From Gammaproteobacteria bacterium (GTDB lineage: Bacteria > Pseudomonadota > Gammaproteobacteria > Pseudomonadales > JAUIET01): a stretch of DNA of 64,000 nucleotides. The notes below the pieces were generated by a model, which made no database searches, was not told where the DNA came from, and saw only the letters and a program-made list of their open reading frames with translations. Both the position numbers and the translations under genes were made by a program. This document shows positions 1 to 64,000 of this stretch, in pieces; the stretch's first letter is position 1; each line of letters begins with the position of its first letter. The stretch covers positions 1-64,000 of the forward strand of contig JAUIHW010000016.1 in NCBI GenBank assembly GCA_030431775.1, read 5' to 3'.

Positions 1-780
1 TTCAGCTGTCCTTTGCGATACACTTTTTTTCGTCGGGAATGCTGGCTGGCCAGCTTTTTGGCCATGCGTTGCACCAGCATCTGCATATCCCGAAAATAGT
101 GAGCGTCCAGGCTGGACAGGCGCGCGTTGCGCAAGACATCCTCACGAAGCTGCTGCCCGGCGTTGCTGGCGTAGAGCAGGTATTGTTGTTCTACGTAATC
201 TCGCGCTTTGTCGAGCAAGGCCTGCCGAGCAGCTGTCAGTGCGGCTGCCTGCTGATGGTGATCCGGGTCGCTACCCTGCTCCAGTGCCTGGATACTTGCA
301 TCCAGGTCGGCCAAGCCCATATGTTGCACCAGGCGACGCGTGTACTGGCCTTTTTGGGTAAAGATCCGCATTGCCGATACATCCACGGCATCGCCCGCCC
401 GCACTATTTCGGCGGCTATGGCGTCGCTGTTGCCATCCAGCAACAACTCGGATAGCTCATCAAGACCGGCTGCAATACCTGGAGCTGCTGCTCGATCTTC
501 GCTTGCCTCTTCAGGGGTCGCAGGGTATTTGGCCTGCTCAGGGTTTGCGGCGAGGCCATCGTGTTGAGCCAGCGAAAAGAAATGCTCGAAGCAGTAATCA
601 AAGCGCTGTTTTTCAGCCTCGCTTTTGGCCAGAGTGGTCGATAAGGCACGCTTAATCAGGCTACGGTCATCGTAGCCTACCAAGGCAATTGCCTGCATCG
701 CATCCATACTCTCTGAAGGTGACACACGAACATCGGCATTGCGCAAGATTCGGACGAAGTCGATCAGCTTGCGGTCCATG
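1..780 (-). CDS. CoxE-like protein, N-terminal 260 residues (3' end outside window)
   Basis: The frame opens with ATG at 780 and stays open to base 1, so the C-terminal part is missing. The visible start (MDRKLIDFVRILRNADVRVS, then a segment on activating and pairing helices rich in Arg/Asp) matches the N-terminal part of CoxE-type, VWA-containing proteins; the VWA domain itself would lie beyond the edge, so no MIDAS motif can be checked. The gene starts 11 bases after the MoxR stop and follows moaA, so the three are likely cotranscribed. In the carbon-monoxide dehydrogenase system the MoxR ATPase (CoxD) and CoxE act together in maturing the molybdenum active site; a similar chaperone role here is inference. 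Confidence 0.65.
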
Positions 781-791
781 GACTAAATCAA

Positions 792-1736
792 CTACTTCTG
801 ACCCGCGGAAGTTTTCGCTAACAAAGCATTCAGTTCGGCCTCAACATTATCGATATCTTCCTGAAATTTAAGCACCACATTAAGGGTGTTATGAACAATG
901 TCGCGATCCAGAGTGTCGGCGTGCAGCAGCACCAGGGTGCGTGCCCAATCAATGGTTTCACTGATGGCAGGGTGCTTTTTCAAATCGCGTTCGCGCAATT
1001 GCTGTATGAAAGCCACCATTTGTGAGCGAAGTTTCTCCGGTAACTCCGGGACTCGCGCCTGGATGATGCGCTGCTCCAGCTGAGGCTCAGGAAAAGGTAT
1101 ATACAGGTGCAGACAGCGTCGTTTCAGAGCATCGCTGATCTCGCGAGTGTTATTGCTGGTTAGCACAACCAGAGGTTTGTGGCGGGCTGATACTGTACCG
1201 ATTTCCGGTATAGAAATCTGATGGTCGGAGAGAATCTCCAGGAGCAATGATTCGAACTCGTAATCGGATTTGTCCAACTCATCGATCAGCAACACACAAC
1301 CCTTTTCCTGCTGCATGGCTTTGAGCAGAGGCCTGGGCTCCAGAAACTCCGGTGAGAAAAACACATCACCAAACTGATGCAGACGTTGGACCGATTCATG
1401 CAGCCCGGTAGCGCCTTGCAATACATCGGCCAGTTGTTCTTTCAATACCTGGGTGTACAGCAATTGCTTGCCGTACTTCCATTCATACAAAGCCTTGCTT
1501 TCATCAAGGCCCTCGTAACATTGCAGGCGAATGAGCGGTGTGCCGGTAAAGGCCGCTGCGGTTTTGGCAAGCTCGGTTTTCCCTACGCCCGGAGGCCCTT
1601 CTACAAGAATGGGCTTTTCCAGCGCTTGAGCCAGGTATACCGCGGTTGCAATAGACTCATTACAGATGTAGCCCTGCTCTGCAAAGCCTGTGAGAATGCG
1701 ATCGATTGCCTGGCCCGGCACCTGCCTGGTGCTCAT
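792..1736 (-). CDS. MoxR-family AAA+ ATPase (CoxD-like)
   Basis: A 314-residue AAA+ protein of the usual MoxR length. Walker A GPPGVGKT lies at residues 47-54 and Walker B VLLIDELD at 148-155, followed by a sensor-1 type segment (VVLTSNNTREISDALKRRC). MoxR ATPases act in the cytoplasm as chaperones that remodel partner enzymes, usually with a VWA protein encoded next door, as seen here. The start codon shares one base with the moaA stop (TGATG), which points to translational coupling. With moaA upstream and a CoxE-like gene downstream, maturation of a molybdoenzyme is the best guess for its job; the client is not in the visible operon. Confidence 0.9.
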   Translation of the reverse strand: MSTRQVPGQAIDRILTGFAEQGYICNESIATAVYLAQALEKPILVEGPPGVGKTELAKTAAAFTGTPLIRLQCYEGLDESKALYEWKYGKQLLYTQVLKEQLADVLQGATGLHESVQRLHQFGDVFFSPEFLEPRPLLKAMQQEKGCVLLIDELDKSDYEFESLLLEILSDHQISIPEIGTVSARHKPLVVLTSNNTREISDALKRRCLHLYIPFPEPQLEQRIIQARVPELPEKLRSQMVAFIQQLRERDLKKHPAISETIDWARTLVLLHADTLDRDIVHNTLNVVLKFQEDIDNVEAELNALLAKTSAGQK

Positions 1737-2737
1737 CAGCCGCCCGTCATATTCATGAAACGAACAATTTGGGGCTCGTCGTCGAGATTGAAATAATGCC
1801 GCTCCGGTTTAAGATCCATCGCTGCAATGATCGCCTGCTCGAGCTCTTCATCACTCGCGCCATTGCGCAGGATGGCTCGTAAATCCATGGAGTGCTCATT
1901 ACCCAGACACAGCAGCAGGCGTCCCTCCACGGTTAAGCGAACGCGGTTGCACAAATGGCAGAAATTATGACTGTGCGGCGAGATGAAACCGACCCGAATT
2001 GGGCTATGGGCCAGCTGGTAATAGTCTGACGGGCCAGCTGAACTGGCGACGCTTGGTAATAACTCATAGCGCTCGGAAATGATTTCCCGCACCTCGTCGC
2101 TGGAGCAGAAGGTCAGTGCGCGATTGTGCTCATCAATATGCCCCAGGGGCATTTCCTCTATATAGGAGATGTCCAGTTCATTGGCGATACTGTATTCCAG
2201 CAGGTCCAGAATCTCATCGTCATTGCGGCCTTTCAAAATGACGGCATTCAGTTTGATACGATTAAACCCGGCGTTTTTTGCCGCCTGAATACCCGCCAGC
2301 ACGCGCTCAAGATTGCCTACCCGGGTGATCGCCTTGAAGCGCTCGGCCTGCAAGCTGTCGATGCTGATGTTCAGTCGTGTGACCCCGGCGTCGCGCAGCG
2401 CGGCCGCGTACTTGCTGAGCTGGGAGCCATTGCTGGTGATGTTCAGCTCGCGCAGGCCAGGGGCGCTGGCAATATCGCGTACCAGGCTTAAGACGTTATT
2501 GCGCACCAATGGCTCGCCGCCGGTCAGGCGGATACGGGTGACGCCCAAGCGGACAAAGGCGTGCGCTACCCTGGCCAGTTCTTCAAGTGAGAGAATTTGA
2601 GGCCGCGGCAGGAACTCCATATCTTCGGCCATACAATACACACAGCGAAAGTCGCAGCGGTCGGTGACCGACAATCGAATATAGTCCACTCTGCGACCAA
2701 AGCGGTCTAGCAATTGTGTCTGTGCGGATTGGCTCAT
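1736..2737 (-). CDS. moaA: GTP 3',8-cyclase MoaA (molybdenum cofactor biosynthesis)
   Basis: A radical-SAM enzyme catalysing the first step of molybdopterin synthesis, GTP to (8S)-3',8-cyclo-7,8-dihydro-GTP. From the ATG at 2737 the protein has 333 residues, the family length. The N-terminal radical-SAM cluster is C28-x3-C32-x2-C35 (CDFRCVYC), the GGEP motif is present, the C-terminal second cluster is seen as [10 protein letters not shown]...CLG, and the protein ends in the conserved Gly-Gly. A longer reading from 2905 adds 56 residues without similarity to the family, so I prefer 2737. It heads an operon with moxR and a CoxE-like gene, an uncommon partner set for moaA. Confidence 0.94.
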
Positions 2738-2870
2738 AACTACCGAACTGTAAGCCTGCCAGAAGACGAACCTGCGATGATACCCCAGACTGCGGTTCAA
2801 GTAGAGCGTTCCTGCCCTGTTTTGGCCGTACTCCGCCCCAGTAGGGCTCAGGAAAAGCGAAGTTAAACAT

Positions 2871-3977
2871 ATGAAAACATTGGTAATTGGTGGTGCTGGC
2901 GCCACCGGTCAGTTCATTGTTCGGGGCCTTATGCAACGCGGCCACGATGTGACCCTGCTGAATCGCGGCCGCCACCAGATCGCTGAACTGGATGAGTCTC
3001 TGCCCCGCATTCAATGCGACCCCTATGACGAAGCCGCCTTGCAGACGGCCCTGGCCGGGCAGTACTACGATCTTTGTGTTGCAACTTATGGCCGATTGCG
3101 GGCGGTCGCGCGGGTAATGCGTGACAAGTGCGAGCGCTTTATCTCAGCCGGTGGGGCGCCCGCCTACCGTGGCTATATGAACGCGGCCCTGTGGAAGCCG
3201 GAAGGCCTGCCGGCACCCACGGCCGAAGACGCTCCGAAGGTGGAAAGTCCCGAGGAAGACGAGAAAGGCTACCGCATTGTGCTGACTGAGCAGGCGCTGT
3301 ACCAGCAGATACCCCACGCCACCCACTTTCGTTACCCCTATGTGTATGGGCCTTACCAGATGGCCCCGCGCGAGTGGTGCATTGTCAAACGCATCATTGA
3401 CCGCCGCCCCGCGATTATCCTGCCCGATGCTGGCTTGACCCTACAGACCTTCGGCTATGCAGAAAACATCGCGCACGCGCTGCTGTTAGCAGCCGATCAG
3501 CCCGAGCGGGCCAACGGGCAGATTTACAATTGTGGCGACAGTATTTGCCTGAGCCTGCGTCAGGTGGTCGACGTGATTGCCACCGCACTTGGCCACGACT
3601 GGCAGGTGCTGTCGATACCCAATGAGCTGTGCCCGGTCGGCTTGCCATTGCTGGCTCAGCCGCAGTCCACGCACCGCCTGCTGGACCTGAGCAAACTGCG
3701 CTACGAGCTGGGCTATCAGGATTTGGTACCCCCGGCCGAGGCCCTGGCGCGCACCGCCCGCTGGCTGGTGGATCACCCGCCCAAGGCCGGTGGCATGGAA
3801 GAAAGCGTGATGCAGGACCCTTTCGATTACCAGGCCGAAGACCGGATTATTGCAGCCTGGACCACCCTGCAGCAGCAGATGCCCGACAGCCGTATTTTCG
3901 CCACGCCGCCGGAGGTTGGCATGAGCTACAGTGGCCCCGGCGGCAGACCACGCAGTCAGGCGGAGTTTGACAAGTAG
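2871..3977 (+). CDS. NAD(P)-dependent epimerase/dehydratase-like protein (extended/atypical SDR)
   Basis: A 368-residue Rossmann protein starting [15 protein letters not shown] with the GxxGxxG nucleotide-binding loop at residues 7-13. The middle contains [17 protein letters not shown] and a later [14 protein letters not shown] segment, both typical of NAD-dependent epimerase/dehydratase folds. The classical YxxxK pair is not evident, as in several atypical SDR groups. The substrate is unknown. It is divergent from moaA across 133 bases; the reading frame starts right after AAGTTAAACAT with only a weak ribosome binding site. Confidence 0.75.
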
Positions 3978-4008
3978 CGCCTTACGGCTTGCTTCGACAT
4001 TCCTCAGG

Positions 4009-4040
4009 CTGACACCAAGCTGACACAAAATGGCGATAAT
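4009..4040 (+). promoter_or_regulatory. possible PhoB box with -10 element
   Basis: Two identical heptamers CTGACAC occupy 4009-4015 and 4020-4026, separated by CAAG, giving the 7+4+7 arrangement and 11-base period of Pho boxes. About 13 of 18 positions fit the E. coli consensus. A -10-like GATAAT lies at 4035-4040, eight bases after the box, as in PhoB-activated promoters that lack a -35 element. It would drive the dihaem gene that follows. The match is by eye and could be chance; that the next gene is PhoX-like adds some weight. Confidence 0.4.
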
Positions 4041-4072
4041 TTTGAGGGTCACCAGCAGAATTCAGCAGTTTT

Positions 4073-5737
4073 GTGGCAGTCATGGCGTATTTTCGACTTT
4101 TTCTTATCGGTACATTGGGCTTATTCACCCTGGCAAGTTTGGCACAACAGGGTGGCGGGGAAACGCCATACCATGAGCAGATCATCGCACTGTTAAAACA
4201 ACAGAAAACCGCGGTCACTGAAGTACTCCCAGACCTGCACCCCAAACGAACCACATTCAACGCCGAGGCACCTATACCGCCGCAGTGCTACACCAAAACG
4301 GATGGCCAGTTTAACCCCTGCTATGTCTGCCACCAGAATGAAGTGCCGGGCCGCGAAAACACCATGAATGACGGCGGCCTGCAGATTGCCTATGCCTTCA
4401 GCGACGTGGGTATGACCAATCACTGGGCGAACTTGTTCGAAGACCGCTCCGAGGCGGTGGCCAAGATCAGTGACCAGGAAATTCTGGAATGGATAGACAC
4501 AGACAATTATTCAACCCTGGCCCCGCGGCTTAAGAAAGAAGGCTTTGAGGGTTGGATTCCGGACCTGGAAAACCTGCAGCTGGGCGCCGAGGCCTTTGAT
4601 GAGTACGGTTTTGCCAGGGATGGTAGTGGCTGGGTTGCGTTTAATTATAAGCCGTTACCCAGTACTTTCTGGCCAACGAACGGCTCGACTGATGATGTGA
4701 TGATTCGTCTGGATGACGCCTATCGTCAGACCACTGATGGCAAGTACTCCAGGGACGTTTATGCCGCAAATCTGGCGATCCTCGAAGCTCGGGTCAAGGG
4801 TTTTACTGAAATCAGCAGCTTACCGGTGGACGAAAAGGTGATTGGTAAAGACCTTAACGGGGATGGAGAGCTGGGAACGATTAACCGTATTTCGGACGTC
4901 AGCAGTTATGTTGGTGGAGCGGTCAATCGCTATGTGAATGCCTACATCTATCCGGTCAATACGGAATTTCTGCATACTGTGCGCTATGTCGGGATTAACA
5001 GTGACGGCAGTATCGGCGTGTCCAGACGCATGAAGGAAGTTCGCTACATGAAAAAGTGGAAGGAGTTTGGTCATCAGGGTTATGCACGCGAGTACGAACT
5101 GGAGAACTTCGGCAAGGAGCTGGGGCGGCTGCCGCGCTACATTCTGGTCGGTGACCATGGGCTGGACAATGGCTTTGGCTGGTCCGTGTCCGGCTATATT
5201 GAAGGTGTTGATGGCGAGCTGCGCACCCTGACCTACGAGGAAAATCTTTTCTGCATGGGTTGCCACAGCTCTATTGGTGCCACTATTGACAAAACGTTCA
5301 GTTTTCCACGCAAAGTGGATGGTGCTGCAGGTTGGAAATACATCGACTTAAAAGGCATGCCGGACGCACCCAACATGGGTGAGCTGGACGGCGAGATTCT
5401 CACCTACCTGAAACGCGTGGGTGGTGGCGGTGAATTTCGCAGTAACCCTGAAATGTTTGCTCGCTGGTTTACCGCAGAGGGGCTGGCGGACGAAACAAAA
5501 ATTGCAGCTGCTAAAGATGTTTATGAGTTAATCACGCCATCGCGGGAGCGCGCTTTGCATCTGAACAAAGCTTACCGTGTAATTGTTTCTGAACAGGATT
5601 ATATATACGGCCGTGATGCCACCGTAACTCCGCCACAGAATGTCTTCGATTTTATCGATAATGAGACGGCCCCCACGCTGCCGGGCGAGCTGTTTTTTGA
5701 ATGGGATATCCGCCTCGCATGGCCGGAGAATAAATGA
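4073..5737 (+). CDS. secreted dihaem c-type cytochrome-like protein, function unknown
   Basis: A 554-residue protein (GTG at 4073; an ATG at 4082 is equally possible, neither with a clear ribosome binding site). A signal peptide runs to about ASLAQQ. Two haem c-binding motifs are visible: CYVCH at residues 83-87 and CMGCH at about 394-398, with roughly 310 residues between them. The protein should therefore be exported and haem-loaded in the periplasm. The rest, including a stretch on GKDLNGDGELG that may bind calcium, does not match a family I can name. It sits behind a possible Pho box and 219 bases before a PhoX-like gene. Confidence 0.75.
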   Translation: MAVMAYFRLFLIGTLGLFTLASLAQQGGGETPYHEQIIALLKQQKTAVTEVLPDLHPKRTTFNAEAPIPPQCYTKTDGQFNPCYVCHQNEVPGRENTMNDGGLQIAYAFSDVGMTNHWANLFEDRSEAVAKISDQEILEWIDTDNYSTLAPRLKKEGFEGWIPDLENLQLGAEAFDEYGFARDGSGWVAFNYKPLPSTFWPTNGSTDDVMIRLDDAYRQTTDGKYSRDVYAANLAILEARVKGFTEISSLPVDEKVIGKDLNGDGELGTINRISDVSSYVGGAVNRYVNAYIYPVNTEFLHTVRYVGINSDGSIGVSRRMKEVRYMKKWKEFGHQGYAREYELENFGKELGRLPRYILVGDHGLDNGFGWSVSGYIEGVDGELRTLTYEENLFCMGCHSSIGATIDKTFSFPRKVDGAAGWKYIDLKGMPDAPNMGELDGEILTYLKRVGGGGEFRSNPEMFARWFTAEGLADETKIAAAKDVYELITPSRERALHLNKAYRVIVSEQDYIYGRDATVTPPQNVFDFIDNETAPTLPGELFFEWDIRLAWPENK

Positions 5738-5956
5738 CAGCTTACCTTCGAACTTGATCGGTTATTGATCATAAAGCGGCTGCGTGTAAACGAAAAGCCA
5801 TGCAATCGTCATGGTCATGCCATAAAGACTTCATGGCCTTGCAACACCAAGGTGAAATTATAGTCAAGCACCGTTGGTCAGCGGCTCGTATGCAGCCGAT
5901 GAACGGCGAACAGGCATAAAGCAATATCTTTGGCATGAGCATCAGGAGCATCATTC

Positions 5957-7651
5957 ATGACTATTAACCCTAAACTGGCGGTTAGCGCACTGGCGTTGGC
6001 TGTGTCGCAAGCAGTGCTTGCGGGTACCGAACCCTACTTTAACCCGCTGACCCAATCCGCGGCAGTGGCTTCACCAAACCATGTTAACGAACTTAATTCT
6101 CCCTGGCAGACGCCCGCTGGCGTAACGCAATGGAACCTTACCAGCCTGTCTGAAGTGGAAGCTGATTCCTTCCAGTCGATTCAGCGTGCAGATTTTGACG
6201 GTTTTGGCAATCCCGCCGGTACCTCGGCGTCAATGTTCGATATGCTGGCCTACGGTCCTTATGGGCGCTATATCTTTATTCCGCACGAATCTCCGGTGGG
6301 TGCGGGCCTTACCCGTTATGACCGCCACACAGATACTGCGGAGTTGCTGTTTGCAGGTGATCAAAATGGCGATCGCAGCGACGTCAACGGAGCCAGCTTT
6401 GATTTTGATTACGGCGCCTTCGACCCGTCGCGCCTCACACCCAATGGCACAGTGATTATGGCCGAAGAATGGTCCGGTCGTGGTCGGGTGGTTGAGTTGA
6501 TGGACCCGTTCGGCCCTGCGCCAGCTGACCCGACTGCCGGCAGTTCCACCATGGTACATGGTGAAGACTATCGCGAACTGCCGATCGCTCGTGTTTCCCA
6601 CGAAGGGATTAACTTCAGCATCACAGATCCCAACGGTGTGATCTACTTCATTGACGAAGACCGTTCCGGTTCCATTTACAAAATGGTGCTCAGTACTCCC
6701 GGTGACTACATGGGTGGCGGCCAGACCTTTGTACTGGTTACTGACGGATTTACCGGCGACGTCACGGCGCGCTGGGACAGGGAGCCCAATGATGACCCTG
6801 CGGTATCGGCCAGCCGCTTTGGCATGGCAACCTGGGTGCCAATAACCGATGAAAATGGTGGCACTCTAGAAGGTGTCCGCAGCCCATTTGGTGAGGTTCC
6901 ATCCGATTGTGTGGACAACCCAATTGAAGACCGCTGCCAGGTCTCTGATCGTCCGGGCCGCGAAGCCGCTGATGACGCGGGTGGTACGCCTTTCGGTCGC
7001 CCCGAAGACATGACCATTGGCTACAGTGCTGATGGCAACGAGATGCTGTACGTCACCACTACTTCTGAGAATTCCGTGATCTCGATCGAGGAATACGGAG
7101 ATGGCACAGCCATGGTTCGTTCTTTCGTCAACCCGAACACCGCGCGCAACGCCGGCTTTGACCCCACAACCGGCGTATTAAATGCCCCGGATAATCTGGC
7201 CCAGGATGCATTCGGTAATGTTTACATCATTGAAGACGCACCGAATGGTTCCGATATCGGTGGCGATATCTGGTTCGCCCGTGACACCGATAGCGACGGT
7301 ATTGCCGAGTCCATCGATCACTTCCTGAGTATTCAGGTTGATGGTGCGGAAGCCACTGGTATGATCTTCCATCCACGCCGTCCTGGTATTTTCGCGGTAG
7401 CGGTACAGCACCCGGACAGCACCGATTTGGAAGCCGTGCCTGAAGGCTTCGGTGATGCCATCTGGGAATTCAGCCTGCGTAATGTGGTTCCACCGGTGTG
7501 CAAGGGCCACAATAACTATGGCTGGGGGTACATGTCTCTGGATATGGGTGATGGCCATGAAGTGCAAACCTGCACCTACGCCGAGGAAGTGAACCTGAAG
7601 CGTAAAGCCGTAGAGGCTAATCGCGGTCGCAAGCGTGCGCTGCAGCCGTAA
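5957..7651 (+). CDS. PhoX/DUF839-family secreted protein (alkaline phosphatase-like)
   Basis: A 564-residue protein with a signal peptide cleaved near SQAVLAG. The order of blocks fits the PhoX/DUF839 beta-propeller fold: an HESPVGAGLTRYDRHT region, MAEEWSGRGRV, a VSHEG-type segment, FIDEDRSGSIYKMV, then GRPEDMTIG and APDNLAQDAFGNVYIIED. PhoX enzymes are periplasmic or exported phosphatases that use calcium and iron. Actual phosphatase activity is inferred; DUF839 includes members of unknown role. ATG at 5957 has AGGAG about ten bases upstream. A strong terminator follows the stop. The preceding 219 bases hold no recognisable gene or clear promoter. Confidence 0.75.
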   Translation: MTINPKLAVSALALAVSQAVLAGTEPYFNPLTQSAAVASPNHVNELNSPWQTPAGVTQWNLTSLSEVEADSFQSIQRADFDGFGNPAGTSASMFDMLAYGPYGRYIFIPHESPVGAGLTRYDRHTDTAELLFAGDQNGDRSDVNGASFDFDYGAFDPSRLTPNGTVIMAEEWSGRGRVVELMDPFGPAPADPTAGSSTMVHGEDYRELPIARVSHEGINFSITDPNGVIYFIDEDRSGSIYKMVLSTPGDYMGGGQTFVLVTDGFTGDVTARWDREPNDDPAVSASRFGMATWVPITDENGGTLEGVRSPFGEVPSDCVDNPIEDRCQVSDRPGREAADDAGGTPFGRPEDMTIGYSADGNEMLYVTTTSENSVISIEEYGDGTAMVRSFVNPNTARNAGFDPTTGVLNAPDNLAQDAFGNVYIIEDAPNGSDIGGDIWFARDTDSDGIAESIDHFLSIQVDGAEATGMIFHPRRPGIFAVAVQHPDSTDLEAVPEGFGDAIWEFSLRNVVPPVCKGHNNYGWGYMSLDMGDGHEVQTCTYAEEVNLKRKAVEANRGRKRALQP

Positions 7652-7670
7652 GCTGTTCTAAAGACGGCGG

Positions 7671-7700
7671 AAAAAGCCCTGCTTTGCAGGGCTTTTTTTT
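7671..7700 (+). terminator. rho-independent terminator
   Basis: AAAAAGCCCTGC, a TTT loop and GCAGGGCTTTTT form a GC-rich hairpin followed by a run of eight T. It lies 19 bases after the stop of the PhoX-like gene. Because the stem is flanked by A and T runs it may act in both directions, but the gene on the other strand ends at 7792, about 90 bases away. Confidence 0.92.
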
Positions 7701-7791
7701 ATGTGAAAGCCATTGAAGTATGTCATGACATTGTTATTGAGAAATCGAACTGCACTGGAACAATGTCTTACTCTGCGTTATCAACGACTCT

Positions 7792-8901
7792 CTAGTCATG
7801 CACAGCCAGCATCTTTGCATGCGCCTTGAACGGCAGCCCGGCTTCCTGCCCGGGTAGTAAGGGCAGCGACGACAGCTGCCACAATGGCTCCCAGCAGCCA
7901 TGTTGCTGCAGCAGCGCCTGCAGTGTTTGTTGGGCATCTTCCGGTAGCTGTTGAAACTGTGCGCGCAGCTCCTGCAAGCACCAGACGCGGTAGCGGGACA
8001 CCAGGGCGCCGCGATAGTCGACGCCGTCAATATGGGCGTCAAAGCGTGCCTGGCTGTTACCAACCGCTTCAGCATTAGCGACCAGGTAAGGCAGATAGCA
8101 TTGCCCAATGTCATCAAGCAGTGGTGCCAGGTCGGTTGGTAAAGCAACTGGCTCTGATCGCGTTGACCAGCGCTCGGGTGGGCTGTTCCACAAGCGTGCC
8201 ACCCATTCGAGCACTGCGGGTGCACGCTCGCGCATCAGCTCCAGGGGTACCGGGTCCAGCGCGAAATGGCGAAAAAACGGCCCGGCAAACCCGATGTCCG
8301 CCACACTGGGCCGCTCGCCCAACATGTAATCACGCGTGGCCAGTAGGTTTTCCAGGGTAGCAAGCAAGCGAAGGTAAATGCCCTCTACACCGGCAATGTT
8401 GGCCCTGGTGATGCCGTCGCCGGTGGTGTAATTGCGCTGCCGACGGCGCAGGTTCCAGCGCTTCAGCACACCCGGCAAGGGCATCTCGCCGGCCAGTTCT
8501 TCAGCAAGATGCCGGCTCTGCAATGCGGCACCCTTGCGGTAGTGCCAGCGGTAGTGCATAGCTGGCCGCCACAGCCATTCATCGGCGTAGTCTTCCAGCA
8601 GCAGGCAGACAAAGCGCAGCACCGGGTCCTGCGGGAGCAGCGGGTGTGGCGTGTACTGCTCTTCAAACCACTGAATGATCTTGCTGCTGTCGGTCATCCA
8701 GCGGCCATCGCCAAGCAGTACATTCGGCATTTGAATCACGCCGACCTCGCGGCCAATGCGGCGTGCGTCGCGTGGGAACTGCATTGCATTCAGGGTGTAA
8801 GGAATACCGCGGGTGCGAAAATAGTTTTCCAGCTTGCCGGTAAAGTAAGAGATATTAGAGCCATACAGCTTGATGGCCAGCGGGGCCGTTGCCTCATTCA
8901 T
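7792..8901 (-). CDS. glutathione S-transferase family protein
   Basis: From ATG 8901 the protein has 369 residues, longer than the usual 200-230 of GSTs. The N-terminal thioredoxin-like part (IKLYGSNISYFTGKLENYFR, then VIQMPNVLLGDGRWMTDSSKIIQWFE) has the expected PNVLL and D-S-S glutathione-site pattern. The C-terminal part has the all-helical GST domain with the conserved region RPSVADIGFAGPF and a further ~100 residues. The substrate is unknown. The gene follows the LysR gene after 31 bases and is probably cotranscribed. A longer frame from 8976 would overlap the LysR gene and lacks support. Confidence 0.8.
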   Translation of the reverse strand: MNEATAPLAIKLYGSNISYFTGKLENYFRTRGIPYTLNAMQFPRDARRIGREVGVIQMPNVLLGDGRWMTDSSKIIQWFEEQYTPHPLLPQDPVLRFVCLLLEDYADEWLWRPAMHYRWHYRKGAALQSRHLAEELAGEMPLPGVLKRWNLRRRQRNYTTGDGITRANIAGVEGIYLRLLATLENLLATRDYMLGERPSVADIGFAGPFFRHFALDPVPLELMRERAPAVLEWVARLWNSPPERWSTRSEPVALPTDLAPLLDDIGQCYLPYLVANAEAVGNSQARFDAHIDGVDYRGALVSRYRVWCLQELRAQFQQLPEDAQQTLQALLQQHGCWEPLWQLSSLPLLPGQEAGLPFKAHAKMLAVHD

Positions 8902-8932
8902 GTTCGCAACCCTGGCGTGGAACTGGCTGTTA

Positions 8933-9817
8933 TCATGCCCAGTAGGTCCGGCACAGGTCAATAAAGGCCTGGGCACTGGTTGTCAGCAGGCGGCCTCGTT
9001 GGTAGTAAATGCCCACTTCCCTAGAGAAGTTTGAAATGGCCAGGCCGGGAATCGGCTGCAGCTCCCGGCACAAAGGGTCGTCAGCCAGCAGCCGGGTGTT
9101 CACGTAAGCAACACCTTTACCCTGTTCCAGAAGAGCAAGCCGCAAGCGCAGGCTTGTGATCTGCCAGACAGTGGAGAAGCTGTCGCGTATACGTTGCTGG
9201 CCAGGACGCTCGGCGACCTGATCAAGAAACGAGGCGATCAGCACGCATTGGTGTAGCGCTGTGTTGTCGCCCGCCAGCACGGGCTCTGCCAGCGGGTGGC
9301 GCGGACTGATCACCAGCTTGCGGTCTTCCCTGAATAATGGCTCGGCATTGAACGCTTCCATGTGCGTCTGGAAGGGGCCAAAGCCCAGCTCTGCCTCGCC
9401 ACGCAATACGGTCGTGATAATCTGGCGGCTGGGCAATTCCTGCACTTGCAGAGCCGGGTTCCCGGGCTGCGAACAAAATGTGTGCAGTAATGCTGCGGCA
9501 TAGTGTCGGGTCAGCATGCTGTTCATGGCCAGCGACAACGGTGGGGCCTGGTTGTTGCGCAGACTGTCCAGGTCAGCCAGTACCGACTGTTCGCCCTGCA
9601 TTACCTGCAATGCGTACTCAAACACCCGCCGGCCAGCCCGGCTCAAGGCCGGGTGGCGGCCACGTACAATCAGCTCGCTGCCGAGTTTGGCTTCCAGGCC
9701 GGCAACGGCCTGACTGACCGCCGACTGGCTAAGGTTTAAACGCTTTGCCGCCCGGTTAAAGCCGCCCGCCTCCACCACGGCCACCAGAGCCTGCAGCTCG
9801 CTTCGTTCCAGGCGCAT
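8933..9817 (-). CDS. LysR-family transcriptional regulator
   Basis: A 294-residue LysR protein of standard length. The winged helix-turn-helix occupies about residues 3-62 (FNRAAKRLNLSQSAVSQAVAGLEAKLG, ending LSRAGRRVFEYA); the remainder is a periplasmic-binding-protein-like effector domain. LysR regulators commonly control a divergent gene, here the citrate-synthase-family gene at 9920, and their own downstream gene, here the GST. The 102-base AT-rich divergent region should carry its binding sites. The effector is unknown. Confidence 0.92.
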   Translation of the reverse strand: MRLERSELQALVAVVEAGGFNRAAKRLNLSQSAVSQAVAGLEAKLGSELIVRGRHPALSRAGRRVFEYALQVMQGEQSVLADLDSLRNNQAPPLSLAMNSMLTRHYAAALLHTFCSQPGNPALQVQELPSRQIITTVLRGEAELGFGPFQTHMEAFNAEPLFREDRKLVISPRHPLAEPVLAGDNTALHQCVLIASFLDQVAERPGQQRIRDSFSTVWQITSLRLRLALLEQGKGVAYVNTRLLADDPLCRELQPIPGLAISNFSREVGIYYQRGRLLTTSAQAFIDLCRTYWA

Positions 9818-9919
9818 CTATCTATTATAAGTTTCACTAATAAATAGATCATTATATTCTATTATACTAATATTTGCTACTCCCCTAAGCTGACTGAATC
9901 AAGAGATGAGGAGTCAGCC
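9818..9919. promoter_or_regulatory. divergent promoter region between LysR and citrate-synthase-like genes
   Basis: The region is strikingly AT-rich compared with its surroundings. The nonamer TCTATTATA occurs at 9821-9829 and again at 9858-9866, and CTATT...AATAG forms a loose inverted repeat over 9822-9847, compatible with a LysR-type T-N11-A site. TATACT-like -10 candidates lie in the second half. GAGGAG at 9908-9913 is the ribosome binding site for the gene on the plus strand. Confidence 0.45.
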
Positions 9920-11047
9920 ATGAGCAAGCTAATTGAGGTTAACAGCAGCCTGGACGGCGTGATAGTTGGGGAAACGGCCATCTCCCTGGTGGATGGCGAG
10001 GCTGGCCGCTTGCTTTACCGCGGCCGGGACATTGCAACGTTGACCAGTCAGCCCTGCTTACGAATCGCCGGCCTGCTGGTCTGGGGGCGGTTTTTGAGCA
10101 CGGACGAGCAGGCCGCCCTGGACGAATTTTTTGCCCATCAGGCGGTGCTTCAGAAAGCCGATTTGGCGCTATTGCAAGGCCTGCCCGCGGGGCTGCACCC
10201 GATGCGCGTGCTGCTGAGCTGCATCCCGGCGCTACAGGTCGAGCCGCCGCCATCACTCAACGGCCTGCCGGCCCCGCCGGACTTGCTCACCGGCCTTAGC
10301 ATCTGCGCCAAGTTACCGGGTTTGCTTGCCAGCTGGCACTGCCTGCAGCAGGGCCTGCCACTGCCTTGCCAGGCGCAGGGCTTGAACCCGCTGGAAAGCT
10401 TCCTGTTACAGTTTCATAACCGCGCCGCTAGCGACCTGGCAATTAACACACTGAACGCGGTGCAGGTGCTGCAAATGGAGCATGGCTTCAATGCCAGCAC
10501 TTTTGCCGCACGGGTATGCGGCAGTACTCGTGCGCCAATAGCGGCGGTATTGGCCACGGCGATTGCCACTTTGTACGGGCCGCTGCATGGCGGGGCTGAC
10601 CAGGCCGCGCTGGAGATGGCGCTGGAGCTTGGTAAGCCCGAGCGGGCCACAAGCTATGTGCGTGAGAAGCTGGCGAGTGGAGAAAAAATCATGGGCATGG
10701 GGCACCGGGAATACCGGGTGCTGGACCCACGCGCAGCCATTCTGAAGCCCATGGCCGAAGCGCTGTGCGAACAGGCAGGCCAATCACAGGTGGTCGCCAC
10801 GCTGAGCGCTATCGAAAAAGCGTGCCAGGCGCACTTTGCCGCGAGGGGCAGGGAAATTCATGCCAATGTGGAGTTTTACAAAGGTGGCGTGTTTCATGCG
10901 CTGGGTTTTCCCGCGGAGTACTTCACCGCTTTGTTCGCAATGGCCCGCTGCTTCGGATATATGGCGCACTGGCTTGAGTTTCAGCATAACGCTCGGTTGA
11001 TACGCCCGAAAGCCCGTTACACGGGGCCGGTAAGGGGTAGGCAGTAG
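9920..11047 (+). CDS. citrate synthase family protein (catalytic Asp replaced by Glu)
   Basis: A 375-residue member of the citrate/2-methylcitrate synthase family, close to the length of the compact type. The conserved blocks are present: EHGFNAST (188), PLHGGADQAALEM with His223, GMGHREYRVLDPRA with His262, and AMARCFGYMAHWLE. The NVDFYSG block that carries the catalytic Asp reads NVEFYKGG, with Glu at 318. The reaction would be condensation of an acyl-CoA with a 2-oxoacid, but which pair, and whether activity is retained, cannot be told. It is likely controlled by the divergent LysR regulator. A strong ribosome binding site GAGGAG precedes ATG 9920. Confidence 0.82.
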   Translation: MSKLIEVNSSLDGVIVGETAISLVDGEAGRLLYRGRDIATLTSQPCLRIAGLLVWGRFLSTDEQAALDEFFAHQAVLQKADLALLQGLPAGLHPMRVLLSCIPALQVEPPPSLNGLPAPPDLLTGLSICAKLPGLLASWHCLQQGLPLPCQAQGLNPLESFLLQFHNRAASDLAINTLNAVQVLQMEHGFNASTFAARVCGSTRAPIAAVLATAIATLYGPLHGGADQAALEMALELGKPERATSYVREKLASGEKIMGMGHREYRVLDPRAAILKPMAEALCEQAGQSQVVATLSAIEKACQAHFAARGREIHANVEFYKGGVFHALGFPAEYFTALFAMARCFGYMAHWLEFQHNARLIRPKARYTGPVRGRQ

Positions 11048-11112
11048 TCTCTGCTTGTCATCGCCGTTACACCCAAACACAATACGCTCAACGTTTTTAC
11101 CGGACTACTGCC

Positions 11113-12219
11113 ATGCGCACAACCAGCCTTTCTCTGCTCCTCTTGCTTTGGGTGTTGGCCCCGGCAACGGCCGAGCCATTGCGACACCTGGTGTTTCCGC
11201 CTGCAGCGAACGGGCAGTTGGTTCTGGCCGTCGATCTGCATACCCACAGCGTGTTCTCTGACGGTTCAGTATGGCCGGACATTCGCGTGCAGGAAGCCGA
11301 GCGTGAACAACTGGCCGCAGTAGCCATTACCGAACACCTGGAGTACCAGCCACACCAGCAGGATATTCCCCACCCCGACCGAAAGCGCGCGTACGCAATT
11401 GCCAGCAAAGTCGCAGCCAGCAACAAACAAAGCGATTTGTTAGTCATCAGCGGCGCTGAAGTGACCCGGAAAATGCCTCCGGGGCACATCAATGCAGTGT
11501 TTCTCAAAGACCCGAATCAATTACTGGTCAAGCAGCCGCAGCAAGCCTTGCAGGCCGCCAGGCAACAGGGCGCATTTTTATTCTGGAACCACCCTTATTG
11601 GGAGGGACAGCGTAAAGATGGCGTGGCGCGACTGGCCCCGATCCATCAGGAGCTCATTAATAAAGGCCTGCTGCATGGTATTGAAGTGGCCAACGGCGAT
11701 GATTTTGCGGAAGAGGCCCTGCAGCTGGCACTGGACAATAACCTCACCATTTTAGGCACTTCGGATATACACGGCCTGGTGAGCTGGGATTATGCCTTTA
11801 AGCCTGGTAACCATCGTACGGTCAGCCTGGTATTGAGCGAGCGTCTTAGCAAGCCCGCTATCAAGCGTGCTTTGCTGGAGGGTCGCAGCGTTGCCCTGTT
11901 CAAGGGGCAGTTTATCGGCCGGCCAGAGCACGTTGCTGCCGTGGTTAATGGCATGCTTGCCATGACGGTAGAACCCATAAAAAACCGGCAAATGGTCAAT
12001 GTGACATTCCGTAACAGTGGCCCGATAGACCTGTTGTTGAAACAAACCGGTGCACGGTTTTTTTACAATGCCTCGGATATCCTGAGCGTACCGGCCAACT
12101 CCAGCGTCAAGGTCGCCGTTAAGGCGATAGACCAGGCTACCAACTATCGTTTTGAGGGTGAACTGCTGAACAGCTTTGTGGGCGTACGCAAGCATCTAAC
12201 CCTGAATCTGGCACCCTAG
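11113..12219 (+). CDS. PHP-domain phosphodiesterase (Sb-PDE family), exported
   Basis: A 368-residue protein with a signal peptide ending near APATAEP. PHP metal-binding motifs are visible: DLHTHSVFSDGS at 41-52, ITEHLEY (Glu-His at 74-75), GAEVTRKMPPGHINAVF, FWNHPYW and GTSDIHG. The PHP fold usually binds three metals and hydrolyses phosphoesters; this set fits the Sb-PDE group. It should be periplasmic. A C-terminal beta-rich tail of about 100 residues follows the catalytic domain. It stands alone 65 bases after the citrate-synthase-like gene. Confidence 0.8.
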   Translation: MRTTSLSLLLLLWVLAPATAEPLRHLVFPPAANGQLVLAVDLHTHSVFSDGSVWPDIRVQEAEREQLAAVAITEHLEYQPHQQDIPHPDRKRAYAIASKVAASNKQSDLLVISGAEVTRKMPPGHINAVFLKDPNQLLVKQPQQALQAARQQGAFLFWNHPYWEGQRKDGVARLAPIHQELINKGLLHGIEVANGDDFAEEALQLALDNNLTILGTSDIHGLVSWDYAFKPGNHRTVSLVLSERLSKPAIKRALLEGRSVALFKGQFIGRPEHVAAVVNGMLAMTVEPIKNRQMVNVTFRNSGPIDLLLKQTGARFFYNASDILSVPANSSVKVAVKAIDQATNYRFEGELLNSFVGVRKHLTLNLAP

Positions 12220-12260
12220 GTATACAAAGCCGCCCTGATTTTATTGCCGGATCGGAGTAT

Positions 12261-12279
12261 AGTTTCCCCGGAGGAAACT
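12261..12279 (+). promoter_or_regulatory. hairpin over the Shine-Dalgarno sequence
   Basis: AGTTTCC (12261-12267) and GGAAACT (12273-12279) are perfect complements around a five-base loop. The ribosome binding site GGAGGA at 12270-12275, eight bases before ATG 12284, lies half in the loop and half in the 3' stem. The fold could reduce initiation until unfolded. The predicted effect is inference; the pairing is seen directly. Confidence 0.5.
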
Positions 12280-12283
12280 GAGC

Positions 12284-12763
12284 ATGGCACTGCACGATCG
12301 TACCCGCCGCAGCCGCATCTACCAGGAAGCACTGAAGATGGCGGCGGAATACCTGCAAAACCCGGATAAATTGGATAATCTGGTCCAGCGGGCCGGCAGT
12401 AAGGCCGATAAACGCCGCGGCGCCTTGAGCGAGGCCTGGCGGCAGGTGCAGCTGTTGATTGCCATGTTGAAAAGCTACCGTGCCGGTGAGTACCGGGAAG
12501 TGTCCAATAAAAGCCTGATGCTGATCATCGCGGCCCTGTTGTACTTCATCATTCCGGCTGACCTGATTCCAGACATATTGCTGGGGCTTGGATACATTGA
12601 CGATATAGCCCTATTGGCCTGGACGGTGCGCACTCTCAGTGATGAGCTGGGGCGCTATGAGGAGTGGCAGAAAATTCAGCGTTCAGCGATGGGGCCGGAG
12701 CGGGCACGCGCGGTGCGTCAGCGTGAAGGCCTGCTTATTGAAGGTGAACTGAGCCAGGAATAA
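12284..12763 (+). CDS. YkvA/DUF1232 family membrane protein
   Basis: A 159-residue protein with the DUF1232 core at about residues 70-120: LMLIIAALLYFIIPADLIPDILLGLGYIDDIALLAW, in which the PADLIPD and GYIDD signatures are intact. The family is widespread, has one or two membrane-embedded helices and no established biochemical role. The N-terminal 70 residues are basic and helical. Its ribosome binding site is embedded in a hairpin. It converges with the SDR gene on the other strand after nine bases. Confidence 0.88.
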   Translation: MALHDRTRRSRIYQEALKMAAEYLQNPDKLDNLVQRAGSKADKRRGALSEAWRQVQLLIAMLKSYRAGEYREVSNKSLMLIIAALLYFIIPADLIPDILLGLGYIDDIALLAWTVRTLSDELGRYEEWQKIQRSAMGPERARAVRQREGLLIEGELSQE

Positions 12764-12772
12764 AGGCAGCTA

Positions 12773-13555
12773 TCAGGAATTGTTCGCCTTGCGCATTAAT
12801 TTCCACATCAGCCCGGGCGCCAGGCGGCGAAACAGCATCATTTTGCCAGCTTCACGTGGGCAGATCTGCCAGTTTTTCGGGCTTTTACCTTTGGCAAACG
12901 CGGCTTCCACTGCTTCGACAATATCCTCTGGCTCCGACATACGCTTGTCGGCGATTGCGCCTTTGATTGAGCCGGGTCCCTTTTCAACCGCTTGATCCAC
13001 CAGCGGCGTGTTGACCATGGGCGGACAAACCAGCAGGTAATGCACCGGGCTGTGACGCATTTCTTCGGCTAGCACTTCCATCCAGGTGTTGGTGGCTGCT
13101 TTGGTGGCGCTGTAACCGCCAAGCCCATGTGTTAGTACCGTGCCGGCCATGGAGCCAAAGGCAGCTATCTGGCCGCGGCCCCGTGCTTCCATCGGCTCCA
13201 TCACAGTTTTGACCATATTCACTGTGCCACCATAGTTGATGGTCATCTGTTTGTTGGTGAGTTCCGCGCTTTGGCCACGAATACTGTCACCGGGCATGAT
13301 GGCGGCACAGTGCATCAGCCGGTCGATCGGCCCAAGTTCGCTCTCGACTTGAGCAACCAGGTCGCGAACCGCCGATAAATCAGAAACGTCGCATTTGAAG
13401 GCGCTTATTCCTTCATGTTCCGCGGCAGTTGCAGCCAGCTTGTCGTCATCCGTATCAATAATGGCGACTTTGGCACCGTTTTTTGCCAGGTTCAGCGCCG
13501 CAAGGCGCCCCATACCGCTGGCTCCACCTGTGACCAGTGCGACTTCAATTTTCAT
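12773..13555 (-). CDS. SDR family oxidoreductase
   Basis: A classical short-chain dehydrogenase of 260 residues. TGGASGMGR forms the nucleotide-binding loop near residues 9-17; the active-site YSATKAA (Tyr-x3-Lys) is in place with the catalytic Ser segment (AAFGSMAG) before it. ATG 13555 has AGAGGTAA upstream; an upstream start at 13579 adds eight residues with no support. It starts 26 bases after the molybdopterin oxidoreductase stop and is likely cotranscribed. The substrate is unknown. Confidence 0.9.
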   Translation of the reverse strand: MKIEVALVTGGASGMGRLAALNLAKNGAKVAIIDTDDDKLAATAAEHEGISAFKCDVSDLSAVRDLVAQVESELGPIDRLMHCAAIMPGDSIRGQSAELTNKQMTINYGGTVNMVKTVMEPMEARGRGQIAAFGSMAGTVLTHGLGGYSATKAATNTWMEVLAEEMRHSPVHYLLVCPPMVNTPLVDQAVEKGPGSIKGAIADKRMSEPEDIVEAVEAAFAKGKSPKNWQICPREAGKMMLFRRLAPGLMWKLMRKANNS

Positions 13556-13581
13556 AGTTACCTCTACTTCCGGCAGCAATG

Positions 13582-15828
13582 CTAGGCTGCATAAACTTCG
13601 ACCCGAGCGCCATTAACAACGCTGGTACCGGACGCCGTGTCCAGTACCTCATGATCGATGATGTCGTTACAACTGATCCCTGGTGTCAGCTCATTGGCAA
13701 GTCCCTGGCGCGAGTCTTCATAAAGGTGCCCAAAACCGTGTGGAATACTCACCACGCCGGGCATTATCCCGTCATTCACCTCAACTGGCACAATGGCCTC
13801 GCCAACCCGGGAGCTTACTCGCGCATTCCCGCCGTCCTGTAAGCCCAGACGCCTGGCGTCGCTGCTGTGCACCATCATGGTACAACGGTCTTTACCGCGC
13901 ACGTATTGCTTGATGTTGTGCAACCAGGAATTCATGTCCCGAATATGCCGTCGGCCTATCAGCAGCATGGCATGTTCGCTGTGTTGCTGTTGTCGCTGAG
14001 CGAAGTCCCGGTCAATTCGTTCCAGCTCGGTGGTGATCAAAGGGTGCATCAGTCGAATCCGCTTACCTTCTGTTTTCAACAACTCCGGTAGCTGTTGGGT
14101 CATTGGCCCAAGATCAAGCACACCGTGCTCGCGCAGCCTGGCCAAGGAAAGGCCATTTGGGTTCTCACCAAAGGCATCGCCATAGGGGCCGTTACGAACC
14201 ATTATATCGATAATACGTTCCCAGCCGGATTGGTCCTGGTACTCAGCTTTAATGGTTTCTTTGTTCAGCTCGCGGCCAACCCGTTCCGCCTGAGCAATTA
14301 CATTGTCCAGAGTGCCCTCAAACATGAAATCATCCATTTGCTCTGGTGTGATTCCATTCAGCCCAGCGGTGATCGTGCACAGGGTTTGCCCCATGGTTCG
14401 CATGTCAGGCGGTGGCGTGAACATCTGTGGGCTGTAGTTGGCGAAGTTGCGCCCGGATGTGCCGGTAAAAGTCATGTCGTAATTGCTTTGTTCTGCCTGC
14501 GTGGTAGACGGCAGAATAATATCGGCCTGGCTGCTGGTCTCGTTGATGTAGATATCCAGCGCGACCATGAAGTCCAGAGTTTTCAGTGCCTCGCGAATTT
14601 CTTTACCGTTCGGAACGCTGAGCACCGGGTTGCCGCAAATAGTAATCAGGGCACGCACCCGGTCATCACCCGGCGCGGTAATTTCTTCGGCCATCAGGTT
14701 AGCCGGCAGCTCGCCGCAGGTTTCGGGAAAGCCGCGCACGCGTGATTTCCAGCGGCCCCAGTGTGGCGAGTTATCCGGTGCACCCGGTCCTGGTGCGCTG
14801 GTGGCTGGACGAGGAAACATCATGCCTCCAGGCACATCCAGCTTGCCGGCGAGCAGGCTGATGACATCCACCAGCCAGGATGCCAGCGTTCCGTACTCCT
14901 GGGTGCACAATCCGATACGACCGTACGCGGCCGCCGTTGGTGCGGCACAGTACTCGCTTACCAGCCGACGCAAAGTGTTTGCCTCCACACCGGTGATTGA
15001 GGCGGTACTGTCGGCCGTGTAATTAAGCACCGCAGCGCGCAGCTCGGCAAGGCCATCAATAGAGTCCGCCAGATGGCCCGGCGTTACCCAGTTGTTGGCG
15101 AACATTTCATTGATAAATGCCATCAACATAAAGGCATCAGTGCCCGGCCTGATGTAAATGTGCTGGTCGGCAAGCGCCGAGGTTTCGGTGTAGCGTGGGT
15201 CGATCACAACCACTTTGCCGCCGCGCTCGCGAATAGCTTTCAGTCGCCGCTCGATATCGGGGGCCGACATCAGGCTGCCTTGCGACACCATGGGGTTGGC
15301 CCCCATGATGATGAAATAATCGGTGCGGTCCACATCGGGAATAGGGAACTTCCACTCCTCCCCATAGAGCACAAAACTGCCCATTTGTTGCGGGTGTTGA
15401 TCGACAGTTCCAGCGGAGAAGAAGCGCTCCGTTGCCAGAGATTGCATCAAGCCGGCAAGATAAAGCTGACAATCCACTATGTGACCAGTTGGATTACCAA
15501 CGTACAACGCAATCGCGTCTTTTCCGGATTCCGCACGAATAACATTCAATTTCTCGGAAATCGTCTGAAACGCTTCATCCCAACTGATGGCTTCCCAATC
15601 GCCATTGCCCGTTTTGCGCACCGGTTGGCGCAACCGCTCGGGGTCTTCGTGGATATAGCGAAAAGCCTGCGACTTGGCGCAGACATAGCCATGGCTGCGA
15701 GGGTCGTCGGGGTCACCCTGCACCGAGAGAATACGCTGCGCTTCTTCGTCAACCTCCACGAGCAAACCACAACAGGCCTCGCAGGTCGGGCAGGTTCGTT
15801 TTATTGTTTGGTTCACCTGGGTATTCAT
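13582..15828 (-). CDS. molybdopterin-dependent oxidoreductase (DMSO reductase superfamily)
   Basis: A 748-residue catalytic subunit of the DMSO-reductase superfamily. The N-terminal 4Fe-4S ligands are C13-x2-C16-x3-C20 and C50 (GYVCAKS). The molybdopterin-binding core follows and the C-terminal MopB dinucleotide-binding domain has VHSSDARRLGLQDGG. There is no Tat signal, so it is probably cytoplasmic. At the position where formate dehydrogenases and nitrate reductases have Cys or Sec as metal ligand, it reads FFSAGTVDQHPQQ, without Cys; the ligand type is unclear. GGGAG precedes ATG 15828. It likely depends on the cofactor made via moaA and is followed by an SDR gene. The substrate is unknown. 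Confidence 0.88.
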   Translation of the reverse strand: MNTQVNQTIKRTCPTCEACCGLLVEVDEEAQRILSVQGDPDDPRSHGYVCAKSQAFRYIHEDPERLRQPVRKTGNGDWEAISWDEAFQTISEKLNVIRAESGKDAIALYVGNPTGHIVDCQLYLAGLMQSLATERFFSAGTVDQHPQQMGSFVLYGEEWKFPIPDVDRTDYFIIMGANPMVSQGSLMSAPDIERRLKAIRERGGKVVVIDPRYTETSALADQHIYIRPGTDAFMLMAFINEMFANNWVTPGHLADSIDGLAELRAAVLNYTADSTASITGVEANTLRRLVSEYCAAPTAAAYGRIGLCTQEYGTLASWLVDVISLLAGKLDVPGGMMFPRPATSAPGPGAPDNSPHWGRWKSRVRGFPETCGELPANLMAEEITAPGDDRVRALITICGNPVLSVPNGKEIREALKTLDFMVALDIYINETSSQADIILPSTTQAEQSNYDMTFTGTSGRNFANYSPQMFTPPPDMRTMGQTLCTITAGLNGITPEQMDDFMFEGTLDNVIAQAERVGRELNKETIKAEYQDQSGWERIIDIMVRNGPYGDAFGENPNGLSLARLREHGVLDLGPMTQQLPELLKTEGKRIRLMHPLITTELERIDRDFAQRQQQHSEHAMLLIGRRHIRDMNSWLHNIKQYVRGKDRCTMMVHSSDARRLGLQDGGNARVSSRVGEAIVPVEVNDGIMPGVVSIPHGFGHLYEDSRQGLANELTPGISCNDIIDHEVLDTASGTSVVNGARVEVYAA

Positions 15829-15841
15829 GTGCGGCTCCCAT

Positions 15842-15883
15842 TATCAAGTTCCGGTTGAGATACCGGGGTTGAGTGGCTTGATA
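15842..15883. promoter_or_regulatory. nested inverted repeat in the divergent promoter region
   Basis: TATCAAG (15842-15848) pairs with CTTGATA (15877-15883), and inside it CCGGT (15851-15855) pairs with ACCGG (15862-15866). GGTTGAG also recurs at 15853 and 15868. It lies 14 bases upstream of the molybdopterin oxidoreductase start and could be an operator or a leader hairpin. Function is not shown by the sequence. Confidence 0.3.
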
Positions 15884-16003
15884 GTACGTGAAGCGTCCAT
15901 CCGTCACAGCAAACTTTACCGCGGTGTAATTCGTCGCTTAGAGCTGCGGGTGAAAAGCTGGTAACCTGCGGTTTGCTATCGGCAGGCGGAAGGTTTACCC
16001 GGT

Positions 16004-17080
16004 ATGAAATGGGGCGTACTGACAATCATCGCAATATTGGGCTTGCAGGGCTGCGGGGTTCCCGACGGAGCGCTGATCCACAGCTGTGAGCCGGCTTCCA
16101 ACATGACACCAGTGTGTGGCCTGCAATCGCCGGAAGATATCGAGGTGCTGCCCGGCAACGATTTCCTGCTGCTTAGTGAGTATGGCAGCATGGGTGAGCG
16201 TTCCGGACAGATCGTGCGGTTCAACGTCAATGACAACAGCCATCAGGCGATTTTTCCGGTACCAACACCGCTTCCCGCCACTCTGGCCGGTGACCCGGCC
16301 TGCACTCAGCCGCCGGGGCCGGAATTTAGCCCGCACGGCAGTCATCTGGTGCAGCTTAAGGACGGTAGCTGGCGTTACCTCGCAGTCAACCATGGCGGCC
16401 GTGAGGCGGTGGAACTGTTCGCCCTGGTCAATGATGCTGAAGGTTTGCCGCATCTGCACTGGCAGGGTTGTGTGCCAGCCGCAGAGAATACCCTGATCAA
16501 TGATGTGGTCGGGCTGTCGAATGGCGACGTAGTGTTCAGCCGTATGTATAACCCCAAGAAGCCGTACCAGATGGCGTTGGCCTCGTTGTTTGCGGTCGAC
16601 ACCGGTGACGTCTGGTACTGGAGCCGCGCGGATGGTCTGCGGCGTCTGCCGAACACCGTTGGCAGCCTGACCAACGGCGTGCAAATCAGTGCTGACGAGC
16701 GCTTTGTGTTCATCAATCAATACATGAACGAGGAGGTGCACAAATACGATTTGGCAACACAGGAAGTGGTTGCTGTTGCCAAAGGTGTCAGTGCCGACAA
16801 CAGTGCCTGGGCGCCCAATGGTGAGCTGTGGCTGGCCACGCACGACAGTGATATGCGTACCTTGTTTGCCTGTTTTAATTCTCCGCAAGTTGCTTGTGGC
16901 CTGGGGTTTGAGATTGTCGCGCTAAACCCTGAGACCATGGCGCTGCGCCGCGTGTTTAAACACCGCGGTGCGCCAATGGGAGCGGCCACCGTTGCCGTTG
17001 CCAATCGTGGCAAGGTGTACTTTGGTACCTTTGTGGGAGACCGCATGGCAATCAGTTCTATCGACGAATTTACGCCGTGA
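16004..17080 (+). CDS. lipoprotein with SMP-30/beta-propeller-like domain
   Basis: A 358-residue protein. The N-terminus has a lipobox (GLQGC, Cys17), so it should be lipid-anchored outside the inner membrane. The rest has repeats of beta-propeller type with motifs such as SPEDIEVLPGNDFLLLSEYG and LINDVVGLSNGDVVFS, resembling the SMP-30/gluconolactonase/arylesterase-like proteins. A hydrolase or lactonase role is plausible but unproved. It overlaps the following DASS transporter by four bases (GTGA), so the two are very likely translated together. Confidence 0.75.
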   Translation: MKWGVLTIIAILGLQGCGVPDGALIHSCEPASNMTPVCGLQSPEDIEVLPGNDFLLLSEYGSMGERSGQIVRFNVNDNSHQAIFPVPTPLPATLAGDPACTQPPGPEFSPHGSHLVQLKDGSWRYLAVNHGGREAVELFALVNDAEGLPHLHWQGCVPAAENTLINDVVGLSNGDVVFSRMYNPKKPYQMALASLFAVDTGDVWYWSRADGLRRLPNTVGSLTNGVQISADERFVFINQYMNEEVHKYDLATQEVVAVAKGVSADNSAWAPNGELWLATHDSDMRTLFACFNSPQVACGLGFEIVALNPETMALRRVFKHRGAPMGAATVAVANRGKVYFGTFVGDRMAISSIDEFTP

Positions 17081-18468
17081 ACGAGAAGCCCCATCAGGCG
17101 CCCCGCTACGCTCTCCTGGCCGGTCCGGCGCTTGCCGTCGTTGCCTATGCCTGGTCTTCAGGTGTTGGTAACAGCGAGGCTGTTACCTGGACTCTGGCGA
17201 TTACCGTGTGCTGTGTGGTTTGGTGGGTCTCCGAGGCTGTACCGATCGCGGTTACGGCTCTGCTGCCGCTGGCCATCTTCCCTTTGGTTGGCGTTCTGGA
17301 TAAAGAGCAGGTTGCTTCGGCCTACGGCAGTAGCCTGATTCTGTTGTTATTGGGTGGCTTTATGCTGTCCAAAGCCATGGAGCACAGTGGCGCCCACCGG
17401 CGCCTCGCGCTGTATATGATCCGCCTGATCGGCGGTGGCTCATCCGCGCATGTCGTTTGGGGCTTTATGATAGCCGCAGCGGTTTTGAGTATGTGGATCT
17501 CGAATACCGCCACGGTGCTGATGATGCTGCCGGTGGCCACGGCCGTGCTGGCGCAAACGGATGATGATCAGCTGGCCACGCCGCTCTTTCTGGGCATTGC
17601 CTACGCGTCCAGTGTGGGCGGTCTGGGTACTCCGATTGGCACGACACCCAATCTGATTTTTATGGACGTTTACGCCCAGACCACGGGTCGGGAGATCGCG
17701 TTCTTTCAATGGATGCTGGTTGCGCTGCCGGTGGTGATCTTCATGGTGCCGATTATGGCCTGGTGGTTGTGCCGTGGTCTGACTGCCGATAAGGAAGTCA
17801 GTCTGCCCACGGTGCATGCCTGGACCGCGCATGAAAAACGAGTGCTGATCGTATTTGCGGTAACCGCTTTCGCCTGGATTTTTCGCAAAGAGCCGTTCGG
17901 TGGCTGGAGTGGCTTGCTGGGTTTGCCAGGCGCGAATGACGCCAGCGTGGCCTTTCTGGCGGTCATCGCGATGTTTCTTATTCCCAGTGGTAAACACAAG
18001 GGCGACAAGTTATTGAACTGGGAACGCGCCAGCGATATACACTGGGGTGTCCTGCTTCTATTTGCCGGTGGATTGTGCATCGCCAAAGCCTTTGCAGAAT
18101 CCGGGCTGGGCGATATGCTGGCCGGAAACCTGGTTGTATTGCAAACGGTGCCGCTATGGCTGATGTTGCTGTTGCTTTGCCTGTTTGTTTCGTTCATGAC
18201 CGAAACCACCAGCAATACCGCAAGCGCTGCCCTGTTGTTACCAATTCTCGCAGCAGCGGCTGCAGCAATGGACGTTGACCCGGCCCTGTTGATGTACCCG
18301 GCGGTACTCAGTGCAAGCTGCGCGTTTATGCTACCGGTTGCTACTGGACCGAATGCGATCATATTTGCCAGCGGGCAGATACATGGCCCCGATATGGCGC
18401 GTAATGGCTTTGCGCTGAACCTGATCGGGGCGTTGTTTATCGCAACGTATTTTTACCTGCGTCAATGA
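17077..18468 (+). CDS. DASS (SLC13)-family sodium:anion symporter
   Basis: A 463-residue inner-membrane transporter with about 11-12 hydrophobic segments. Two SNT signatures typical of divalent anion:sodium symporters are present: SNTATVLMMLP in the first half and TSNTASAALLLP in the second. Family substrates are dicarboxylates, citrate or sulphate; which applies here cannot be read from sequence. It starts with GTG overlapping the stop of the upstream lipoprotein gene. That neighbour might supply the substrate by hydrolysing a precursor (inference). Confidence 0.92.
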   Translation: MNEKPHQAPRYALLAGPALAVVAYAWSSGVGNSEAVTWTLAITVCCVVWWVSEAVPIAVTALLPLAIFPLVGVLDKEQVASAYGSSLILLLLGGFMLSKAMEHSGAHRRLALYMIRLIGGGSSAHVVWGFMIAAAVLSMWISNTATVLMMLPVATAVLAQTDDDQLATPLFLGIAYASSVGGLGTPIGTTPNLIFMDVYAQTTGREIAFFQWMLVALPVVIFMVPIMAWWLCRGLTADKEVSLPTVHAWTAHEKRVLIVFAVTAFAWIFRKEPFGGWSGLLGLPGANDASVAFLAVIAMFLIPSGKHKGDKLLNWERASDIHWGVLLLFAGGLCIAKAFAESGLGDMLAGNLVVLQTVPLWLMLLLLCLFVSFMTETTSNTASAALLLPILAAAAAAMDVDPALLMYPAVLSASCAFMLPVATGPNAIIFASGQIHGPDMARNGFALNLIGALFIATYFYLRQ

Positions 18469-18644
18469 ATTTCCGGCTGTAGCCACACCTGAGCGGTCAG
18501 ATCATCCTGCCGCCGCCCGGCCAGCTGGCGCCGGTCGTGCTTCTCGGGTTCGAACCGGATGATCTGCCGGCGATCGGTATCGCCACGGCGTGCGTGCATG
18601 CGGCGTTCCGGGCCTTGGTAACTTGGATTCCTTGCCTCAAACAT
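18462..18644 (-). CDS. small arginine-rich hypothetical protein
   Basis: A 60-residue protein with repeated basic pairs: GPERRMHARRGDTDRRQI, then KHDRRQLAGRRQDD. About a quarter of the residues are Arg. GAGG lies upstream of ATG 18644 at slightly long spacing. Its stop overlaps the end of the convergent DASS gene by seven bases. Similar short RR/DRR-rich proteins occur in gammaproteobacteria, but I know no function. Nucleic-acid or membrane-surface binding is only a guess. Confidence 0.55.
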   Translation of the reverse strand: MFEARNPSYQGPERRMHARRGDTDRRQIIRFEPEKHDRRQLAGRRQDDLTAQVWLQPEIH

Positions 18645-18674
18645 GCTAACTATGCCTCAAGAGTAGAAAACCTG

Positions 18675-19154
18675 TTAGAGTTGTTGCATCACGGCTTCCG
18701 CGGCGCTGACGTCCAGGCCGCCGCCTTCTTCAACCGCCAGGTGTTTGACGACACCGTCCTCAGCAATGAGCGCAAAGCGCTGTGAGCGTTTACCCATACC
18801 AAAGCCGCTTGCATCCAGCTCCAGGCCCAGAGCCTGGGTGAGTTCGCCATTGCCATCAGCGGCCATGATGATGTTGTCGGCATTTTGTGAGTCACCCCAG
18901 GCGCTCATCACAAAGGCATCATTGACCGACATGCAAACGATGTTGTCCACGCCCTTGTCTTTGATTTTGTCAGCATTCACTACATAACCGGGCAGGTGTG
19001 CCGCCGAGCATGTCGGGGTAAACGCTCCGGGTACTGCGAACAGCACGGTTTTTTTACCGGCAAACAGTTCGTCGGTTGTCAGATCTTGCGGGCCCTGCTC
19101 GCCCATTACTTTTAAGGTGGCTTGCGGAACACGGTCGCCCACTTGAATGCTCAT
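18675..19154 (-). CDS. peroxiredoxin (Prx5/PrxV type)
   Basis: A 159-residue peroxiredoxin of standard length for the Prx5 group. The peroxidatic Cys is C49 in PGAFTPTCSAAHLPGY, and the usual downstream DAFVMSAWG block is intact. It reduces hydrogen peroxide and organic peroxides in the cytoplasm with thioredoxin or glutaredoxin/glutathione as donor. AGGAGACGAGT lies before ATG 19154. It stands between a small Arg-rich gene and the MBL hydrolase gene on the same strand. Confidence 0.94.
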   Translation of the reverse strand: MSIQVGDRVPQATLKVMGEQGPQDLTTDELFAGKKTVLFAVPGAFTPTCSAAHLPGYVVNADKIKDKGVDNIVCMSVNDAFVMSAWGDSQNADNIIMAADGNGELTQALGLELDASGFGMGKRSQRFALIAEDGVVKHLAVEEGGGLDVSAAEAVMQQL

Positions 19155-19229
19155 ACTCGTCTCCTGATAGAACTAAGGTTTTATTGAACGGCCTGTAATA
19201 GTACCAAGCAAATGGCCCTTCGGGCAGTA

Positions 19230-20117
19230 TTATTGACTCAGCGAGGCATGCAGCGTCGCAATCCAGTTGACTTCTTTGATAAAGCCGGTCTCCCAGGATT
19301 TCAGGCTTGCTGGTAAACCCTCGGCACTGATGGCCTCCAGACTCTTGCCAGCAGCCAGTTGTTCACGCATCCAGGTAATGCTCTGCTGCAGCATGCCCAG
19401 AGTTTTGCTCAGGTCTTCCTTGTCCGACAGCGGCCCGTGGCCGGGGATAACGGCCCAGCTGTCATCAATCATTGTCAGTACCTGCTCGATATTTTTGGTC
19501 AGCCCTTGAACTGTGCCGCCGGATCCCAGGTCGATAAATGGAAACTGACCGGCAAAAAAGTGGTCACCCATGTGCACTATTTTAGCAGGCTCGATGAACA
19601 CTATACTGTCACCGTCGGTGTGACCGGCTGCAAAATGCTGCACCCTCACCCGCTGCCCGGCCTCATGCAGTACCACACTGTCGGCAAAGGTAACTACCGG
19701 CAGACCGTATTCTTCCAACGGCTCGATAACTCGGTTGAAGGCTTTCATTTCCTGGCGGGTGGATAGACGCTCACGCACATTTTCATGCGCGACAAGATTG
19801 GTGCGTGGCCCAAGAAATTCGTTGCCACCGGCGTGGTCGTAGTGCCAGTGCGTGTTGACCAGGAAGCGGATGGGTTTATTACCCACGGCAATGATCGCGT
19901 CGTACAGTTCGGCGGCATTTGGCTGCAAACCATTGTCTATCACCAGCAGTGCACGCTCACCATTTAGAACCGCTATATTGCCGCCATTTCCCTGCAACAT
20001 GTGTACATTGTCACGAATCTCACTGTTGGTAATGCTTACCGATGGCGCGTCCTGCGCCCACAGCAGTGGTGCCAGCGGGCTTAAACATGCCAGTATCAGG
20101 GTGCATAATCGATGCAT
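19230..20117 (-). CDS. MBL-fold metallo-hydrolase, exported
   Basis: A metallo-beta-lactamase-fold protein of 295 residues from ATG 20117, which has AAGGAGACC upstream; the longer frame from 20159 adds an unlikely 14-residue extension. A signal peptide ends near LLWAQDA. The zinc-site HxHxDH is HWHYDH at residues 90-95 (preceded by NT and followed by AGG), with later AAGHTDGDS and VIPGHGP His blocks. It should be periplasmic. The substrate is unknown; the group includes lactonases, glyoxalases and true beta-lactamases. Confidence 0.88.
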   Translation of the reverse strand: MHRLCTLILACLSPLAPLLWAQDAPSVSITNSEIRDNVHMLQGNGGNIAVLNGERALLVIDNGLQPNAAELYDAIIAVGNKPIRFLVNTHWHYDHAGGNEFLGPRTNLVAHENVRERLSTRQEMKAFNRVIEPLEEYGLPVVTFADSVVLHEAGQRVRVQHFAAGHTDGDSIVFIEPAKIVHMGDHFFAGQFPFIDLGSGGTVQGLTKNIEQVLTMIDDSWAVIPGHGPLSDKEDLSKTLGMLQQSITWMREQLAAGKSLEAISAEGLPASLKSWETGFIKEVNWIATLHASLSQ

Positions 20118-20180
20118 TGGGGTCTCCTTGTCGTGCTTGCCGTGCTCATGATACACCAACAGGTCTGCTGTACCGCCCGT

Positions 20181-20594
20181 TCAGTCGTCGCCGAGCAGTT
20201 GATCCAGGCGTTGTTGATTGAAGCGCGCCAGCTGGCGGCGCTGGCGTTTGTCCGGTCGTCCGCCACTGTCGAGCATCAGTTGCCGGTTAGCTTGACGCTG
20301 GGCAGCTGCCAGCTCACGTTTGGCCAGGCTCTCGGGGGTTTCTTCGTACAACAGGGCGGCCTCGGGAGCACCGCGGCGCTGCTCTGACAAAGCAAGGATG
20401 CGCACGGTTTTCTCATCCCAGCCCTGGCGAATGGCCAGGGTGTCTCCAACGGTCACTTCTTTGCTGACCTTTACCCGCGGGCCGGCGTGGTGCACCTTGC
20501 CGCCTTCGATGGCTTTTTTGGCCAGGCTGCGGGTTTTGAAAAAGCGGGCGGCCCACAGCCATTTGTCCAGGCGAACCTTGCTGACTTCAGGCAT
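20181..20594 (-). CDS. hslR: ribosome-associated heat shock protein Hsp15 (HslR)
   Basis: A 137-residue S4-domain protein. The N-terminal VRLDKWLWAARFFKTRSLAKKAIEGGKV is the classical HslR/S4 RNA-binding start, and the C-terminal basic tail (RRQLARFNQQRLDQLL) is typical. Hsp15 binds 50S subunits carrying a nascent chain after abortive translation. The start overlaps the yrfG stop by eight bases; the yrfG-hslR order is the one found in E. coli. Confidence 0.95.
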   Translation of the reverse strand: MPEVSKVRLDKWLWAARFFKTRSLAKKAIEGGKVHHAGPRVKVSKEVTVGDTLAIRQGWDEKTVRILALSEQRRGAPEAALLYEETPESLAKRELAAAQRQANRQLMLDSGGRPDKRQRRQLARFNQQRLDQLLGDD

Positions 20595-21258
20595 CAGGCA
20601 TAATTTCGTCGAAATGGTGAATGGCCGGGTGTGAGCTTAAGGGCTCGCGTTGCCGCTGGCTGTCCGGCTGATGAATACCCAACACGTGGCGAATTCCATG
20701 AGCTCGTGCCGCATCCAATACGTCTTCATTGTCGTCCACGAACAGCGAGCGCTCGATTGCAAAACCGCTGTGGCGCTGCAAACGTGGCCAGAACTCGGCA
20801 TGCTCCTTGGCCGCACCGAAATCGTGTGAGGTGAAGATCTCGTCAAGGTGCCGGTCCAGAGCCGTCACGGCCATTTTTACCGCCACGCTCTTGTGATGCG
20901 CATTGGTGACCAGATGTACCTGTTTACCAAGCCGGCGTAAGCGCTGCAGAAATTCGATCACATGTGGGCGCACCTGAATCAGGTGTCGCAGCTCAGCTTT
21001 AAGCGGACCCAGATCAAAACCGGTGCGTTGCTGCCAGTGATCCAGGCAATAGAATTCCAGGCTGCCATACAGTTCACGCATAATGGGCAGCAGGTATTCG
21101 CGGGCCTGCTCCAGACTGAGCTTGTGCACCCGGGCATAATGTCGTGGCATGTGGTCGTTCCAGAACACATTGTCGAAATGCAGATCCAGCAAGGTGCCGT
21201 CCATATCCAGCATTACGGTTTCGATGCCCTGCCAGTCCTGTTTGCTTAACAAGCCCAA
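20587..21258 (-). CDS. yrfG: GMP/IMP nucleotidase, HAD family (YrfG)
   Basis: A 223-residue HAD phosphatase. Motif I is LDMDGTLLDLHFDN, motif II VTNA, and motif III/IV FVDDNEDVLDAA. These and the FWNDHMPRHYAR insert match YrfG, which dephosphorylates GMP and IMP in the cytoplasm. It overlaps hslR by eight bases. In relatives nudE often accompanies it; no nudE is visible here, and cysQ lies divergently 67-102 bases away, depending on its start. Confidence 0.92.
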   Translation of the reverse strand: MGLLSKQDWQGIETVMLDMDGTLLDLHFDNVFWNDHMPRHYARVHKLSLEQAREYLLPIMRELYGSLEFYCLDHWQQRTGFDLGPLKAELRHLIQVRPHVIEFLQRLRRLGKQVHLVTNAHHKSVAVKMAVTALDRHLDEIFTSHDFGAAKEHAEFWPRLQRHSGFAIERSLFVDDNEDVLDAARAHGIRHVLGIHQPDSQRQREPLSSHPAIHHFDEIMPDA

Positions 21259-21360
21259 CCACCTGTAAATTCTGTGAAAAGTTGATATTCACGCTCGCCG
21301 GCGCGGTTCCTGCGCTATTGTACAGTGATGAGTCGGAAAACCGAGACCCTTGTTCCTACC

Positions 21361-22194
21361 ATGGCCAGCAATGATGCCAGCATGTTAGCGGAAGCGGCCT
21401 TGCCCATTTTGCGTAGGGCTGGCGCCGCTATTTTGCAACATTATGCGACGGTTGATTCCATCAAAGTCAGTACCAAGGCGGATCGAACGCCGTTAACCGC
21501 CGCCGACCTGGCCTCACACGAACTCATCAGCAGCGGCCTGGCGCAATTAACACCGGGCATACCGGTATTGTCGGAAGAAGCCGAAATACCGGCGCTGGTC
21601 AGGCGGCAGTCCTGGTCAAGGCTGTGGATGCTGGACCCGCTGGATGGTACCCGCGAGTTTATCGATGCCAATGATCAATTCTGCATAAATCTGGCGTTAA
21701 TCGAGAACAATAAACCCACATTGGGTTTGATTTATGCGCCTGTGCAGGGGCTGGCCTACCTGGGAATTCCAGGTGCTGGTGCCTGGCGAATCGCGCCCGA
21801 CGGAGAGCGCACGCTGTTGAACTGTCGACAACTGCCCAATCACCCGGTACTGATTTCCAGCAGCCGGCGCTTCACCGACGAAATGCTGGCCTGCGAAGCC
21901 GGACTGAAAAACCACTTTGGCAAAGTGCACCGTCTGACTCAGGGTAGCGCCATGAAGTTTTGCCGGGTGGCGGAAGGAGAGGCTGACATTTACCCCTGTT
22001 TCGGACCGACATCGGAATGGGACACGGCCGCTGGCGAGGCGATTGTGGAAGCCGCTGGGGGCGTAATGCGCAGCCTGTGCTTTAAACCGTTTCACTACAA
22101 CCAGCGCGATACCATGCTTAATGGCGGCTTTTTCCTACTGGCAGATACAAGCTTTGACTGGCAATCGGTTCTGCGCGCGGCGACCGCGGCCTGA
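21361..22194 (+). CDS. cysQ: 3'(2'),5'-bisphosphate nucleotidase CysQ
   Basis: A 277-residue inositol-monophosphatase-fold enzyme from ATG 21361 (a start at 21325 would add 12 residues). Metal-binding blocks are SEEAE near 71, DPLDGTREF at 92-100 and EWDTAAGEA at about 218. CysQ hydrolyses 3'-phosphoadenosine 5'-phosphate to AMP, removing a toxic by-product of sulphate assimilation in the cytoplasm. It is divergent from yrfG. The next gene's reading frame begins inside its last 75 bases, so the two may share a transcript. Confidence 0.93.
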   Translation: MASNDASMLAEAALPILRRAGAAILQHYATVDSIKVSTKADRTPLTAADLASHELISSGLAQLTPGIPVLSEEAEIPALVRRQSWSRLWMLDPLDGTREFIDANDQFCINLALIENNKPTLGLIYAPVQGLAYLGIPGAGAWRIAPDGERTLLNCRQLPNHPVLISSSRRFTDEMLACEAGLKNHFGKVHRLTQGSAMKFCRVAEGEADIYPCFGPTSEWDTAAGEAIVEAAGGVMRSLCFKPFHYNQRDTMLNGGFFLLADTSFDWQSVLRAATAA

Positions 22195-23209
22195 GAAGCC
22201 GGCGCTGTCTGCGGTACCTTGGCTGCTGACCCTGGTGTTCGGTATGCCAAGCTGCGCAATGGCTGAAGAGGACCTGTCCTTCACGGCCTACTACCTTGGA
22301 AGCACATGGAGCAGCAAAGGCCAGTTCAGTGTTGAGGGCTCACTAGATCACAGCTTCAATAAGCGCAACTGGTTGGCTGTCAGCGGCCTGACCGCCTCGG
22401 GTGCTGATGAGTCAGACGGCCAGCCTGGGCTGGATACCCGTGGCATAGATATTGATTTCGGCCAGCGGCTTGAACCGTTTAGCTGGCGCATTGGTGCTGG
22501 CTGGCTTGGTGACAGCGGGCTTGCGGAAACCCACCGCCTGCAATTGGGTCTGGGCTATGAGCGGCCGCGCTGGCAGCTGGATGCCTCTTTTGAACACCGT
22601 ACAATCAACTACGAACTCGAAAGCTTTGCGGGCCTGTTACGTGCGCTGGACAGATTGCTGGAAGCCGGTTTACGAGCCGAACTCGAAAGCCGCTTTCCTG
22701 GTGTGCAGTTTGGTGACCTGATTGAGCTTAATGCAGAGCTGGATTTGAACACGCAAATCTATGGCCTTGACCTGAGCTACAACCTGTTGGACCAATTGCA
22801 GTTGTTTGCCGGCTACAGCCATTCCCAGTTTTCCCGTGACCCAGGACAATTTGAGTTGCATGCCGGGCTTAACCGCTACGGCGATACCCGACAGGGGCAA
22901 CAGGTGATTGCGAATTTGAATCAGCGTCTGATCAACAGTTTCAATGGCCTGGCCAGCGACTTTCGGGGCGGGCTTTATGATTACTCCGCCATGGTCGGGC
23001 TGGATTGGGGTGTGGGCGAACACAGCCTGGTAATGGAATATGGCTTCGACCGGGATGCGATTGATGGCAGTGCGGTCAATAGCCTGTTTTTGCAGTGGAT
23101 GGTGCCGCTGAGCGCCAGCCTTGACATGCGACTGGTGGCCGGGCGCAGCGACACCAGAGCACAGGGTGCACTCGGTTTCTTTGGCGTCGGCCTGTTGTTG
23201 TACCGCTAA
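22121..23209 (+). CDS. outer-membrane beta-barrel protein candidate, function unknown
   Basis: The longest frame gives 362 residues. A signal-peptide-like segment (WLLTLVFGMPSCAMAEEDLSF) begins near residue 34, so the true start may be a TTG at 22154 or another rare codon; ATG 22121 would overlap cysQ by 74 bases. After it the sequence alternates polar and aromatic residues in strands (WLAVSGLTASGADE, FGQRLEPFSWRIGAGWLG, LQLFAGYSHSQFS, and ends GALGFFGVGLLLYR), as expected for a barrel. A Leu/Glu-rich helical stretch (LRALDRLLEAGLRAELES) interrupts it. No family recognised. Confidence 0.65.
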   Translation: MAAFSYWQIQALTGNRFCARRPRPEKPALSAVPWLLTLVFGMPSCAMAEEDLSFTAYYLGSTWSSKGQFSVEGSLDHSFNKRNWLAVSGLTASGADESDGQPGLDTRGIDIDFGQRLEPFSWRIGAGWLGDSGLAETHRLQLGLGYERPRWQLDASFEHRTINYELESFAGLLRALDRLLEAGLRAELESRFPGVQFGDLIELNAELDLNTQIYGLDLSYNLLDQLQLFAGYSHSQFSRDPGQFELHAGLNRYGDTRQGQQVIANLNQRLINSFNGLASDFRGGLYDYSAMVGLDWGVGEHSLVMEYGFDRDAIDGSAVNSLFLQWMVPLSASLDMRLVAGRSDTRAQGALGFFGVGLLLYR

Positions 23210-23252
23210 GCACCGCTGAAGTGCTTGGCGGAGTAACTGCGTTCTGACAGAC

Positions 23253-23492
23253 TCAGCCGCAACGTGCGCTGATGTAATTGCGCAGTTGCTTCGGGTCTGG
23301 CCAGGTGGTGCGTTCGATAAAGTAGACTAAGGCCATTTGGGCTTCGGATTTATCCGCAAACGGGCCCATGTCAACGCCTTCACGGGTTTGGTAAAACCAG
23401 GCGCCATCCTTGCGGAAAAAGCGGTTGGAACGTTTGTAGATCACTACGGGCTGCTGGTTGCCTGGGTTGTGTTGAGTCGCTGCTCCGGCCAT
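23253..23492 (-). CDS. small conserved hypothetical protein (possibly DUF6316)
   Basis: A 79-residue protein with an aromatic core: RSNRFFRKDGAWFYQTREGVDMGPF followed by a helix (AQMALVYFIERTTW). This pattern resembles a short gammaproteobacterial family that I believe is DUF6316; I am not certain of the number. It has no signal or membrane segment. The upstream divergent region of 265 bases carries three inverted repeats. Confidence 0.6.
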   Translation of the reverse strand: MAGAATQHNPGNQQPVVIYKRSNRFFRKDGAWFYQTREGVDMGPFADKSEAQMALVYFIERTTWPDPKQLRNYISARCG

Positions 23493-23529
23493 TGTTGACT
23501 ACTTCCTATACTGTAACCGTTCACAAAAA

Positions 23530-23564
23530 ATCAACTCAGTGCACATTTTCGTGCACAAATTGAT
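23530..23564. promoter_or_regulatory. inverted repeat 1, ATCAA-N4-GTGCAC-N6-GTGCAC-N3-TTGAT
   Basis: GTGCAC occurs at 23539-23544 and 23551-23556; each is itself a palindrome. ATCAA (23530-23534) and TTGAT (23560-23564) extend the symmetry outwards. It lies 38 bases upstream of the minus-strand small gene and could be an operator. The 265-base region from 23493 to 23757 otherwise holds no gene that I can support. Confidence 0.35.
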
Positions 23565-23629
23565 CTGTTTAAAATTCAGCCTAGACCAAAATTCCTTTCC
23601 CAGGCTCGACCGCGTCACAAAAACGATCA

Positions 23630-23726
23630 GTGGCTATAGTTTCCTAGCCACCGTTAATCGCTCCGTTGATCTGGAAACTGTGCGGCAGTTCACAGAAAGT
23701 TCAAACCTGTGCTTAAATTTTAAGCA
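23630..23726. promoter_or_regulatory. two further inverted repeats upstream of the small membrane protein gene
   Basis: GTGGCTA (23630-23636) pairs with TAGCCAC (23645-23651) over an eight-base loop. TGCTTAA (23710-23716) pairs with TTAAGCA (23720-23726) over three bases, 31 bases before ATG 23758. Neither is followed by a T run, so they are not terminators. A structured leader or binding sites are possible. Confidence 0.35.
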
Positions 23727-23757
23727 GTTTGCAGTATCGCGTCGGGAGCGGCTTGTT

Positions 23758-23910
23758 ATGGAAGCACAATGGACCTTGTTAATCGTGGCGACGGTTGTCA
23801 TTACCTTGGGTATGTTTGGCGTCGGTTACTGGCTGGAAGGCCAGAGCAGCGTGAAATTCCGCAGTGACGACAGCGGTAACAACGGCACATCCAAGGCGCA
23901 AGAGGAATAA
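23758..23910 (+). CDS. 50-residue single-pass membrane protein
   Basis: From ATG 23758 (GGGAG ten bases upstream) the protein has one N-terminal transmembrane helix, WTLLIVATVVITLGMFGVGYWLEG, and a short polar tail ending SKAQEE. The upstream-extended frame lacks any coding feel. No family is recognised. Small membrane proteins of this size often bind and regulate larger complexes, but nothing in the neighbourhood identifies a partner. Confidence 0.55.
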   Translation: MEAQWTLLIVATVVITLGMFGVGYWLEGQSSVKFRSDDSGNNGTSKAQEE

Positions 23911-23994
23911 AATACAAGGCAAGGCCGCCAGGCAGCGTGCAGCGCAATTATTACTCGGCGATAATGGCCAACAGCTTACTGCCGGAGTCGCCAG

Positions 23995-24888
23995 GTGCCT
24001 GGAAACAAAACACTTTCACCGCATCAGAAACGTCGACGCCGCGCCTTGCGTCGTGGCTCGACCCGATCGCAGGCTGAGTTCGCTTATCTTTGCCGTCATG
24101 CACCGCATCGGGTCGGAATTGTTGCCGAGGGTGACTCCTGGTTCTCCTACCCTCGTCAATACCTGTTAGCCGGGCCGGATATCAATCTGCTGCACCATTT
24201 GCAGCAAGTGCTTGAATACACCGATACCGCCAACCTCATAGAATGCGCTAACAATGGCGATGAGGCGGTCGAAATGCTTGCCGGCCGGCAAAAATATCGC
24301 CTGGCCAAACTGCTGCAAAAAAACGCCAAGCATATCGATCTTATCTATTTTTCCGGCGGAGGCAATGATGTGGTCGGTGACTACGACATGGACCGCTTAC
24401 TGAAGGACTACCAACAAGGCTTCAGCGCAAAACAGTGTCTGCGCTGGCAACACCTGCAGCGTAAGATGGACCGCATCGAACTGGCCTATCAGGAGTTGCT
24501 GGAGATTCGCAATGAGTACGCACCTGAGGCCGTAGTGATTACTCACACCTATGATATTGCGCAGCCCTCGGAGAAAGGTGCCGAGCTATTGAAGTTTTAC
24601 AAAACCGGGCCGTGGATTCTGCCGCACTTAAAGGCCAGAGGCATTCCACAGAGCCTGCATACGGAAATTGTCCAGTGCCTGCTGGGCGAGTTGCGATCCC
24701 GCCTGGTCAAACTCGCCTCGGCAGAGCTTGCACGCGGCCGCTTCGAAGTCATTGATACCCAGGGAACATTGCGCCCTGGGCACGGCAGTGACTGGTTAAA
24801 CGAAATTCATCCAACCGCGTCTGGCTTTCGGCGGCTGCATCAATTAATTTACACTCGTATGAAGCAGTTGCAGCCCAAACTACCATGA
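23995..24888 (+). CDS. SGNH/GDSL hydrolase family protein
   Basis: A 297-residue protein (GTG start with GGAG upstream). The nucleophile block is GDSW (Ser48), the Gly/Asn block is SGGGND (121-125), and the final block reads NEIHPT with His272 as the candidate base. Where many SGNH enzymes have Asp three residues before that His, this one has Asn269; Asp266 is close. The N-terminus is strongly basic (HQKRRRRALRRG) and no signal peptide is seen. The hydrolysed ester is unknown. It overlaps the SDR start by four bases (ATGA). Confidence 0.8.
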   Translation: MPGNKTLSPHQKRRRRALRRGSTRSQAEFAYLCRHAPHRVGIVAEGDSWFSYPRQYLLAGPDINLLHHLQQVLEYTDTANLIECANNGDEAVEMLAGRQKYRLAKLLQKNAKHIDLIYFSGGGNDVVGDYDMDRLLKDYQQGFSAKQCLRWQHLQRKMDRIELAYQELLEIRNEYAPEAVVITHTYDIAQPSEKGAELLKFYKTGPWILPHLKARGIPQSLHTEIVQCLLGELRSRLVKLASAELARGRFEVIDTQGTLRPGHGSDWLNEIHPTASGFRRLHQLIYTRMKQLQPKLP

Positions 24889-25670
24889 GTACGCCGCATC
24901 GCGAGCGTGATTTCGCAGACAAGATTGTCCTGGTGACCGGTGCGGCCAGCGGTATTGGCCGGGCCACGGCCAGCTGCTTTGCGCAGCGAGGCGCTCGCTT
25001 GGCCCTGGCCGACCTGAATACCAAACGGGTGACCCAGTTTGCCGAGGAGCTGCAGGCAAACGGTTCGGATTGCCAGGCGTATACCGTTGACGTTGGTGAT
25101 GAACCTTCGGTTGCCGCATTGCACGAAGATATTCAGCAGCACTTTGGTGGTCTTGACGTGGCCTGCAACAACGCCGGTATTTCCGATACTCCGCAGCCAC
25201 TGACGGACATGTCGCTGGAGTGCTGGGAGCGCATGATTCGCATCAATCAGACTTCGGTATTTCTGTGTCTGAAAAATCAACTCAGGTATTTCCTGAACCT
25301 GCCCGAGGCGCAGCGCCATGGAAAGGCGATTGTCAATGTGTCCTCTGGCGCCGGTCTGATACCGGCGCCCGGCCAGGCCCATTACACGGCCGCAAAGCAT
25401 GCCGTCATTGGCCTTACCCGTTATGCAGCCAGCGAGCAGGCCAGCAATGGGATTCGGATCAATGCGGTCTGTCCGGGCTTTATCGACACCCCGATGTTGG
25501 CCGCCAGCGTGCCTCAGCCAGTACTCGACAAATTGCCCAAAGCCCTGCCACAGGGTCGCCTGGGTAGCCCTGAAGAGCTGGCCGACGTGATTGTCTGGCT
25601 GTGTTCGCACGAAGCCCGCTGGGTCAATGGTCAAAGCATAGTCGTTGACGGCGGGCAGTTGTTTCACTGA
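24885..25670 (+). CDS. SDR family oxidoreductase
   Basis: A 261-residue classical SDR. TGAASGIGR forms the NAD(P) loop, NNAG is present (CNNAGIS), the active site is NVSSGAG...YTAAKHA, and the C-terminus ends in NGQSIVVDGGQLF. NADP- or NAD-dependent oxidation of a hydroxyl or reduction of a keto group is expected. Translation is coupled to the SGNH hydrolase by the ATGA overlap, so the pair may act on one lipid- or ester-like substrate (inference). Confidence 0.93.
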   Translation: MSTPHRERDFADKIVLVTGAASGIGRATASCFAQRGARLALADLNTKRVTQFAEELQANGSDCQAYTVDVGDEPSVAALHEDIQQHFGGLDVACNNAGISDTPQPLTDMSLECWERMIRINQTSVFLCLKNQLRYFLNLPEAQRHGKAIVNVSSGAGLIPAPGQAHYTAAKHAVIGLTRYAASEQASNGIRINAVCPGFIDTPMLAASVPQPVLDKLPKALPQGRLGSPEELADVIVWLCSHEARWVNGQSIVVDGGQLFH

Positions 25671-25712
25671 GTTGCATATCGCACAATGGGGGCCCAACAA
25701 AGAGGTCTTTCC

Positions 25713-26918
25713 ATGAATGCTGCCGATATTCGCTGTGACAGCGATCTTCAACTGTACAACAAGCTGCTGCAGGACCCCACGGTGCAGAAGGTGCGCCAGC
25801 AGATTGAGCGCATGGAAGAAAAACAAGCCGGTGGTGCGACGCGGCGGCATCTGCTGGCAACCTCAGTCAGGCTCAGTCGCTCGATGGCGCCGTCTTTGCA
25901 TGGCATGGCGGACCATTGTGTCGAGCGCTTGGGCATCAGCACGCCTTTGGAACTGTATGCGTTCAGCAGTCCGCAATTCAACGCGGCTTGCTTCAAGCCG
26001 GAAGACGGTCGGGTGTTCATCATGTTCTCTTCCAGCCTGCTGGAGGCATTTACCGATCAGGAGCTGCTGTTTGTGATGGGCCACGAGTTGGGCCACCATC
26101 TTTACCAGCATCACGACATACCGATTGGTTATATTCTGAAGGGCCAGCAACGGCCCCAGGCCAATCTGGCGCTCAATCTGTTCGCCTGGTCACGCTATGC
26201 CGAGGTATCTGCTGACCGGGCCGGCGCATTCTGTGCAGAAGATCTGCAAAGCGTAGCCCGGGCCCTGTTTCGCCTGGCCTCTGGCGTCACCAGCGAGAAA
26301 GTGGTTCAGTTTAATCTCAGTGAGTTTCTTGAGCAGGTCGATGACATGGTGGCGGTAGACGCCGAGCCTGGCCAGGGCGCACCCATGCAGGACTGGTTCA
26401 GCACCCACCCCTTCAGCCCCTTGCGGGTAAAAGCCTTGAAGCATTTCCATGAAAGCCAGCTGATGCACGCTGACGGATATGACAAAGCGGAATTAGAGCA
26501 TCAGGTGCACAGAGTCATGCAGCTGATGGAACCGGATTACATGCAAGGCAAAACGAATACTGCCAAGGCCATGCGCGGCCTGTTTATTGCCGGTGCCATT
26601 GCCGTTGCGAATGCACACAACGGTATCAGTGAAGAAGAAAAACAGGTATTCAAAACTTTCTTTGACGATGAGCTGGACATCGACAAGCTGGACCCCGAAC
26701 GCCTGCAGGAATTACTGCCCAAACGCATTGAAGACACCAAGCGTCTTGCCAGCCGCGCCCAATGTATGCAGATTATGCGGGATCTGTGCCTGATTGCGCG
26801 CGCTGAAGACACGATAGTGGAGCCAGAGCTCGGCATATTGCGTGATATTGCCACCGGGCTGGACCTTGAGGAATCGTTTGTTCTGCAGTGTGCGGAGTTG
26901 TCGGAGCCATTGGACTGA
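25713..26918 (+). CDS. M48 metallopeptidase with C-terminal TerB-like domain
   Basis: From ATG 25713 (AGAGGTCTTTCC upstream) the protein has 401 residues. The zinc protease motif HELGH is at 124-128 and the third ligand is Glu164 within AEVSADRAG. No membrane helices are evident, unlike HtpX. From about residue 280 the sequence (GLFIAGAIAVANAHNGISEE, later ICLIARAEDTIVEPE-like blocks) resembles the TerB fold, an acidic helical metal-sensing domain. The join of an M48 protease with a TerB-like tail is unusual to my knowledge. The substrate is unknown. Confidence 0.8.
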   Translation: MNAADIRCDSDLQLYNKLLQDPTVQKVRQQIERMEEKQAGGATRRHLLATSVRLSRSMAPSLHGMADHCVERLGISTPLELYAFSSPQFNAACFKPEDGRVFIMFSSSLLEAFTDQELLFVMGHELGHHLYQHHDIPIGYILKGQQRPQANLALNLFAWSRYAEVSADRAGAFCAEDLQSVARALFRLASGVTSEKVVQFNLSEFLEQVDDMVAVDAEPGQGAPMQDWFSTHPFSPLRVKALKHFHESQLMHADGYDKAELEHQVHRVMQLMEPDYMQGKTNTAKAMRGLFIAGAIAVANAHNGISEEEKQVFKTFFDDELDIDKLDPERLQELLPKRIEDTKRLASRAQCMQIMRDLCLIARAEDTIVEPELGILRDIATGLDLEESFVLQCAELSEPLD

Positions 26919-27029
26919 CCGGTTCACCGGTAGCGGAAACCGTAAATACTCCCATCAAACCATAGCTCAGCCGTTTGCCCGGTCGAACTCGGTTATAATC
27001 TGGTCAATTAAAAACTCCGCACAGCTCCG

Positions 27030-27341
27030 ATGACGCCTAATGACTGGCTGATGAAGCGGGATGCACTACTGGCGGCACGGAAATGCAGCAAACTGATTGA
27101 GCAACGCCTCGGCTTGAGACTGGCGTTGGCCCATCCGGCGTTTATTTCTCTGCTGGGCGATTACGCCGCGCTGTATGATTGCGATGAAATTCGCAGCGCC
27201 TATATCGAATTGATAGAGCTGGCCCCAGAGTCGCAGGCCCGCCTGATGCGGGCAAAGCTGTTTGCTACCGAAGCTGAGCGGCGCCAGGTTAGTCCCCGCA
27301 GAGTCAGCACGCTGATCAAACCGGAGCAGATAGAGGCCTGA
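27030..27341 (+). CDS. small hypothetical protein
   Basis: A 103-residue, helix-rich protein (KRDALLAARKCSKLIEQRL, LLGDYAALYDCDEIRSAYIE) without signal or membrane segments. No family recognised. Its stop abuts the stop of the convergent dihaem peroxidase gene. A TATAAT-like sequence lies at 26994-26999, about 30 bases upstream, but the nearest -35 candidate is badly spaced. The reading frame has codon use like its neighbours. Confidence 0.5.
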   Translation: MTPNDWLMKRDALLAARKCSKLIEQRLGLRLALAHPAFISLLGDYAALYDCDEIRSAYIELIELAPESQARLMRAKLFATEAERRQVSPRRVSTLIKPEQIEA

Positions 27342-28796
27342 CTAACAATCCAGCTCGGAGCGTGCCTGGTCATCGTTCACCGGGAAGCACTGTCCGGACG
27401 GCAGGGAGTCTGGCACGTAACGCTCCAGGTTAGGATCGTACAGGGCATTGCTTATAAACGCGGTCAGATCATCGATTTCTGATTCGCTTAAACCCAATGG
27501 CACAAACCGCGAGTCCAGGTTATTGATTGCCAGCGGCTGTTGCGCAACGGCGGCGTTTTTGTAGGCAACAACCTCGCGAATGCTGGAGAAAGAGGCGCCG
27601 TGGCCATAAACGGAGCTGTCTGCCAGGTTGTACAGCTGCGGTATTTTGAATTTGTAGTCGTCCTCGGGCTCACCGGTAAACCCGCCGCGCCCGCGGCTGG
27701 TAGCGTCGTCCACCGTTCCATGAATACGCGGGTTGCTGGTATCGAAGTCGGCAAAACCAATGTTAAAGAACACCTCATCGGCGCTGGCCCCAACCTCGGA
27801 ACTCAGGGCCGGGCCGCGATGGCAATCTACACAAGCGCCTTTGCCAAAAAATACAGTGGCACCGCGCAATGCCGCCAGCCCAAGGTCACCGTCCCCGTTC
27901 AGCCAACGCTGAAACGGTGCTTCTGTAGCCAACAAGGTGCGCTCATACGCGGCAATGGCCTTGGCCGCGTCTTCCAACACGTCATCACTGCCCTCGGGAA
28001 ATGCCGCGGAAAACAATGCCTGGTAAGCCGGGTGTGTCTGTAAAACAGTATCGTCCTCTACTTTGATTCGATGAACGCCAAGGCCGGCGACAGCCTGGGT
28101 TTCCACGCCGGCCAGCATGCGCACATTGGCTTCCTTGGGCGTTCCTGGGGTTGCCAGAACATTCATATCAATGCCAGCATTGATCAGACCGTTAATGGCA
28201 TTTCCAAACTGGCCATTCCACAGCATCACGTCCTGATAAGCCACGTTCAGTGCCGTAGGCGTTGCGATGGGCTGCAGGTCAGGCTTCATCGGATCACCCT
28301 CCGGCATGGCGGGGTCGAAGCCATCCGCCAACACCCGGCCTTCGCCGTTGATACCGAAACCAGTACCGCCTTCGGAAATTCCCTGGGGTACGCCAGCCTT
28401 GAAACCGGCGGCAACATGGTGACAGGACGCACAGGAGTAGGTGCCGGCAAGTGCCGGGTTGTTACCATCCTGAGCCAATGCGGTTTCATGGTAAAGCAGC
28501 TGACCCAGTGCCACTTTCTCAGCTGTTAGCGGGTTGCTCGGGTCTTGCGGGATGGCATCCAGGTTGGTTTCGTGCGGAAAGGTAAACGCGGCCGCACCGC
28601 GACCGGGCGCTGCCGCTTCCAGCAGTTCATTCAATTGCTGGGACAGCTCTGCGCGCTCAATAGCCATGAGCTGAGCACTGCTCAGCTCAGAGAACTGGGC
28701 ACCATCCGTAAAATTTACGCCGCTCCCGGAGCCGCCTGAACAAGCCCCCAGTAAAACAGTCGCACCAAAAAGCAGGCCCAGCTGTCTGAAAATCAT
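27342..28796 (-). CDS. cytochrome c peroxidase/MauG-family dihaem lipoprotein
   Basis: From ATG 28796 (GGGGGAAG upstream) the protein has 484 residues. A lipobox LLGAC puts the lipid-bearing Cys at 19. Haem motifs CASCH (122-126) and CVDCH (322-326) are 200 residues apart, as in bacterial dihaem peroxidases and MauG-like proteins. It should be anchored in the outer or inner membrane facing the periplasm. Reduction of hydrogen peroxide or a MauG-like oxidation is expected. An upstream start at 28829 would add an 11-residue stretch before the signal. Confidence 0.9.
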   Translation of the reverse strand: MIFRQLGLLFGATVLLGACSGGSGSGVNFTDGAQFSELSSAQLMAIERAELSQQLNELLEAAAPGRGAAAFTFPHETNLDAIPQDPSNPLTAEKVALGQLLYHETALAQDGNNPALAGTYSCASCHHVAAGFKAGVPQGISEGGTGFGINGEGRVLADGFDPAMPEGDPMKPDLQPIATPTALNVAYQDVMLWNGQFGNAINGLINAGIDMNVLATPGTPKEANVRMLAGVETQAVAGLGVHRIKVEDDTVLQTHPAYQALFSAAFPEGSDDVLEDAAKAIAAYERTLLATEAPFQRWLNGDGDLGLAALRGATVFFGKGACVDCHRGPALSSEVGASADEVFFNIGFADFDTSNPRIHGTVDDATSRGRGGFTGEPEDDYKFKIPQLYNLADSSVYGHGASFSSIREVVAYKNAAVAQQPLAINNLDSRFVPLGLSESEIDDLTAFISNALYDPNLERYVPDSLPSGQCFPVNDDQARSELDC

Positions 28797-28918
28797 GCTA
28801 CTTCCCCCACAAAGCGCCAGCCCTCTCAAGAGTAAGGCTATTTGATTTCAGTCTAGTTATTGTGGGGAATTACTCAAAAAATGAGCAGCACCGTTAGTCG
28901 TAGCCGCCGTCTTCCCGA

Positions 28919-30085
28919 CTAACGGTGTTGTGGCATGCCGAGACCAAAGGTGGCCACCAGACCACGCAACACTTCCACCACGCCTCCGCCGAAGGTGTTG
29001 ATTAGGGCGCGGCGGTATTCGTGCTCCAGGTCACCGGCCAGAACATGCCCCTCATCGGGAGCGGAAATCAGTGCATTGGGGCCGACGATGTCCATCATCA
29101 GGCGGCAGATTTCAATAAGAATCTCGGTTGAGTACACCTTCATGGCGGACGGCAGAACCGGGCTGATTTCTTCCTGGTCCAGCTGCCAGGCCATGCGAAG
29201 ATTGGAGACTCGCATGGCTTCCAGGTAGGCGTATATCTCGGCCAGAGCTCGTTGCACACCCGGGTCATCAATAATACGACTGCCATCGTGCTCTTCTCTG
29301 GCCCATTCCAAGGTGCGCTGGAACAGCTTCCAGCCTTGTATTCCCCAGGCGGCCAGGCCCAAGCGTTCGTGGTTAAGCTGCGAGGTAATCAGCCGCCAGC
29401 CCTTGTTCAGCTCGCCGATGACGTTGTCTGCTGGTACCCGCACATCCGTGTAGTAAGAGGCATTGGTGCGCACGCTGCCGACAGTGTGGATAGGGGAAAA
29501 AGAAAACCCTGGATCTTTGGTGTCTACGCACAGAATGGAAATGCCTTTGTGCTTTGGTGCTTCAGGGTCGGTTCGACAGGCCAGAAAAACGTAATCGGCG
29601 GCTTCGGCCGCACTGGTGTAGACTTTGCTGCCATTAACGATGAAATCCTCACCGTCGCGAACGGCAGCCGTTTGCAGCGATGCCAGGTCGGTGCCGGCAG
29701 AGGGCTCTGAATAGCCAATGCAGAAATGCAACTCTCCGGCCGCAATGCCTGGTAAAAAACGTTGCTTTTGGGCCTCGCTGCCATGGTCCATAATCGCCGG
29801 ACCAACGGTATTCAGGGTAACGAAGGGCACTGGTGCGCCGGCCAGCAAAGCTTCCTCGAAAAACAACAGCTGCTCAACGGCGGTCAAGCCTCCCCCTCCG
29901 TATTCCTTAGGCCAGCCGAGGGCCAGCATATTGTCTTTGCCCATTTGCCGGATCAGGCTTTTATAGAGATCGCCTCCTTCGGCGTTGCGCAGGGTCTCCC
30001 GATACTCGGGTTTGATCAGCTCTCCGAAATAGCGGCGTAAATCTGCTCTGAGTGTGCGTTGCTCAGCGGTGTAATCAACAAACAT
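28919..30085 (-). CDS. acyl-CoA dehydrogenase family protein
   Basis: A 388-residue FAD enzyme of the acyl-CoA dehydrogenase superfamily. The FAD/substrate block YSEPSAGTDLASL is intact, as is VNGSKVYTSAAEAADY and the C-terminal YRRALINTFGGGVVEVLRG. It oxidises an acyl-CoA at the alpha-beta bond, substrate unknown. The gene starts 33 bases from a perfect palindrome and is divergent from a TetR gene that is followed by a second acyl-CoA dehydrogenase. The N-terminal half resembles the FadE28/ChsE type that acts in heteromeric complexes (inference from memory). Confidence 0.92.
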   Translation of the reverse strand: MFVDYTAEQRTLRADLRRYFGELIKPEYRETLRNAEGGDLYKSLIRQMGKDNMLALGWPKEYGGGGLTAVEQLLFFEEALLAGAPVPFVTLNTVGPAIMDHGSEAQKQRFLPGIAAGELHFCIGYSEPSAGTDLASLQTAAVRDGEDFIVNGSKVYTSAAEAADYVFLACRTDPEAPKHKGISILCVDTKDPGFSFSPIHTVGSVRTNASYYTDVRVPADNVIGELNKGWRLITSQLNHERLGLAAWGIQGWKLFQRTLEWAREEHDGSRIIDDPGVQRALAEIYAYLEAMRVSNLRMAWQLDQEEISPVLPSAMKVYSTEILIEICRLMMDIVGPNALISAPDEGHVLAGDLEHEYRRALINTFGGGVVEVLRGLVATFGLGMPQHR

Positions 30086-30118
30086 CTGGTTGGCCCTGCC
30101 GGAATGAATGGTTTACTT

Positions 30119-30146
30119 TAGTTGAAATTGAATCCAATTTCAACTA
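30119..30146. promoter_or_regulatory. 28-bp palindromic operator (probable TetR site)
   Basis: TAGTTGAAATTG (30119-30130), a four-base AATC spacer and CAATTTCAACTA (30135-30146) form a perfect inverted repeat with 12-base arms. It is centred in the 91-base gap between the divergent TetR and acyl-CoA dehydrogenase genes, 33 bases from one start and 30 from the other. This is the expected size and place of a TetR operator. It likely lets the TetR protein repress both sides. Confidence 0.85.
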
Positions 30147-30176
30147 TGCTGATCGCAACTGCTACAGGTAAATGCT

Positions 30177-30899
30177 ATGTCGGCCAATCGTGCCGCCGCG
30201 GCCGGTGATTTTCCGGTACGGCGGGCCAAGGGAGCGCAAGCTCGAGAAAAGCTCAAACTGGCCGCTGGTCGGGTGCTGGAGCGCAGTGGCTATCATGCCA
30301 TGCGCATCACCGATGTGACCGCCGAAGCCGGTGTGGCAACCGGTCTTTTTTACCACTATTTTAGCGACCTCAAAAGCCTGACCATCGAAGTGCTGCAAGA
30401 CTTCATTGCGCAGGCCCAAGATCTGGAAAAAATTGAACAGGGGGTTGCACGAAGTGACTGGTTTGGCCGTATCAAGGCACACAACACGCTGGTGGTGAAC
30501 AGCTACGCGAAACGACCGGGCCTGATGCGATGCCTTTTGCAAATGGCCGATGAAGACGCGGAATTTGCCGCCGCGATCCGAGCGTCTTTCGTGCAGTCAT
30601 TGCAATGGCTGGTCGAGCGCATGCCACGGTTATTCCCGGATGCTAGCTGTACGCCTCATCAGGCTCTGCTGGTGGTGTACAGCCTGGCTGGAAGCGGAGA
30701 AACGCTGCTGAGGGACTTCTTTATCAACCAGGACGCTGCGCTGCACAGCCAGCCCGTTAGTAAAGAAGAGCTTATAGAGCTGCTTGCGGTCATGTTCTAC
30801 CGGGGCTTGTTTCTGCAGAACCCGCCCACAGAGCAACTTAATCACACTCACTATCTGGTGCAATTGCAATGGCAGCCCGCACCGGACGAGACAACTTAG
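30177..30899 (+). CDS. TetR-family transcriptional regulator
   Basis: A 240-residue TetR protein. The helix-turn-helix lies at about residues 24-70 (LAAGRVLERSGYHAMRITDVTAEAGVATGLFYHYFSDLKSL). The C-terminal half is the ligand-binding domain and includes a tail rich in His/Gln. The adjacent palindrome and the flanking acyl-CoA dehydrogenases suggest that it senses an acyl-CoA or related compound. The next gene starts ten bases after its stop. Confidence 0.93.
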   Translation: MSANRAAAAGDFPVRRAKGAQAREKLKLAAGRVLERSGYHAMRITDVTAEAGVATGLFYHYFSDLKSLTIEVLQDFIAQAQDLEKIEQGVARSDWFGRIKAHNTLVVNSYAKRPGLMRCLLQMADEDAEFAAAIRASFVQSLQWLVERMPRLFPDASCTPHQALLVVYSLAGSGETLLRDFFINQDAALHSQPVSKEELIELLAVMFYRGLFLQNPPTEQLNHTHYLVQLQWQPAPDETT

Positions 30900-30909
30900 A
30901 GAGGACTCC

Positions 30910-32058
30910 ATGGAATTTTCATTCAGCGATGAACAGAATGCAATTCGCGACCTGGCGGGCCAGATTTTTGCCGACCTCGCCAGCGACGAACAACTATTGG
31001 CCATGCGTCGGGCAGGCCAGGACTACAATGAAAAGCTGTGGGCAACCTTGGCAGAGCAGGGCATTCTCGGGCTGGTTCTTCCTGAAGCCCTGGACGGCTC
31101 CGCACTCGGTCTGACTGAGCTGTGTCTGGTACTGGAGGAGCAGGGCAAGCATGTTGCTCCGGTGCCCTTGTATGCAAACCTGGTGCTCGGTGCACTGCCA
31201 ATTATTGAGTTTGGCAGTGAAGCGCAGCAGCAACAGCTGCTCACCGGTATGGCGCAGGGTGACCACAAACTAACGGCTGCACTGGCTGAACTGGCCATGC
31301 AGCCGCAGAACGCCAAAGGTATTACGGCGCAACGCCAAGGTGATCAGTGGGTGCTGAATGGCATGGTGGACTGTGTTCAGGACGGAGCCGTAGCGCGCTA
31401 CGTATTGTTACCTGCCAGACACGCCGCTGGTCAGGCCGTGTTTGTTCTGGACACTGAGTCCGCCGGTGTGACCGTTACTCCACAGCAGCTTGGCTTATTG
31501 GGCGCGTGGAATGCCCGCATTGAATTGAACGGTGTTCAGCTGTCTGATGAGGCGCTGTTGGGGCAGGCTGATCAGGGTGCAGAAATAGTTGAATGGTTAG
31601 AGCAGAGGGCAAATATTGCGCACTGTGCGCTGCAGGCCGGTGTCAGTGAGTCCGCGATGCGCAGAACCGCGGAGTACACGGGCGAGCGAAGCCAATTTGG
31701 GGTGCCCATTGGTAGCTTTCAGGCTCTGGCAATGCGGATGGCCGATGCCTATATCGACGTGGAGTCGATCCGTTCCACTTATTGGCTGGCGCTGTGGCGC
31801 CTTAGCAACGGCAAGGACGCCCGTGCAGAAATTCGAGCTGCTAAGTTCTGGGCATGTGAGGGCGCGCATCGTGTCGTGTGCACCGCTCAACATTTGCACG
31901 GCGGGATTGGTGCCGATGTAGAGTACCCTATTCACCGCTACTTTCTTTGGTCAAAAATGATCGCCTATTCGCTTGGTGGAGGTAGCCACCAGCTGCACCA
32001 ACTGGGCGCCTTGTTGGCCAGCAACGATAATCTTGGCTTGACTGGCCTGGAGGCGTGA
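30910..32058 (+). CDS. acyl-CoA dehydrogenase family protein
   Basis: From ATG 30910, with GAGAGGACT upstream, the protein has 382 residues. It has the acyl-CoA dehydrogenase fold (GILGLVLPEALDGSALGLTE, then ERSQFGVPIGSFQALAMRMAD and AQHLHGGIGADVEYPIHRYFLW). The central YSEPSAG-type FAD/substrate loop is poorly conserved (ALAELAMQPQNAKG), unlike in its partner at 28919. Such a degenerate subunit fits a heteromeric enzyme in which the sister chain supplies the missing part. A longer frame from 30784 is an artefact overlapping TetR. Confidence 0.9.
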   Translation: MEFSFSDEQNAIRDLAGQIFADLASDEQLLAMRRAGQDYNEKLWATLAEQGILGLVLPEALDGSALGLTELCLVLEEQGKHVAPVPLYANLVLGALPIIEFGSEAQQQQLLTGMAQGDHKLTAALAELAMQPQNAKGITAQRQGDQWVLNGMVDCVQDGAVARYVLLPARHAAGQAVFVLDTESAGVTVTPQQLGLLGAWNARIELNGVQLSDEALLGQADQGAEIVEWLEQRANIAHCALQAGVSESAMRRTAEYTGERSQFGVPIGSFQALAMRMADAYIDVESIRSTYWLALWRLSNGKDARAEIRAAKFWACEGAHRVVCTAQHLHGGIGADVEYPIHRYFLWSKMIAYSLGGGSHQLHQLGALLASNDNLGLTGLEA

Positions 32059-32172
32059 CCGGCACAGGGCGACTGGTTTTTACAAGGTTTTTCTGTCAAC
32101 CTTGCAGCCAGTTGTGCGAGGCTGCTGCCTGTTGCACAGCCAAACCCAACCCGTTGAAAAGAGAGAAAAGCC

Positions 32173-33516
32173 GTGCTGCTAACCAAGCGATTTAAGCCGC
32201 AAGCCTGGCGCTTGCTGACCGTACTACTGTTATTGGCTAGCCCTGGCCAGGCCGAGACCGGGCTAAGCAAAGCCATTGCCAACGACTACCATGGCCACCT
32301 GGCGGAGTTGTTCCGCTATTTTCATCAAAACCCGGAGCTTTCCATGCTGGAAACCCGGACGGCGGCGAGACTGGCCAAAGAGTTGCGTGAGGCAGGCTTC
32401 AAAGTCACTGAAGGTGTGGGCAATACCGGCATTGTCGCAATGCTAGAGAACGGCCCCGGGCCGCTGGTGATGATGCGTGCCGACATGGACGGGCTGCCGG
32501 TTCAGGAGAAATCCGGGCTGGCTTATGCATCCACGGCGCAACAGAAAGACTGGGATGGCAAGCTCGTGTACACCATGCATGCTTGCGGACACGATGTACA
32601 CATCACCAGCTTGGTCGGCACGGCTCGGCGCATGGTGGCATTAAAGGACCAGTGGTCTGGTACCCTGATGCTAATCGGTCAGCCTGCTGAAGAGCGTGTT
32701 CAGGGTGCAGCAGCCATGATGGCCGATGGGCTATGGAAGCGCTTCGGAAAACCGGACTATGCCCTGGCGTTTCACGTTTCCTCCTTAATTGAGGCCGGCA
32801 AAATCATCGCGCCCAGTGGCGCCCCTTATTCAGGCGCCGACACGGTTGATATCATCGTACACGGCGTGGGAGCGCATGGAGCGCACCCGCATGCCGGAAA
32901 AGACCCGGTTGTTATCGGCGCACAAATTGTACTGGCCTTACAGACCATCGTCAGTCGCGAGATTCCACCCACCGAACCGGCAGTCATCACAGTGGGCTCA
33001 TTCCACAGCGGCACCAAGCACAATATAATTTCCGACCGGGCGCACCTACAGCTAACGGTTAGGAGTGACAGCAGTGAAACTCGCGAAAAATTGCTGGCAG
33101 GCATTAAGCGGGTGGCGGTTAATGTCGGCCGTGCCGCAGGTCTGTCGGAAGACAAGCTGCCTGAAGTAGTGGTATCTGATGAAAGCGTTCCGCCAACAGT
33201 CAATGATGAGGCCTTGTCTTTGCGGCTGGCCGCACTGTGGGAAAATAAGATGGGTGCGGACATTTTTGATCGTAATTATCGAAAACTCGGCATGGGTGCG
33301 GAGGACTTCGGCCTGTTTACCACCGACCCTTACATACCTTCCCACTATTTCGCGGTAGGTGGAACCCCGGCACAGGACTTTGTCGCGGCCGCGAACGGTG
33401 GACCGCCGGTGCCAAGCCATCACAGCCCTTTATTCAAGGTGTCGCCTGAGCCTGCTATTACCACCGGTGTTGAAGCCACAGTGCACGCTCTGATTGAACT
33501 GCTGCAGGACCAATAG
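32173..33516 (+). CDS. M20 family amidohydrolase/carboxypeptidase, exported
   Basis: A 447-residue protein with a GTG start (AGAGAGAAAAGCC upstream) and a signal peptide ending near SPGQAET. The M20 zinc-site blocks are visible: MMRADMDGLPVQE, HACGHDVHIT, GQPAEE and later MGAEDFGLF. The active site is a di-metal centre for amide bond hydrolysis. It should be periplasmic, acting on N-acyl amino acids, hippurate-like compounds or similar. It is separated from the acyl-CoA dehydrogenase by 114 bases containing a loop without a T run. Confidence 0.9.
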   Translation: MLLTKRFKPQAWRLLTVLLLLASPGQAETGLSKAIANDYHGHLAELFRYFHQNPELSMLETRTAARLAKELREAGFKVTEGVGNTGIVAMLENGPGPLVMMRADMDGLPVQEKSGLAYASTAQQKDWDGKLVYTMHACGHDVHITSLVGTARRMVALKDQWSGTLMLIGQPAEERVQGAAAMMADGLWKRFGKPDYALAFHVSSLIEAGKIIAPSGAPYSGADTVDIIVHGVGAHGAHPHAGKDPVVIGAQIVLALQTIVSREIPPTEPAVITVGSFHSGTKHNIISDRAHLQLTVRSDSSETREKLLAGIKRVAVNVGRAAGLSEDKLPEVVVSDESVPPTVNDEALSLRLAALWENKMGADIFDRNYRKLGMGAEDFGLFTTDPYIPSHYFAVGGTPAQDFVAAANGGPPVPSHHSPLFKVSPEPAITTGVEATVHALIELLQDQ

Positions 33517-33524
33517 CACTCGTA

Positions 33525-34913
33525 ATGAGCCGGCCGACATTTGCTGACTACGTGCGCATCGAGCAGGTTCGCCTGCTGCAGGGCGATGAGGCCGGTGATA
33601 ACAACCTGGGCATTAATGGGCAGAACTTTGACGCAGCCTTGCATTCGCGTGCCAGACTCCTGGTCAGGGAGCATGACTGGGAGCGCCTGCTGACCAGTCC
33701 CCAACAGTGGTATCAGCGCTCATTGTTGGCCGCGGGTTTGCTCTTCGCAGTACTCGGAGTGGTCGCCGTTATCAATGCCCTGTCCAGCTCGGGCAGCAAC
33801 CACTTGCTGAATATTTACTGGTTGTTGCTGGTGCTGCTGGGTTTTAACAGCCTGTCGATTTTGCTTTGGGTCTTTGGCTGTTTGGCGAATATAGGCGGTC
33901 TGATCAGTGGTACATTGGGAAGCATCCCCCTGAGTCTGCAGCGAATTATGGCACGCTGGCGTAACAATGCTGAACGCCCGGCCTTGCAGGCGTGGTATGA
34001 CTCGCTCTTTAGTGGTTCGATGGGTGTCTGGAGGCTGAGTACGGTCAGCCATGCATTGTGGCTGGTGTACCTTGGCAGTGGCCTACTGGCCCTGTTAGTC
34101 ATGTTCTCGGTCCGCCAGTACGACTTTGTCTGGGGGTCGACCTTATTGTCGGCAGACTTTTTCATCGCTCTGACCAATGGCCTGGCTCAAGCGTTGCAGC
34201 TGTTTGGACTGAGTATTCCGGATGCGCAAACCATTGTTGCCAGTCGCAGCGGGGACGGCGTGGTAAGTGATTCGATAGCCCGTCGGCAATGGGCCTTGTT
34301 TCTGCTGGGCGCGATCGTTCTGTACGGTTTGCTGCCCCGCTTATTGTGCGCAGGCCTGGCGTACATGCTGCTGCGCCAGCAGGAACGCAATTTTCGGCCA
34401 GATTATTATTTGCCTTATTACGTAGACTTGCGCCACCAGCTTGTGCCGGAATTCAGCGAGTCGGAAGTAGTCGACCCGGATGCGCACCCATCGCCCGTGC
34501 AGGAATCGGCAGGCAGGCCGCTGGCGCCGGCGCCGGCGATTGCTCCGGGGGCCTTGCTGATTGGTTATGAGCTGGATGCAGTCGCTGCAGCTTTGGTCAC
34601 TATCAATATTCTGAACAGCGCAGACTTGAGTCGCGCACAGCAGTACAGTCAGCAGGCGACCGGGCCGGTGGCCCTTGTGGTGGAGGGGCGCAACCTGCCA
34701 GACCGCGGCGTAAAGAGAGAGTTGGCCAGCCTGCTGGCAAATCCGGGGGGATCGTATCTGTTACTGCACCAGCCCATCGCTGGTAATACTGCGGAGGCGA
34801 AGACCTCCGAGCAACGCCTCAGAGACTGGTACCGACTGGCTGCGCAACTCAAAGTGCCGGCCGAGCAGGTAGGGCTGTTATCCACTGAACAGTTAGCGAA
34901 GCTGGGTACATGA
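33525..34913 (+). CDS. DUF2868 membrane protein, partner of the GTPase
   Basis: A 462-residue integral membrane protein with about four hydrophobic segments (QRSLLAAGLLFAVLGVVAVI; LLLVLLGFNSLSILLWVFGCLANI; a third near WLVYLGSGLLALLVMFS; a fourth near LFLLGAIVLYGLLPRL). The C-terminal ~150 residues are soluble. It matches the DUF2868 family. It starts nine bases after the M20 stop and overlaps the GTPase by four bases (ATGA). The pair is known from genomics but has no function that I know. Confidence 0.8.
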   Translation: MSRPTFADYVRIEQVRLLQGDEAGDNNLGINGQNFDAALHSRARLLVREHDWERLLTSPQQWYQRSLLAAGLLFAVLGVVAVINALSSSGSNHLLNIYWLLLVLLGFNSLSILLWVFGCLANIGGLISGTLGSIPLSLQRIMARWRNNAERPALQAWYDSLFSGSMGVWRLSTVSHALWLVYLGSGLLALLVMFSVRQYDFVWGSTLLSADFFIALTNGLAQALQLFGLSIPDAQTIVASRSGDGVVSDSIARRQWALFLLGAIVLYGLLPRLLCAGLAYMLLRQQERNFRPDYYLPYYVDLRHQLVPEFSESEVVDPDAHPSPVQESAGRPLAPAPAIAPGALLIGYELDAVAAALVTINILNSADLSRAQQYSQQATGPVALVVEGRNLPDRGVKRELASLLANPGGSYLLLHQPIAGNTAEAKTSEQRLRDWYRLAAQLKVPAEQVGLLSTEQLAKLGT

Positions 34914-36280
34914 ATACATCGCACGCAGCGCCAATACAAGTGGCGGTTGTTGGCCATACCAATACCGGAAAGACCTCGTTGGTCCGTACCCTGCTGCGCA
35001 GCAAATCCTTTGGTGCTGTCAATGATTCTGCCGGCACTACGCGCCACGTTGAACGAGCCAGTCTGCTGGCGGATGGCAAGCATGTTCTGAGCCTGTACGA
35101 TACGCCTGGCTTGGAAGACTCGCTGGGACTGCTGGCGGCCTTAAGCTCCAACGAACGAAAGCTCAGCGTCACTCGGTTGCAGAGTTTTATTGACGAAGCC
35201 GGCAAGCACCCCGGGTTTGACCAGGAAATCAAGGTGCTGCGCCAAGCCGGGCAAAGTGACCTGCTGCTGTACGTGGTGGATGTTCGAGCACGCCGTCTGG
35301 AAAAGTTCAGCGCTGAACTGGACATTCTAGCCAGCCTGGGCAAACCCATAATACCGGTGTTTAACTTTATTGTCGGGCAGACCGATCAGCTGCGACAGTG
35401 GCGTGACATGACGGTCAGCCACAACCTGCACGCTGCCTTGGAATTTGATACCGTCGCTTTTGATTTTGAAGCAGAGAAACGCCTTTATCAAAAAATGCAG
35501 AGCGTGCTTGAAAGCCGCTATGACGATTTACAGCGTTTGATTGATCACCGCAGCAGTGAATGGCAGGCATTGTGCGAAGCCGCGGTACAGCGCTCGCAAA
35601 CCCTGCTCATTGATGCGGCAATCCTGCAGGTGGACGTTGTCGACGGTGGTCGCGAAGCGGCGCTGTCCAGCTTGAGGGGTAAGGCACGCCAGCTCGAACA
35701 GCGTGGGCTGCACGACTTATTGAAGCTGTTTGCGTTTTCCAGGCAGGACATTGAGCTTGCACAATTGCCGGTCAGTGATGGGCAATGGGAGCTTGACCTT
35801 TTTTCGGTCAATACATTGCGCATGTTCGGCCTCGATGCGCGCAGCAGTGCCCTGAAGGGCGCAGCCGCAGGAGCCGGCCTTGACCTGATGGTAGGGGGTA
35901 TCAGCCTTGGTGCGGCGGCTGCGGCAGGCGCATTGCTGGGTGCCGGTGTCAGCACCTTCAGGCGCTACGGTAAGCGCATCACCTCGGCGCTGAGCAGCCA
36001 GGACAGCATTTGTCTGGACGATACCAGTATGAGCCTGTTGCTGCTGCGCCAGCTGGACCTGTTGCGCCGGCTTACTCATCGTGGGCATGCGGCTCAGGGG
36101 CAAATGGAGTTGAGTACCATGGACGACAAGCAGCAGCACCCGCTGCCGGAGCAGTGGCCGAGCATCCTTGCCGGTTTGCGAACCGGCTTGGCCAATCGCA
36201 GTGCGAGCAATAGCCAGTTCCAGAGCGCGAAAGCAGAGCTCTTTGCCGTGCTGACTAAAACCAGTTTTTCCACTTCATGA
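34910..36280 (+). CDS. GTPase with C-terminal DUF3482 domain
   Basis: A 456-residue GTPase. The G1 loop GHTNTGKTS is at residues 15-23; SAGTTRH carries the G2 threonine, and G3 is DTPG. A G4-type signature is poor (VFNFIVGQT). The C-terminal part has a Gly/Ala-rich membrane-inserting helix (GGISLGAAAAAGALLGAGVS), typical of the DUF3482 group. It is translationally coupled to DUF2868. The architecture resembles YcjX/YcjF-like stress systems without being one. It converges with the ZntB-like gene over 26 bases. Confidence 0.85.
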   Translation: MNTSHAAPIQVAVVGHTNTGKTSLVRTLLRSKSFGAVNDSAGTTRHVERASLLADGKHVLSLYDTPGLEDSLGLLAALSSNERKLSVTRLQSFIDEAGKHPGFDQEIKVLRQAGQSDLLLYVVDVRARRLEKFSAELDILASLGKPIIPVFNFIVGQTDQLRQWRDMTVSHNLHAALEFDTVAFDFEAEKRLYQKMQSVLESRYDDLQRLIDHRSSEWQALCEAAVQRSQTLLIDAAILQVDVVDGGREAALSSLRGKARQLEQRGLHDLLKLFAFSRQDIELAQLPVSDGQWELDLFSVNTLRMFGLDARSSALKGAAAGAGLDLMVGGISLGAAAAAGALLGAGVSTFRRYGKRITSALSSQDSICLDDTSMSLLLLRQLDLLRRLTHRGHAAQGQMELSTMDDKQQHPLPEQWPSILAGLRTGLANRSASNSQFQSAKAELFAVLTKTSFSTS

Positions 36281-37229
36281 TGATGATCTGAACGGCGGCG
36301 ATTAGCAGAGTTGCACCCAAAAACCAGCTGAACGCTGTTGGGCTCTGCACTCCGGGCATACCGCCAATATTGATGCCAAACAAGCCGGTTAGGAAGCTCA
36401 ATGGTAGAAAAATTGCCGTAATGACGCTGAGCAGATAAAGATTGCGGCCAAGTCTCTGAGACTGAACGTTAGTTACATCGTCTCTGATCAATTGGGCCCG
36501 ATCGCGAATAGCGTCCAGTGCTTCGACCAAGCGGGTAATCTGATCGTAGGCTTCCTGCAAAGCTCGGCGCTGCTTCGCGCTCATCCAGTTCACATCCGCC
36601 CTGCGCAAATCGTTCAAGGCATCGCGCTGCGGTGCTATGTATCGCCTCAGTAACACTACTTTTTTGCGTATCTCGGAAACCTTGGCATGGACATCGGTTT
36701 CCTGATCCTCAATGATAGACTCTTCCAGAGCCGCAATATGGTCATCCAGTTCGCTGATTACCGGCTCGATACGCTGCAGCAATCCGGTGCAAAGATCGAC
36801 AATCAGCTCAGAGGTGGATTTCGGGCCTTTCCCGGCCAATAGCCGCTGGCGAATATCCTGCACAGCGCTAAGTTGACGGTATCGGGCGCTCAGTACCCGG
36901 CCGGGCTCAATCCACAGCCGGATGCCAACCATGTCTTCGACGGCGGAGTCAGCATTCAGGTTGACGCCGCGCAACATCAGCAAAATGCTCTCGCCAATTT
37001 GCAGGCAACGCGGCCGAATGTCAGACAACAGCAAGCTGTTAGCGCTGTTCTCATCGAGTGTGTTGGCCAGCGCAATCAAGTCCTGGCCGCTGGCCCAGGA
37101 CGGCGCATCAAGATGTAACCAGACGTTGGTGAGTCTGGTATTGCTAACCTCACTATCGTCCAGCTCACGCGCGCCACCTTTACCATCCAGCTGAAAGGCA
37201 CACAAAAATACCCGTTCTTCCTTGCTCAT
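36255..37229 (-). CDS. ZntB/CorA-family metal ion transporter
   Basis: A 324-residue CorA-superfamily protein, the length of ZntB. The cytosolic funnel has long helices; the two C-terminal membrane helices end with the signature GINIGGMPG, the ZntB version of GMN. It would carry zinc or another divalent ion. The start overlaps the mechanosensitive channel's stop by four bases (TGA/ATG), so both are in one operon, channel first. Its 3' end overlaps the end of the opposite GTPase gene. Confidence 0.9.
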   Translation of the reverse strand: MSKEERVFLCAFQLDGKGGARELDDSEVSNTRLTNVWLHLDAPSWASGQDLIALANTLDENSANSLLLSDIRPRCLQIGESILLMLRGVNLNADSAVEDMVGIRLWIEPGRVLSARYRQLSAVQDIRQRLLAGKGPKSTSELIVDLCTGLLQRIEPVISELDDHIAALEESIIEDQETDVHAKVSEIRKKVVLLRRYIAPQRDALNDLRRADVNWMSAKQRRALQEAYDQITRLVEALDAIRDRAQLIRDDVTNVQSQRLGRNLYLLSVITAIFLPLSFLTGLFGINIGGMPGVQSPTAFSWFLGATLLIAAVQIIIMKWKNWF

Positions 37230-39583
37230 GAGTGGGCGCCGGGCTGGTCTGGCGGACGCGCTTCTTGCGGGCCAATAATATGCACGTCACGCTGCGGAAA
37301 AGGAATGCTGATACCGGCTGCTCTGAACGAGCGGTCTATCTCGAAGTTTAAATCACTGCGCACAAACGGCCAGTTGCGAATATCTCTTATAAAACAGCGT
37401 AACTCAAAATTCAGCGCGCTGTCGCCGAAACCCATGAATAACACCCGAGGCATCGGCAGATTGCGGAAATTGTTTTCCTGAATGACGTCGGGGTGTTCGT
37501 GGGCAACCTTAAGCAGTATTTCCCGCACCATCGCGGTGTCACTGCCATAGGCAACACCCACCGGAACAATGACACGCCCGTGCGGGTCATTCAAAGTCCA
37601 GTTGACGACCTGCTGAGAAATGAATTCGGAATTGGGTACAACCACATCGCTACGGTCAAAGGTCTCGATCTCGGTAGAACGCACACGGATGTTTTTAACC
37701 ACACCCTCAGTGCCGCCAACGACCACCCAGTCACCACGCCGGATCGGGCGCTCAAACAAAAGAATAATGCCTGAGACGAAGTTGTTGACGATATTCTGTA
37801 AACCGAAGCCAATTCCAACCGATAGCGCACCAGCAACAATAGCCAGGTTCTGAAAACTGAAACCGGCCATTGATAGCCCTATGATCAGGGCCAGCATGAA
37901 GCCGGCATAACCGATCAGCGTGAGCACGGTTTCCCTGGCACTGGATTCAAAGCGCGCCAGCAGGCTGGAGGTGCCGACCACCTTATTCTTGAAGGAATTT
38001 GCCAGCATCAACAGCAAGGCAAATAGCAACACGCCGAGCAGGATTTTAGCGGGGATAATCTGGGTTTCACCGAAGGCGAAGCCATCCTCGAACAGCCGCC
38101 GGAACCAGGCCCAACTGACGTCAAGCAATTCCCAGGCCTGAAGAAATACCACGGCTGCGAGGCCCCAAACGACGATCAGGGAAAAGAAGCGAAACCACAA
38201 CAGCCCGGGCACATGCGCGTCCGCCGCCACCGCCAGCTTTTTGCGCACTGCCCGGTGCCAGCGACGCTGCCCAGTATCCAGCCCGTCGAACACCTCGCGT
38301 GTGAATTCGTTGAGTAACCAGAGAATGCTGATGGCCAACAGCGTGCCGATAAAGCCCTGTAGCAGGTAGGCGGAAAAATTAAGGTAACCGCCGATTTCCG
38401 CAATCCCGGTAACCAGCAGCAGACTGACCAGAACACCGCGCAATTTGCGGCTGCGGCCGGCGAAGCGTTCCAGGCTGTCAATCAGCCAAATCAACCAGAT
38501 CAGGTTGCCGGCGAGGCCCAGCATAATGCACAGGCGAATGAAGTGCGCCATGCTTTCTGGTAGCTGTGCGGCCACCATGCTGAATAACAGGGAGATAAAC
38601 ACCAGGCCAAGCAGTACACGTATTCGTTGGGCCAGCGCGTGCCTGCGCTTTGGCTGGATAGGCGCAAACACCCATTGCGTGTTGCCAGGCTCCAAAGTGG
38701 CGCGAATCACAACGCTCGCCCAAAAAAACATGGTCAGCAGGTAACACAAGTGTTTTATAAGGGCTGTGGAGCCGTTATTCGCCGGCGGGAACAGCAGCCA
38801 GTACAGTGAGGCGACGCTCAAAGGCAGCAAAACAAAAGCCATTCGGTAGATGGCTTCGCGCATGGCCAGGCGGAAGCGGTCGAAATTGCCGTAGCCTTGT
38901 TCTGACTGCAAGCCCAATACCTGGGTGCGTCGAATAAAACTGAGGTACGCGCCCAGTAGCACCGCAACCAGGCATAAATACAATAGACCGCGTTGCCGCG
39001 CCAGGGCGTCCCATACGCCACCGGACAACTTGCGCACAACCTCCATTGTCGCGCCCAGAACCTGGTTGCGCTCAGCAAAAAAACGTTTGAGTACCGCCAT
39101 CGCTGTGCGCGAATTCTGCTGCAGCCGACTTACCAGCATGGAGCCCTTGTACTCAGTCAGTTGTTGCAGAACAGCGTCCACCCGATTGGCGAGCAGTTGG
39201 CAGTCAATGGCGATTTTCTTCTGTGACTGAATGCTGGACTTTATGTCCCTGAGCTCGGCTTCGAACACATCGGCCGCGTTGTCATCGTCGCCAAGGTCCA
39301 GTGCCGCGAGATTGTTGTTCAGAGTTTGCAGTTGCGCTTCTGCCGCGGCCACACAGTCACCAATTCGGCTGCGGGCCTGATTGACCTCGACAACGTGCTG
39401 TTCAAGTTGCGCCGGGTCCAGCTCCCCTTGTTGCAGATCAGCTTCAACAGAGGCCAATTGCTGGCGCAATTCAAGTGTATCTATATCGGACTGCGCGCTG
39501 ATTTGCAGGGCATAAAGCAGTGCAAGCAGCACACAAACGAAACGGCGGCAATTGGTGGTGAAGGCAGCGCCCGGTGTTGCCAT
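37226..39583 (-). CDS. mechanosensitive ion channel (MscS/MscK-like, large)
   Basis: A 785-residue protein. A signal peptide ends near ALQISAQS, followed by a coiled-coil-rich periplasmic region to about residue 180. Several transmembrane segments follow, then the MscS pore and beta domain: GIGFGLQNIVNNFVSGIILLFERPIRRGD and the C-terminal VPNSEFISQQVVNWT. The size is between MscS and MscK. It protects against osmotic downshift in the inner membrane. It overlaps the ZntB-like gene by four bases. Confidence 0.92.
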   Translation of the reverse strand: MATPGAAFTTNCRRFVCVLLALLYALQISAQSDIDTLELRQQLASVEADLQQGELDPAQLEQHVVEVNQARSRIGDCVAAAEAQLQTLNNNLAALDLGDDDNAADVFEAELRDIKSSIQSQKKIAIDCQLLANRVDAVLQQLTEYKGSMLVSRLQQNSRTAMAVLKRFFAERNQVLGATMEVVRKLSGGVWDALARQRGLLYLCLVAVLLGAYLSFIRRTQVLGLQSEQGYGNFDRFRLAMREAIYRMAFVLLPLSVASLYWLLFPPANNGSTALIKHLCYLLTMFFWASVVIRATLEPGNTQWVFAPIQPKRRHALAQRIRVLLGLVFISLLFSMVAAQLPESMAHFIRLCIMLGLAGNLIWLIWLIDSLERFAGRSRKLRGVLVSLLLVTGIAEIGGYLNFSAYLLQGFIGTLLAISILWLLNEFTREVFDGLDTGQRRWHRAVRKKLAVAADAHVPGLLWFRFFSLIVVWGLAAVVFLQAWELLDVSWAWFRRLFEDGFAFGETQIIPAKILLGVLLFALLLMLANSFKNKVVGTSSLLARFESSARETVLTLIGYAGFMLALIIGLSMAGFSFQNLAIVAGALSVGIGFGLQNIVNNFVSGIILLFERPIRRGDWVVVGGTEGVVKNIRVRSTEIETFDRSDVVVPNSEFISQQVVNWTLNDPHGRVIVPVGVAYGSDTAMVREILLKVAHEHPDVIQENNFRNLPMPRVLFMGFGDSALNFELRCFIRDIRNWPFVRSDLNFEIDRSFRAAGISIPFPQRDVHIIGPQEARPPDQPGAHS

Positions 39584-39628
39584 TTAAGCAGCCACTACAG
39601 AGAACGAAGGGCGCCAATTGTACCGTAG

Positions 39629-40087
39629 CTACAACTCTACCCAGTGAATAATATGGTCTTCGAGTTCTTCCTGCGGAATATTATCCTCGGACAAAACCTG
39701 CCCTTGCACAGTGATGCCGGCGCTGCGCACACTGCCTGATGTGCCACTGATCAATGGGTGCCAGTCCGCCAGTGGCTGTTGCTCGGCCCTTTTTCGGTAG
39801 GCGCAGCTGGCGGGCAACAGCGTCATGGAGTTTGGCTGCTCGTTAAACAGCTGGCGAATATCCAGACAATCACTAACCCGTTGCAGGCGGTTTGGGTAGT
39901 GCCTGCAGCGGCAGCTTTCCAGGTCAAGCTCACGACAGGCTACTGCAGTGTAGAAAATGTCACCGCTGTCTTCATCTTCGAGCTTGCACAAACAACATCG
40001 CCCACAGCCATCGCAGAGGGCTTCCCATTCCTCGTCATTGAGCTCGGACAGCGGAAACCGCTGCCAGAAATTGGCTCGCAGGCCCAT
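39629..40087 (-). CDS. YcgN family cysteine cluster protein
   Basis: A 152-residue protein with the Cys cluster CDGCGRCCLCKLED early in the sequence, and later CRELDLESCRCRHYPNR and an ASCAYRKRAEQQPLADWHPL block. This matches YcgN/UPF0260. The cysteines probably bind a metal or Fe-S cluster; the cellular role is not known. It is on the minus strand, 13 bases after the desaturase stop. Confidence 0.93.
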   Translation of the reverse strand: MGLRANFWQRFPLSELNDEEWEALCDGCGRCCLCKLEDEDSGDIFYTAVACRELDLESCRCRHYPNRLQRVSDCLDIRQLFNEQPNSMTLLPASCAYRKRAEQQPLADWHPLISGTSGSVRSAGITVQGQVLSEDNIPQEELEDHIIHWVEL

Positions 40088-40100
40088 GGCGGCCTATCCG

Positions 40101-41279
40101 TTACGCGGTTGCCAGCGTCAGGTTAAAAGTGCGCAGGCGCTGGTATTGCTGTTGCAGAGAAAACTCCAGTTCCTTGATCTTTGACCGCAGTGCTTTTCGT
40201 TCCAGCTCGAGGCTATGATGCAGCTCGGCTGAGGCGCCCATTAGCCTGTCGCGGTTGTGCACAAACCACTGCTCCCGGGTGGCGCGCCATTCCTGTAACA
40301 AGGTTGCCAGTTGACTGGCCTCCTGTTCGATGTAGCTGCGCAGCTTGTCAGATACCCGCTGGCCAGCCATTTTCTGGCGTGCAGAGCTGAGCTGCTGGTG
40401 AACCATGGCCTCACAGATTTTGAAGCGTGGGGTGCGGCGCAAGTCGTAGCTGAGTCCCACCCAGGAACAGACGCTGATCAGCCACTTGGTTGGGTCAAAT
40501 TGCCACCAGCGCACACCGTTACGGTAGTCATTCTGAAACAGATGGTGGTAGTTATGATAACCCTCGCCATAGGTAAAAAACGCCAGCAGATCGTTGTCGC
40601 GGGCGGAATTTTCACGCGTGTAGGGTTGGCGGCCCCAATAATGGGCCAAAGAGTTAATAAAAAAGGTCGTATGGTGCGAGTACACCAGGCGAAGAAAACC
40701 GCAGGCCAGAAAATGGGCGATGTAGTCACCAGTGATTGCCCCCATAAACAGTGGTGGCAGGATATTCATGATTAGCGCGATGCTGTAATAGTGACGGTGT
40801 TGCCACATCACGATTTTGTCGCGCTGCAGGTCGTTCACATTGCTGAAATCATCGTCATTGGTTGGATAATGGCGCAGCATCCAGCCGATATGTGAATACC
40901 ACAGGCCTTTTCGGGCCGAGTAAGGGTCTTTTTCCTCGCAGTCCACATGGCGATGGTGGCGACGATGTTGCGACGCCCAGACCAGAATACTGTTTTGAAA
41001 GGCGGCGGCGCCAAACAATGCCAAAAACAGCCGCATCGGTGCCCGCGCTTTGTAAGCGTTGTGAGCCCATAATCGGTGGTAGCCTGCGGTAATTGAAATA
41101 CCATTGAGCGCCGCCACCACCGCAAAAGTGACCCAGTGATGCCACTCGAAGCCAACGGCGAGCTGGTACCAGACAATGCCGACCAGGGACACCGCAGGGG
41201 TGATTGTCAACATAAGGAAAGTGGGCCAGACAATGCCTGGTTTGGACGCCTTGTTGGTAATGCTGGGAGTCTCTGACAT
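40101..41279 (-). CDS. acyl-CoA (delta-9 type) fatty acid desaturase
   Basis: A 392-residue membrane desaturase. The three His boxes are HRLWAH (68-73), HRRHHRHVD (105-113) and HNYHH (242-246), the diiron ligands of stearoyl-CoA-type desaturases. There are about four membrane helices. The C-terminal third is a long helical region likely to form a coiled coil (LERKALRSKIKELEFSLQQQYQ), an extension beyond the catalytic domain. It adds a double bond to saturated acyl chains. The gene lies after the SYLF gene on the same strand. Confidence 0.94.
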   Translation of the reverse strand: MSETPSITNKASKPGIVWPTFLMLTITPAVSLVGIVWYQLAVGFEWHHWVTFAVVAALNGISITAGYHRLWAHNAYKARAPMRLFLALFGAAAFQNSILVWASQHRRHHRHVDCEEKDPYSARKGLWYSHIGWMLRHYPTNDDDFSNVNDLQRDKIVMWQHRHYYSIALIMNILPPLFMGAITGDYIAHFLACGFLRLVYSHHTTFFINSLAHYWGRQPYTRENSARDNDLLAFFTYGEGYHNYHHLFQNDYRNGVRWWQFDPTKWLISVCSWVGLSYDLRRTPRFKICEAMVHQQLSSARQKMAGQRVSDKLRSYIEQEASQLATLLQEWRATREQWFVHNRDRLMGASAELHHSLELERKALRSKIKELEFSLQQQYQRLRTFNLTLATA

Positions 41280-41359
41280 GCTACCTCTCTTGACAAGTCG
41301 GCCGGCCAGAATAGATCAGAAATGCTGCAAAATCCATACTTAGGGGGATCTTCCTTAGT

Positions 41360-41920
41360 CTACTCCAGAGGCTCAAAACTGAATTTTTGCCCGCCTATGG
41401 TTGCCTGATACATCAGCCCGCCTTTGGCAATAGTAAATACGGCCATGCCCTTGTACCAGCTGCCCTTGGCCTGGTTATTATGCTGCTCAATACCGGCGCT
41501 GCCACTGGCGCCGGTGGTGCCCGCCTGACCAGAAGCGCCGGCGGTTATTGCCACTGCCGAGGCCTCGGCGCCAAACTCGAAATTGCCGCTGGTAAATTCA
41601 TCAACAGCGCGTTGATCCTTGAAAAAAATGATTTGGCTGTAAGCCTGGCCACCCAATTGAAAACCGAGCGTGATCTGAACCATTTCAGACAAGCCTATGG
41701 GAGTGCCGCGTTGGTATACCTTGCCAGTGCCATAAGCCCCTCCAACTCCGATGCCACCCTTGCCGATGGTGGGAAACACAGCATAGCCTGTGGCCTGGCT
41801 AAAGAACTCGGCCGCCCCAGGGGTGCTTCGAAAGGTTTCCAGGGTATGAGAGTAGCGATCCGCAGCGGCTGGCAGCGGAAGCAACAACAGCAGATATACC
41901 CATGTTCGAAGCCAATGCAT
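41360..41920 (-). CDS. SYLF/YSC84-domain lipid-binding protein, exported
   Basis: A 186-residue protein from ATG 41920, with GAGAGGTGG upstream; a GTG at 41929 is less likely. A signal peptide ends near PAAADRYS. The SYLF (DUF500) domain follows, seen as FPTIGKGGIGVGGAYGTGKV and the C-terminal KGMAVFTIAKGGLMYQATIGGQKFS. The family binds phosphoinositides in eukaryotes and is found in bacterial periplasm with unclear role. Its neighbour downstream is the fatty acid desaturase, which may be a lipid-metabolism link. Confidence 0.9.
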   Translation of the reverse strand: MHWLRTWVYLLLLLPLPAAADRYSHTLETFRSTPGAAEFFSQATGYAVFPTIGKGGIGVGGAYGTGKVYQRGTPIGLSEMVQITLGFQLGGQAYSQIIFFKDQRAVDEFTSGNFEFGAEASAVAITAGASGQAGTTGASGSAGIEQHNNQAKGSWYKGMAVFTIAKGGLMYQATIGGQKFSFEPLE

Positions 41921-41959
41921 TGAGACCACCTCTCGACCAGCTATATCATCAGCTTAGCA

Positions 41960-42451
41960 CTATTCGCCCTCGGTTTTGAAAACCTTCAAGCCTCTTGACT
42001 GATAATTGCGCAATGCATTGGGGTGGTCCAGGCTGCAGGTGTGCAGCCAGACTCTCTGCGTGTTATCCCAGGCCCAGGCTGATTGCAGGGCGTGGGTAAG
42101 CAGATAGCCGCCAAAGCCTCGGCCAAAAAACGTTTGGGCCAGTCCGAAGTAGGCAATTTCCACATTATTATCGGCCTGTTGATGCAGTTCATAATAGCCG
42201 GCGATGCTGCCGCGGCAGTAGGCGACCCAGGTGCGTACCTCATCACTTTCAGCCCAGTTGCGCCATTGTTTGTCCGTGCTGTCTAGCTTGTCTGTCCATT
42301 GCCATGGCTCACCCACGTACTGGTAGAGAAAGCGATTTAATCGGTAGTCTTTGATCTCAGCCTCACAAACGCTCAGCGCTTCTGGCTGGGGCGCGGCAAT
42401 AACGGCCCCCGCATCAAGCATTTCCAGGTAGTAAATTGTGACAGCGTTCAT
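41960..42451 (-). CDS. GNAT family N-acetyltransferase
   Basis: From ATG 42451 the protein has 163 residues. The acetyl-CoA-binding pattern is present: FGLAQTFFGRGFGGYLLTHAL (R-G-x-G-x-G/A), followed by WLHTCSLDHPNALRNYQSRGLKVF. A longer frame from 42499 would overlap the DUF3604 gene by 19 bases. The substrate is unknown. It lies 29 bases after the DUF3604 stop and is probably cotranscribed. Confidence 0.88.
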   Translation of the reverse strand: MNAVTIYYLEMLDAGAVIAAPQPEALSVCEAEIKDYRLNRFLYQYVGEPWQWTDKLDSTDKQWRNWAESDEVRTWVAYCRGSIAGYYELHQQADNNVEIAYFGLAQTFFGRGFGGYLLTHALQSAWAWDNTQRVWLHTCSLDHPNALRNYQSRGLKVFKTEGE

Positions 42452-42480
42452 TCGAGGCCCCGGTATCGGCAACAGCAGCG

Positions 42481-44523
42481 CTAGTCGGCGTTGTACCATA
42501 TCGGGGAAGTCCAGGCACGCTCCTGGATGCTCTTGCGGTGCTCGGGGTTATCACAGGTAGCCGGGCGGCTACTGGCATCGGCATTCATGCAGTCATAGGC
42601 CAGCCAGCGGCAGCTTGGGTTTTCCACCGCTCTGACATAGTAAGCGGCCGAGACTGTAGGGTCGAACCTTGGGTCCCGCCACACGGTACACAGCTCGCTG
42701 GCACCGCTTCCGCTGCGCTCGCAGGTGCTTGTGTTCACCGTGGCGCCATTGTTCCTGTCACCGGCAACATCAAATACCGCCTGATGGGTTTGTCCCTGCT
42801 GATCACTCCAGACCTTGACTACCTGTAAGCGCTGCAAGTCAGTGGCGCTTTCGTTGGGTGCTTTGCGTGCCGACACCAGAAAAGCCGGGGCGGCTGCTTG
42901 TCCTCTGGGCGGCAGGTCGCTGCCCATGGGCACAGCTTGCTGATAGGCCTGTGCGACCCGGTCAGTCTGGTCACAGAGGTTTTGCTTGAGATTCCAGCCG
43001 CCAAAGAATCGTGGTTCGATGCGAGGGCCACTGGTACCGAAGGTTTCACGGCGGCGCATGGCGGCAAACAGGGCCTCGCGGGTATTTTCCGGGGCATACA
43101 CGCCAGCGATCCCGCCAGGGTTGTAGTGAATGGTAGAACCCTTGGCTATGCCGCCGGGTACTTCTACCGCTTCTCCAGTCCGCGATGCGACACTGCGGTC
43201 CATTCCGGTGGCCCCCAGGTAATTGTCCTCGGCCACTGCACCACCTGTGGCATTGTGCGAATCCGTCGCGGCGATGATCCCAAACTTAAATGGGTTGACA
43301 CCGATCTTTTGCCTTTCTTCAAGACCGGCGGCCAGGGCATAACGGGAGTAGGAGTACTGTGATAAACAACCGGCGAGGCGCATGCCACCACTACCAACCT
43401 GTTCCCCACAATCCTCGAAATCTTCTTCCGGCGGCCGCAGTTTTTCGAAGTCACACAATTCATCGGCCCCGCCCAGCACCGAACTGAGCCCATTGCGGCA
43501 TTCGCTATCACCTTTAACCTGCATGGTTTCCACTAACACTTCATAATTGGCACGTAATGCGGCGCGACGCCGCTGTTCCGCTAAAGGGATTTTCTGCATG
43601 CTGTAGGGATAAAACATCCGTCCACTGCTCCAGTTGCCATTGTGTGGAATGGAGATCGCGTCGCAGCCGGTACCGCTGTTCACGCAGTAATCTTCCAGCC
43701 ATTGCAGCATGCTTTCCGCCTGCTTCGCCTCGCGCGAGCTGAGCGGCGTTGGTGGTACAAAAGCATTTTTGAAAATAACATTTCTATGCAGGTTGCTGCC
43801 CTGTTCGGCCAGCGTGTACTCATAGCCGACGAAGCTTGTGAATTGGCAGTGCTCGCTGCGGTCATACCAACGCTCGGCAGCACGCTGATTCAGATCCCAC
43901 ATGTGGGTTGCCCGCTCCAGGCAGCGAGCACCGTCTGCACCGCAAAGAATTTCCGGGCGACCTTGTTGCAGGCCAATTAGCGCCAGCATGCGAGTCAGAC
44001 CACGCATACGTTCACTGGCCCCCGGCCAGGACCATTCGCCGCGAAATACCTTGCAGATCAAAGCATTATTGTTGGCAAAGTCCGGGTCCAAACACAGAGC
44101 CTGCTCGCCAAGGTTAGCCGCATGATCGGTAATTGCCGCAAAATCCAGAGGAGCATCCAGTTGCAGCGTTGGGACAGGCCCGCTTTCGCCCTGCAAGCGC
44201 AGCTCGATTTCACCCCCTCGCGCAAAGCGATAGAAGTCATCCGGCTGATTGCTTACACCAAAGCCATAGGCGTCGGCTGACACCGCGGTATGCACATGCA
44301 GGGCACCAAAGTAGGCATTGTTAAGAGGGTTGCGATCAGTGCAATCCGCCCGTGATGAGGCTATATACTCCGGCTGAACAGCCGGCTGGGTAAACCAGGC
44401 CTGCATAATCTCAGCACTGGTCGGGACCTGTTGTATCTGCTGCTGAACCCAGACGTATGCACCGATGGCCAGTAAGACTAAAAAAGCGACGCTGCCGAGT
44501 AGGACTCTAATTGCTGTTCGCAT
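42481..44523 (-). CDS. DUF3604 family protein, membrane-anchored
   Basis: A 680-residue protein with an N-terminal transmembrane anchor (VLLGSVAFLVLLAIGAYVWV) and a large extracytoplasmic domain. PHP-like metal motifs are visible: YFGALHVHTAVSADAYGFG near residue 70 and AAITDHAANL later, with a SIPHNGNWS block. DUF3604 proteins are widespread in marine gammaproteobacteria and have no firmly known function; the PHP-like motifs suggest a phosphoesterase. It is the first gene of a minus-strand run to 39629. Confidence 0.88.
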   Translation of the reverse strand: MRTAIRVLLGSVAFLVLLAIGAYVWVQQQIQQVPTSAEIMQAWFTQPAVQPEYIASSRADCTDRNPLNNAYFGALHVHTAVSADAYGFGVSNQPDDFYRFARGGEIELRLQGESGPVPTLQLDAPLDFAAITDHAANLGEQALCLDPDFANNNALICKVFRGEWSWPGASERMRGLTRMLALIGLQQGRPEILCGADGARCLERATHMWDLNQRAAERWYDRSEHCQFTSFVGYEYTLAEQGSNLHRNVIFKNAFVPPTPLSSREAKQAESMLQWLEDYCVNSGTGCDAISIPHNGNWSSGRMFYPYSMQKIPLAEQRRRAALRANYEVLVETMQVKGDSECRNGLSSVLGGADELCDFEKLRPPEEDFEDCGEQVGSGGMRLAGCLSQYSYSRYALAAGLEERQKIGVNPFKFGIIAATDSHNATGGAVAEDNYLGATGMDRSVASRTGEAVEVPGGIAKGSTIHYNPGGIAGVYAPENTREALFAAMRRRETFGTSGPRIEPRFFGGWNLKQNLCDQTDRVAQAYQQAVPMGSDLPPRGQAAAPAFLVSARKAPNESATDLQRLQVVKVWSDQQGQTHQAVFDVAGDRNNGATVNTSTCERSGSGASELCTVWRDPRFDPTVSAAYYVRAVENPSCRWLAYDCMNADASSRPATCDNPEHRKSIQERAWTSPIWYNAD

Positions 44524-44574
44524 GCGTTATTTCTCTCGCTGTTTAATTGTTATTGGGCTGCCGCTGGCCTAGTC

Positions 44575-45141
44575 CTAGTACCCCTGGCGCTGGAGCAACT
44601 GTTCTATCGCGAAAACATGCGGGTCATCCACCCCCAGTTTGCGCAGAGCGGCAGCGAGCGCCAGGGCATAGTCAGTGTTTGCGCCGCTGGGGCCGTGACT
44701 TCGGGCAATGTGTTCGGCAATCTCGTGTTCGGATGCTGGCCCCAGCCAGGCCGGGTTACGGTCGTCAGCAATGTAGACAATACCCGGTTTGTCAGGGCCA
44801 CCATCAAACAGTAACGTCACGTCAGTTCGCAGGTAGCCATTTTTTTCCCGGTGGTCCAGGTGCTCAAACACATGGGCTTCCACCTGCAATGCAATGCCGG
44901 CACAGAGTTGATCCGGTGCCGGCACTAGGGTGAGCACCCGGCCGGGCGCACGCGGTGTGCCTCGATGGTCGTGAGAACCTTGCCAAAAGCGCCTCTGCCA
45001 CCCCTGAATGTGAGCCGGTTTGCTGGCCAGTACAGGGAAATCCAGCTTGTACAAAATAGAGCCGTAGGCAAACAGCCAGATTTCGTCCATGCCACTGAAG
45101 TTATGTCGAAAGCGGTTGTCAGCGATGGTGTTTGCGGTCAT
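44575..45141 (-). CDS. gamma-glutamylcyclotransferase (ChaC-like)
   Basis: From ATG 45141 the protein has 188 residues. The glycine-rich AYGS motif lies in LFAYGSILYKLDFP, the AHIQGWQRRFWQGSHDHRGTP block is ChaC-like, and the catalytic Glu is probably in HREKNGY. ChaC enzymes cleave glutathione to 5-oxoproline and Cys-Gly in the cytoplasm. The start shares one base with the stop of the small membrane protein upstream (TGATG), which decides the start over the long frame from 45318. Confidence 0.88.
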   Translation of the reverse strand: MTANTIADNRFRHNFSGMDEIWLFAYGSILYKLDFPVLASKPAHIQGWQRRFWQGSHDHRGTPRAPGRVLTLVPAPDQLCAGIALQVEAHVFEHLDHREKNGYLRTDVTLLFDGGPDKPGIVYIADDRNPAWLGPASEHEIAEHIARSHGPSGANTDYALALAAALRKLGVDDPHVFAIEQLLQRQGY

Positions 45142-45332
45142 CAGCCGGGAAAGAAGAAAATGGCAATGATCGCCCACAGGCAGAAACCGCAGGCGATGAT
45201 GCTGAACCCGAGGTCGGCAAGTGCGCCATGCTCGCCCGCCTGGTGCCGCCGCCATTTGGCTGCTATTGGCTGGGTGCATTTGTATAATAGTGCGACGAAC
45301 AGAATCAGCCCCAGCCACTGCAATAGACTCAT
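45141..45332 (-). CDS. small two-helix membrane protein
   Basis: A 63-residue protein from ATG 45332: LLQWLGLILFVALLYKCTQ forms one transmembrane helix, a basic loop (KWRRHQAGEHG) follows, then LGFSIIACGFCLWAIIAIFFF forms a second. No family recognised. It is translationally coupled to the ChaC-like gene (TGATG), implying a joint expression. The longer frame from 45458 has no start site support. The 208 bases between this gene and the plus-strand TetR gene contain no gene I can support. Confidence 0.6.
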   Translation of the reverse strand: MSLLQWLGLILFVALLYKCTQPIAAKWRRHQAGEHGALADLGFSIIACGFCLWAIIAIFFFPG

Positions 45333-45540
45333 ACGAGTGGCCTTGCTATCGGATTTGCCATTAGTTGTGAATATACAGTCACGACGAGATTGAAATGATA
45401 ACGCCAAGTGGGCGTGGTTGGCGATCCGAGCACGCGATTTGTGGCCGATAATCACCAAAAGGCATGGCTTATAGTGACTTTTCAGTAAAGCTGTTTTAAG
45501 GTATTTCGAAGGTCCTACTGCCGGGAACAGCGTCAGCTGT

Positions 45541-46171
45541 ATGACTAAGCCTCAAGACATTAATCTGCCCGCACGGCAAAGAATTTTGGCGGCTGCTAGT
45601 GCGCTGTTCTATCAGCATGGCTACCGAGCCACCGGGGTCAATGAGATCATTGCCAAAGCGGACGTAGCCAAGGCCACATTCTATGCGCACTTCGCGTCCA
45701 AGGAAGCGCTTTGCCTTGAATATCTTGAAGAGACAAACCTGGCTGAACTTGCTGAAATCAGGGCGGCTTATTGCCGAGCAGCGCGACCCTTTTGAGCGCT
45801 ACATGGCGCCTGCTCGTATGATGGAAGGCTTCAGCTCCGTGAATGAGCAGCGTGGGTGCCGCTTTTTGAACATGGCGGCTGAGATTCCGGACAGTGCGAG
45901 CTGCCTGCGCCACCCAGGTGTCGTGCATTACAACGCCGTTCGTGCCCTGTTAAAAGATCTCACCAGGGCTCTGAAGGAGTCGGATCTTCAGCGCTACGGC
46001 CATCTGCACGTCGACCTGATTGCTGATCATTACCTGCTGCTGATCGCCGGTGGACTGACCATGGCCGAGCTGTACGATGATCTCTGGCCGGCCCGCTACA
46101 TATCCAATGCGGTGGAGCAGCTGGTGCATTCCAGGGGTGCCTTGAGCGAGGGGCAGCTGAGCGCTGTCTGA
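45541..46171 (+). pseudogene. TetR-family regulator gene, frame-shifted
   Basis: The first frame (45541-45795) encodes a TetR N-terminus with helix-turn-helix (LAAASALFYQHGYRATGVNEI, KATFYAHFASKEALCLEYLEET). It then stops. The second frame, one base later in phase, continues the family pattern (RDPFERYMAPARMMEGFSS, then RGCRFLNMAAEIPDSAS to the stop at 46171). The likely join is the GGG run at 45761-45763, where one extra G would do it. The joined protein would be about 210 residues, a normal TetR length. It may be a pseudogene or a sequencing error. Confidence 0.85.
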
Positions 46172-46177
46172 AACCCC

Positions 46178-46192
46178 GTTTTTCGGAAAAAC
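46178..46192 (+). terminator. weak hairpin after the TetR gene
   Basis: GTTTTT (46178-46183), CGG and AAAAAC (46187-46192) can pair as a short A-T-rich stem just after the TetR stop. There is no following T run and the stem is weak, so termination is doubtful. Confidence 0.25.
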
Positions 46193-46231
46193 AGACTATT
46201 AATACCGCTGGTCAAATTGTTATCATCGATT

Positions 46232-46250
46232 GTTGATAATCGTTCTCATT
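46232..46250 (-). promoter_or_regulatory. Fur box upstream of bfd
   Basis: Read on the minus strand, 46250-46232 gives AATGAGAACGATTATCAAC, close to the Fur-box pattern AATGAGAATNATTNNCATT (16 of 19 counting N). It sits 36 bases before the bfd start. Repression by Fur with iron is expected, and bfd is a classical Fur target. Confidence 0.7.
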
Positions 46251-46286
46251 CATATTATTATTAAGGCTCAGTGATGAGACTCAGCC

Positions 46287-46490
46287 ATGATAATCTGCGT
46301 TTGCAATAATATATCCGACTCTGACATTCGCGACGCGGTTGCCAGCGGGGCGTGCAGCATGCTCGAGTTGCAGCAGCAGCTAGCGGTATCCAGCCAGTGT
46401 GGCACCTGCTTTGCCAGTGCTGAAGAAGTGTTGTTCGAGTGTGTAGCCATGGCTGAACAACGCAACGACCTATTCTATAAAGTCGCCTGA
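46287..46490 (+). CDS. bfd: bacterioferritin-associated ferredoxin Bfd
   Basis: A 67-residue 2Fe-2S protein. The four ligands are C4, C6 (ICVCNNIS) and C38, C41 (CGTC), the Bfd arrangement. Bfd docks on bacterioferritin and reduces its iron core so that stored iron is released under iron limitation. It is preceded by a Fur box and followed by bfr, the natural partner, 156 bases downstream. Confidence 0.95.
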   Translation: MIICVCNNISDSDIRDAVASGACSMLELQQQLAVSSQCGTCFASAEEVLFECVAMAEQRNDLFYKVA

Positions 46491-46504
46491 GTAATCCTCA
46501 ATCC

Positions 46505-46523
46505 AATAAGAATCAATTGCATT
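46505..46523 (+). promoter_or_regulatory. Fur-box-like site upstream of bfr
   Basis: AATAAGAATCAATTGCATT matches AATGAGAATNATTNNCATT at 17 of 19 positions counting N. It lies 123 bases before the bfr start within the 156-base bfd-bfr gap. Fur could repress or, with an sRNA, indirectly activate bfr; the direction is not readable from the sequence. Confidence 0.5.
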
Positions 46524-46646
46524 TCCCTTTGCTTTCTCATTCGCCTAAAGCAAACCGTTATTTTCGACGCTGACCGCTTTTGGGTTTGACAGGCACGCTA
46601 TTGCTGACCAGAATACCACTCAGAATTCTGCTGGTTAAGGAAAGCA

Positions 46647-47111
46647 ATGAAAGGTGACGCCAAAGTTGTTGAACACTTGAATAAAGTGTTAGGAAATGAG
46701 CTGGTTGCGATCAATCAGTATTTTCTGCATTCGCGCATGTACAAGGACTGGGGCCTGGAAAAGCTGGCTGATCATGAATATCACGAGTCCATCGATGAAA
46801 TGAAGCATGCGGATGCGCTGACCCAGCGCATACTGTTTCTTGAGGGTCTGCCCAACCTCCAGGACCTTGGAAAGCTGATGATTGGTGAAAATACCAAGGA
46901 AATGCTGGAGTGTGATCTCAAGCTGGAGATGCATGCCATACCTGATTTGCGCGAGGCAATAGAATACTGCGAAAGCATTGGCGATTACGTCAGCCGTGAT
47001 CTGTTTGCCGACATTCTTGATTCGGAAGAAGAACACGTCGATTGGCTGGAAGCCCAGCTAGGCCTGATCGACAAAGTCGGTTTGCAAAACTACCAGCAAT
47101 CAATGATCTGA
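46647..47111 (+). CDS. bfr: bacterioferritin
   Basis: A 154-residue ferritin-like protein. The dinuclear ferroxidase ligands fall at E. coli Bfr positions: E18, E51, H54, E94, E127 and H130. Met52, which ligates haem between subunit pairs, is present. It assembles as a 24-mer storing iron in the cytoplasm. It follows bfd and carries a Fur-box-like site upstream. Confidence 0.96.
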
Positions 47112-47133
47112 TTGGCAGGTCTGGCCCCAATCT

Positions 47134-47391
47134 GTGTGGACTGTGTACATCATAGAGGCCAGTGACCACAGCCTGTATACCGGTATAAGTACTGATGTCT
47201 CGCGTCGCTGGCAGGAGCATCTGTCCGGGCGCTCTGGCGCCAAGTTTTTTCGCGGACGCAAGCCCCAGCGCCTGGTTTATCAAGAGCAGCTGGAGGATCG
47301 CAGTTCCGCAAGCCGGCGTGAGGCAGAGATCAAGAAGCTGAGCAGAGCAGACAAGCTGCGTTTGATTGCGGGGCAGGCCGATGCCGGATAA
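47134..47391 (+). CDS. GIY-YIG nuclease family protein
   Basis: An 85-residue protein starting at GTG 47134. It has the family core VYIIEASDHSLYTGISTDVSRRWQEH, where YII and YTG are the GIY-YIG pattern, and a C-terminal AEIKKLSRADK, with Arg and Glu in the expected places. Such short UPF0213-type proteins are thought to be nucleases or DNA-binding, with no settled role. Its end overlaps the methyltransferase start by 11 bases. Confidence 0.9.
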   Translation: MWTVYIIEASDHSLYTGISTDVSRRWQEHLSGRSGAKFFRGRKPQRLVYQEQLEDRSSASRREAEIKKLSRADKLRLIAGQADAG

Positions 47392-47977
47392 ACCGTTTTC
47401 GCAGGCTTGTGAAAACAACAAAAGGCCGATTCTGTCGCGGCTCCAAAACATATTCGCTGACTGCTCCCGTGTGCTTGAAATAGGCGCCGGTACTGGCCAG
47501 CATGCGGCCTTTCTGGCGCCGCACCTCCCCCACTTGAATTGGCAGCCCAGTGATGTGGCGGATAACATTGCCGGCATCGAAGCCTGGTGCGAACAGTCGT
47601 CCGGGCTTAATCTACTGCCGCCCGCTATTCTGGATGTCCGACACGACAGCCTGCCGGCTGGACCGTTTGACGCGGTGTTTACCGCCAACACCCTGCATAT
47701 CATGCACTGGCCCTGGGTAGAGCGAACTTTTCAACTGTTGGCTGGGCTGGTGGCACCTTGCGAGCTGTGTGTTTACGGGCCGTTTAATTATCACGGTAAG
47801 TTCACCAGCCCCAGTAATGCCCGCTTTAATGACTGGTTGCAGGCTAGAGACCCGCACAGCGCGATTCGGGACTTCGAAGCCGTAGATCGCCTGGCTGAAC
47901 TAGCCGGCTTTGTAATACAGCAGGACCACGAGATGCCGGCAAACAACCGCTTATTGCATTGGCGGAAAGCTCGCTAG
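47381..47977 (+). CDS. DUF938 SAM-dependent methyltransferase-like protein
   Basis: A 198-residue protein from ATG 47381 (an upstream start at 47366 is possible). The SAM-binding motif LEIGAGTGQHAAFLA is intact, followed by WQPSDV and FTANTLHIMHW. This fits the DUF938 family. The substrate is unknown. The gene overlaps the GIY-YIG gene and its stop TAG is part of a CTAG shared with the opposite gene's stop. Confidence 0.9.
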   Translation: MPDKPFSQACENNKRPILSRLQNIFADCSRVLEIGAGTGQHAAFLAPHLPHLNWQPSDVADNIAGIEAWCEQSSGLNLLPPAILDVRHDSLPAGPFDAVFTANTLHIMHWPWVERTFQLLAGLVAPCELCVYGPFNYHGKFTSPSNARFNDWLQARDPHSAIRDFEAVDRLAELAGFVIQQDHEMPANNRLLHWRKAR

Positions 47978-49164
47978 CCCGATAAACCTGTCTCGACAAT
48001 GTTCTGCCAAATGGTATTGTTGGCGGTCTGTTGATTGAACGGCAACCGTTCGCAGGCGGCGTGGCGATATTCTTCAATGTGCTCACGTTCGCGATCCAGA
48101 AACTGTTCAATAGCGGCAGAGAAATCCTCTTCGGCGAGCCAGTGGCAGGAATAAGTAAACACCGGGATAAAACCCCGCTGGATTTTATGCTGACCCTGGG
48201 CGCCAGGGTCAAACCGTTGTAGCCCCTGCTCAATACAGTACTCTATGCCCCGGTAGTAGCAGGCTTCAAAATGCAGAAACTCATATTCTTCAAGGCAACC
48301 CCAATAGCGCCCATACAGCGTTCGATCATCTTGGAGACATAAAGCCGCGCCGACTGCCCGGTCCTCTCGATAGGCGCAGACCATGACCAGCTTGTCAGAC
48401 AGGTGTTCCGCAATGGACGCAAAGAAAGCTCTGTTTAAATAACCTGAACCGCCGCGCTTCAGATAAGTCATGTGGTAAAACCGATAAAAGGTGTCCCAAT
48501 GGCTGGTGCGAATGTCTGTGCCACTCAAAGTTTGTAGCTCGATACCCTGCTCGACGACACGTTGGCGCTCCTTGCGTACTGACTTTCGCTTGCGCGACGT
48601 AAACGTACTAAGGAAATCTTCAAAGTCTCTGTAACCATTATTGAACCAGTGATACTGACAGTCCATGCGTGCCAGCATGCCCTGGGCAGTGAAGAGACGC
48701 TTCTGATATTCATCGGGAAACAATACATGCCAGGAGGACGCGCCCGAGCTATTGGCAAACCGCACGATCTTGTCTTTGACCGTGATGAACAGTTCAGCGA
48801 TATCGACAGCATGGTCACTTATTAGTAAGCGAGGTGAGGTGACCGGCGAGTAAGGTATAGCGCTTAACAGTTTTGGATAATACTGACGCCCTGCGCGATG
48901 GTAGGCATCAGCCCAGGACCAATCAAACACATACTCACCATAGCTGTGGTGTTTGTTGTAAGTAGGCATGGCAGCAATCAGCGCGCCGTCGTCTGCATGC
49001 ACCAGAATATGACAGGGCTCCCAGCCGGTGTCGGCACATACCGAGCCGCTTTGCTCCAGTGCGTTCAGGAATTCGTGACTTAAGAATGGGCATTCACTAC
49101 TGTTTAATGCATTCCAGTCGGCACGTTCTACATCAGCGATTCTGGAAACGACGACAGCTTGCAT
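47974..49164 (-). CDS. FemAB/GNAT-like acyltransferase (DUF482)
   Basis: A 396-residue protein of the DUF482 (peptidogalycan biosynthesis) group. The N-terminal part has HEFLNALEQSGSV and a Trp/Tyr-rich block (YGEYVFDWSWADAYHR). The C-terminal GNAT-like half contains GAALCLQDDRTLYGRYWG and FDPGAQGQHKIQRGF, which are family landmarks. It is expected to acylate or aminoacylate a surface or peptide substrate; the true reaction is not established. It is likely cytoplasmic. Confidence 0.85.
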   Translation of the reverse strand: MQAVVVSRIADVERADWNALNSSECPFLSHEFLNALEQSGSVCADTGWEPCHILVHADDGALIAAMPTYNKHHSYGEYVFDWSWADAYHRAGRQYYPKLLSAIPYSPVTSPRLLISDHAVDIAELFITVKDKIVRFANSSGASSWHVLFPDEYQKRLFTAQGMLARMDCQYHWFNNGYRDFEDFLSTFTSRKRKSVRKERQRVVEQGIELQTLSGTDIRTSHWDTFYRFYHMTYLKRGGSGYLNRAFFASIAEHLSDKLVMVCAYREDRAVGAALCLQDDRTLYGRYWGCLEEYEFLHFEACYYRGIEYCIEQGLQRFDPGAQGQHKIQRGFIPVFTYSCHWLAEEDFSAAIEQFLDREREHIEEYRHAACERLPFNQQTANNTIWQNIVETGLSG

Positions 49165-49181
49165 AAAATGAATCGCCAGAC

Positions 49182-49634
49182 TTAGCTGGCAGGCTCATCC
49201 GGGGGTGTCTGATCAAAACGGCCACCGTACAAAGTGGGAGCGGATACCTGTTCGGGGTGGATGGTGATGATAACCCGCTCTGCTCCAGGTGGGTCCAGAT
49301 CGGCCGGTGGCGGTTCACCAAAGGAGCTCATGAATTGGCGATGCACCAGGCTCGCATCCGGGTCATCCTGCACAGTCGCATGGCCACGAATTTCCAGATA
49401 GTCCATGATATTACTGAATGACTGTACGCAAAACGCAACGCGGTTGTCGGCAAGGATGTTTCTATACTTCATTCGGCTTTTTAACGTTGAAATCAGTATT
49501 TTGCCATCGTCCAGGGTAAAACTGACCGGGTTTGTGGACAACATGCCGTCCTTAACCCGCACGGTCGTCAGCATGCCGGTTATCTGGCTTTTCAGCAGAG
49601 GGTATTTTTCTTCATTGAGTTCAGGTTCCGACAT
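49182..49634 (-). CDS. pyridoxamine 5'-phosphate oxidase-like (PPOX) flavoprotein
   Basis: A 150-residue split-barrel protein. The pattern includes ITGMLTTVRVKDGMLSTNPV, KSRMKYRNILADNRVAFCV and DYLEIRGHATV, as in PPOX-class F420- or FMN-dependent reductases. The cofactor is probably FMN or F420; the organism is unlikely to make F420, so FMN is more likely. The substrate is unknown. It lies between the FemAB-like gene and ubiA. Confidence 0.85.
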   Translation of the reverse strand: MSEPELNEEKYPLLKSQITGMLTTVRVKDGMLSTNPVSFTLDDGKILISTLKSRMKYRNILADNRVAFCVQSFSNIMDYLEIRGHATVQDDPDASLVHRQFMSSFGEPPPADLDPPGAERVIITIHPEQVSAPTLYGGRFDQTPPDEPAS

Positions 49635-49645
49635 ATCAAGTCACC

Positions 49646-50527
49646 TTAGTAAAAACTAAAATTTACGACAACACCCATCAGCCAACTAAAGCCCACCCAA
49701 TGGTTATTCAGAAAGGCCTTGAAGCAGGCCTCACGTTCGCGGTGTCTGGCCAGCCTGAGGTGATGTATGAACAGTATTAAAGACAGCAGTATTGCAGTAT
49801 AAAAAGGCCATTGCAGCTCAGCATGTTTAGCCAGCATGAATAGCATCAGTAGAGTGGCCCCCTGGAACATACCCACCAGCATGATGTCGTGGCGCCCGAA
49901 CAGTACCGCGGTCGACTTGATACCAATCTTCAGGTCGTCGTCACGGTCAACCATGGCATACAAAGTGTCATAGGCAACCGTCCAGCACAGATTGGCAGCA
50001 AACAACCACCACAGCCAGCCCGGAAGACTGTCTATTTCGGCCGAAAATGCCATGGGAATACCAAAGGAAAAAGCAATACCCAGTACCAACTGAGGTAGCT
50101 GAGTAAGCCGCTTCATAAACGGATAGAGGCTGGCGACAGCAAGAGCTGCAAAAGAAAGAAACACGGTTTGTTTGTTAGTAAGCAAAACCAGGCCAAATGC
50201 CGCCAGCACCAGAAAAGCGAACAACAATAAAGCCTCTCGCTCTGTCACCTCGCCCCGTGCCAGAGGGCGCATCGCGGTACGTTTGACGTGGCCATCGAGA
50301 TCGCGGTCGGCAAAATCATTGATTACACAGCCGGCCGAGCGCATCAAAAAAGTGCCGACAACAAAAATAATAAGATTCTGCCAGCTTGGCAGGCTCTGAG
50401 CGGCCAGCCATAAAGCCGTTAGCGTCGGCCATAGCAGCAAATAAGTGCCAATGGGGCGATCTGCCCGCATTAGGCGTAATAGGCTTCCCGGTTTGCCGGG
50501 CAGGCTACCGAGGTGAGTGAAAATCAT
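49646..50527 (-). CDS. ubiA: 4-hydroxybenzoate polyprenyltransferase UbiA
   Basis: A 293-residue integral membrane prenyltransferase. The two Asp-rich motifs are NDFADRDLD (70-78) and YDTLYAMVDRDDD (186-198), which bind magnesium-diphosphate. It joins a polyprenyl chain to 4-hydroxybenzoate in ubiquinone synthesis, at the inner membrane. About eight hydrophobic helices. It is divergent from the rubredoxin-reductase gene, an arrangement found in several gammaproteobacteria. No ubiC is visible. Confidence 0.95.
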   Translation of the reverse strand: MIFTHLGSLPGKPGSLLRLMRADRPIGTYLLLWPTLTALWLAAQSLPSWQNLIIFVVGTFLMRSAGCVINDFADRDLDGHVKRTAMRPLARGEVTEREALLLFAFLVLAAFGLVLLTNKQTVFLSFAALAVASLYPFMKRLTQLPQLVLGIAFSFGIPMAFSAEIDSLPGWLWWLFAANLCWTVAYDTLYAMVDRDDDLKIGIKSTAVLFGRHDIMLVGMFQGATLLMLFMLAKHAELQWPFYTAILLSLILFIHHLRLARHREREACFKAFLNNHWVGFSWLMGVVVNFSFY

Positions 50528-50621
50528 GATAATTGCCGCACTGCATGCGCTCGTTTAGAATGGCCGGTCAACATCGCTCAGCGGGTAATGGTAACTGCTG
50601 GCACCGGATTGAGGTAGGTTT

Positions 50622-51992
50622 ATGAAGAAGTGGGAATGTATCGTCTGTGGCTGGATCTATGATGAAGCCAAAGGGTGGCCGGAAGACGGCATTGCACCGG
50701 GTACCCGCTGGGAAGACGTGCCGGAAGACTGGCTGTGCCCTGATTGCGGTGTTGGTAAGGAAGACTTTGAAATGATCGAGGTTACCGAGACTGCAGACGT
50801 GCCGCATCATGAGGCCGAAGAGCCCGTCGAGATACCGCGTCCGGTGGTTATTATTGGTACCGGTCTGGCAGGTTACAACCTGGCTCGCGAGTTCCGCAAG
50901 CATGACCAGGAGACCCAGCTGATACTGATTACCGCTGATGATGGACGCTCCTATTCCAAACCGATGCTGTCAACAGGCTTTACCAAGAACACCTCGGCAG
51001 ATGACCTGGCCATGGCCGATGCCGGCAAGATGGCGCAACAACTTAAGGCCAGTGTCTGGACGTTCACACATGTGCACAGCATTGATACCGCTAAACAGGA
51101 AATCCAGGTAGGTGAATCCACTACCGTCAATTACAGCAAGCTGGTATTGGCCTGGGGAGCTGATGTGATTCGTCCTCCGCTGGAGGGAGACGGGCTTGAG
51201 CTGGTGTATTCTGTGAACGACCTGCTCGACTACGCAGACTTCCGAACAGCGATTGAAAAAAACGATGTAAAAAAGCTACTGATTATCGGCAGCGGCCTGA
51301 TTGGCAGCGAATTCACCAATGACCTTGCCAATGGAGGCTTCAGCATAGAAGCAGTAGACCCGCTGGGCTACAGTCTTCCTACCTTGCTGCCCGAACCCGC
51401 TGGCAAGGCTGTTCAGGCAGCCTTGGAAGGGCTGGGCGCCAAATTTCATTTTGGGCGCCTGGTACAAACTATTAACAGGCACCCGGACGGCGGCATCGTA
51501 GCGGTGCTGGATGATGGCAGCGAAATACGCGCTGATCTTGCGGTGTCGGCCGTGGGGGTTCGGCCGAGAATCGATCTGGCCCAGGCGGCCGGTATCGAAT
51601 GCAAGCGCGGCATTGTTGCCAACAAACGCCTGGAAACCAGTGCGCCCAACGTATATACCCTGGGCGATTGCGCCGAAGTTGAAGGCCATGTGCTGTACTA
51701 TGTGGCGCCACTGATGGCCGCCGCGCGTGCCCTGGGCAAAACTCTTGCCGGCGAAGTGACTGAAGTGAGCTATCCAGCAATGCCGGTCACTATAAAAACA
51801 CCGGCCTGCCCGGTTGTTGTCGCACCGCCGCCAAAGGAGGCTGATGGGGACTGGACCATTGATGTAAACGGGGCTGATGTAGTAGCGGAGTTTAAAGACC
51901 CGCAGGGTAATTTGCTGGGCTTCGCATTGACCGGTCCAAATGGCACCAAGGAAAAACTGCGCCTGCAAAAACTGCTGCCACCCATGTTGTAG
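50622..51992 (+). CDS. rubredoxin-rubredoxin reductase fusion protein
   Basis: A 456-residue fusion. Residues 1-55 are a rubredoxin with iron ligands C6, C9, C39 and C42 (ECIVCG, CPDCG). From about 72 a FAD/NAD reductase follows: GTGLAG (79-84) for FAD, a second [11 protein letters not shown] for NAD, and YTLGDCAE near the end. The joined protein would pass electrons from NAD(P)H to rubredoxin, normally for alkane hydroxylase or for oxygen/peroxide reduction. The partner is not visible. In many bacteria the two are separate genes. Confidence 0.93.
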
Positions 51993-52034
51993 GGCGTCAG
52001 GCCGTCAGCCAACAATAACAAACCTGGAGCACCT

Positions 52035-53318
52035 ATGAGCCTGACCTCCCGCATACTGATCGCCATGGTGGCTGGCCTGGTGGTCGGCATAGGCCTGCAT
52101 TACTTTATGGGCGCCGTTGAGGCTGGACTGGCGTCGTTTATTCAGGTGTATATCACCGACGGCCTGTTTGATGTGGTCGGCAAAGTGTTTATTGCATCGC
52201 TCAAGGTTCTGGTTGTCCCCATGGTGTTCGTATCGCTGGTGTGCGGTAGCAGTGGCCTGGGTAGCGACAATGCCCGCATGGGCGCAATTGCCGGGAAGTC
52301 CCTGGGCTTGTACATGCTCACCACCGGCCTGGCGATTACTCTGGCCCTGAGCGCCGCGATTATTATCCAACCAGGTGCCAACATTGAGTTGAGCACCACC
52401 AGTGAATTTATCGCTAAGGAACCGCCATCGCTCAAACAGGTGCTGATCGACATATTCCCCAGCAATCCGGTCCAGGCCATGGCTGAGGGCAATATGCTAC
52501 AGATTATCGTGTTTGCCTTGCTGTTTGGTCTGTCAATCAGCCGGGCGGGCGAGCAAGGCCAGCGTATTCGCGAGTTTTTTGATCAGCTCAATGAGGTCAT
52601 CATGAGCATGGTCAACATTCTGATGCAGATTGCGCCCTATGGGGTGTTCTGTCTGCTGGCCGCCCTGTTTGCGGAAATTGGCCTGGATATTCTTGGCAGC
52701 CTTGCTCATTATTTCTTCACGCTAGTGGGGGTGCTGCTGATCCACGCCATCGCCGTTTACGGTAGTCTGGTGACTTTTCTGGCCAGGCTTAATCCGCTGC
52801 AGTTCTTCAGTAAAATGCGTCCGGTGCAGCTGTTTGCGTTCAGCACCGCATCAAGTAATGCAACCTTACCGGTTACCCTGAATGTGGTCGAAAAGCGCAT
52901 TGGCGTGGATAACTCAGTTGCCTCGTTCACCCTGCCATTGGGCGCGACCATCAATATGGACGGTACGGCCATCATGCAGGGAGTGGCGACAGCGTTTATC
53001 GCGCAGGCCTATGGTATCGATATTGGCGTGGCTGGCTACCTGACAGTGGTTGCCACCGCAACCCTGGCCTCTATTGGCACCGCAGGTGTGCCAGGGGTGG
53101 GACTGATCATGCTGGCGATGGTATTGCAGCAGGTGAATCTGCCGGTCGAGGGAATAGCTCTAATCATTGGTGTAGACCGCTTACTGGATATGTTAAGAAC
53201 CGCCATCAATGTCACTGGTGATGCGGCAGTAACCTGTGTTGTAGCTCGCTCTGAGAAGCAGTTTGATATGGACATATTCGATACCCCGGTCGCACAACTG
53301 ACCGAACGCACAGAGTGA
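52035..53318 (+). CDS. DAACS (GltP-type) dicarboxylate/amino acid:cation symporter
   Basis: A 427-residue inner-membrane transporter. It has the STASSNATLP motif (serine-rich reentrant loop HP1), and NMDGTAIMQGVATAF and GTAGVPGVGLIML from the transport core. Substrates are glutamate, aspartate or C4-dicarboxylates with sodium or protons. A C-terminal tail (MDIFDTPVAQLTERTE) is cytoplasmic. The stop overlaps the next gene by four bases (GTGA). Confidence 0.93.
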   Translation: MSLTSRILIAMVAGLVVGIGLHYFMGAVEAGLASFIQVYITDGLFDVVGKVFIASLKVLVVPMVFVSLVCGSSGLGSDNARMGAIAGKSLGLYMLTTGLAITLALSAAIIIQPGANIELSTTSEFIAKEPPSLKQVLIDIFPSNPVQAMAEGNMLQIIVFALLFGLSISRAGEQGQRIREFFDQLNEVIMSMVNILMQIAPYGVFCLLAALFAEIGLDILGSLAHYFFTLVGVLLIHAIAVYGSLVTFLARLNPLQFFSKMRPVQLFAFSTASSNATLPVTLNVVEKRIGVDNSVASFTLPLGATINMDGTAIMQGVATAFIAQAYGIDIGVAGYLTVVATATLASIGTAGVPGVGLIMLAMVLQQVNLPVEGIALIIGVDRLLDMLRTAINVTGDAAVTCVVARSEKQFDMDIFDTPVAQLTERTE

Positions 53319-54148
53319 AACCTGCATATCTTCCAGTCGTTATTCTGTGCTTTTTTCTGGCGAACACGCCGGTCATTGCCAATCCGGCTGAATCAACCAC
53401 CGACAGCGAACAGGCGAATTTATCAGATGACGACCTGCAGCAGTTGCTGGAATTATCCGGAGTTATGTCTGCACTGCAGCAGCTCGAACCAAGCTATCAG
53501 CTCAATCTGCAACGTCAACAACAGAAATATTCCCTGTCTGGCGAACAGGCTGCCCGGCTTGCTCAAACCATAGCTAATTATCGCAGTGATGTGGTGCTTG
53601 CCGAGCTGCGTCGCAACCTGCCTGGACTGCTGGCCGCCAACAAGGCACAAAAAGCGCTGGAGTATCTGCAAAGTGATTTGAACCGTCGATTCAGGCGCTT
53701 TGAGCGCAGCGTTCAACAGCCTGTGCAGCAGCAAAAGTTTGCCGAATATCGGCGCAATAACAAGCTTGATAATGAGCGGATAAGTCTACTGCGTGCCTGT
53801 CATGTCGCTGATATGGGGCATCGGCTGGCCGCTGTTTTGCAGTCTTTTGCGGAGGTTGACACGGCTGTTGCCCTGGACTTTGTCAGCGGAGAGATGATAA
53901 GCCGTAGTGACAGTAAAGGCGTACAGTTGTGGCGCCATGAGCTGGAGCAGGCTTATGCTGATCGTTATACGCGCGAGGCGGATGACTATTTACATTTTGC
54001 CTATCGCTTTTTGCGTAATGAGCAGCTGCAAGAGTATGCTCAGCTTTGGAGTAAGCAAGAGCTGCAATGGTTTATGGAAACGGTATTGGCAGAGCTTCGA
54101 AGGTCTCTGCGGGCAATGCGAGCCGAGGCGCTGGCGCAATTGAAATAA
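53315..54148 (+). CDS. secreted helical protein, function unknown
   Basis: A 277-residue protein from GTG 53315. A signal peptide (LPVVILCFFLANTPVIANPA) is followed by long amphipathic helices rich in Gln, Leu, Arg and Glu. Possible weak DUF2059-like pattern in the helical repeats, but I cannot support a family. It is likely periplasmic. It is translationally coupled to the symporter and 23 bases before the dihaem gene, so it may assist either. Confidence 0.65.
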   Translation: MKPAYLPVVILCFFLANTPVIANPAESTTDSEQANLSDDDLQQLLELSGVMSALQQLEPSYQLNLQRQQQKYSLSGEQAARLAQTIANYRSDVVLAELRRNLPGLLAANKAQKALEYLQSDLNRRFRRFERSVQQPVQQQKFAEYRRNNKLDNERISLLRACHVADMGHRLAAVLQSFAEVDTAVALDFVSGEMISRSDSKGVQLWRHELEQAYADRYTREADDYLHFAYRFLRNEQLQEYAQLWSKQELQWFMETVLAELRRSLRAMRAEALAQLK

Positions 54149-54171
54149 TATCAAAGTAGGGAAGCTGGCTG

Positions 54172-56430
54172 ATGAAACAGGCGATTCAACGGGAATATCA
54201 ACAATTACGTCAGGGGCCGCGCGAACTGGGTTGGGGGTCGTGGAGTAAAGCACTGTGTTGGTTGTTGCTGCTGGTGTTGGTCGCTTTCATGGTCCCCACC
54301 CTGCTGATACTGGCGGCGGGGAAGCTCTATCAGCATGCCGACCGGGACCCGGATCGGGGAGCAATCGGTTATGCACTGACTGGCTTTGGTGATGGCCACG
54401 ACATACCGGAGTACCTCGATCAGGGTTGGGAGCGTGCGGAAAGCCTATGGTTCTATAATGTTACTCAGGGCACCAATATTATTCCCTGGGATTTCTTTTT
54501 GGAGCTTGAACAGGAAAATTCCAGCGCCACACAGATTCGTTACTTCCGAAGCAACGCCAATCTTGACTCCTTTCGCTATCTGCTGCAGAAGCCCACGCTG
54601 TTTAACCCGGAAGGTCTGCCCGTAGGCTTTGTGAAAGATACTTACAAGCGTCGCGAATACCTGGGTTTCAATTGTGCCACCTGCCATACAGGGCAAATTG
54701 TTTACCGCAAGCAAGCGCTGCGCATTGACGGCGGTCCCGCTATGGCGGATTTGGACGGTTTTCTGTGGGCAATGCAAGGCGCCATGGAAGCCACTCTAGA
54801 GGATACGGCCAAACTGCAGAGGTTTAGCGACGCTGTGCTGGCACGCAATGACTGGAAACGGGCTTTATGGGGTGGCCGAGACTACCTCAGCGATACAGAC
54901 GTGATTGACGATCTCAAACTTTGGACCGAGCGATTGAGACAATACAATCGAATCAATAAATCACAACTGAACTACGGCTACGCCAGGCTGGATGCCTTTG
55001 GTCGAATCTACAACCGGGTACTGCAACACGTGCTTAATAAACAGCAGGCCGCAGAGGCTCTGAGACTGCTAAGCGACCAGCAAGGCCGTAGCCTGCTCAC
55101 AGAGCAACACATAAAGTCTGTGTTAGACGGACTGAATGAAACAGTGCTTGGTCGTCAGGGTTTTGAGTTGATGCTGGGGCGTTTGCGGCAGTCTGAACCG
55201 ACTTATCCTGGCTTGAGCGAACAGCAGATTGACACGCTATTCACCATTCTGTTTAACGAGGCCAATGCTCCGGTCAGCTACCCCTATTTATGGGACGTGG
55301 CCCATACGGATTACGTTCAATGGAATGGCCTGCAGGCCAATGCTGGTGTGGGGGCCTTAGGCCGAAATACCGGCCAGGTAATTGGTGTTTTTGCCAGCCT
55401 GGATTGGCAGGAGGATCATTCCTGGTTCAGGAATTGGAATCTGGCAGCCAAGATCAGTGGGCAAAGCGCCAAGCGGCACAAAATCGACTTCGATTCTTCG
55501 GTAAACGGAGTCAATCTGTCGCGAATGGAAGGCCACTTGAAAAATCTTTTGTCTCCCGAATGGCCAGAACACCTTTTAGGGGTCATCGATCAGGAATTGG
55601 CCGCGCGTGGTAAAGTGCATTATCTGAAATATTGCGCGTCCTGTCACGAGACGATTCAGCGTGATGACTGGAACCGTAAAATCACTTCCAAATTGCTGCG
55701 TCTGGATAAACTGGGTACGGATCCGACGATGGCAAACAATGCAACTCAATACGCAGGGCGCGCAGGCAATATAGGGCAAACCTATCAAGGTACGGACGTT
55801 GGCCAGGTGATCGTGGGCAACACCGCACCCGTGCGCCAGATTCTAAGCTCGGTCACTGCGGGCGTAATTGGAACGGCAGACCGTGACAAGGGTATCGTGC
55901 GGCGGATAGCCGACCAGGCCTACATGCTGGGAGCCTCATTTTTCAAAAATGATTTGCAGCCAAGCATTAAAAGCGGCGACTATGAACCGGATACCACGGC
56001 TGACCCGTACGCTTCGCTTCGCGCCTACAAGGCCAGGCCACTGAACGGTATCTGGGCCACCGCACCCTATTTGCATAACGGTTCCGTACCGACGTTGTAT
56101 GATCTTTTACTGCCTGTCGAAGCGCGCCCTGTCGATGACGATCCCTGCAAAGGTGATGCAACGCACCATGAGTACAAGCACGAACGCAACACCAGGCCCG
56201 AGCGCTTTTGGGTTGGTAGCCGGGAGTTTGACCCGGTTAAAGTTGGCTTTGTATCTGATGGCTATCCGCAAGAAAGTGGCAGTCTTTTTGACACCAGACT
56301 GGTGGGTAATTCCAACCGTGGCCACGAATACGCCGCCGGTCGCAGCACACCTCTGCACAGTGACACGCCGTTGCCCCAGCTGTGTGCAAAGCAGCGCTGG
56401 GAATTGCTTGAGTTCCTGAAAACCCTGTAG
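54172..56430 (+). CDS. large dihaem cytochrome c peroxidase-family protein (RoxA-like)
   Basis: A 752-residue protein with an N-terminal transmembrane segment (WLLLLVLVAFMVPTLLILAAG). Haem motifs are CATCH at 168-172 and CASCH at 488-492. The C-terminal RPLNGIWATAPYLHNGSVPTLYDLL block is typical of the dihaem peroxidase/RoxA-type group. It is longer than ordinary peroxidases (about 330). It should face the periplasm, anchored to the inner membrane. Oxidation or cleavage of an organic substrate, or peroxide reduction, are possible. Confidence 0.85.
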   Translation: MKQAIQREYQQLRQGPRELGWGSWSKALCWLLLLVLVAFMVPTLLILAAGKLYQHADRDPDRGAIGYALTGFGDGHDIPEYLDQGWERAESLWFYNVTQGTNIIPWDFFLELEQENSSATQIRYFRSNANLDSFRYLLQKPTLFNPEGLPVGFVKDTYKRREYLGFNCATCHTGQIVYRKQALRIDGGPAMADLDGFLWAMQGAMEATLEDTAKLQRFSDAVLARNDWKRALWGGRDYLSDTDVIDDLKLWTERLRQYNRINKSQLNYGYARLDAFGRIYNRVLQHVLNKQQAAEALRLLSDQQGRSLLTEQHIKSVLDGLNETVLGRQGFELMLGRLRQSEPTYPGLSEQQIDTLFTILFNEANAPVSYPYLWDVAHTDYVQWNGLQANAGVGALGRNTGQVIGVFASLDWQEDHSWFRNWNLAAKISGQSAKRHKIDFDSSVNGVNLSRMEGHLKNLLSPEWPEHLLGVIDQELAARGKVHYLKYCASCHETIQRDDWNRKITSKLLRLDKLGTDPTMANNATQYAGRAGNIGQTYQGTDVGQVIVGNTAPVRQILSSVTAGVIGTADRDKGIVRRIADQAYMLGASFFKNDLQPSIKSGDYEPDTTADPYASLRAYKARPLNGIWATAPYLHNGSVPTLYDLLLPVEARPVDDDPCKGDATHHEYKHERNTRPERFWVGSREFDPVKVGFVSDGYPQESGSLFDTRLVGNSNRGHEYAAGRSTPLHSDTPLPQLCAKQRWELLEFLKTL

Positions 56431-56438
56431 AAATGTGC

Positions 56439-57440
56439 CTAACGGCCCAATAGCATACGCCAATAACTGCCCAGGCGGGTATCAGCATTTTCACGATGGG
56501 TGCGGTACTCGGCATGCTCATGCTCACCGGCCTGCTCATCCAGCAGTATGCCCCACAGGGGGTCGATTTGTTGCGGTAACATGGAGTAACGAATATCAAT
56601 TACCTCCCGCGGGTTCCTGGGGTGAAGCGCGACATACTCGTCGGAAAACCAGGTAAAGCGCATGAGATCATCGGCCTGCTGGGTATTTACGCGCAGCCAG
56701 GGCAAATCTTTTGGGGGCTGCAATCTGGCAATTGACTCGCCGGGATAGACGCGCGTGGACAGCCCGACTCGCACGGCATCAACATAGAAACGATTCTGAT
56801 GTTCGTAGATGGTCTTAAACACCAGCAGGTTTGCGAATCCCGGTTTAGCTTCCAACCGCTGCGGCTGGTGCCCACGTTGTTCAGCCAGCTGTCGGGCCGC
56901 GTCCTCTGCGCGATCGTGCTGCAGCCAGCCCAGCGACAGATAGCCAACGGCCCACAGCACGGCCAGTTGTGCCAGGCGCGCGGACTGCTGCTGTCTGGCG
57001 AGAATCACGAGAGCAAGAATGGGCAGAGTGAACAGCGGGTCAATGATGGAAATAATGTCCCACGCAAAGCGCTGGCTGCTGAATGGCCACAACAACTGGG
57101 TGCCATACGACGTGCAGCTATCCAGCAAGCCATGGCTTGCATAGCCCAGCGTGGCGAACAGATAACTGCAGCGAAAAGGCCAGGCCCGCAAACGGCCGAA
57201 CAGCAGATGGAGCGCCAACGCAACTAACAACCCGCCGACTGGAATAAAAACCAGCGAATGGGTGAAGTGCCGATGGTATTCAAGGAACAGCAATGGGTCG
57301 GTGGATGACTGAATGAGAACATCAAGATCAGCGGCCATGCCGCCGAGCCATCCGGCTAGCATTGCAACACCAAGCTGCTTGCGCGGCGCCGCGGACTGGG
57401 CTGCGGCAGCACCCAACGCGCCCTGGGTGAGAGGGTCCAT
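56439..57440 (-). CDS. metal-dependent hydrolase family membrane protein (DUF457/YdjM-like)
   Basis: A 333-residue protein. The N-terminus MDPLTQGALGAAAAQSA and HRHFTHSLVF contain conserved DP and His motifs of the DUF457 group. At least four hydrophobic helices in the N-terminal two thirds are followed by a soluble tail. The family is annotated as inner-membrane metal-dependent hydrolases, often with little biochemical support. It is divergent from the DUF3187 gene by 67 bases. Confidence 0.88.
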   Translation of the reverse strand: MDPLTQGALGAAAAQSAAPRKQLGVAMLAGWLGGMAADLDVLIQSSTDPLLFLEYHRHFTHSLVFIPVGGLLVALALHLLFGRLRAWPFRCSYLFATLGYASHGLLDSCTSYGTQLLWPFSSQRFAWDIISIIDPLFTLPILALVILARQQQSARLAQLAVLWAVGYLSLGWLQHDRAEDAARQLAEQRGHQPQRLEAKPGFANLLVFKTIYEHQNRFYVDAVRVGLSTRVYPGESIARLQPPKDLPWLRVNTQQADDLMRFTWFSDEYVALHPRNPREVIDIRYSMLPQQIDPLWGILLDEQAGEHEHAEYRTHRENADTRLGSYWRMLLGR

Positions 57441-57507
57441 GCATCGTTCTCCAACAAATCAGCGGACTATGTTACATTTTCCGCCCTCTTTGGTGCACGG
57501 AGCGACT

Positions 57508-58485
57508 GTGAAATTCTTGCCAGGCTTTGGTTTGTTTGTGTTTGGCGTGTGCAGTTCTCTGTATGCCGCAGCCGATTCGTCGCCGTTTGCGACTTCCAAC
57601 CGTACCGTGATGATTCGCTCCTTGGGCCTGCCTACAGCCGATGATGCACGCCTGCTGCAGCGTGGAGAGTACAGCGCGGTAATGACAGCTGAGCATACCA
57701 GCCATTTTTTTATTGACGATGAAGGTAATGAACAGGCATTTCTTGACGGTGAAACCACTGGTTTCAGTGTAAAGATGCACTATGGGCTTGGGGCCAACTG
57801 GAATGTTGGTCTGGAATTACCATATATCAGTCATCAAAGCGGGTTTCTGGACAGTTTTGTTGAGGGGTGGCACAAAACCTTTGGCCTGCCAAATGGGCGT
57901 CGAGAGGAATTTGCGCGGGACCAACTGCAGTTTTCGGTACAAACACCACAAGCCGATATTACCCTCAATCACGGTAGCAGCGGTCTTGGCGATGTTGCCG
58001 TATTTGCGGTGCGTAAGCTCGCGCAAACGAAATCTGCACTTTGGTCGGCACAGCTTCGTGTCGAGGCACCGAGCGGTGAGCACAGCAAATTACTGGGTTC
58101 GGATTCCTGGGATGTGGCATTGGGAGTACACGCTTTCGCCAAAAACGCTGAGGGTGTTAGCTTCAATGGAAATATTGGAGTAGTCATTCCAGGTGACTCC
58201 AAGTTGCTTCCTGAGTTACAGAAAGATGCAGTTGCCTACGCGACAGCCACAGTCGGCTGGCCGCTTTATGCTGACTGGTTGACGCTGAAGATTCAACTGG
58301 AAGGCCATTCAGCATTTTATGAAACGGACATAAAGGCTCTGGGCAGGGAGTCACTGCAGCTCAGTTTTGGAGCCGGCATACGTTTGTCTGAGCGTTGGCA
58401 TCTTAATTTGGGCATGAGCGAAGATATCGCTCCACAAACAGCACCGGACTTTACGCTGCTTGCTTCCCTGCTGTATCGCCAGTGA
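57508..58485 (+). CDS. DUF3187 family outer-membrane-type protein
   Basis: A 325-residue protein from GTG 57508 (GGAG just upstream); the longer frame from 57313 lies over the opposite gene's start and has no support. A signal peptide ends near SSLYAAADS. The sequence is strand-rich with aromatic ends (MHYGLGANWNVGLELPYI, LQFSVQTPQADI, LLASLLYRQ), as expected for a beta-barrel. DUF3187 has no known function. It converges with recG after 11 bases. Confidence 0.82.
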   Translation: MKFLPGFGLFVFGVCSSLYAAADSSPFATSNRTVMIRSLGLPTADDARLLQRGEYSAVMTAEHTSHFFIDDEGNEQAFLDGETTGFSVKMHYGLGANWNVGLELPYISHQSGFLDSFVEGWHKTFGLPNGRREEFARDQLQFSVQTPQADITLNHGSSGLGDVAVFAVRKLAQTKSALWSAQLRVEAPSGEHSKLLGSDSWDVALGVHAFAKNAEGVSFNGNIGVVIPGDSKLLPELQKDAVAYATATVGWPLYADWLTLKIQLEGHSAFYETDIKALGRESLQLSFGAGIRLSERWHLNLGMSEDIAPQTAPDFTLLASLLYRQ

Positions 58486-58496
58486 CTTGGCGTTTG

Positions 58497-60593
58497 CTAG
58501 ACGTCCTGGTAGCTGCGCGCCTCGCCAATCCAGCGCTGAATCAAAGGTTCAATACTAAGGGGGTGGCGCTCTACCATGAATTCGCCCATTTTCTGAACCA
58601 CTTCGAGTAAATTCGAGTCGCGCTCAAGATTGGCAATGCGAAATTGCAGCATGCCGGTTTGCCGGGTTCCTAGCACTTCTCCAGGCCCGCGAAGCTTCAG
58701 GTCTTCTTCCGCTATAAGAAAGCCGTCACTGCTACTACGCAACACTTCCAGACGTTTCCGACCATTTGCCGATAAGGGCTTTTGGTAAATCAGAACACAA
58801 TAGCTGTCAGTGTCTCCACGACCAACGCGACCGCGTAACTGATGAATTTGAGATAAACCGAGGCGCTCTGCATTATCAATTACCATGAGACTGGCATTGG
58901 GTACGTCCACGCCAACTTCAATCACCGTTGTAGCGACCAGTAACTGGAGCTCGCCCAGTTTGAACGACTGCATAACCGCTGCCTTATCACTGGCTTTCTG
59001 GCGACCGTGAACGAGACCGATGGACAAATCAGGTAATGCGATGCGCAGCTCTTCACAGGTTTTCTCAGCCGCCTGGCACTGCAAGGTCTCGGATTCTTCA
59101 ATCAAGGTGCACACCCAGTAAGCTTGTCGCCCTGACCGGCAAGCCTGATGAATGCGCTGAACCACTTTAGCCCGCTGACTGCTCTCCAATACACTGGTTT
59201 GAACGGGCGTCCGCCCGGGTGGCAGTTCGTCAATCACCGATACGTCGAGATCCGCGTAGGCGGTCATAGCGAGCGTGCGAGGGATGGGAGTTGCGGTCAT
59301 TATAATCTGGTGTGGACAGATACCGGTTGCTTCTGCTTTCTGGCGCAAAGACAGGCGTTGATTCACACCAAAACGATGTTGCTCATCAATAATCAATAGG
59401 CCGAGGTTGCGGTAATCTACTGAATCTTGTATCAAAGCGTGCGTGCCGATAATGAGATGGGCATGGCCGCTGCCAATCGCATCGGTTGCCGTGCGCCTTT
59501 CACCCGCTTTCAATTGCCCGGACAAAAAAGCAATATTAATGCCCAAAGGCTGCATCCATAGCTGAAAGTTACGGCAGTGCTGCTCCGCGAGAATTTCCGT
59601 AGGTGCCATAAGAGCTGCCTGATAGCCGTTGTCGATTGCCAATAGTGCGGCCAACGCGGCGACCACTGTTTTCCCGCTGCCAACATCACCCTGCACTAAG
59701 CGAAGCGTGGGTGCAGTACTGGCCAGGTCCTGTTGCAGCTCCCTGCAAACGCGACATTGTGCAGACGTTAGCTCAAAGCTGAGGCTGCCCGTAAAACGCT
59801 CGACCAGATCACTTTGCCGCTGCAATGGTGGTGCTTTAAGCTTACGCAGACGCTGGCGCATTTGCATGAGGCTAAGATGATGTGCCAACAGCTCCTCCAG
59901 TGCCAGTCGCTGTCGATAACTTTCCAGATGCGCCAGAATTGCAGACCTGGGACGGTGCAGGGCCAACAGGCATTGGGCCGTACTTAAGCTGGCAGTTCCA
60001 GAAGGGATGGAGTCTTTAAACCGCTGCAGCACTTGGTCGGGCAGGCCTTCGCTGAGCTCGCTGCTGTCGAAACGGTCCAGCGCCTGGTCAAGCAGGCGGC
60101 GCAGGCTTGCCTGGTGCAGGCCTTCGGTGCTTGAGTAGACAGGAGTCAGGCTGGTGGCCAGCGGTAAATCCTCGGAGTCGCTCAATACGGTGTATTCCGG
60201 GTGTACGCATTCCAGTCCGTTAGGCCCGAAGCGCACATCACCATAGCAACGCAAGCGTACGCCGCTTTGCAGGCGCCGTGTTTGAGCCGCTGAAAAATGG
60301 AATAAGCGCACCGTTATGACTGAAAATTCCTGCTGGAGCTTGCACACATAACTGCGGCGCTTGCCATACACCACGCCAGCCGTCACGACCTCGCCTTCAA
60401 ACAGGGCGCTGGTATTGGCCTGCAATCGCCCTATCGGTGTCAGCTTGGTTTTGTCCTCATAACGAATCGGCAGGTGCAGTAACAGGTCTTCAATATTGTG
60501 AATGCCGATACGAGCAAGCTTTTCGAGGGTTTTGGGCCCGGCCCCTTTGAGGCTGGCTAACAGGCCGCTTTTTGAAGTGGTTTCAGCTTTCAA
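58497..60593 (-). CDS. recG: ATP-dependent DNA helicase RecG
   Basis: A 698-residue protein, the normal RecG length. The N-terminal wedge domain (about residues 15-160) precedes the helicase core: Walker A GDVGSGKT, Walker B with IDEQHRFGV, MTATPIPRTLAMT and QIHQLRGRVGRGD. RecG remodels stalled replication forks and Holliday junctions. In related genomes it lies in the spoT-ridA-recG set; here an SDR gene on the other strand separates it from ridA. Confidence 0.97.
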   Translation of the reverse strand: MKAETTSKSGLLASLKGAGPKTLEKLARIGIHNIEDLLLHLPIRYEDKTKLTPIGRLQANTSALFEGEVVTAGVVYGKRRSYVCKLQQEFSVITVRLFHFSAAQTRRLQSGVRLRCYGDVRFGPNGLECVHPEYTVLSDSEDLPLATSLTPVYSSTEGLHQASLRRLLDQALDRFDSSELSEGLPDQVLQRFKDSIPSGTASLSTAQCLLALHRPRSAILAHLESYRQRLALEELLAHHLSLMQMRQRLRKLKAPPLQRQSDLVERFTGSLSFELTSAQCRVCRELQQDLASTAPTLRLVQGDVGSGKTVVAALAALLAIDNGYQAALMAPTEILAEQHCRNFQLWMQPLGINIAFLSGQLKAGERRTATDAIGSGHAHLIIGTHALIQDSVDYRNLGLLIIDEQHRFGVNQRLSLRQKAEATGICPHQIIMTATPIPRTLAMTAYADLDVSVIDELPPGRTPVQTSVLESSQRAKVVQRIHQACRSGRQAYWVCTLIEESETLQCQAAEKTCEELRIALPDLSIGLVHGRQKASDKAAVMQSFKLGELQLLVATTVIEVGVDVPNASLMVIDNAERLGLSQIHQLRGRVGRGDTDSYCVLIYQKPLSANGRKRLEVLRSSSDGFLIAEEDLKLRGPGEVLGTRQTGMLQFRIANLERDSNLLEVVQKMGEFMVERHPLSIEPLIQRWIGEARSYQDV

Positions 60594-60670
60594 AACTATC
60601 CGCGATATTCACCAGCTCGGGTGCACCACTGCTTTCCCGGGTAGTGGGCAGTACACTCCATTTCTGTACA

Positions 60671-61561
60671 ATGCGTCAATACGCTGTTCTGTGGAGGTTG
60701 TTGCTTATTAAACCCTATCGAGTATTAGTGATTGGCTGTGGCGAAATTGGCAATGAGCTGGGCAGGCAGTTTGACTCCCAGTATTACCAGTTGGCAGGCC
60801 TGCGCCGAAATACGGCCGCACTGGATGCAAGGGTGGGCGCGCTTGCCGGGGACTATACTGACGCCCAGTCACTGCGGTCAGCGCTGGTTCAATATAAACC
60901 TGACTGCCTGATCCTGACTTTAACGCCAAGCGAATACAGCGAGCAAGGTTATCGCAGCCGCTACACGGTGGGCGTTGAAAACACCTTGCTGGCGATGCGG
61001 ACACATTGCCCGAAGCATTTATTTTTTGTGTCCAGCACCAGTGTTTATGCCCAGAGCAATGGTGAGTGGGTGGATGAGTCTTCTGCAACACAGCCGAGTG
61101 GCTTTAGTGGCCGGGTTATGCTGGACTGCGAAGCGCGCTTATTGTCAGCGGATGTTCCGGCGACCATGCTGCGTTGCGGCGGTATTTATGGTGGTCATAG
61201 TCAAGGTTTGCTGGAGCGAGTCCGCCAGGGCAGGCTGAGTGAATCGGAAGCTTACAGTAATCGCATTCACCTGCAGGACTGTGCATCGGCAATCACCCAT
61301 TTAGTAGAGCATGCAGTTGCCGCTAAGCCGCTACACGACCGCTACCTGCTGGTTGACAATGAACCCTGTCGCAAGAAAGAACTGGAGGCCTGGCTGGCCA
61401 ATGAGCTTGAGGTAGAAGCCCGGATAACAGCCAAACCGTCGCGAATGGCCGGCAGTAAGCGCTGCTCCAATCGGCGGCTTCGTGCCAGCGGCTTCGAATG
61501 TCGATACCCGAGTTACCGCGAGGGCTACCGGGAGATACTCGCGCGCAGCAGGTGTCCTTAA
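60671..61561 (+). CDS. NAD-dependent epimerase/SDR-like protein (YeeZ type)
   Basis: A Rossmann protein of about 286-296 residues. It starts YRVLVIGCGEIGNELGRQF, a GxGxxG-type NAD(P) loop, and contains FVSSTSVYAQSNGEW and LRCGGIYGG, typical of atypical SDR epimerase-like proteins. The start is uncertain: ATG 60671 lacks a ribosome binding site, while TTG 60701 follows GGAGG closely. A still longer frame from 60572 lies over the recG start. The stop TAA shares TTAA with the ridA stop. Confidence 0.82.
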   Translation: MRQYAVLWRLLLIKPYRVLVIGCGEIGNELGRQFDSQYYQLAGLRRNTAALDARVGALAGDYTDAQSLRSALVQYKPDCLILTLTPSEYSEQGYRSRYTVGVENTLLAMRTHCPKHLFFVSSTSVYAQSNGEWVDESSATQPSGFSGRVMLDCEARLLSADVPATMLRCGGIYGGHSQGLLERVRQGRLSESEAYSNRIHLQDCASAITHLVEHAVAAKPLHDRYLLVDNEPCRKKELEAWLANELEVEARITAKPSRMAGSKRCSNRRLRASGFECRYPSYREGYREILARSRCP

Positions 61562-61941
61562 AGTTCCAGAATGGCTTCCACTTCAATCTGGCTGGCTTTT
61601 GGCAACGCCGCCACACCGACGCAGGCACGGGCCGGATACGGTTCGCTGAAGTACTCTTTCATCACTTCATTAACCGCCGCAAAATCCCCAAGGTCCGGCA
61701 GAGAAATGTTCAGCTTGACGGCATCAGCCAAAGAGCCTCCGGCCGCGTTGGCAATGGCCTGCAGATTTTTGAATACTTGGTGCGCCTGCGCGCTGATATC
61801 GCCGGATACCAGTTCCATGGTCTCGGGGGCCAGTGGTATTTGTCCTGAAATATACACAGTAGAGCCCACTTTAACAGCCTGAGAGTATGGGCCGATCGCA
61901 GCTGGTGCGTCGCTGGTGTGGATAATGTGTTTTTCACTCAT
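61558..61941 (-). CDS. ridA: RidA family protein (2-iminobutanoate/2-iminopropanoate deaminase)
   Basis: A 127-residue trimer-forming RidA protein. GPYSQAV, ISGQIPL and PARACVGVAALPK, including the catalytic Arg, are in place. RidA hydrolyses reactive enamine/imine intermediates from pyridoxal-phosphate enzymes in the cytoplasm. Its start overlaps the spoT stop by four bases, so the two are coupled, the common order in gammaproteobacteria. Confidence 0.95.
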   Translation of the reverse strand: MSEKHIIHTSDAPAAIGPYSQAVKVGSTVYISGQIPLAPETMELVSGDISAQAHQVFKNLQAIANAAGGSLADAVKLNISLPDLGDFAAVNEVMKEYFSEPYPARACVGVAALPKASQIEVEAILEL

Positions 61942-64000
61942 GACTTGCTTCGCTGTTGGTTTGATTGAGACTTTATCCTTGAGACCGAGATGACCGATTT
62001 CATGCTGCGGATTCGACGCATGATCCGCGCCAGATGCACTCGGTCGTGAACCGCGATTTCCATTTGTACAACGGCCGTGCGGGCGTCGCGGTCTTCGGTG
62101 TGTATTTTATCAATCGGTGCATCCAGACTGGAAATCTTGTTCGCCAGCTCGGCAATCACGCCGCGTTGTTGAGTAAGCTCCACACGCAGGTCCACCTGAA
62201 ATTCGCCAGACGCCTCATCATGCCAGCTGAGTTCAATACAGCGCTCCGGGTTGTCGCGGAATTCAGCAATGTTTTTGCAGTTGGCCACATGAACAACAAT
62301 GCCCCGCCCGGCACTGATGTGGCCGGCGATTGGGTCGCCGGGAATGGCATGGCAACACTTGGCAAAACTGATCATCATGCCCTCGGCACCATTGATTGCC
62401 AACGACCCATCGTGCCCGTTCAGCTTTTTACTCTTATTTGCGGTCGCCTTTTCGATGATACGGTCAGGCAATAAGCGACGGGCGGTCAGGTACGCTACCC
62501 GGTTTCCAAGCCCAATGTCTTCCAGAATCTGTTCGAAGTTTTCGTAGCCGGTTTCATCGAGCAATTCCTGCACGCGCTTTTTGTCAATTTTCTTAAATCG
62601 GCTACCAAGCGTTTCAAGCGCCTTGTCAAGCAGTCGACGACCCAGCTCGATGGCCTCAGAGTGGCGCTGGTTTTTCAGTACATGGCGAATAGTGCTGCGT
62701 GCCTTACCGCTGACCACGAAACTCAGCCAGGCCGGGTTAGGCTGTGAGCCGGGTGCGGTAATAATTTCAACCGTCTGGCCGCTTTGCAACTTCTCGCTGA
62801 GCGGCGAAAAGCGCCGGTTGATACGACAGGCAACACAGGCATTGCCCACGTCCGAATGCACTTCATAGGCAAAATCGACAGCGGTTGCTCCCTGAGGTAA
62901 GGCCAGAATGTCGCCCTTGGGTGTAAACACATAGACCTCATCGGGGAACAGGTCGGTTTTGACGTGTTCAATGAATTCCTGTGAGTCGCCGGCGCTTTCC
63001 TGCAATTGCAACAGGCTCTGTACCCATTGGCGAGCCCGTTCGTGCGAGGTAAACTCGTCATCGTTACCGTCCGCTTTGTACAGGCGTTGAGCGGCAATGC
63101 CCTTGTTGGCCAGTTCCTCCATGGCCTCGGTTCGTATCTGAATTTCGATGGGTACCCCGTGCATACCAAAAAGCACTGTGTGCAAACTTTGGTAGCCATT
63201 TGCCTTTGGGATGGCAATGTAGTCTTTGAAATGACCGGCGACGGGTTTGTAAAGATTGTGCATTGCACCTAATACGCGGTAGCAGGTATCAACATCGGCA
63301 ACGATAATGCGGTACGCGTAGACATCCATTATCTCTGAGAAAGACTTCCGCTGATCGCGCATCTTCTGGTAAATGCTGTACAAGTGTTTTTCGCGCCCTA
63401 ACACTCTGGCTTCCAGGCCTTCACTGCTTAAGCGTGCCTCCAGTGCTGCTTTGATCTGCTGCAAGACTTCCTTGCGGTTACCGCGTGCCGCACGCACGGC
63501 GGCTTCAATACGGCGGGCCCGCATCGGATAGAGTGCTGTGAAGCCAAGGTCTTCAAACTCAACCCGTACAGTGTTCATGCCCAGGCGGTTTGCGATTGGA
63601 GCGTAAATTTCCAGGGTTTCTAGCGCAATTCGTCGGCGCTTCTCAATGCTGAGTACTCCCAGTGTCCGCATGTTATGCAAGCGGTCCGCCAGCTTGACCA
63701 GAATGACCCGAATATCCCGCGCCATGGCCAGAGCCATCTTCTGGAAGTTTTCTGCGGCGGCCTCGGCTCTTGAGCTGAAGCCGATTTTGGCTAATTTAGA
63801 CAAACCATCGACTAACTCAGCCACGGGTTCGCCAAATTGCTCAGCGATCGCTTCCTTGCTGACCCCTGTGTCTTCAATCACATCATGCAACATGGCGGCC
63901 ATCAGACTCTGGGCGTCCATGTGCATTTCAGAAAGAATATAGGCGACTGCCAGTGGGTGGGTTATATAAGGCTCGCCACTGCGTCTGGACTGCCCGAAAT
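61938..64000 (-). CDS. spoT: bifunctional (p)ppGpp synthetase/hydrolase SpoT (5' end outside window)
   Basis: The frame is open to the last base, giving the C-terminal 686 residues. Upstream of the first in-frame ATG (63926) conserved SpoT residues continue (GQSRRSGEPYITHPLAVAYIL), so the real start is beyond the edge. Seen in order: HD hydrolase motif HDVIEDTG, KLADRLHNMRTL, the synthetase region with YSIYQKM, a TGS domain (VYVFTPKGD...AYEVHSDVG) and a C-terminal ACT domain. It makes and degrades (p)ppGpp. The intact HD and ED residues suggest hydrolase activity. It is coupled to ridA. Confidence 0.96.
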   Translation of the reverse strand, partial: FGQSRRSGEPYITHPLAVAYILSEMHMDAQSLMAAMLHDVIEDTGVSKEAIAEQFGEPVAELVDGLSKLAKIGFSSRAEAAAENFQKMALAMARDIRVILVKLADRLHNMRTLGVLSIEKRRRIALETLEIYAPIANRLGMNTVRVEFEDLGFTALYPMRARRIEAAVRAARGNRKEVLQQIKAALEARLSSEGLEARVLGREKHLYSIYQKMRDQRKSFSEIMDVYAYRIIVADVDTCYRVLGAMHNLYKPVAGHFKDYIAIPKANGYQSLHTVLFGMHGVPIEIQIRTEAMEELANKGIAAQRLYKADGNDDEFTSHERARQWVQSLLQLQESAGDSQEFIEHVKTDLFPDEVYVFTPKGDILALPQGATAVDFAYEVHSDVGNACVACRINRRFSPLSEKLQSGQTVEIITAPGSQPNPAWLSFVVSGKARSTIRHVLKNQRHSEAIELGRRLLDKALETLGSRFKKIDKKRVQELLDETGYENFEQILEDIGLGNRVAYLTARRLLPDRIIEKATANKSKKLNGHDGSLAINGAEGMMISFAKCCHAIPGDPIAGHISAGRGIVVHVANCKNIAEFRDNPERCIELSWHDEASGEFQVDLRVELTQQRGVIAELANKISSLDAPIDKIHTEDRDARTAVVQMEIAVHDRVHLARIMRRIRSMKSVISVSRIKSQSNQQRSKS

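Follow-up and report, generated by a model that had tools for sequence, protein, structure and literature searches.

A fixed gene pair of a DUF2868 membrane protein and a DUF3482 GTPase as a candidate inner-membrane switch

The window we analyzed, a 64-kb stretch of DNA, contains two pairs of overlapping genes that meet tail to tail. On the forward strand, a gene for a DUF2868 membrane protein (33525-34913, 462 aa) overlaps by 4 bases with a gene for a GTPase carrying a DUF3482 region (34910-36280, 456 aa). On the reverse strand, a gene for an MscS/MscK-like mechanosensitive channel (37226-39583, 785 aa) overlaps by 4 bases with a gene for a ZntB-like transporter of the CorA family (36255-37229, 324 aa), which is not in the GTPase-pair unit. 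The open reading frame positions place the GTPase and ZntB-like genes in convergent orientation, with tails overlapping by 26 bases. The original prediction had described these four genes and their overlaps, and both the frame positions and the Pfam families agree with it. The DUF2868 protein scored 214.6 bits against Pfam DUF2868 (PF11067, cut-off 26.8), the GTPase scored 249.6 bits against DUF3482 (PF11981, cut-off 29.2) and 56.4 bits against MMR_HSR1, and the ZntB-like protein scored 228.3 bits against CorA (cut-off 27), while the MscS beta and C-terminal domains were found in the channel. The first two proteins are thus clear members of families that carry no function. Since the ZntB-like protein fell short of the NCBIfam ZntB equivalog cut-off (NF007092, 248 versus 292 bits) and the channel of that for MscK (NF008438, 242 versus 991 bits), we go no further than the labels "ZntB-like" and "MscK-like." No RNA family reached its gathering threshold within the window.

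The original prediction treated the GTPase and DUF2868 genes as a pair and staked itself in advance on their co-occurrence, and this part held up well. In our phylum sample, both families exceeded their cut-offs in the identical 29 of 299 genomes, where the genes were adjacent and on the same strand with DUF2868 first; one of the 29 (G225) carries the pair as a single frame of 720 aa in which both families exceed their Pfam cut-offs. Among further relatives, of which 80 of 531 were used, many genomes of Pseudomonas, Marinomonas, and Nitrosomonas carried the pair, and tblastn detected DUF2868 in 80 of 81 further loci. We then have 109 of 110 loci, window included, for frame clustering (L088, from G225, had no tblastn match and was dropped). 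Profile searches recovered a DUF2868 frame in 108 of these 109, lying 5' of the GTPase in 108/108 and ending no more than 0.7 kb before the GTPase frame. The exception (L138) has merely about 470 bases of contig upstream. The pair counts leave out one locus (L089, from G279) whose match was to TraT, and two others (L090-L091) are ends of the window's own contig. Since genomes of different sets may overlap in species, these counts are of loci and not of independent species. The pairing of DUF2868 with the GTPase is a real unit, far beyond chance.

Could this unit extend to the channel genes? The original prediction tied the GTPase pair to the ion channels and called for a survey of whether the four genes stay together; a four-gene module for envelope or osmotic stress, in which the pair controls the ZntB-like transporter and the mechanosensitive channel, would fit the overlapping gene ends seen here and the membrane-linked families involved. 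It would also fit our order sample, where a ZntB-like gene (E <= 1e-30) was commoner in genomes with DUF3482 over its cut-off (26/59) than in those without (26/135; Fisher p = 0.0007, uncorrected for kinship). However, no ZntB or MscK match lay beside the pair in any of the 28 loci of other pair-bearing genomes, nor in any of the 81 further loci, and in genomes such as G379 the pair and a channel gene share a contig but are ~85 kb apart. Some of the loci were short, with 57 of the 80 loci of named genomes at least 17.17 kb long and so bearing both 8-kb flanks. The other genome of the genus kept the pair's flanking order and yet had its MscK-ZntB pair on a different contig, and the MscK form occurred in only 4 of the 194 genomes of the order sample at E <= 1e-60. 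This genome alone showed the GTPase pair converging with the channel genes, while the MscK-like gene adjoined the ZntB-like gene in both genomes of the genus that we examined. Given that the channels are absent beside the pair in these relatives, the very outcome that the original prediction had named as its refutation, a four-gene membrane-stress system is unsupported, and we consider it very improbable; the channel genes seem unrelated to the GTPase pair and are apparently chance neighbors. The pair by itself may or may not act in membrane stress or lipid remodeling.

Clustering of frames across the 109 loci gave no class-wide conserved third partner beyond the pair. In 31 loci, mostly of Pseudomonas, a DHFR-like gene lay at about -2 kb, making it the most widespread neighbor. 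Nitrosomonas loci supplied most cases of a glutamine-amidotransferase-like neighbor, and Marinomonas-like loci had a PlsC-like one, these three names being read from sequence with no profile.

The GTPase itself begins with an Era/Der-like G domain (about residues 5-205), followed by the helical DUF3482 region. Its G1 motif, or P-loop (GHTNTGKTS, 34952-34978, residues 15-23), is close to constant: G20 and K21 were found in 109/109 loci and the pattern GHxNxGK[ST] in 107/109, and the G3 motif DTPG was present in 108/109. Among the structural rows listed, which are the only ones we use as evidence, the best for the GTPase model were Era and Der (Era 7c1o: Z 18.0, rmsd 3.4, 170 aligned), so that the likeness to Era and Der (EngA) extends over the G domain fold and motifs G1 and G3. 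Unlike Era and Der, the protein has no KH domain or second G domain over a Pfam cut-off (only MMR_HSR1 and DUF3482 reach theirs), scores far below the Era and Der equivalog cut-offs of NCBIfam, and lacks NKxD. It also differs from them in its helical DUF3482 region, which bears a hydrophobic hairpin, and in being almost always accompanied by a membrane partner.

The loss of NKxD bears on which nucleotide the protein uses. At the G4 position (NFIV, 35363-35374, residues 152-155), the asparagine is invariant (N152, 109/109 loci), while the K and D of NKxD are missing; phenylalanine follows in 101/109, and the 20 most frequent tetrapeptides there, counted over the 109 loci, do not include NKxD. 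Der's NKTD aligns to N-f-i-a of the GTPase, which places the motif at this position. YchF combines an altered G4 with ATP use. The protein may, on these sequence grounds, not be guanine-specific and could use ATP or bind nucleotide loosely, but the sequence is otherwise Era/Der-like and other residues may stand in for the Asp, and we regard this reading as doubtful. The single frame of G225, the sole fusion we saw, has no P-loop, and nucleotide binding may therefore not always be required.

Beyond the G domain, the model shows long helices and a glycine-rich hairpin. The membrane-type feature that had been attributed to the GTPase is present as a predicted hydrophobic glycine-zipper hairpin (35858-35941, residues 317-344; G317, G321, D325, G330, G334, G340, and G344), although model confidence there is low (pLDDT below 50 at residues 313-363). 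An arrangement of this kind raises the potential that the pair is a bacterial dynamin-like remodeling machine, with the helical part and hairpin serving as trunk and paddle and DUF2868 as the membrane anchor. EHD, LeoA, GIMAP, and Irga6 appeared among the Foldseek rows for the GTPase, and the likeness to LeoA/LeoBC includes an operon-paired membrane GTPase, helices, and a hydrophobic tip rich in glycine; according to the available portions of two papers (PMC4159319, PMC6104087), bacterial dynamins commonly come as pairs within operons. The GTPase also gave weak matches to the LeoA (5.4e-07) and LeoBC (1.3e-05) profiles, but neither extended past the G domain, LeoA matching only residues 8-71 about the P-loop and LeoBC residues 10-204. 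Moreover, the best structural rows were Era and Der and covered only about residues 1-206, short of the helical part, no dynamin profile matched DUF2868, and this partner, unlike those of LeoA/LeoBC, is multispan and without a P-loop. We thus find the dynamin-like reading unlikely. A role in anti-phage defense was rejected, PADLOC having returned no match for DUF2868 and, for the GTPase, only the weak G-domain matches to LeoA/LeoBC.

The DUF2868 protein has four hydropathy peaks that we take as predicted membrane helices (residues 67-85, 100-118, 178-196, and 257-275). Helices 3 and 4 are joined by a conserved loop, and the protein ends in an alpha/beta domain. Basic residues give weak guidance on topology: the loop following helix 1 has none, the 59 residues following helix 2 have 5, the 60 following helix 3 have 4, and the 66 following helix 4 have 5. 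The C-terminal domain (34533-34910, forward strand, residues 337-462), which contains a PDRG motif (392-395) and W435, is predicted to have a G-domain-like fold without a P-loop, and GxxxxGK[ST] was found in 0 of 108 DUF2868 frames. We found no convincing PDB relatives of DUF2868 by sequence and no Foldseek match at E <= 0.001. A VIA-align search with the model listed 50 PDB rows, most with GTPase titles at Z of about 7.0-8.2, while the first row was a TIR domain (Z 9.1, rmsd 3.1, 108 aligned); Z scores of 7-9 can reflect a common arrangement.

When the profile of the DUF2868 tail was aligned to that of the GTPase's G domain, the score was 26.6, compared to 18.9 for the best of 200 column shuffles, 11.7 and 10.8 with one side reversed, and 18.6 for the best of 33 other frame clusters from these loci (two or more of which resemble shadow frames). 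One of the 108 tails, not longer than 80 aa, was dropped from the tail profile. The score was 15.8 against Era and 9.6 against EngB, leaving out 2 of 27 Era loci and 3 of 25 EngB loci from which no frame could be retrieved. The tail/G domain score ranged from 21.6 to 30.8 across 40 splits with no shared genome, with the same register in disjoint genome sets, and splits of Pseudomonas-like versus other loci gave 21.9 (over 21 columns only) and 23.0. W435 of DUF2868 (99%) aligns with W164 of the GTPase (100%), and Era has no tryptophan there; both residues fall in the helix that follows the presumed beta-5 strand.

Alternatively, the DUF2868 tail may have no kinship with G domains and be simply a small alpha/beta domain whose resemblance stems from a common layout and one tryptophan, and the pair would then consist of a receptor in the membrane and an Era-like GTPase in solution. 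Masking the shared tryptophan on both sides removed much of the score, the alpha2-beta5 part alone (12.9) fell inside the null (best 14.9), and the best single structural row was the TIR domain, with no significant Foldseek E-value. Nonetheless, the masked score of 18.5 still exceeded all 200 shuffles (best 17.5), the register was the same in disjoint genome sets, and GTPases make up most structural rows, and we judge an unrelated domain to be the less probable case. Taken together, these alignments are a modest signal that the tail is akin to G domains, a kinship that is supported but not proven, and in the model DUF2868 has at its cytosolic end what looks like an eroded GTPase that binds no nucleotide, a pseudo-GTPase-like domain. 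PseudoGTPases are defined by a GTPase-like fold with nucleotide motifs lost, as the accessible text of one paper states (PMC5593906). The DUF2868 tail would resemble p190RhoGAP pG1/pG2, CENP-M, and dynein LIC in these respects, although, unlike them, it is part of a membrane protein from bacteria, has an intact GTPase next to it, and has a fold that is a predicted one.

The reading that we favor, and hold to be probable, is that DUF2868 and the GTPase are two subunits of one inner-membrane switch to which the adjacent channels are unrelated. The pairing, the motifs, and the absence of the P-loop are observed, and the membrane helices and folds are predicted. DUF2868 would cross the inner membrane about four times, with the conserved loop joining helices 3 and 4, and would present at its cytosolic end a degenerate, P-loop-less relative of its partner's G domain. 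The GTPase, binding nucleotide via its intact G1 and G3, would dock on this pseudo-G domain, and its nucleotide state could determine whether the helical domain and glycine-zipper hairpin are folded or membrane engaged. DUF2868 would thereby control the hairpin-bearing GTPase, in this direction and topology, and the pair may serve in envelope sensing or membrane remodeling. A GTPase likewise adjoins a membrane protein in YcjX/YcjF, whose families differ from DUF2868/DUF3482.

Earlier reports offer little on either protein. Where the literature we found names DUF2868 or DUF3482, its available text contains no function or experiment for either and does not describe the fixed pairing, the G-like tail, or the degenerate G4. 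Literature on YccB/PA0568, pseudoGTPases, YcjX/YcjF, YfjP/DUF697, bacterial dynamins, and transposon studies yielded no listed paper dealing with the pair. The pair has consecutive gene numbers in P. aeruginosa in the accessible part of one study (PMC12864544), and the annotation of plasmid pTs485 places the two genes next to each other. A proteome table for "Thiodictyon syntrophicum," in the available portion of that study, has a DUF2868 protein more abundant in the dark, although the corrected t-test there showed no significant change (PMC6413534), and we put no weight on this entry. DUF3482 is also given as a Salmonella "biomarker" in what is accessible of another report (PMC12440251), which may be a hairpin-level match like that of TraT in the excluded locus.

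New in this analysis is the modest case that the DUF2868 tail combines a G-domain-like predicted fold and no P-loop with profile kinship to its partner's G domain and a common, nearly invariant tryptophan. As a tentative view of its origin, to which we give somewhat less than an even chance, the DUF2868 gene may derive from a copy of the GTPase's own G domain, which would have lost the P-loop and been fused to a four-helix membrane sensor, such that active and dead G domains would form an asymmetric pair, widespread in bacteria, driving a glycine-zipper hairpin in and out of the inner membrane. Dropping the channels from the picture spares misleading experiments, and the residues suited to mutation are K21, N152, W164, and D325 in the GTPase and PDRG and W435 in DUF2868. 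Seeing in DUF2868 a likely pseudo-GTPase anchor would turn a pair of "domains of unknown function" into one testable machine.

An ORF reading of the window placed four genes, with their overlaps, where the original prediction had put them: a DUF2868 membrane protein gene (33525-34913, +), a GTPase/DUF3482 gene (34910-36280, +), a ZntB-like CorA-family gene (36255-37229, -), and an MscK-like MscS gene (37226-39583, -). The convergent GTPase and ZntB-like genes share 26 bases at their 3' ends, and a Pfam search found the expected domains in all four products. We write "ZntB-like" and "MscK-like" because neither window protein attained the ZntB or MscK equivalog cut-off of NCBIfam. An M20-family amidohydrolase gene (32173-33516), on the same strand as DUF2868, ends 8 bases upstream of it. 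This position is kept in G299, the other genome of the window's genus, where the M20 frame shares 4 bases with DUF2868, and the two genes are likely co-transcribed in this genus; no M20 match appeared in the other loci of the pair (28 + 81 loci searched). At 28919-32058, a TetR regulator lies between two acyl-CoA dehydrogenase-like genes, a block that is syntenic in G299.

The original prediction had joined the DUF2868 and GTPase genes as a pair, and this linkage was borne out across genomes. In an evenly drawn phylum sample of 299 genomes, DUF3482 and DUF2868 each scored above cut-off in 29; the two lists are identical, every genome belongs to the window's class, and the hits adjoin on one strand with DUF2868 first (within one common frame in genome G225). 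By tblastn, a DUF2868 match lay upstream of the GTPase in 80 of 81 further loci, and profile searches found DUF2868 in 108 of 109 loci, the window counted. In all 108 it sits 5' of the GTPase; the gap to the GTPase frame never exceeds 0.7 kb, and in most loci the two overlap. The exception, L138, holds only about 470 bases of sequence ahead of the GTPase. Since DUF3482 was above cut-off in 59 of 194 genomes of the order, the pair is common but patchy there. In a plasmid collection, the GTPase matched three records: plasmid pTs485 (Thiodictyon), whose annotation shows the two genes next to each other, and two N. gonorrhoeae entries of 2.17 Mb that are classed as plasmids. On pTs485 (L245:3872-7419), the pair, in which the DUF2868 protein is long, adjoins light-harvesting (puf) genes. 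Clustering of neighbors in the pair loci yielded no class-wide third partner.

The fused form in G225 (L088:9603-11765) supports a physical partnership, although as a single case. Its one 720-aa frame comprises DUF2868 (50.8 bits) and the C-terminal part of DUF3482 (two stretches, 46 bits together), both above cut-off. Neither a P-loop pattern nor DTPG was found in this frame, and a form of the pair without a nucleotide site may therefore exist, again on this one example. Between G299 (L173:8029-10850) and the window (33525-36280), the GTPases share 58% identity and the DUF2868 proteins 44%, compared with 57-85% for eight flanking genes (M20 78%, desaturase 74%, TetR 73%, two others 57% and 61%). 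DUF2868 thus has the lowest identity in this comparison, while the GTPase is low within the flanking range, yet inside it.

The channel genes had been proposed to complete a four-gene membrane-stress system with the pair, and this proposal found no support in relatives. No ZntB or MscK match occurred in the pair loci of the 28 other pair-bearing genomes (E <= 1e-4) or in the 81 further loci (E <= 1e-3), and relaxing to E up to 0.1 added merely two short MscK stretches; both 8-kb flanks were present in 57 of 80 named loci, and absence is less telling in the others. Most telling is G299, which keeps the order TetR, acyl-CoA dehydrogenase, M20 peptidase, DUF2868, GTPase, desaturase, and the window's ZntB-MscK-YcgN block is absent from this locus. 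Its MscK (54-55% identity) and ZntB (50%) lie together on a different contig from the pair, with no YcgN beside them in the 12 kb examined. Both genomes of the genus thus carry the two channel genes coupled, at different sites (36255-39583; L246:4472-7807), and because G299 retains the flanks of the pair, we regard them as separate from it, possibly a channel-transporter unit of their own. This unit either landed beside the GTPase pair in the window genome or left that site in G299. One count points the other way: ZntB-like genes, though not adjacent to the pair, are commoner in genomes of the order with the pair (26 of 59) than without it (26 of 135; Fisher p = 0.0007, ignoring kinship). Given that the test ignores kinship, and that about 85 kb separate the ZntB-like gene from the pair in genomes like G379, this co-occurrence probably reflects shared ancestry.

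The structure model of the GTPase (456 aa; mean pLDDT 79.7) is good in the G domain and poor at residues 313-363. Among the structural matches listed, the G domain is nearest Era (7c1o: Z 18.0, rmsd 3.4, 170 aligned) and Der. G20, K21, T44, D64, P66, G67, N152, W164, and D180 are invariant in 109 sequences. N152 aligns with the asparagine of NKTD, which is present in Der, whereas here only that asparagine is retained and F directly follows it in 101 of 109 sequences; because the K and D are missing, guanine specificity is assumed only. Hairpin glycines G317, G321, G330, G334, G340, and G344 occur in 109 of 109 sequences and D325 in 99%, a glycine-zipper pattern that includes a charged residue. 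A TraT-family protein (L089:9923-10654) matches the hairpin region of DUF3482 under the cut-off, and short, hairpin-only DUF3482 matches occur in several further genomes.

The DUF2868 model (462 aa; mean pLDDT 82.1) has a beta-alpha domain at 344-461 that lacks a P-loop. Foldseek with this model gave zero matches at E <= 0.001. The first of 50 VIA-align rows was a TIR domain (4c6t_A; Z 9.1, rmsd 3.1, 108 aligned), seven were pre-ribosome chains whose titles give no identity, and most others were EF-Tu, EngA, EngB, aIF2, Rac, Rab, and similar GTPases (Z 7.0-8.2). Since such Z values alone prove little, we turned to profile-profile comparison. The tail (107 sequences) scored 26.6 against its partner's G domain (109 sequences; E 7.5e-4, probability 25%), compared with 18.9 for the best of 200 column shuffles and 11.7 and 10.8 with one side reversed. 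The tail's best score with 33 further frame clusters of these loci was 18.6, although the clusters are not 33 separate families (at least two look like shadow frames); against Era and EngB it reached 15.8 and 9.6. The C-terminal half of the partner G domain scored 25.3 with the tail versus 27.1 with Era, an undoubted relative. Across 40 random splits with no genome in common the tail-G domain score was 21.6-30.8, and two splits of Pseudomonas-like versus other loci gave 21.9 (over 21 columns) and 23.0. The alignment sets the nearly invariant W435 of the tail opposite the invariant W164 of the GTPase, a column in which Era has another residue and before which the EngB alignment stops. With both tryptophans masked the score was 18.5, narrowly over the 17.5 of the top shuffle; the segment ahead of the tryptophan helix alone scored 12.9, within its null (best 14.9). 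The predicted fold of the tail and its kinship with G domains are supported, by a modest signal, and we lean toward regarding it as a true pseudo-G domain.

Hydropathy gave the window DUF2868 protein four membrane spans plus a weak peak in the C-terminal domain; among 108 frames, read stop to stop and some clipped at contig ends, 75 have four peaks and 20 have five. Basic residues number 0 after helix 1, 5/59 after helix 2, 4/60 after helix 3, and 5/66 after helix 4, a balance that weakly suggests cytosolic ends; we infer this topology mainly from the even number of helices and the cytosolic partner. Conservation of F201, W203, and T206 in the helix 3-4 loop (92-96%) and of R272 in helix 4 (97%) suggests a possible role in sensing or coupling.

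In the literature searched, mostly outside subscription journals, passages naming DUF2868 or DUF3482 reported no function and placed either family in lists of hypothetical proteins, of indels, and of Pfam markers and in a proteome table; on these searches, neither protein appears to be characterized. The pairing, the sequence motifs, and the missing P-loop are observed; on the best-supported account the pair forms a two-protein membrane switch with a cellular task that we infer. An Era/Der-type GTPase with a hairpin would dock on the DUF2868 membrane protein, whose cytosolic tail would be a worn-down G domain, and the hairpin of the GTPase would move.
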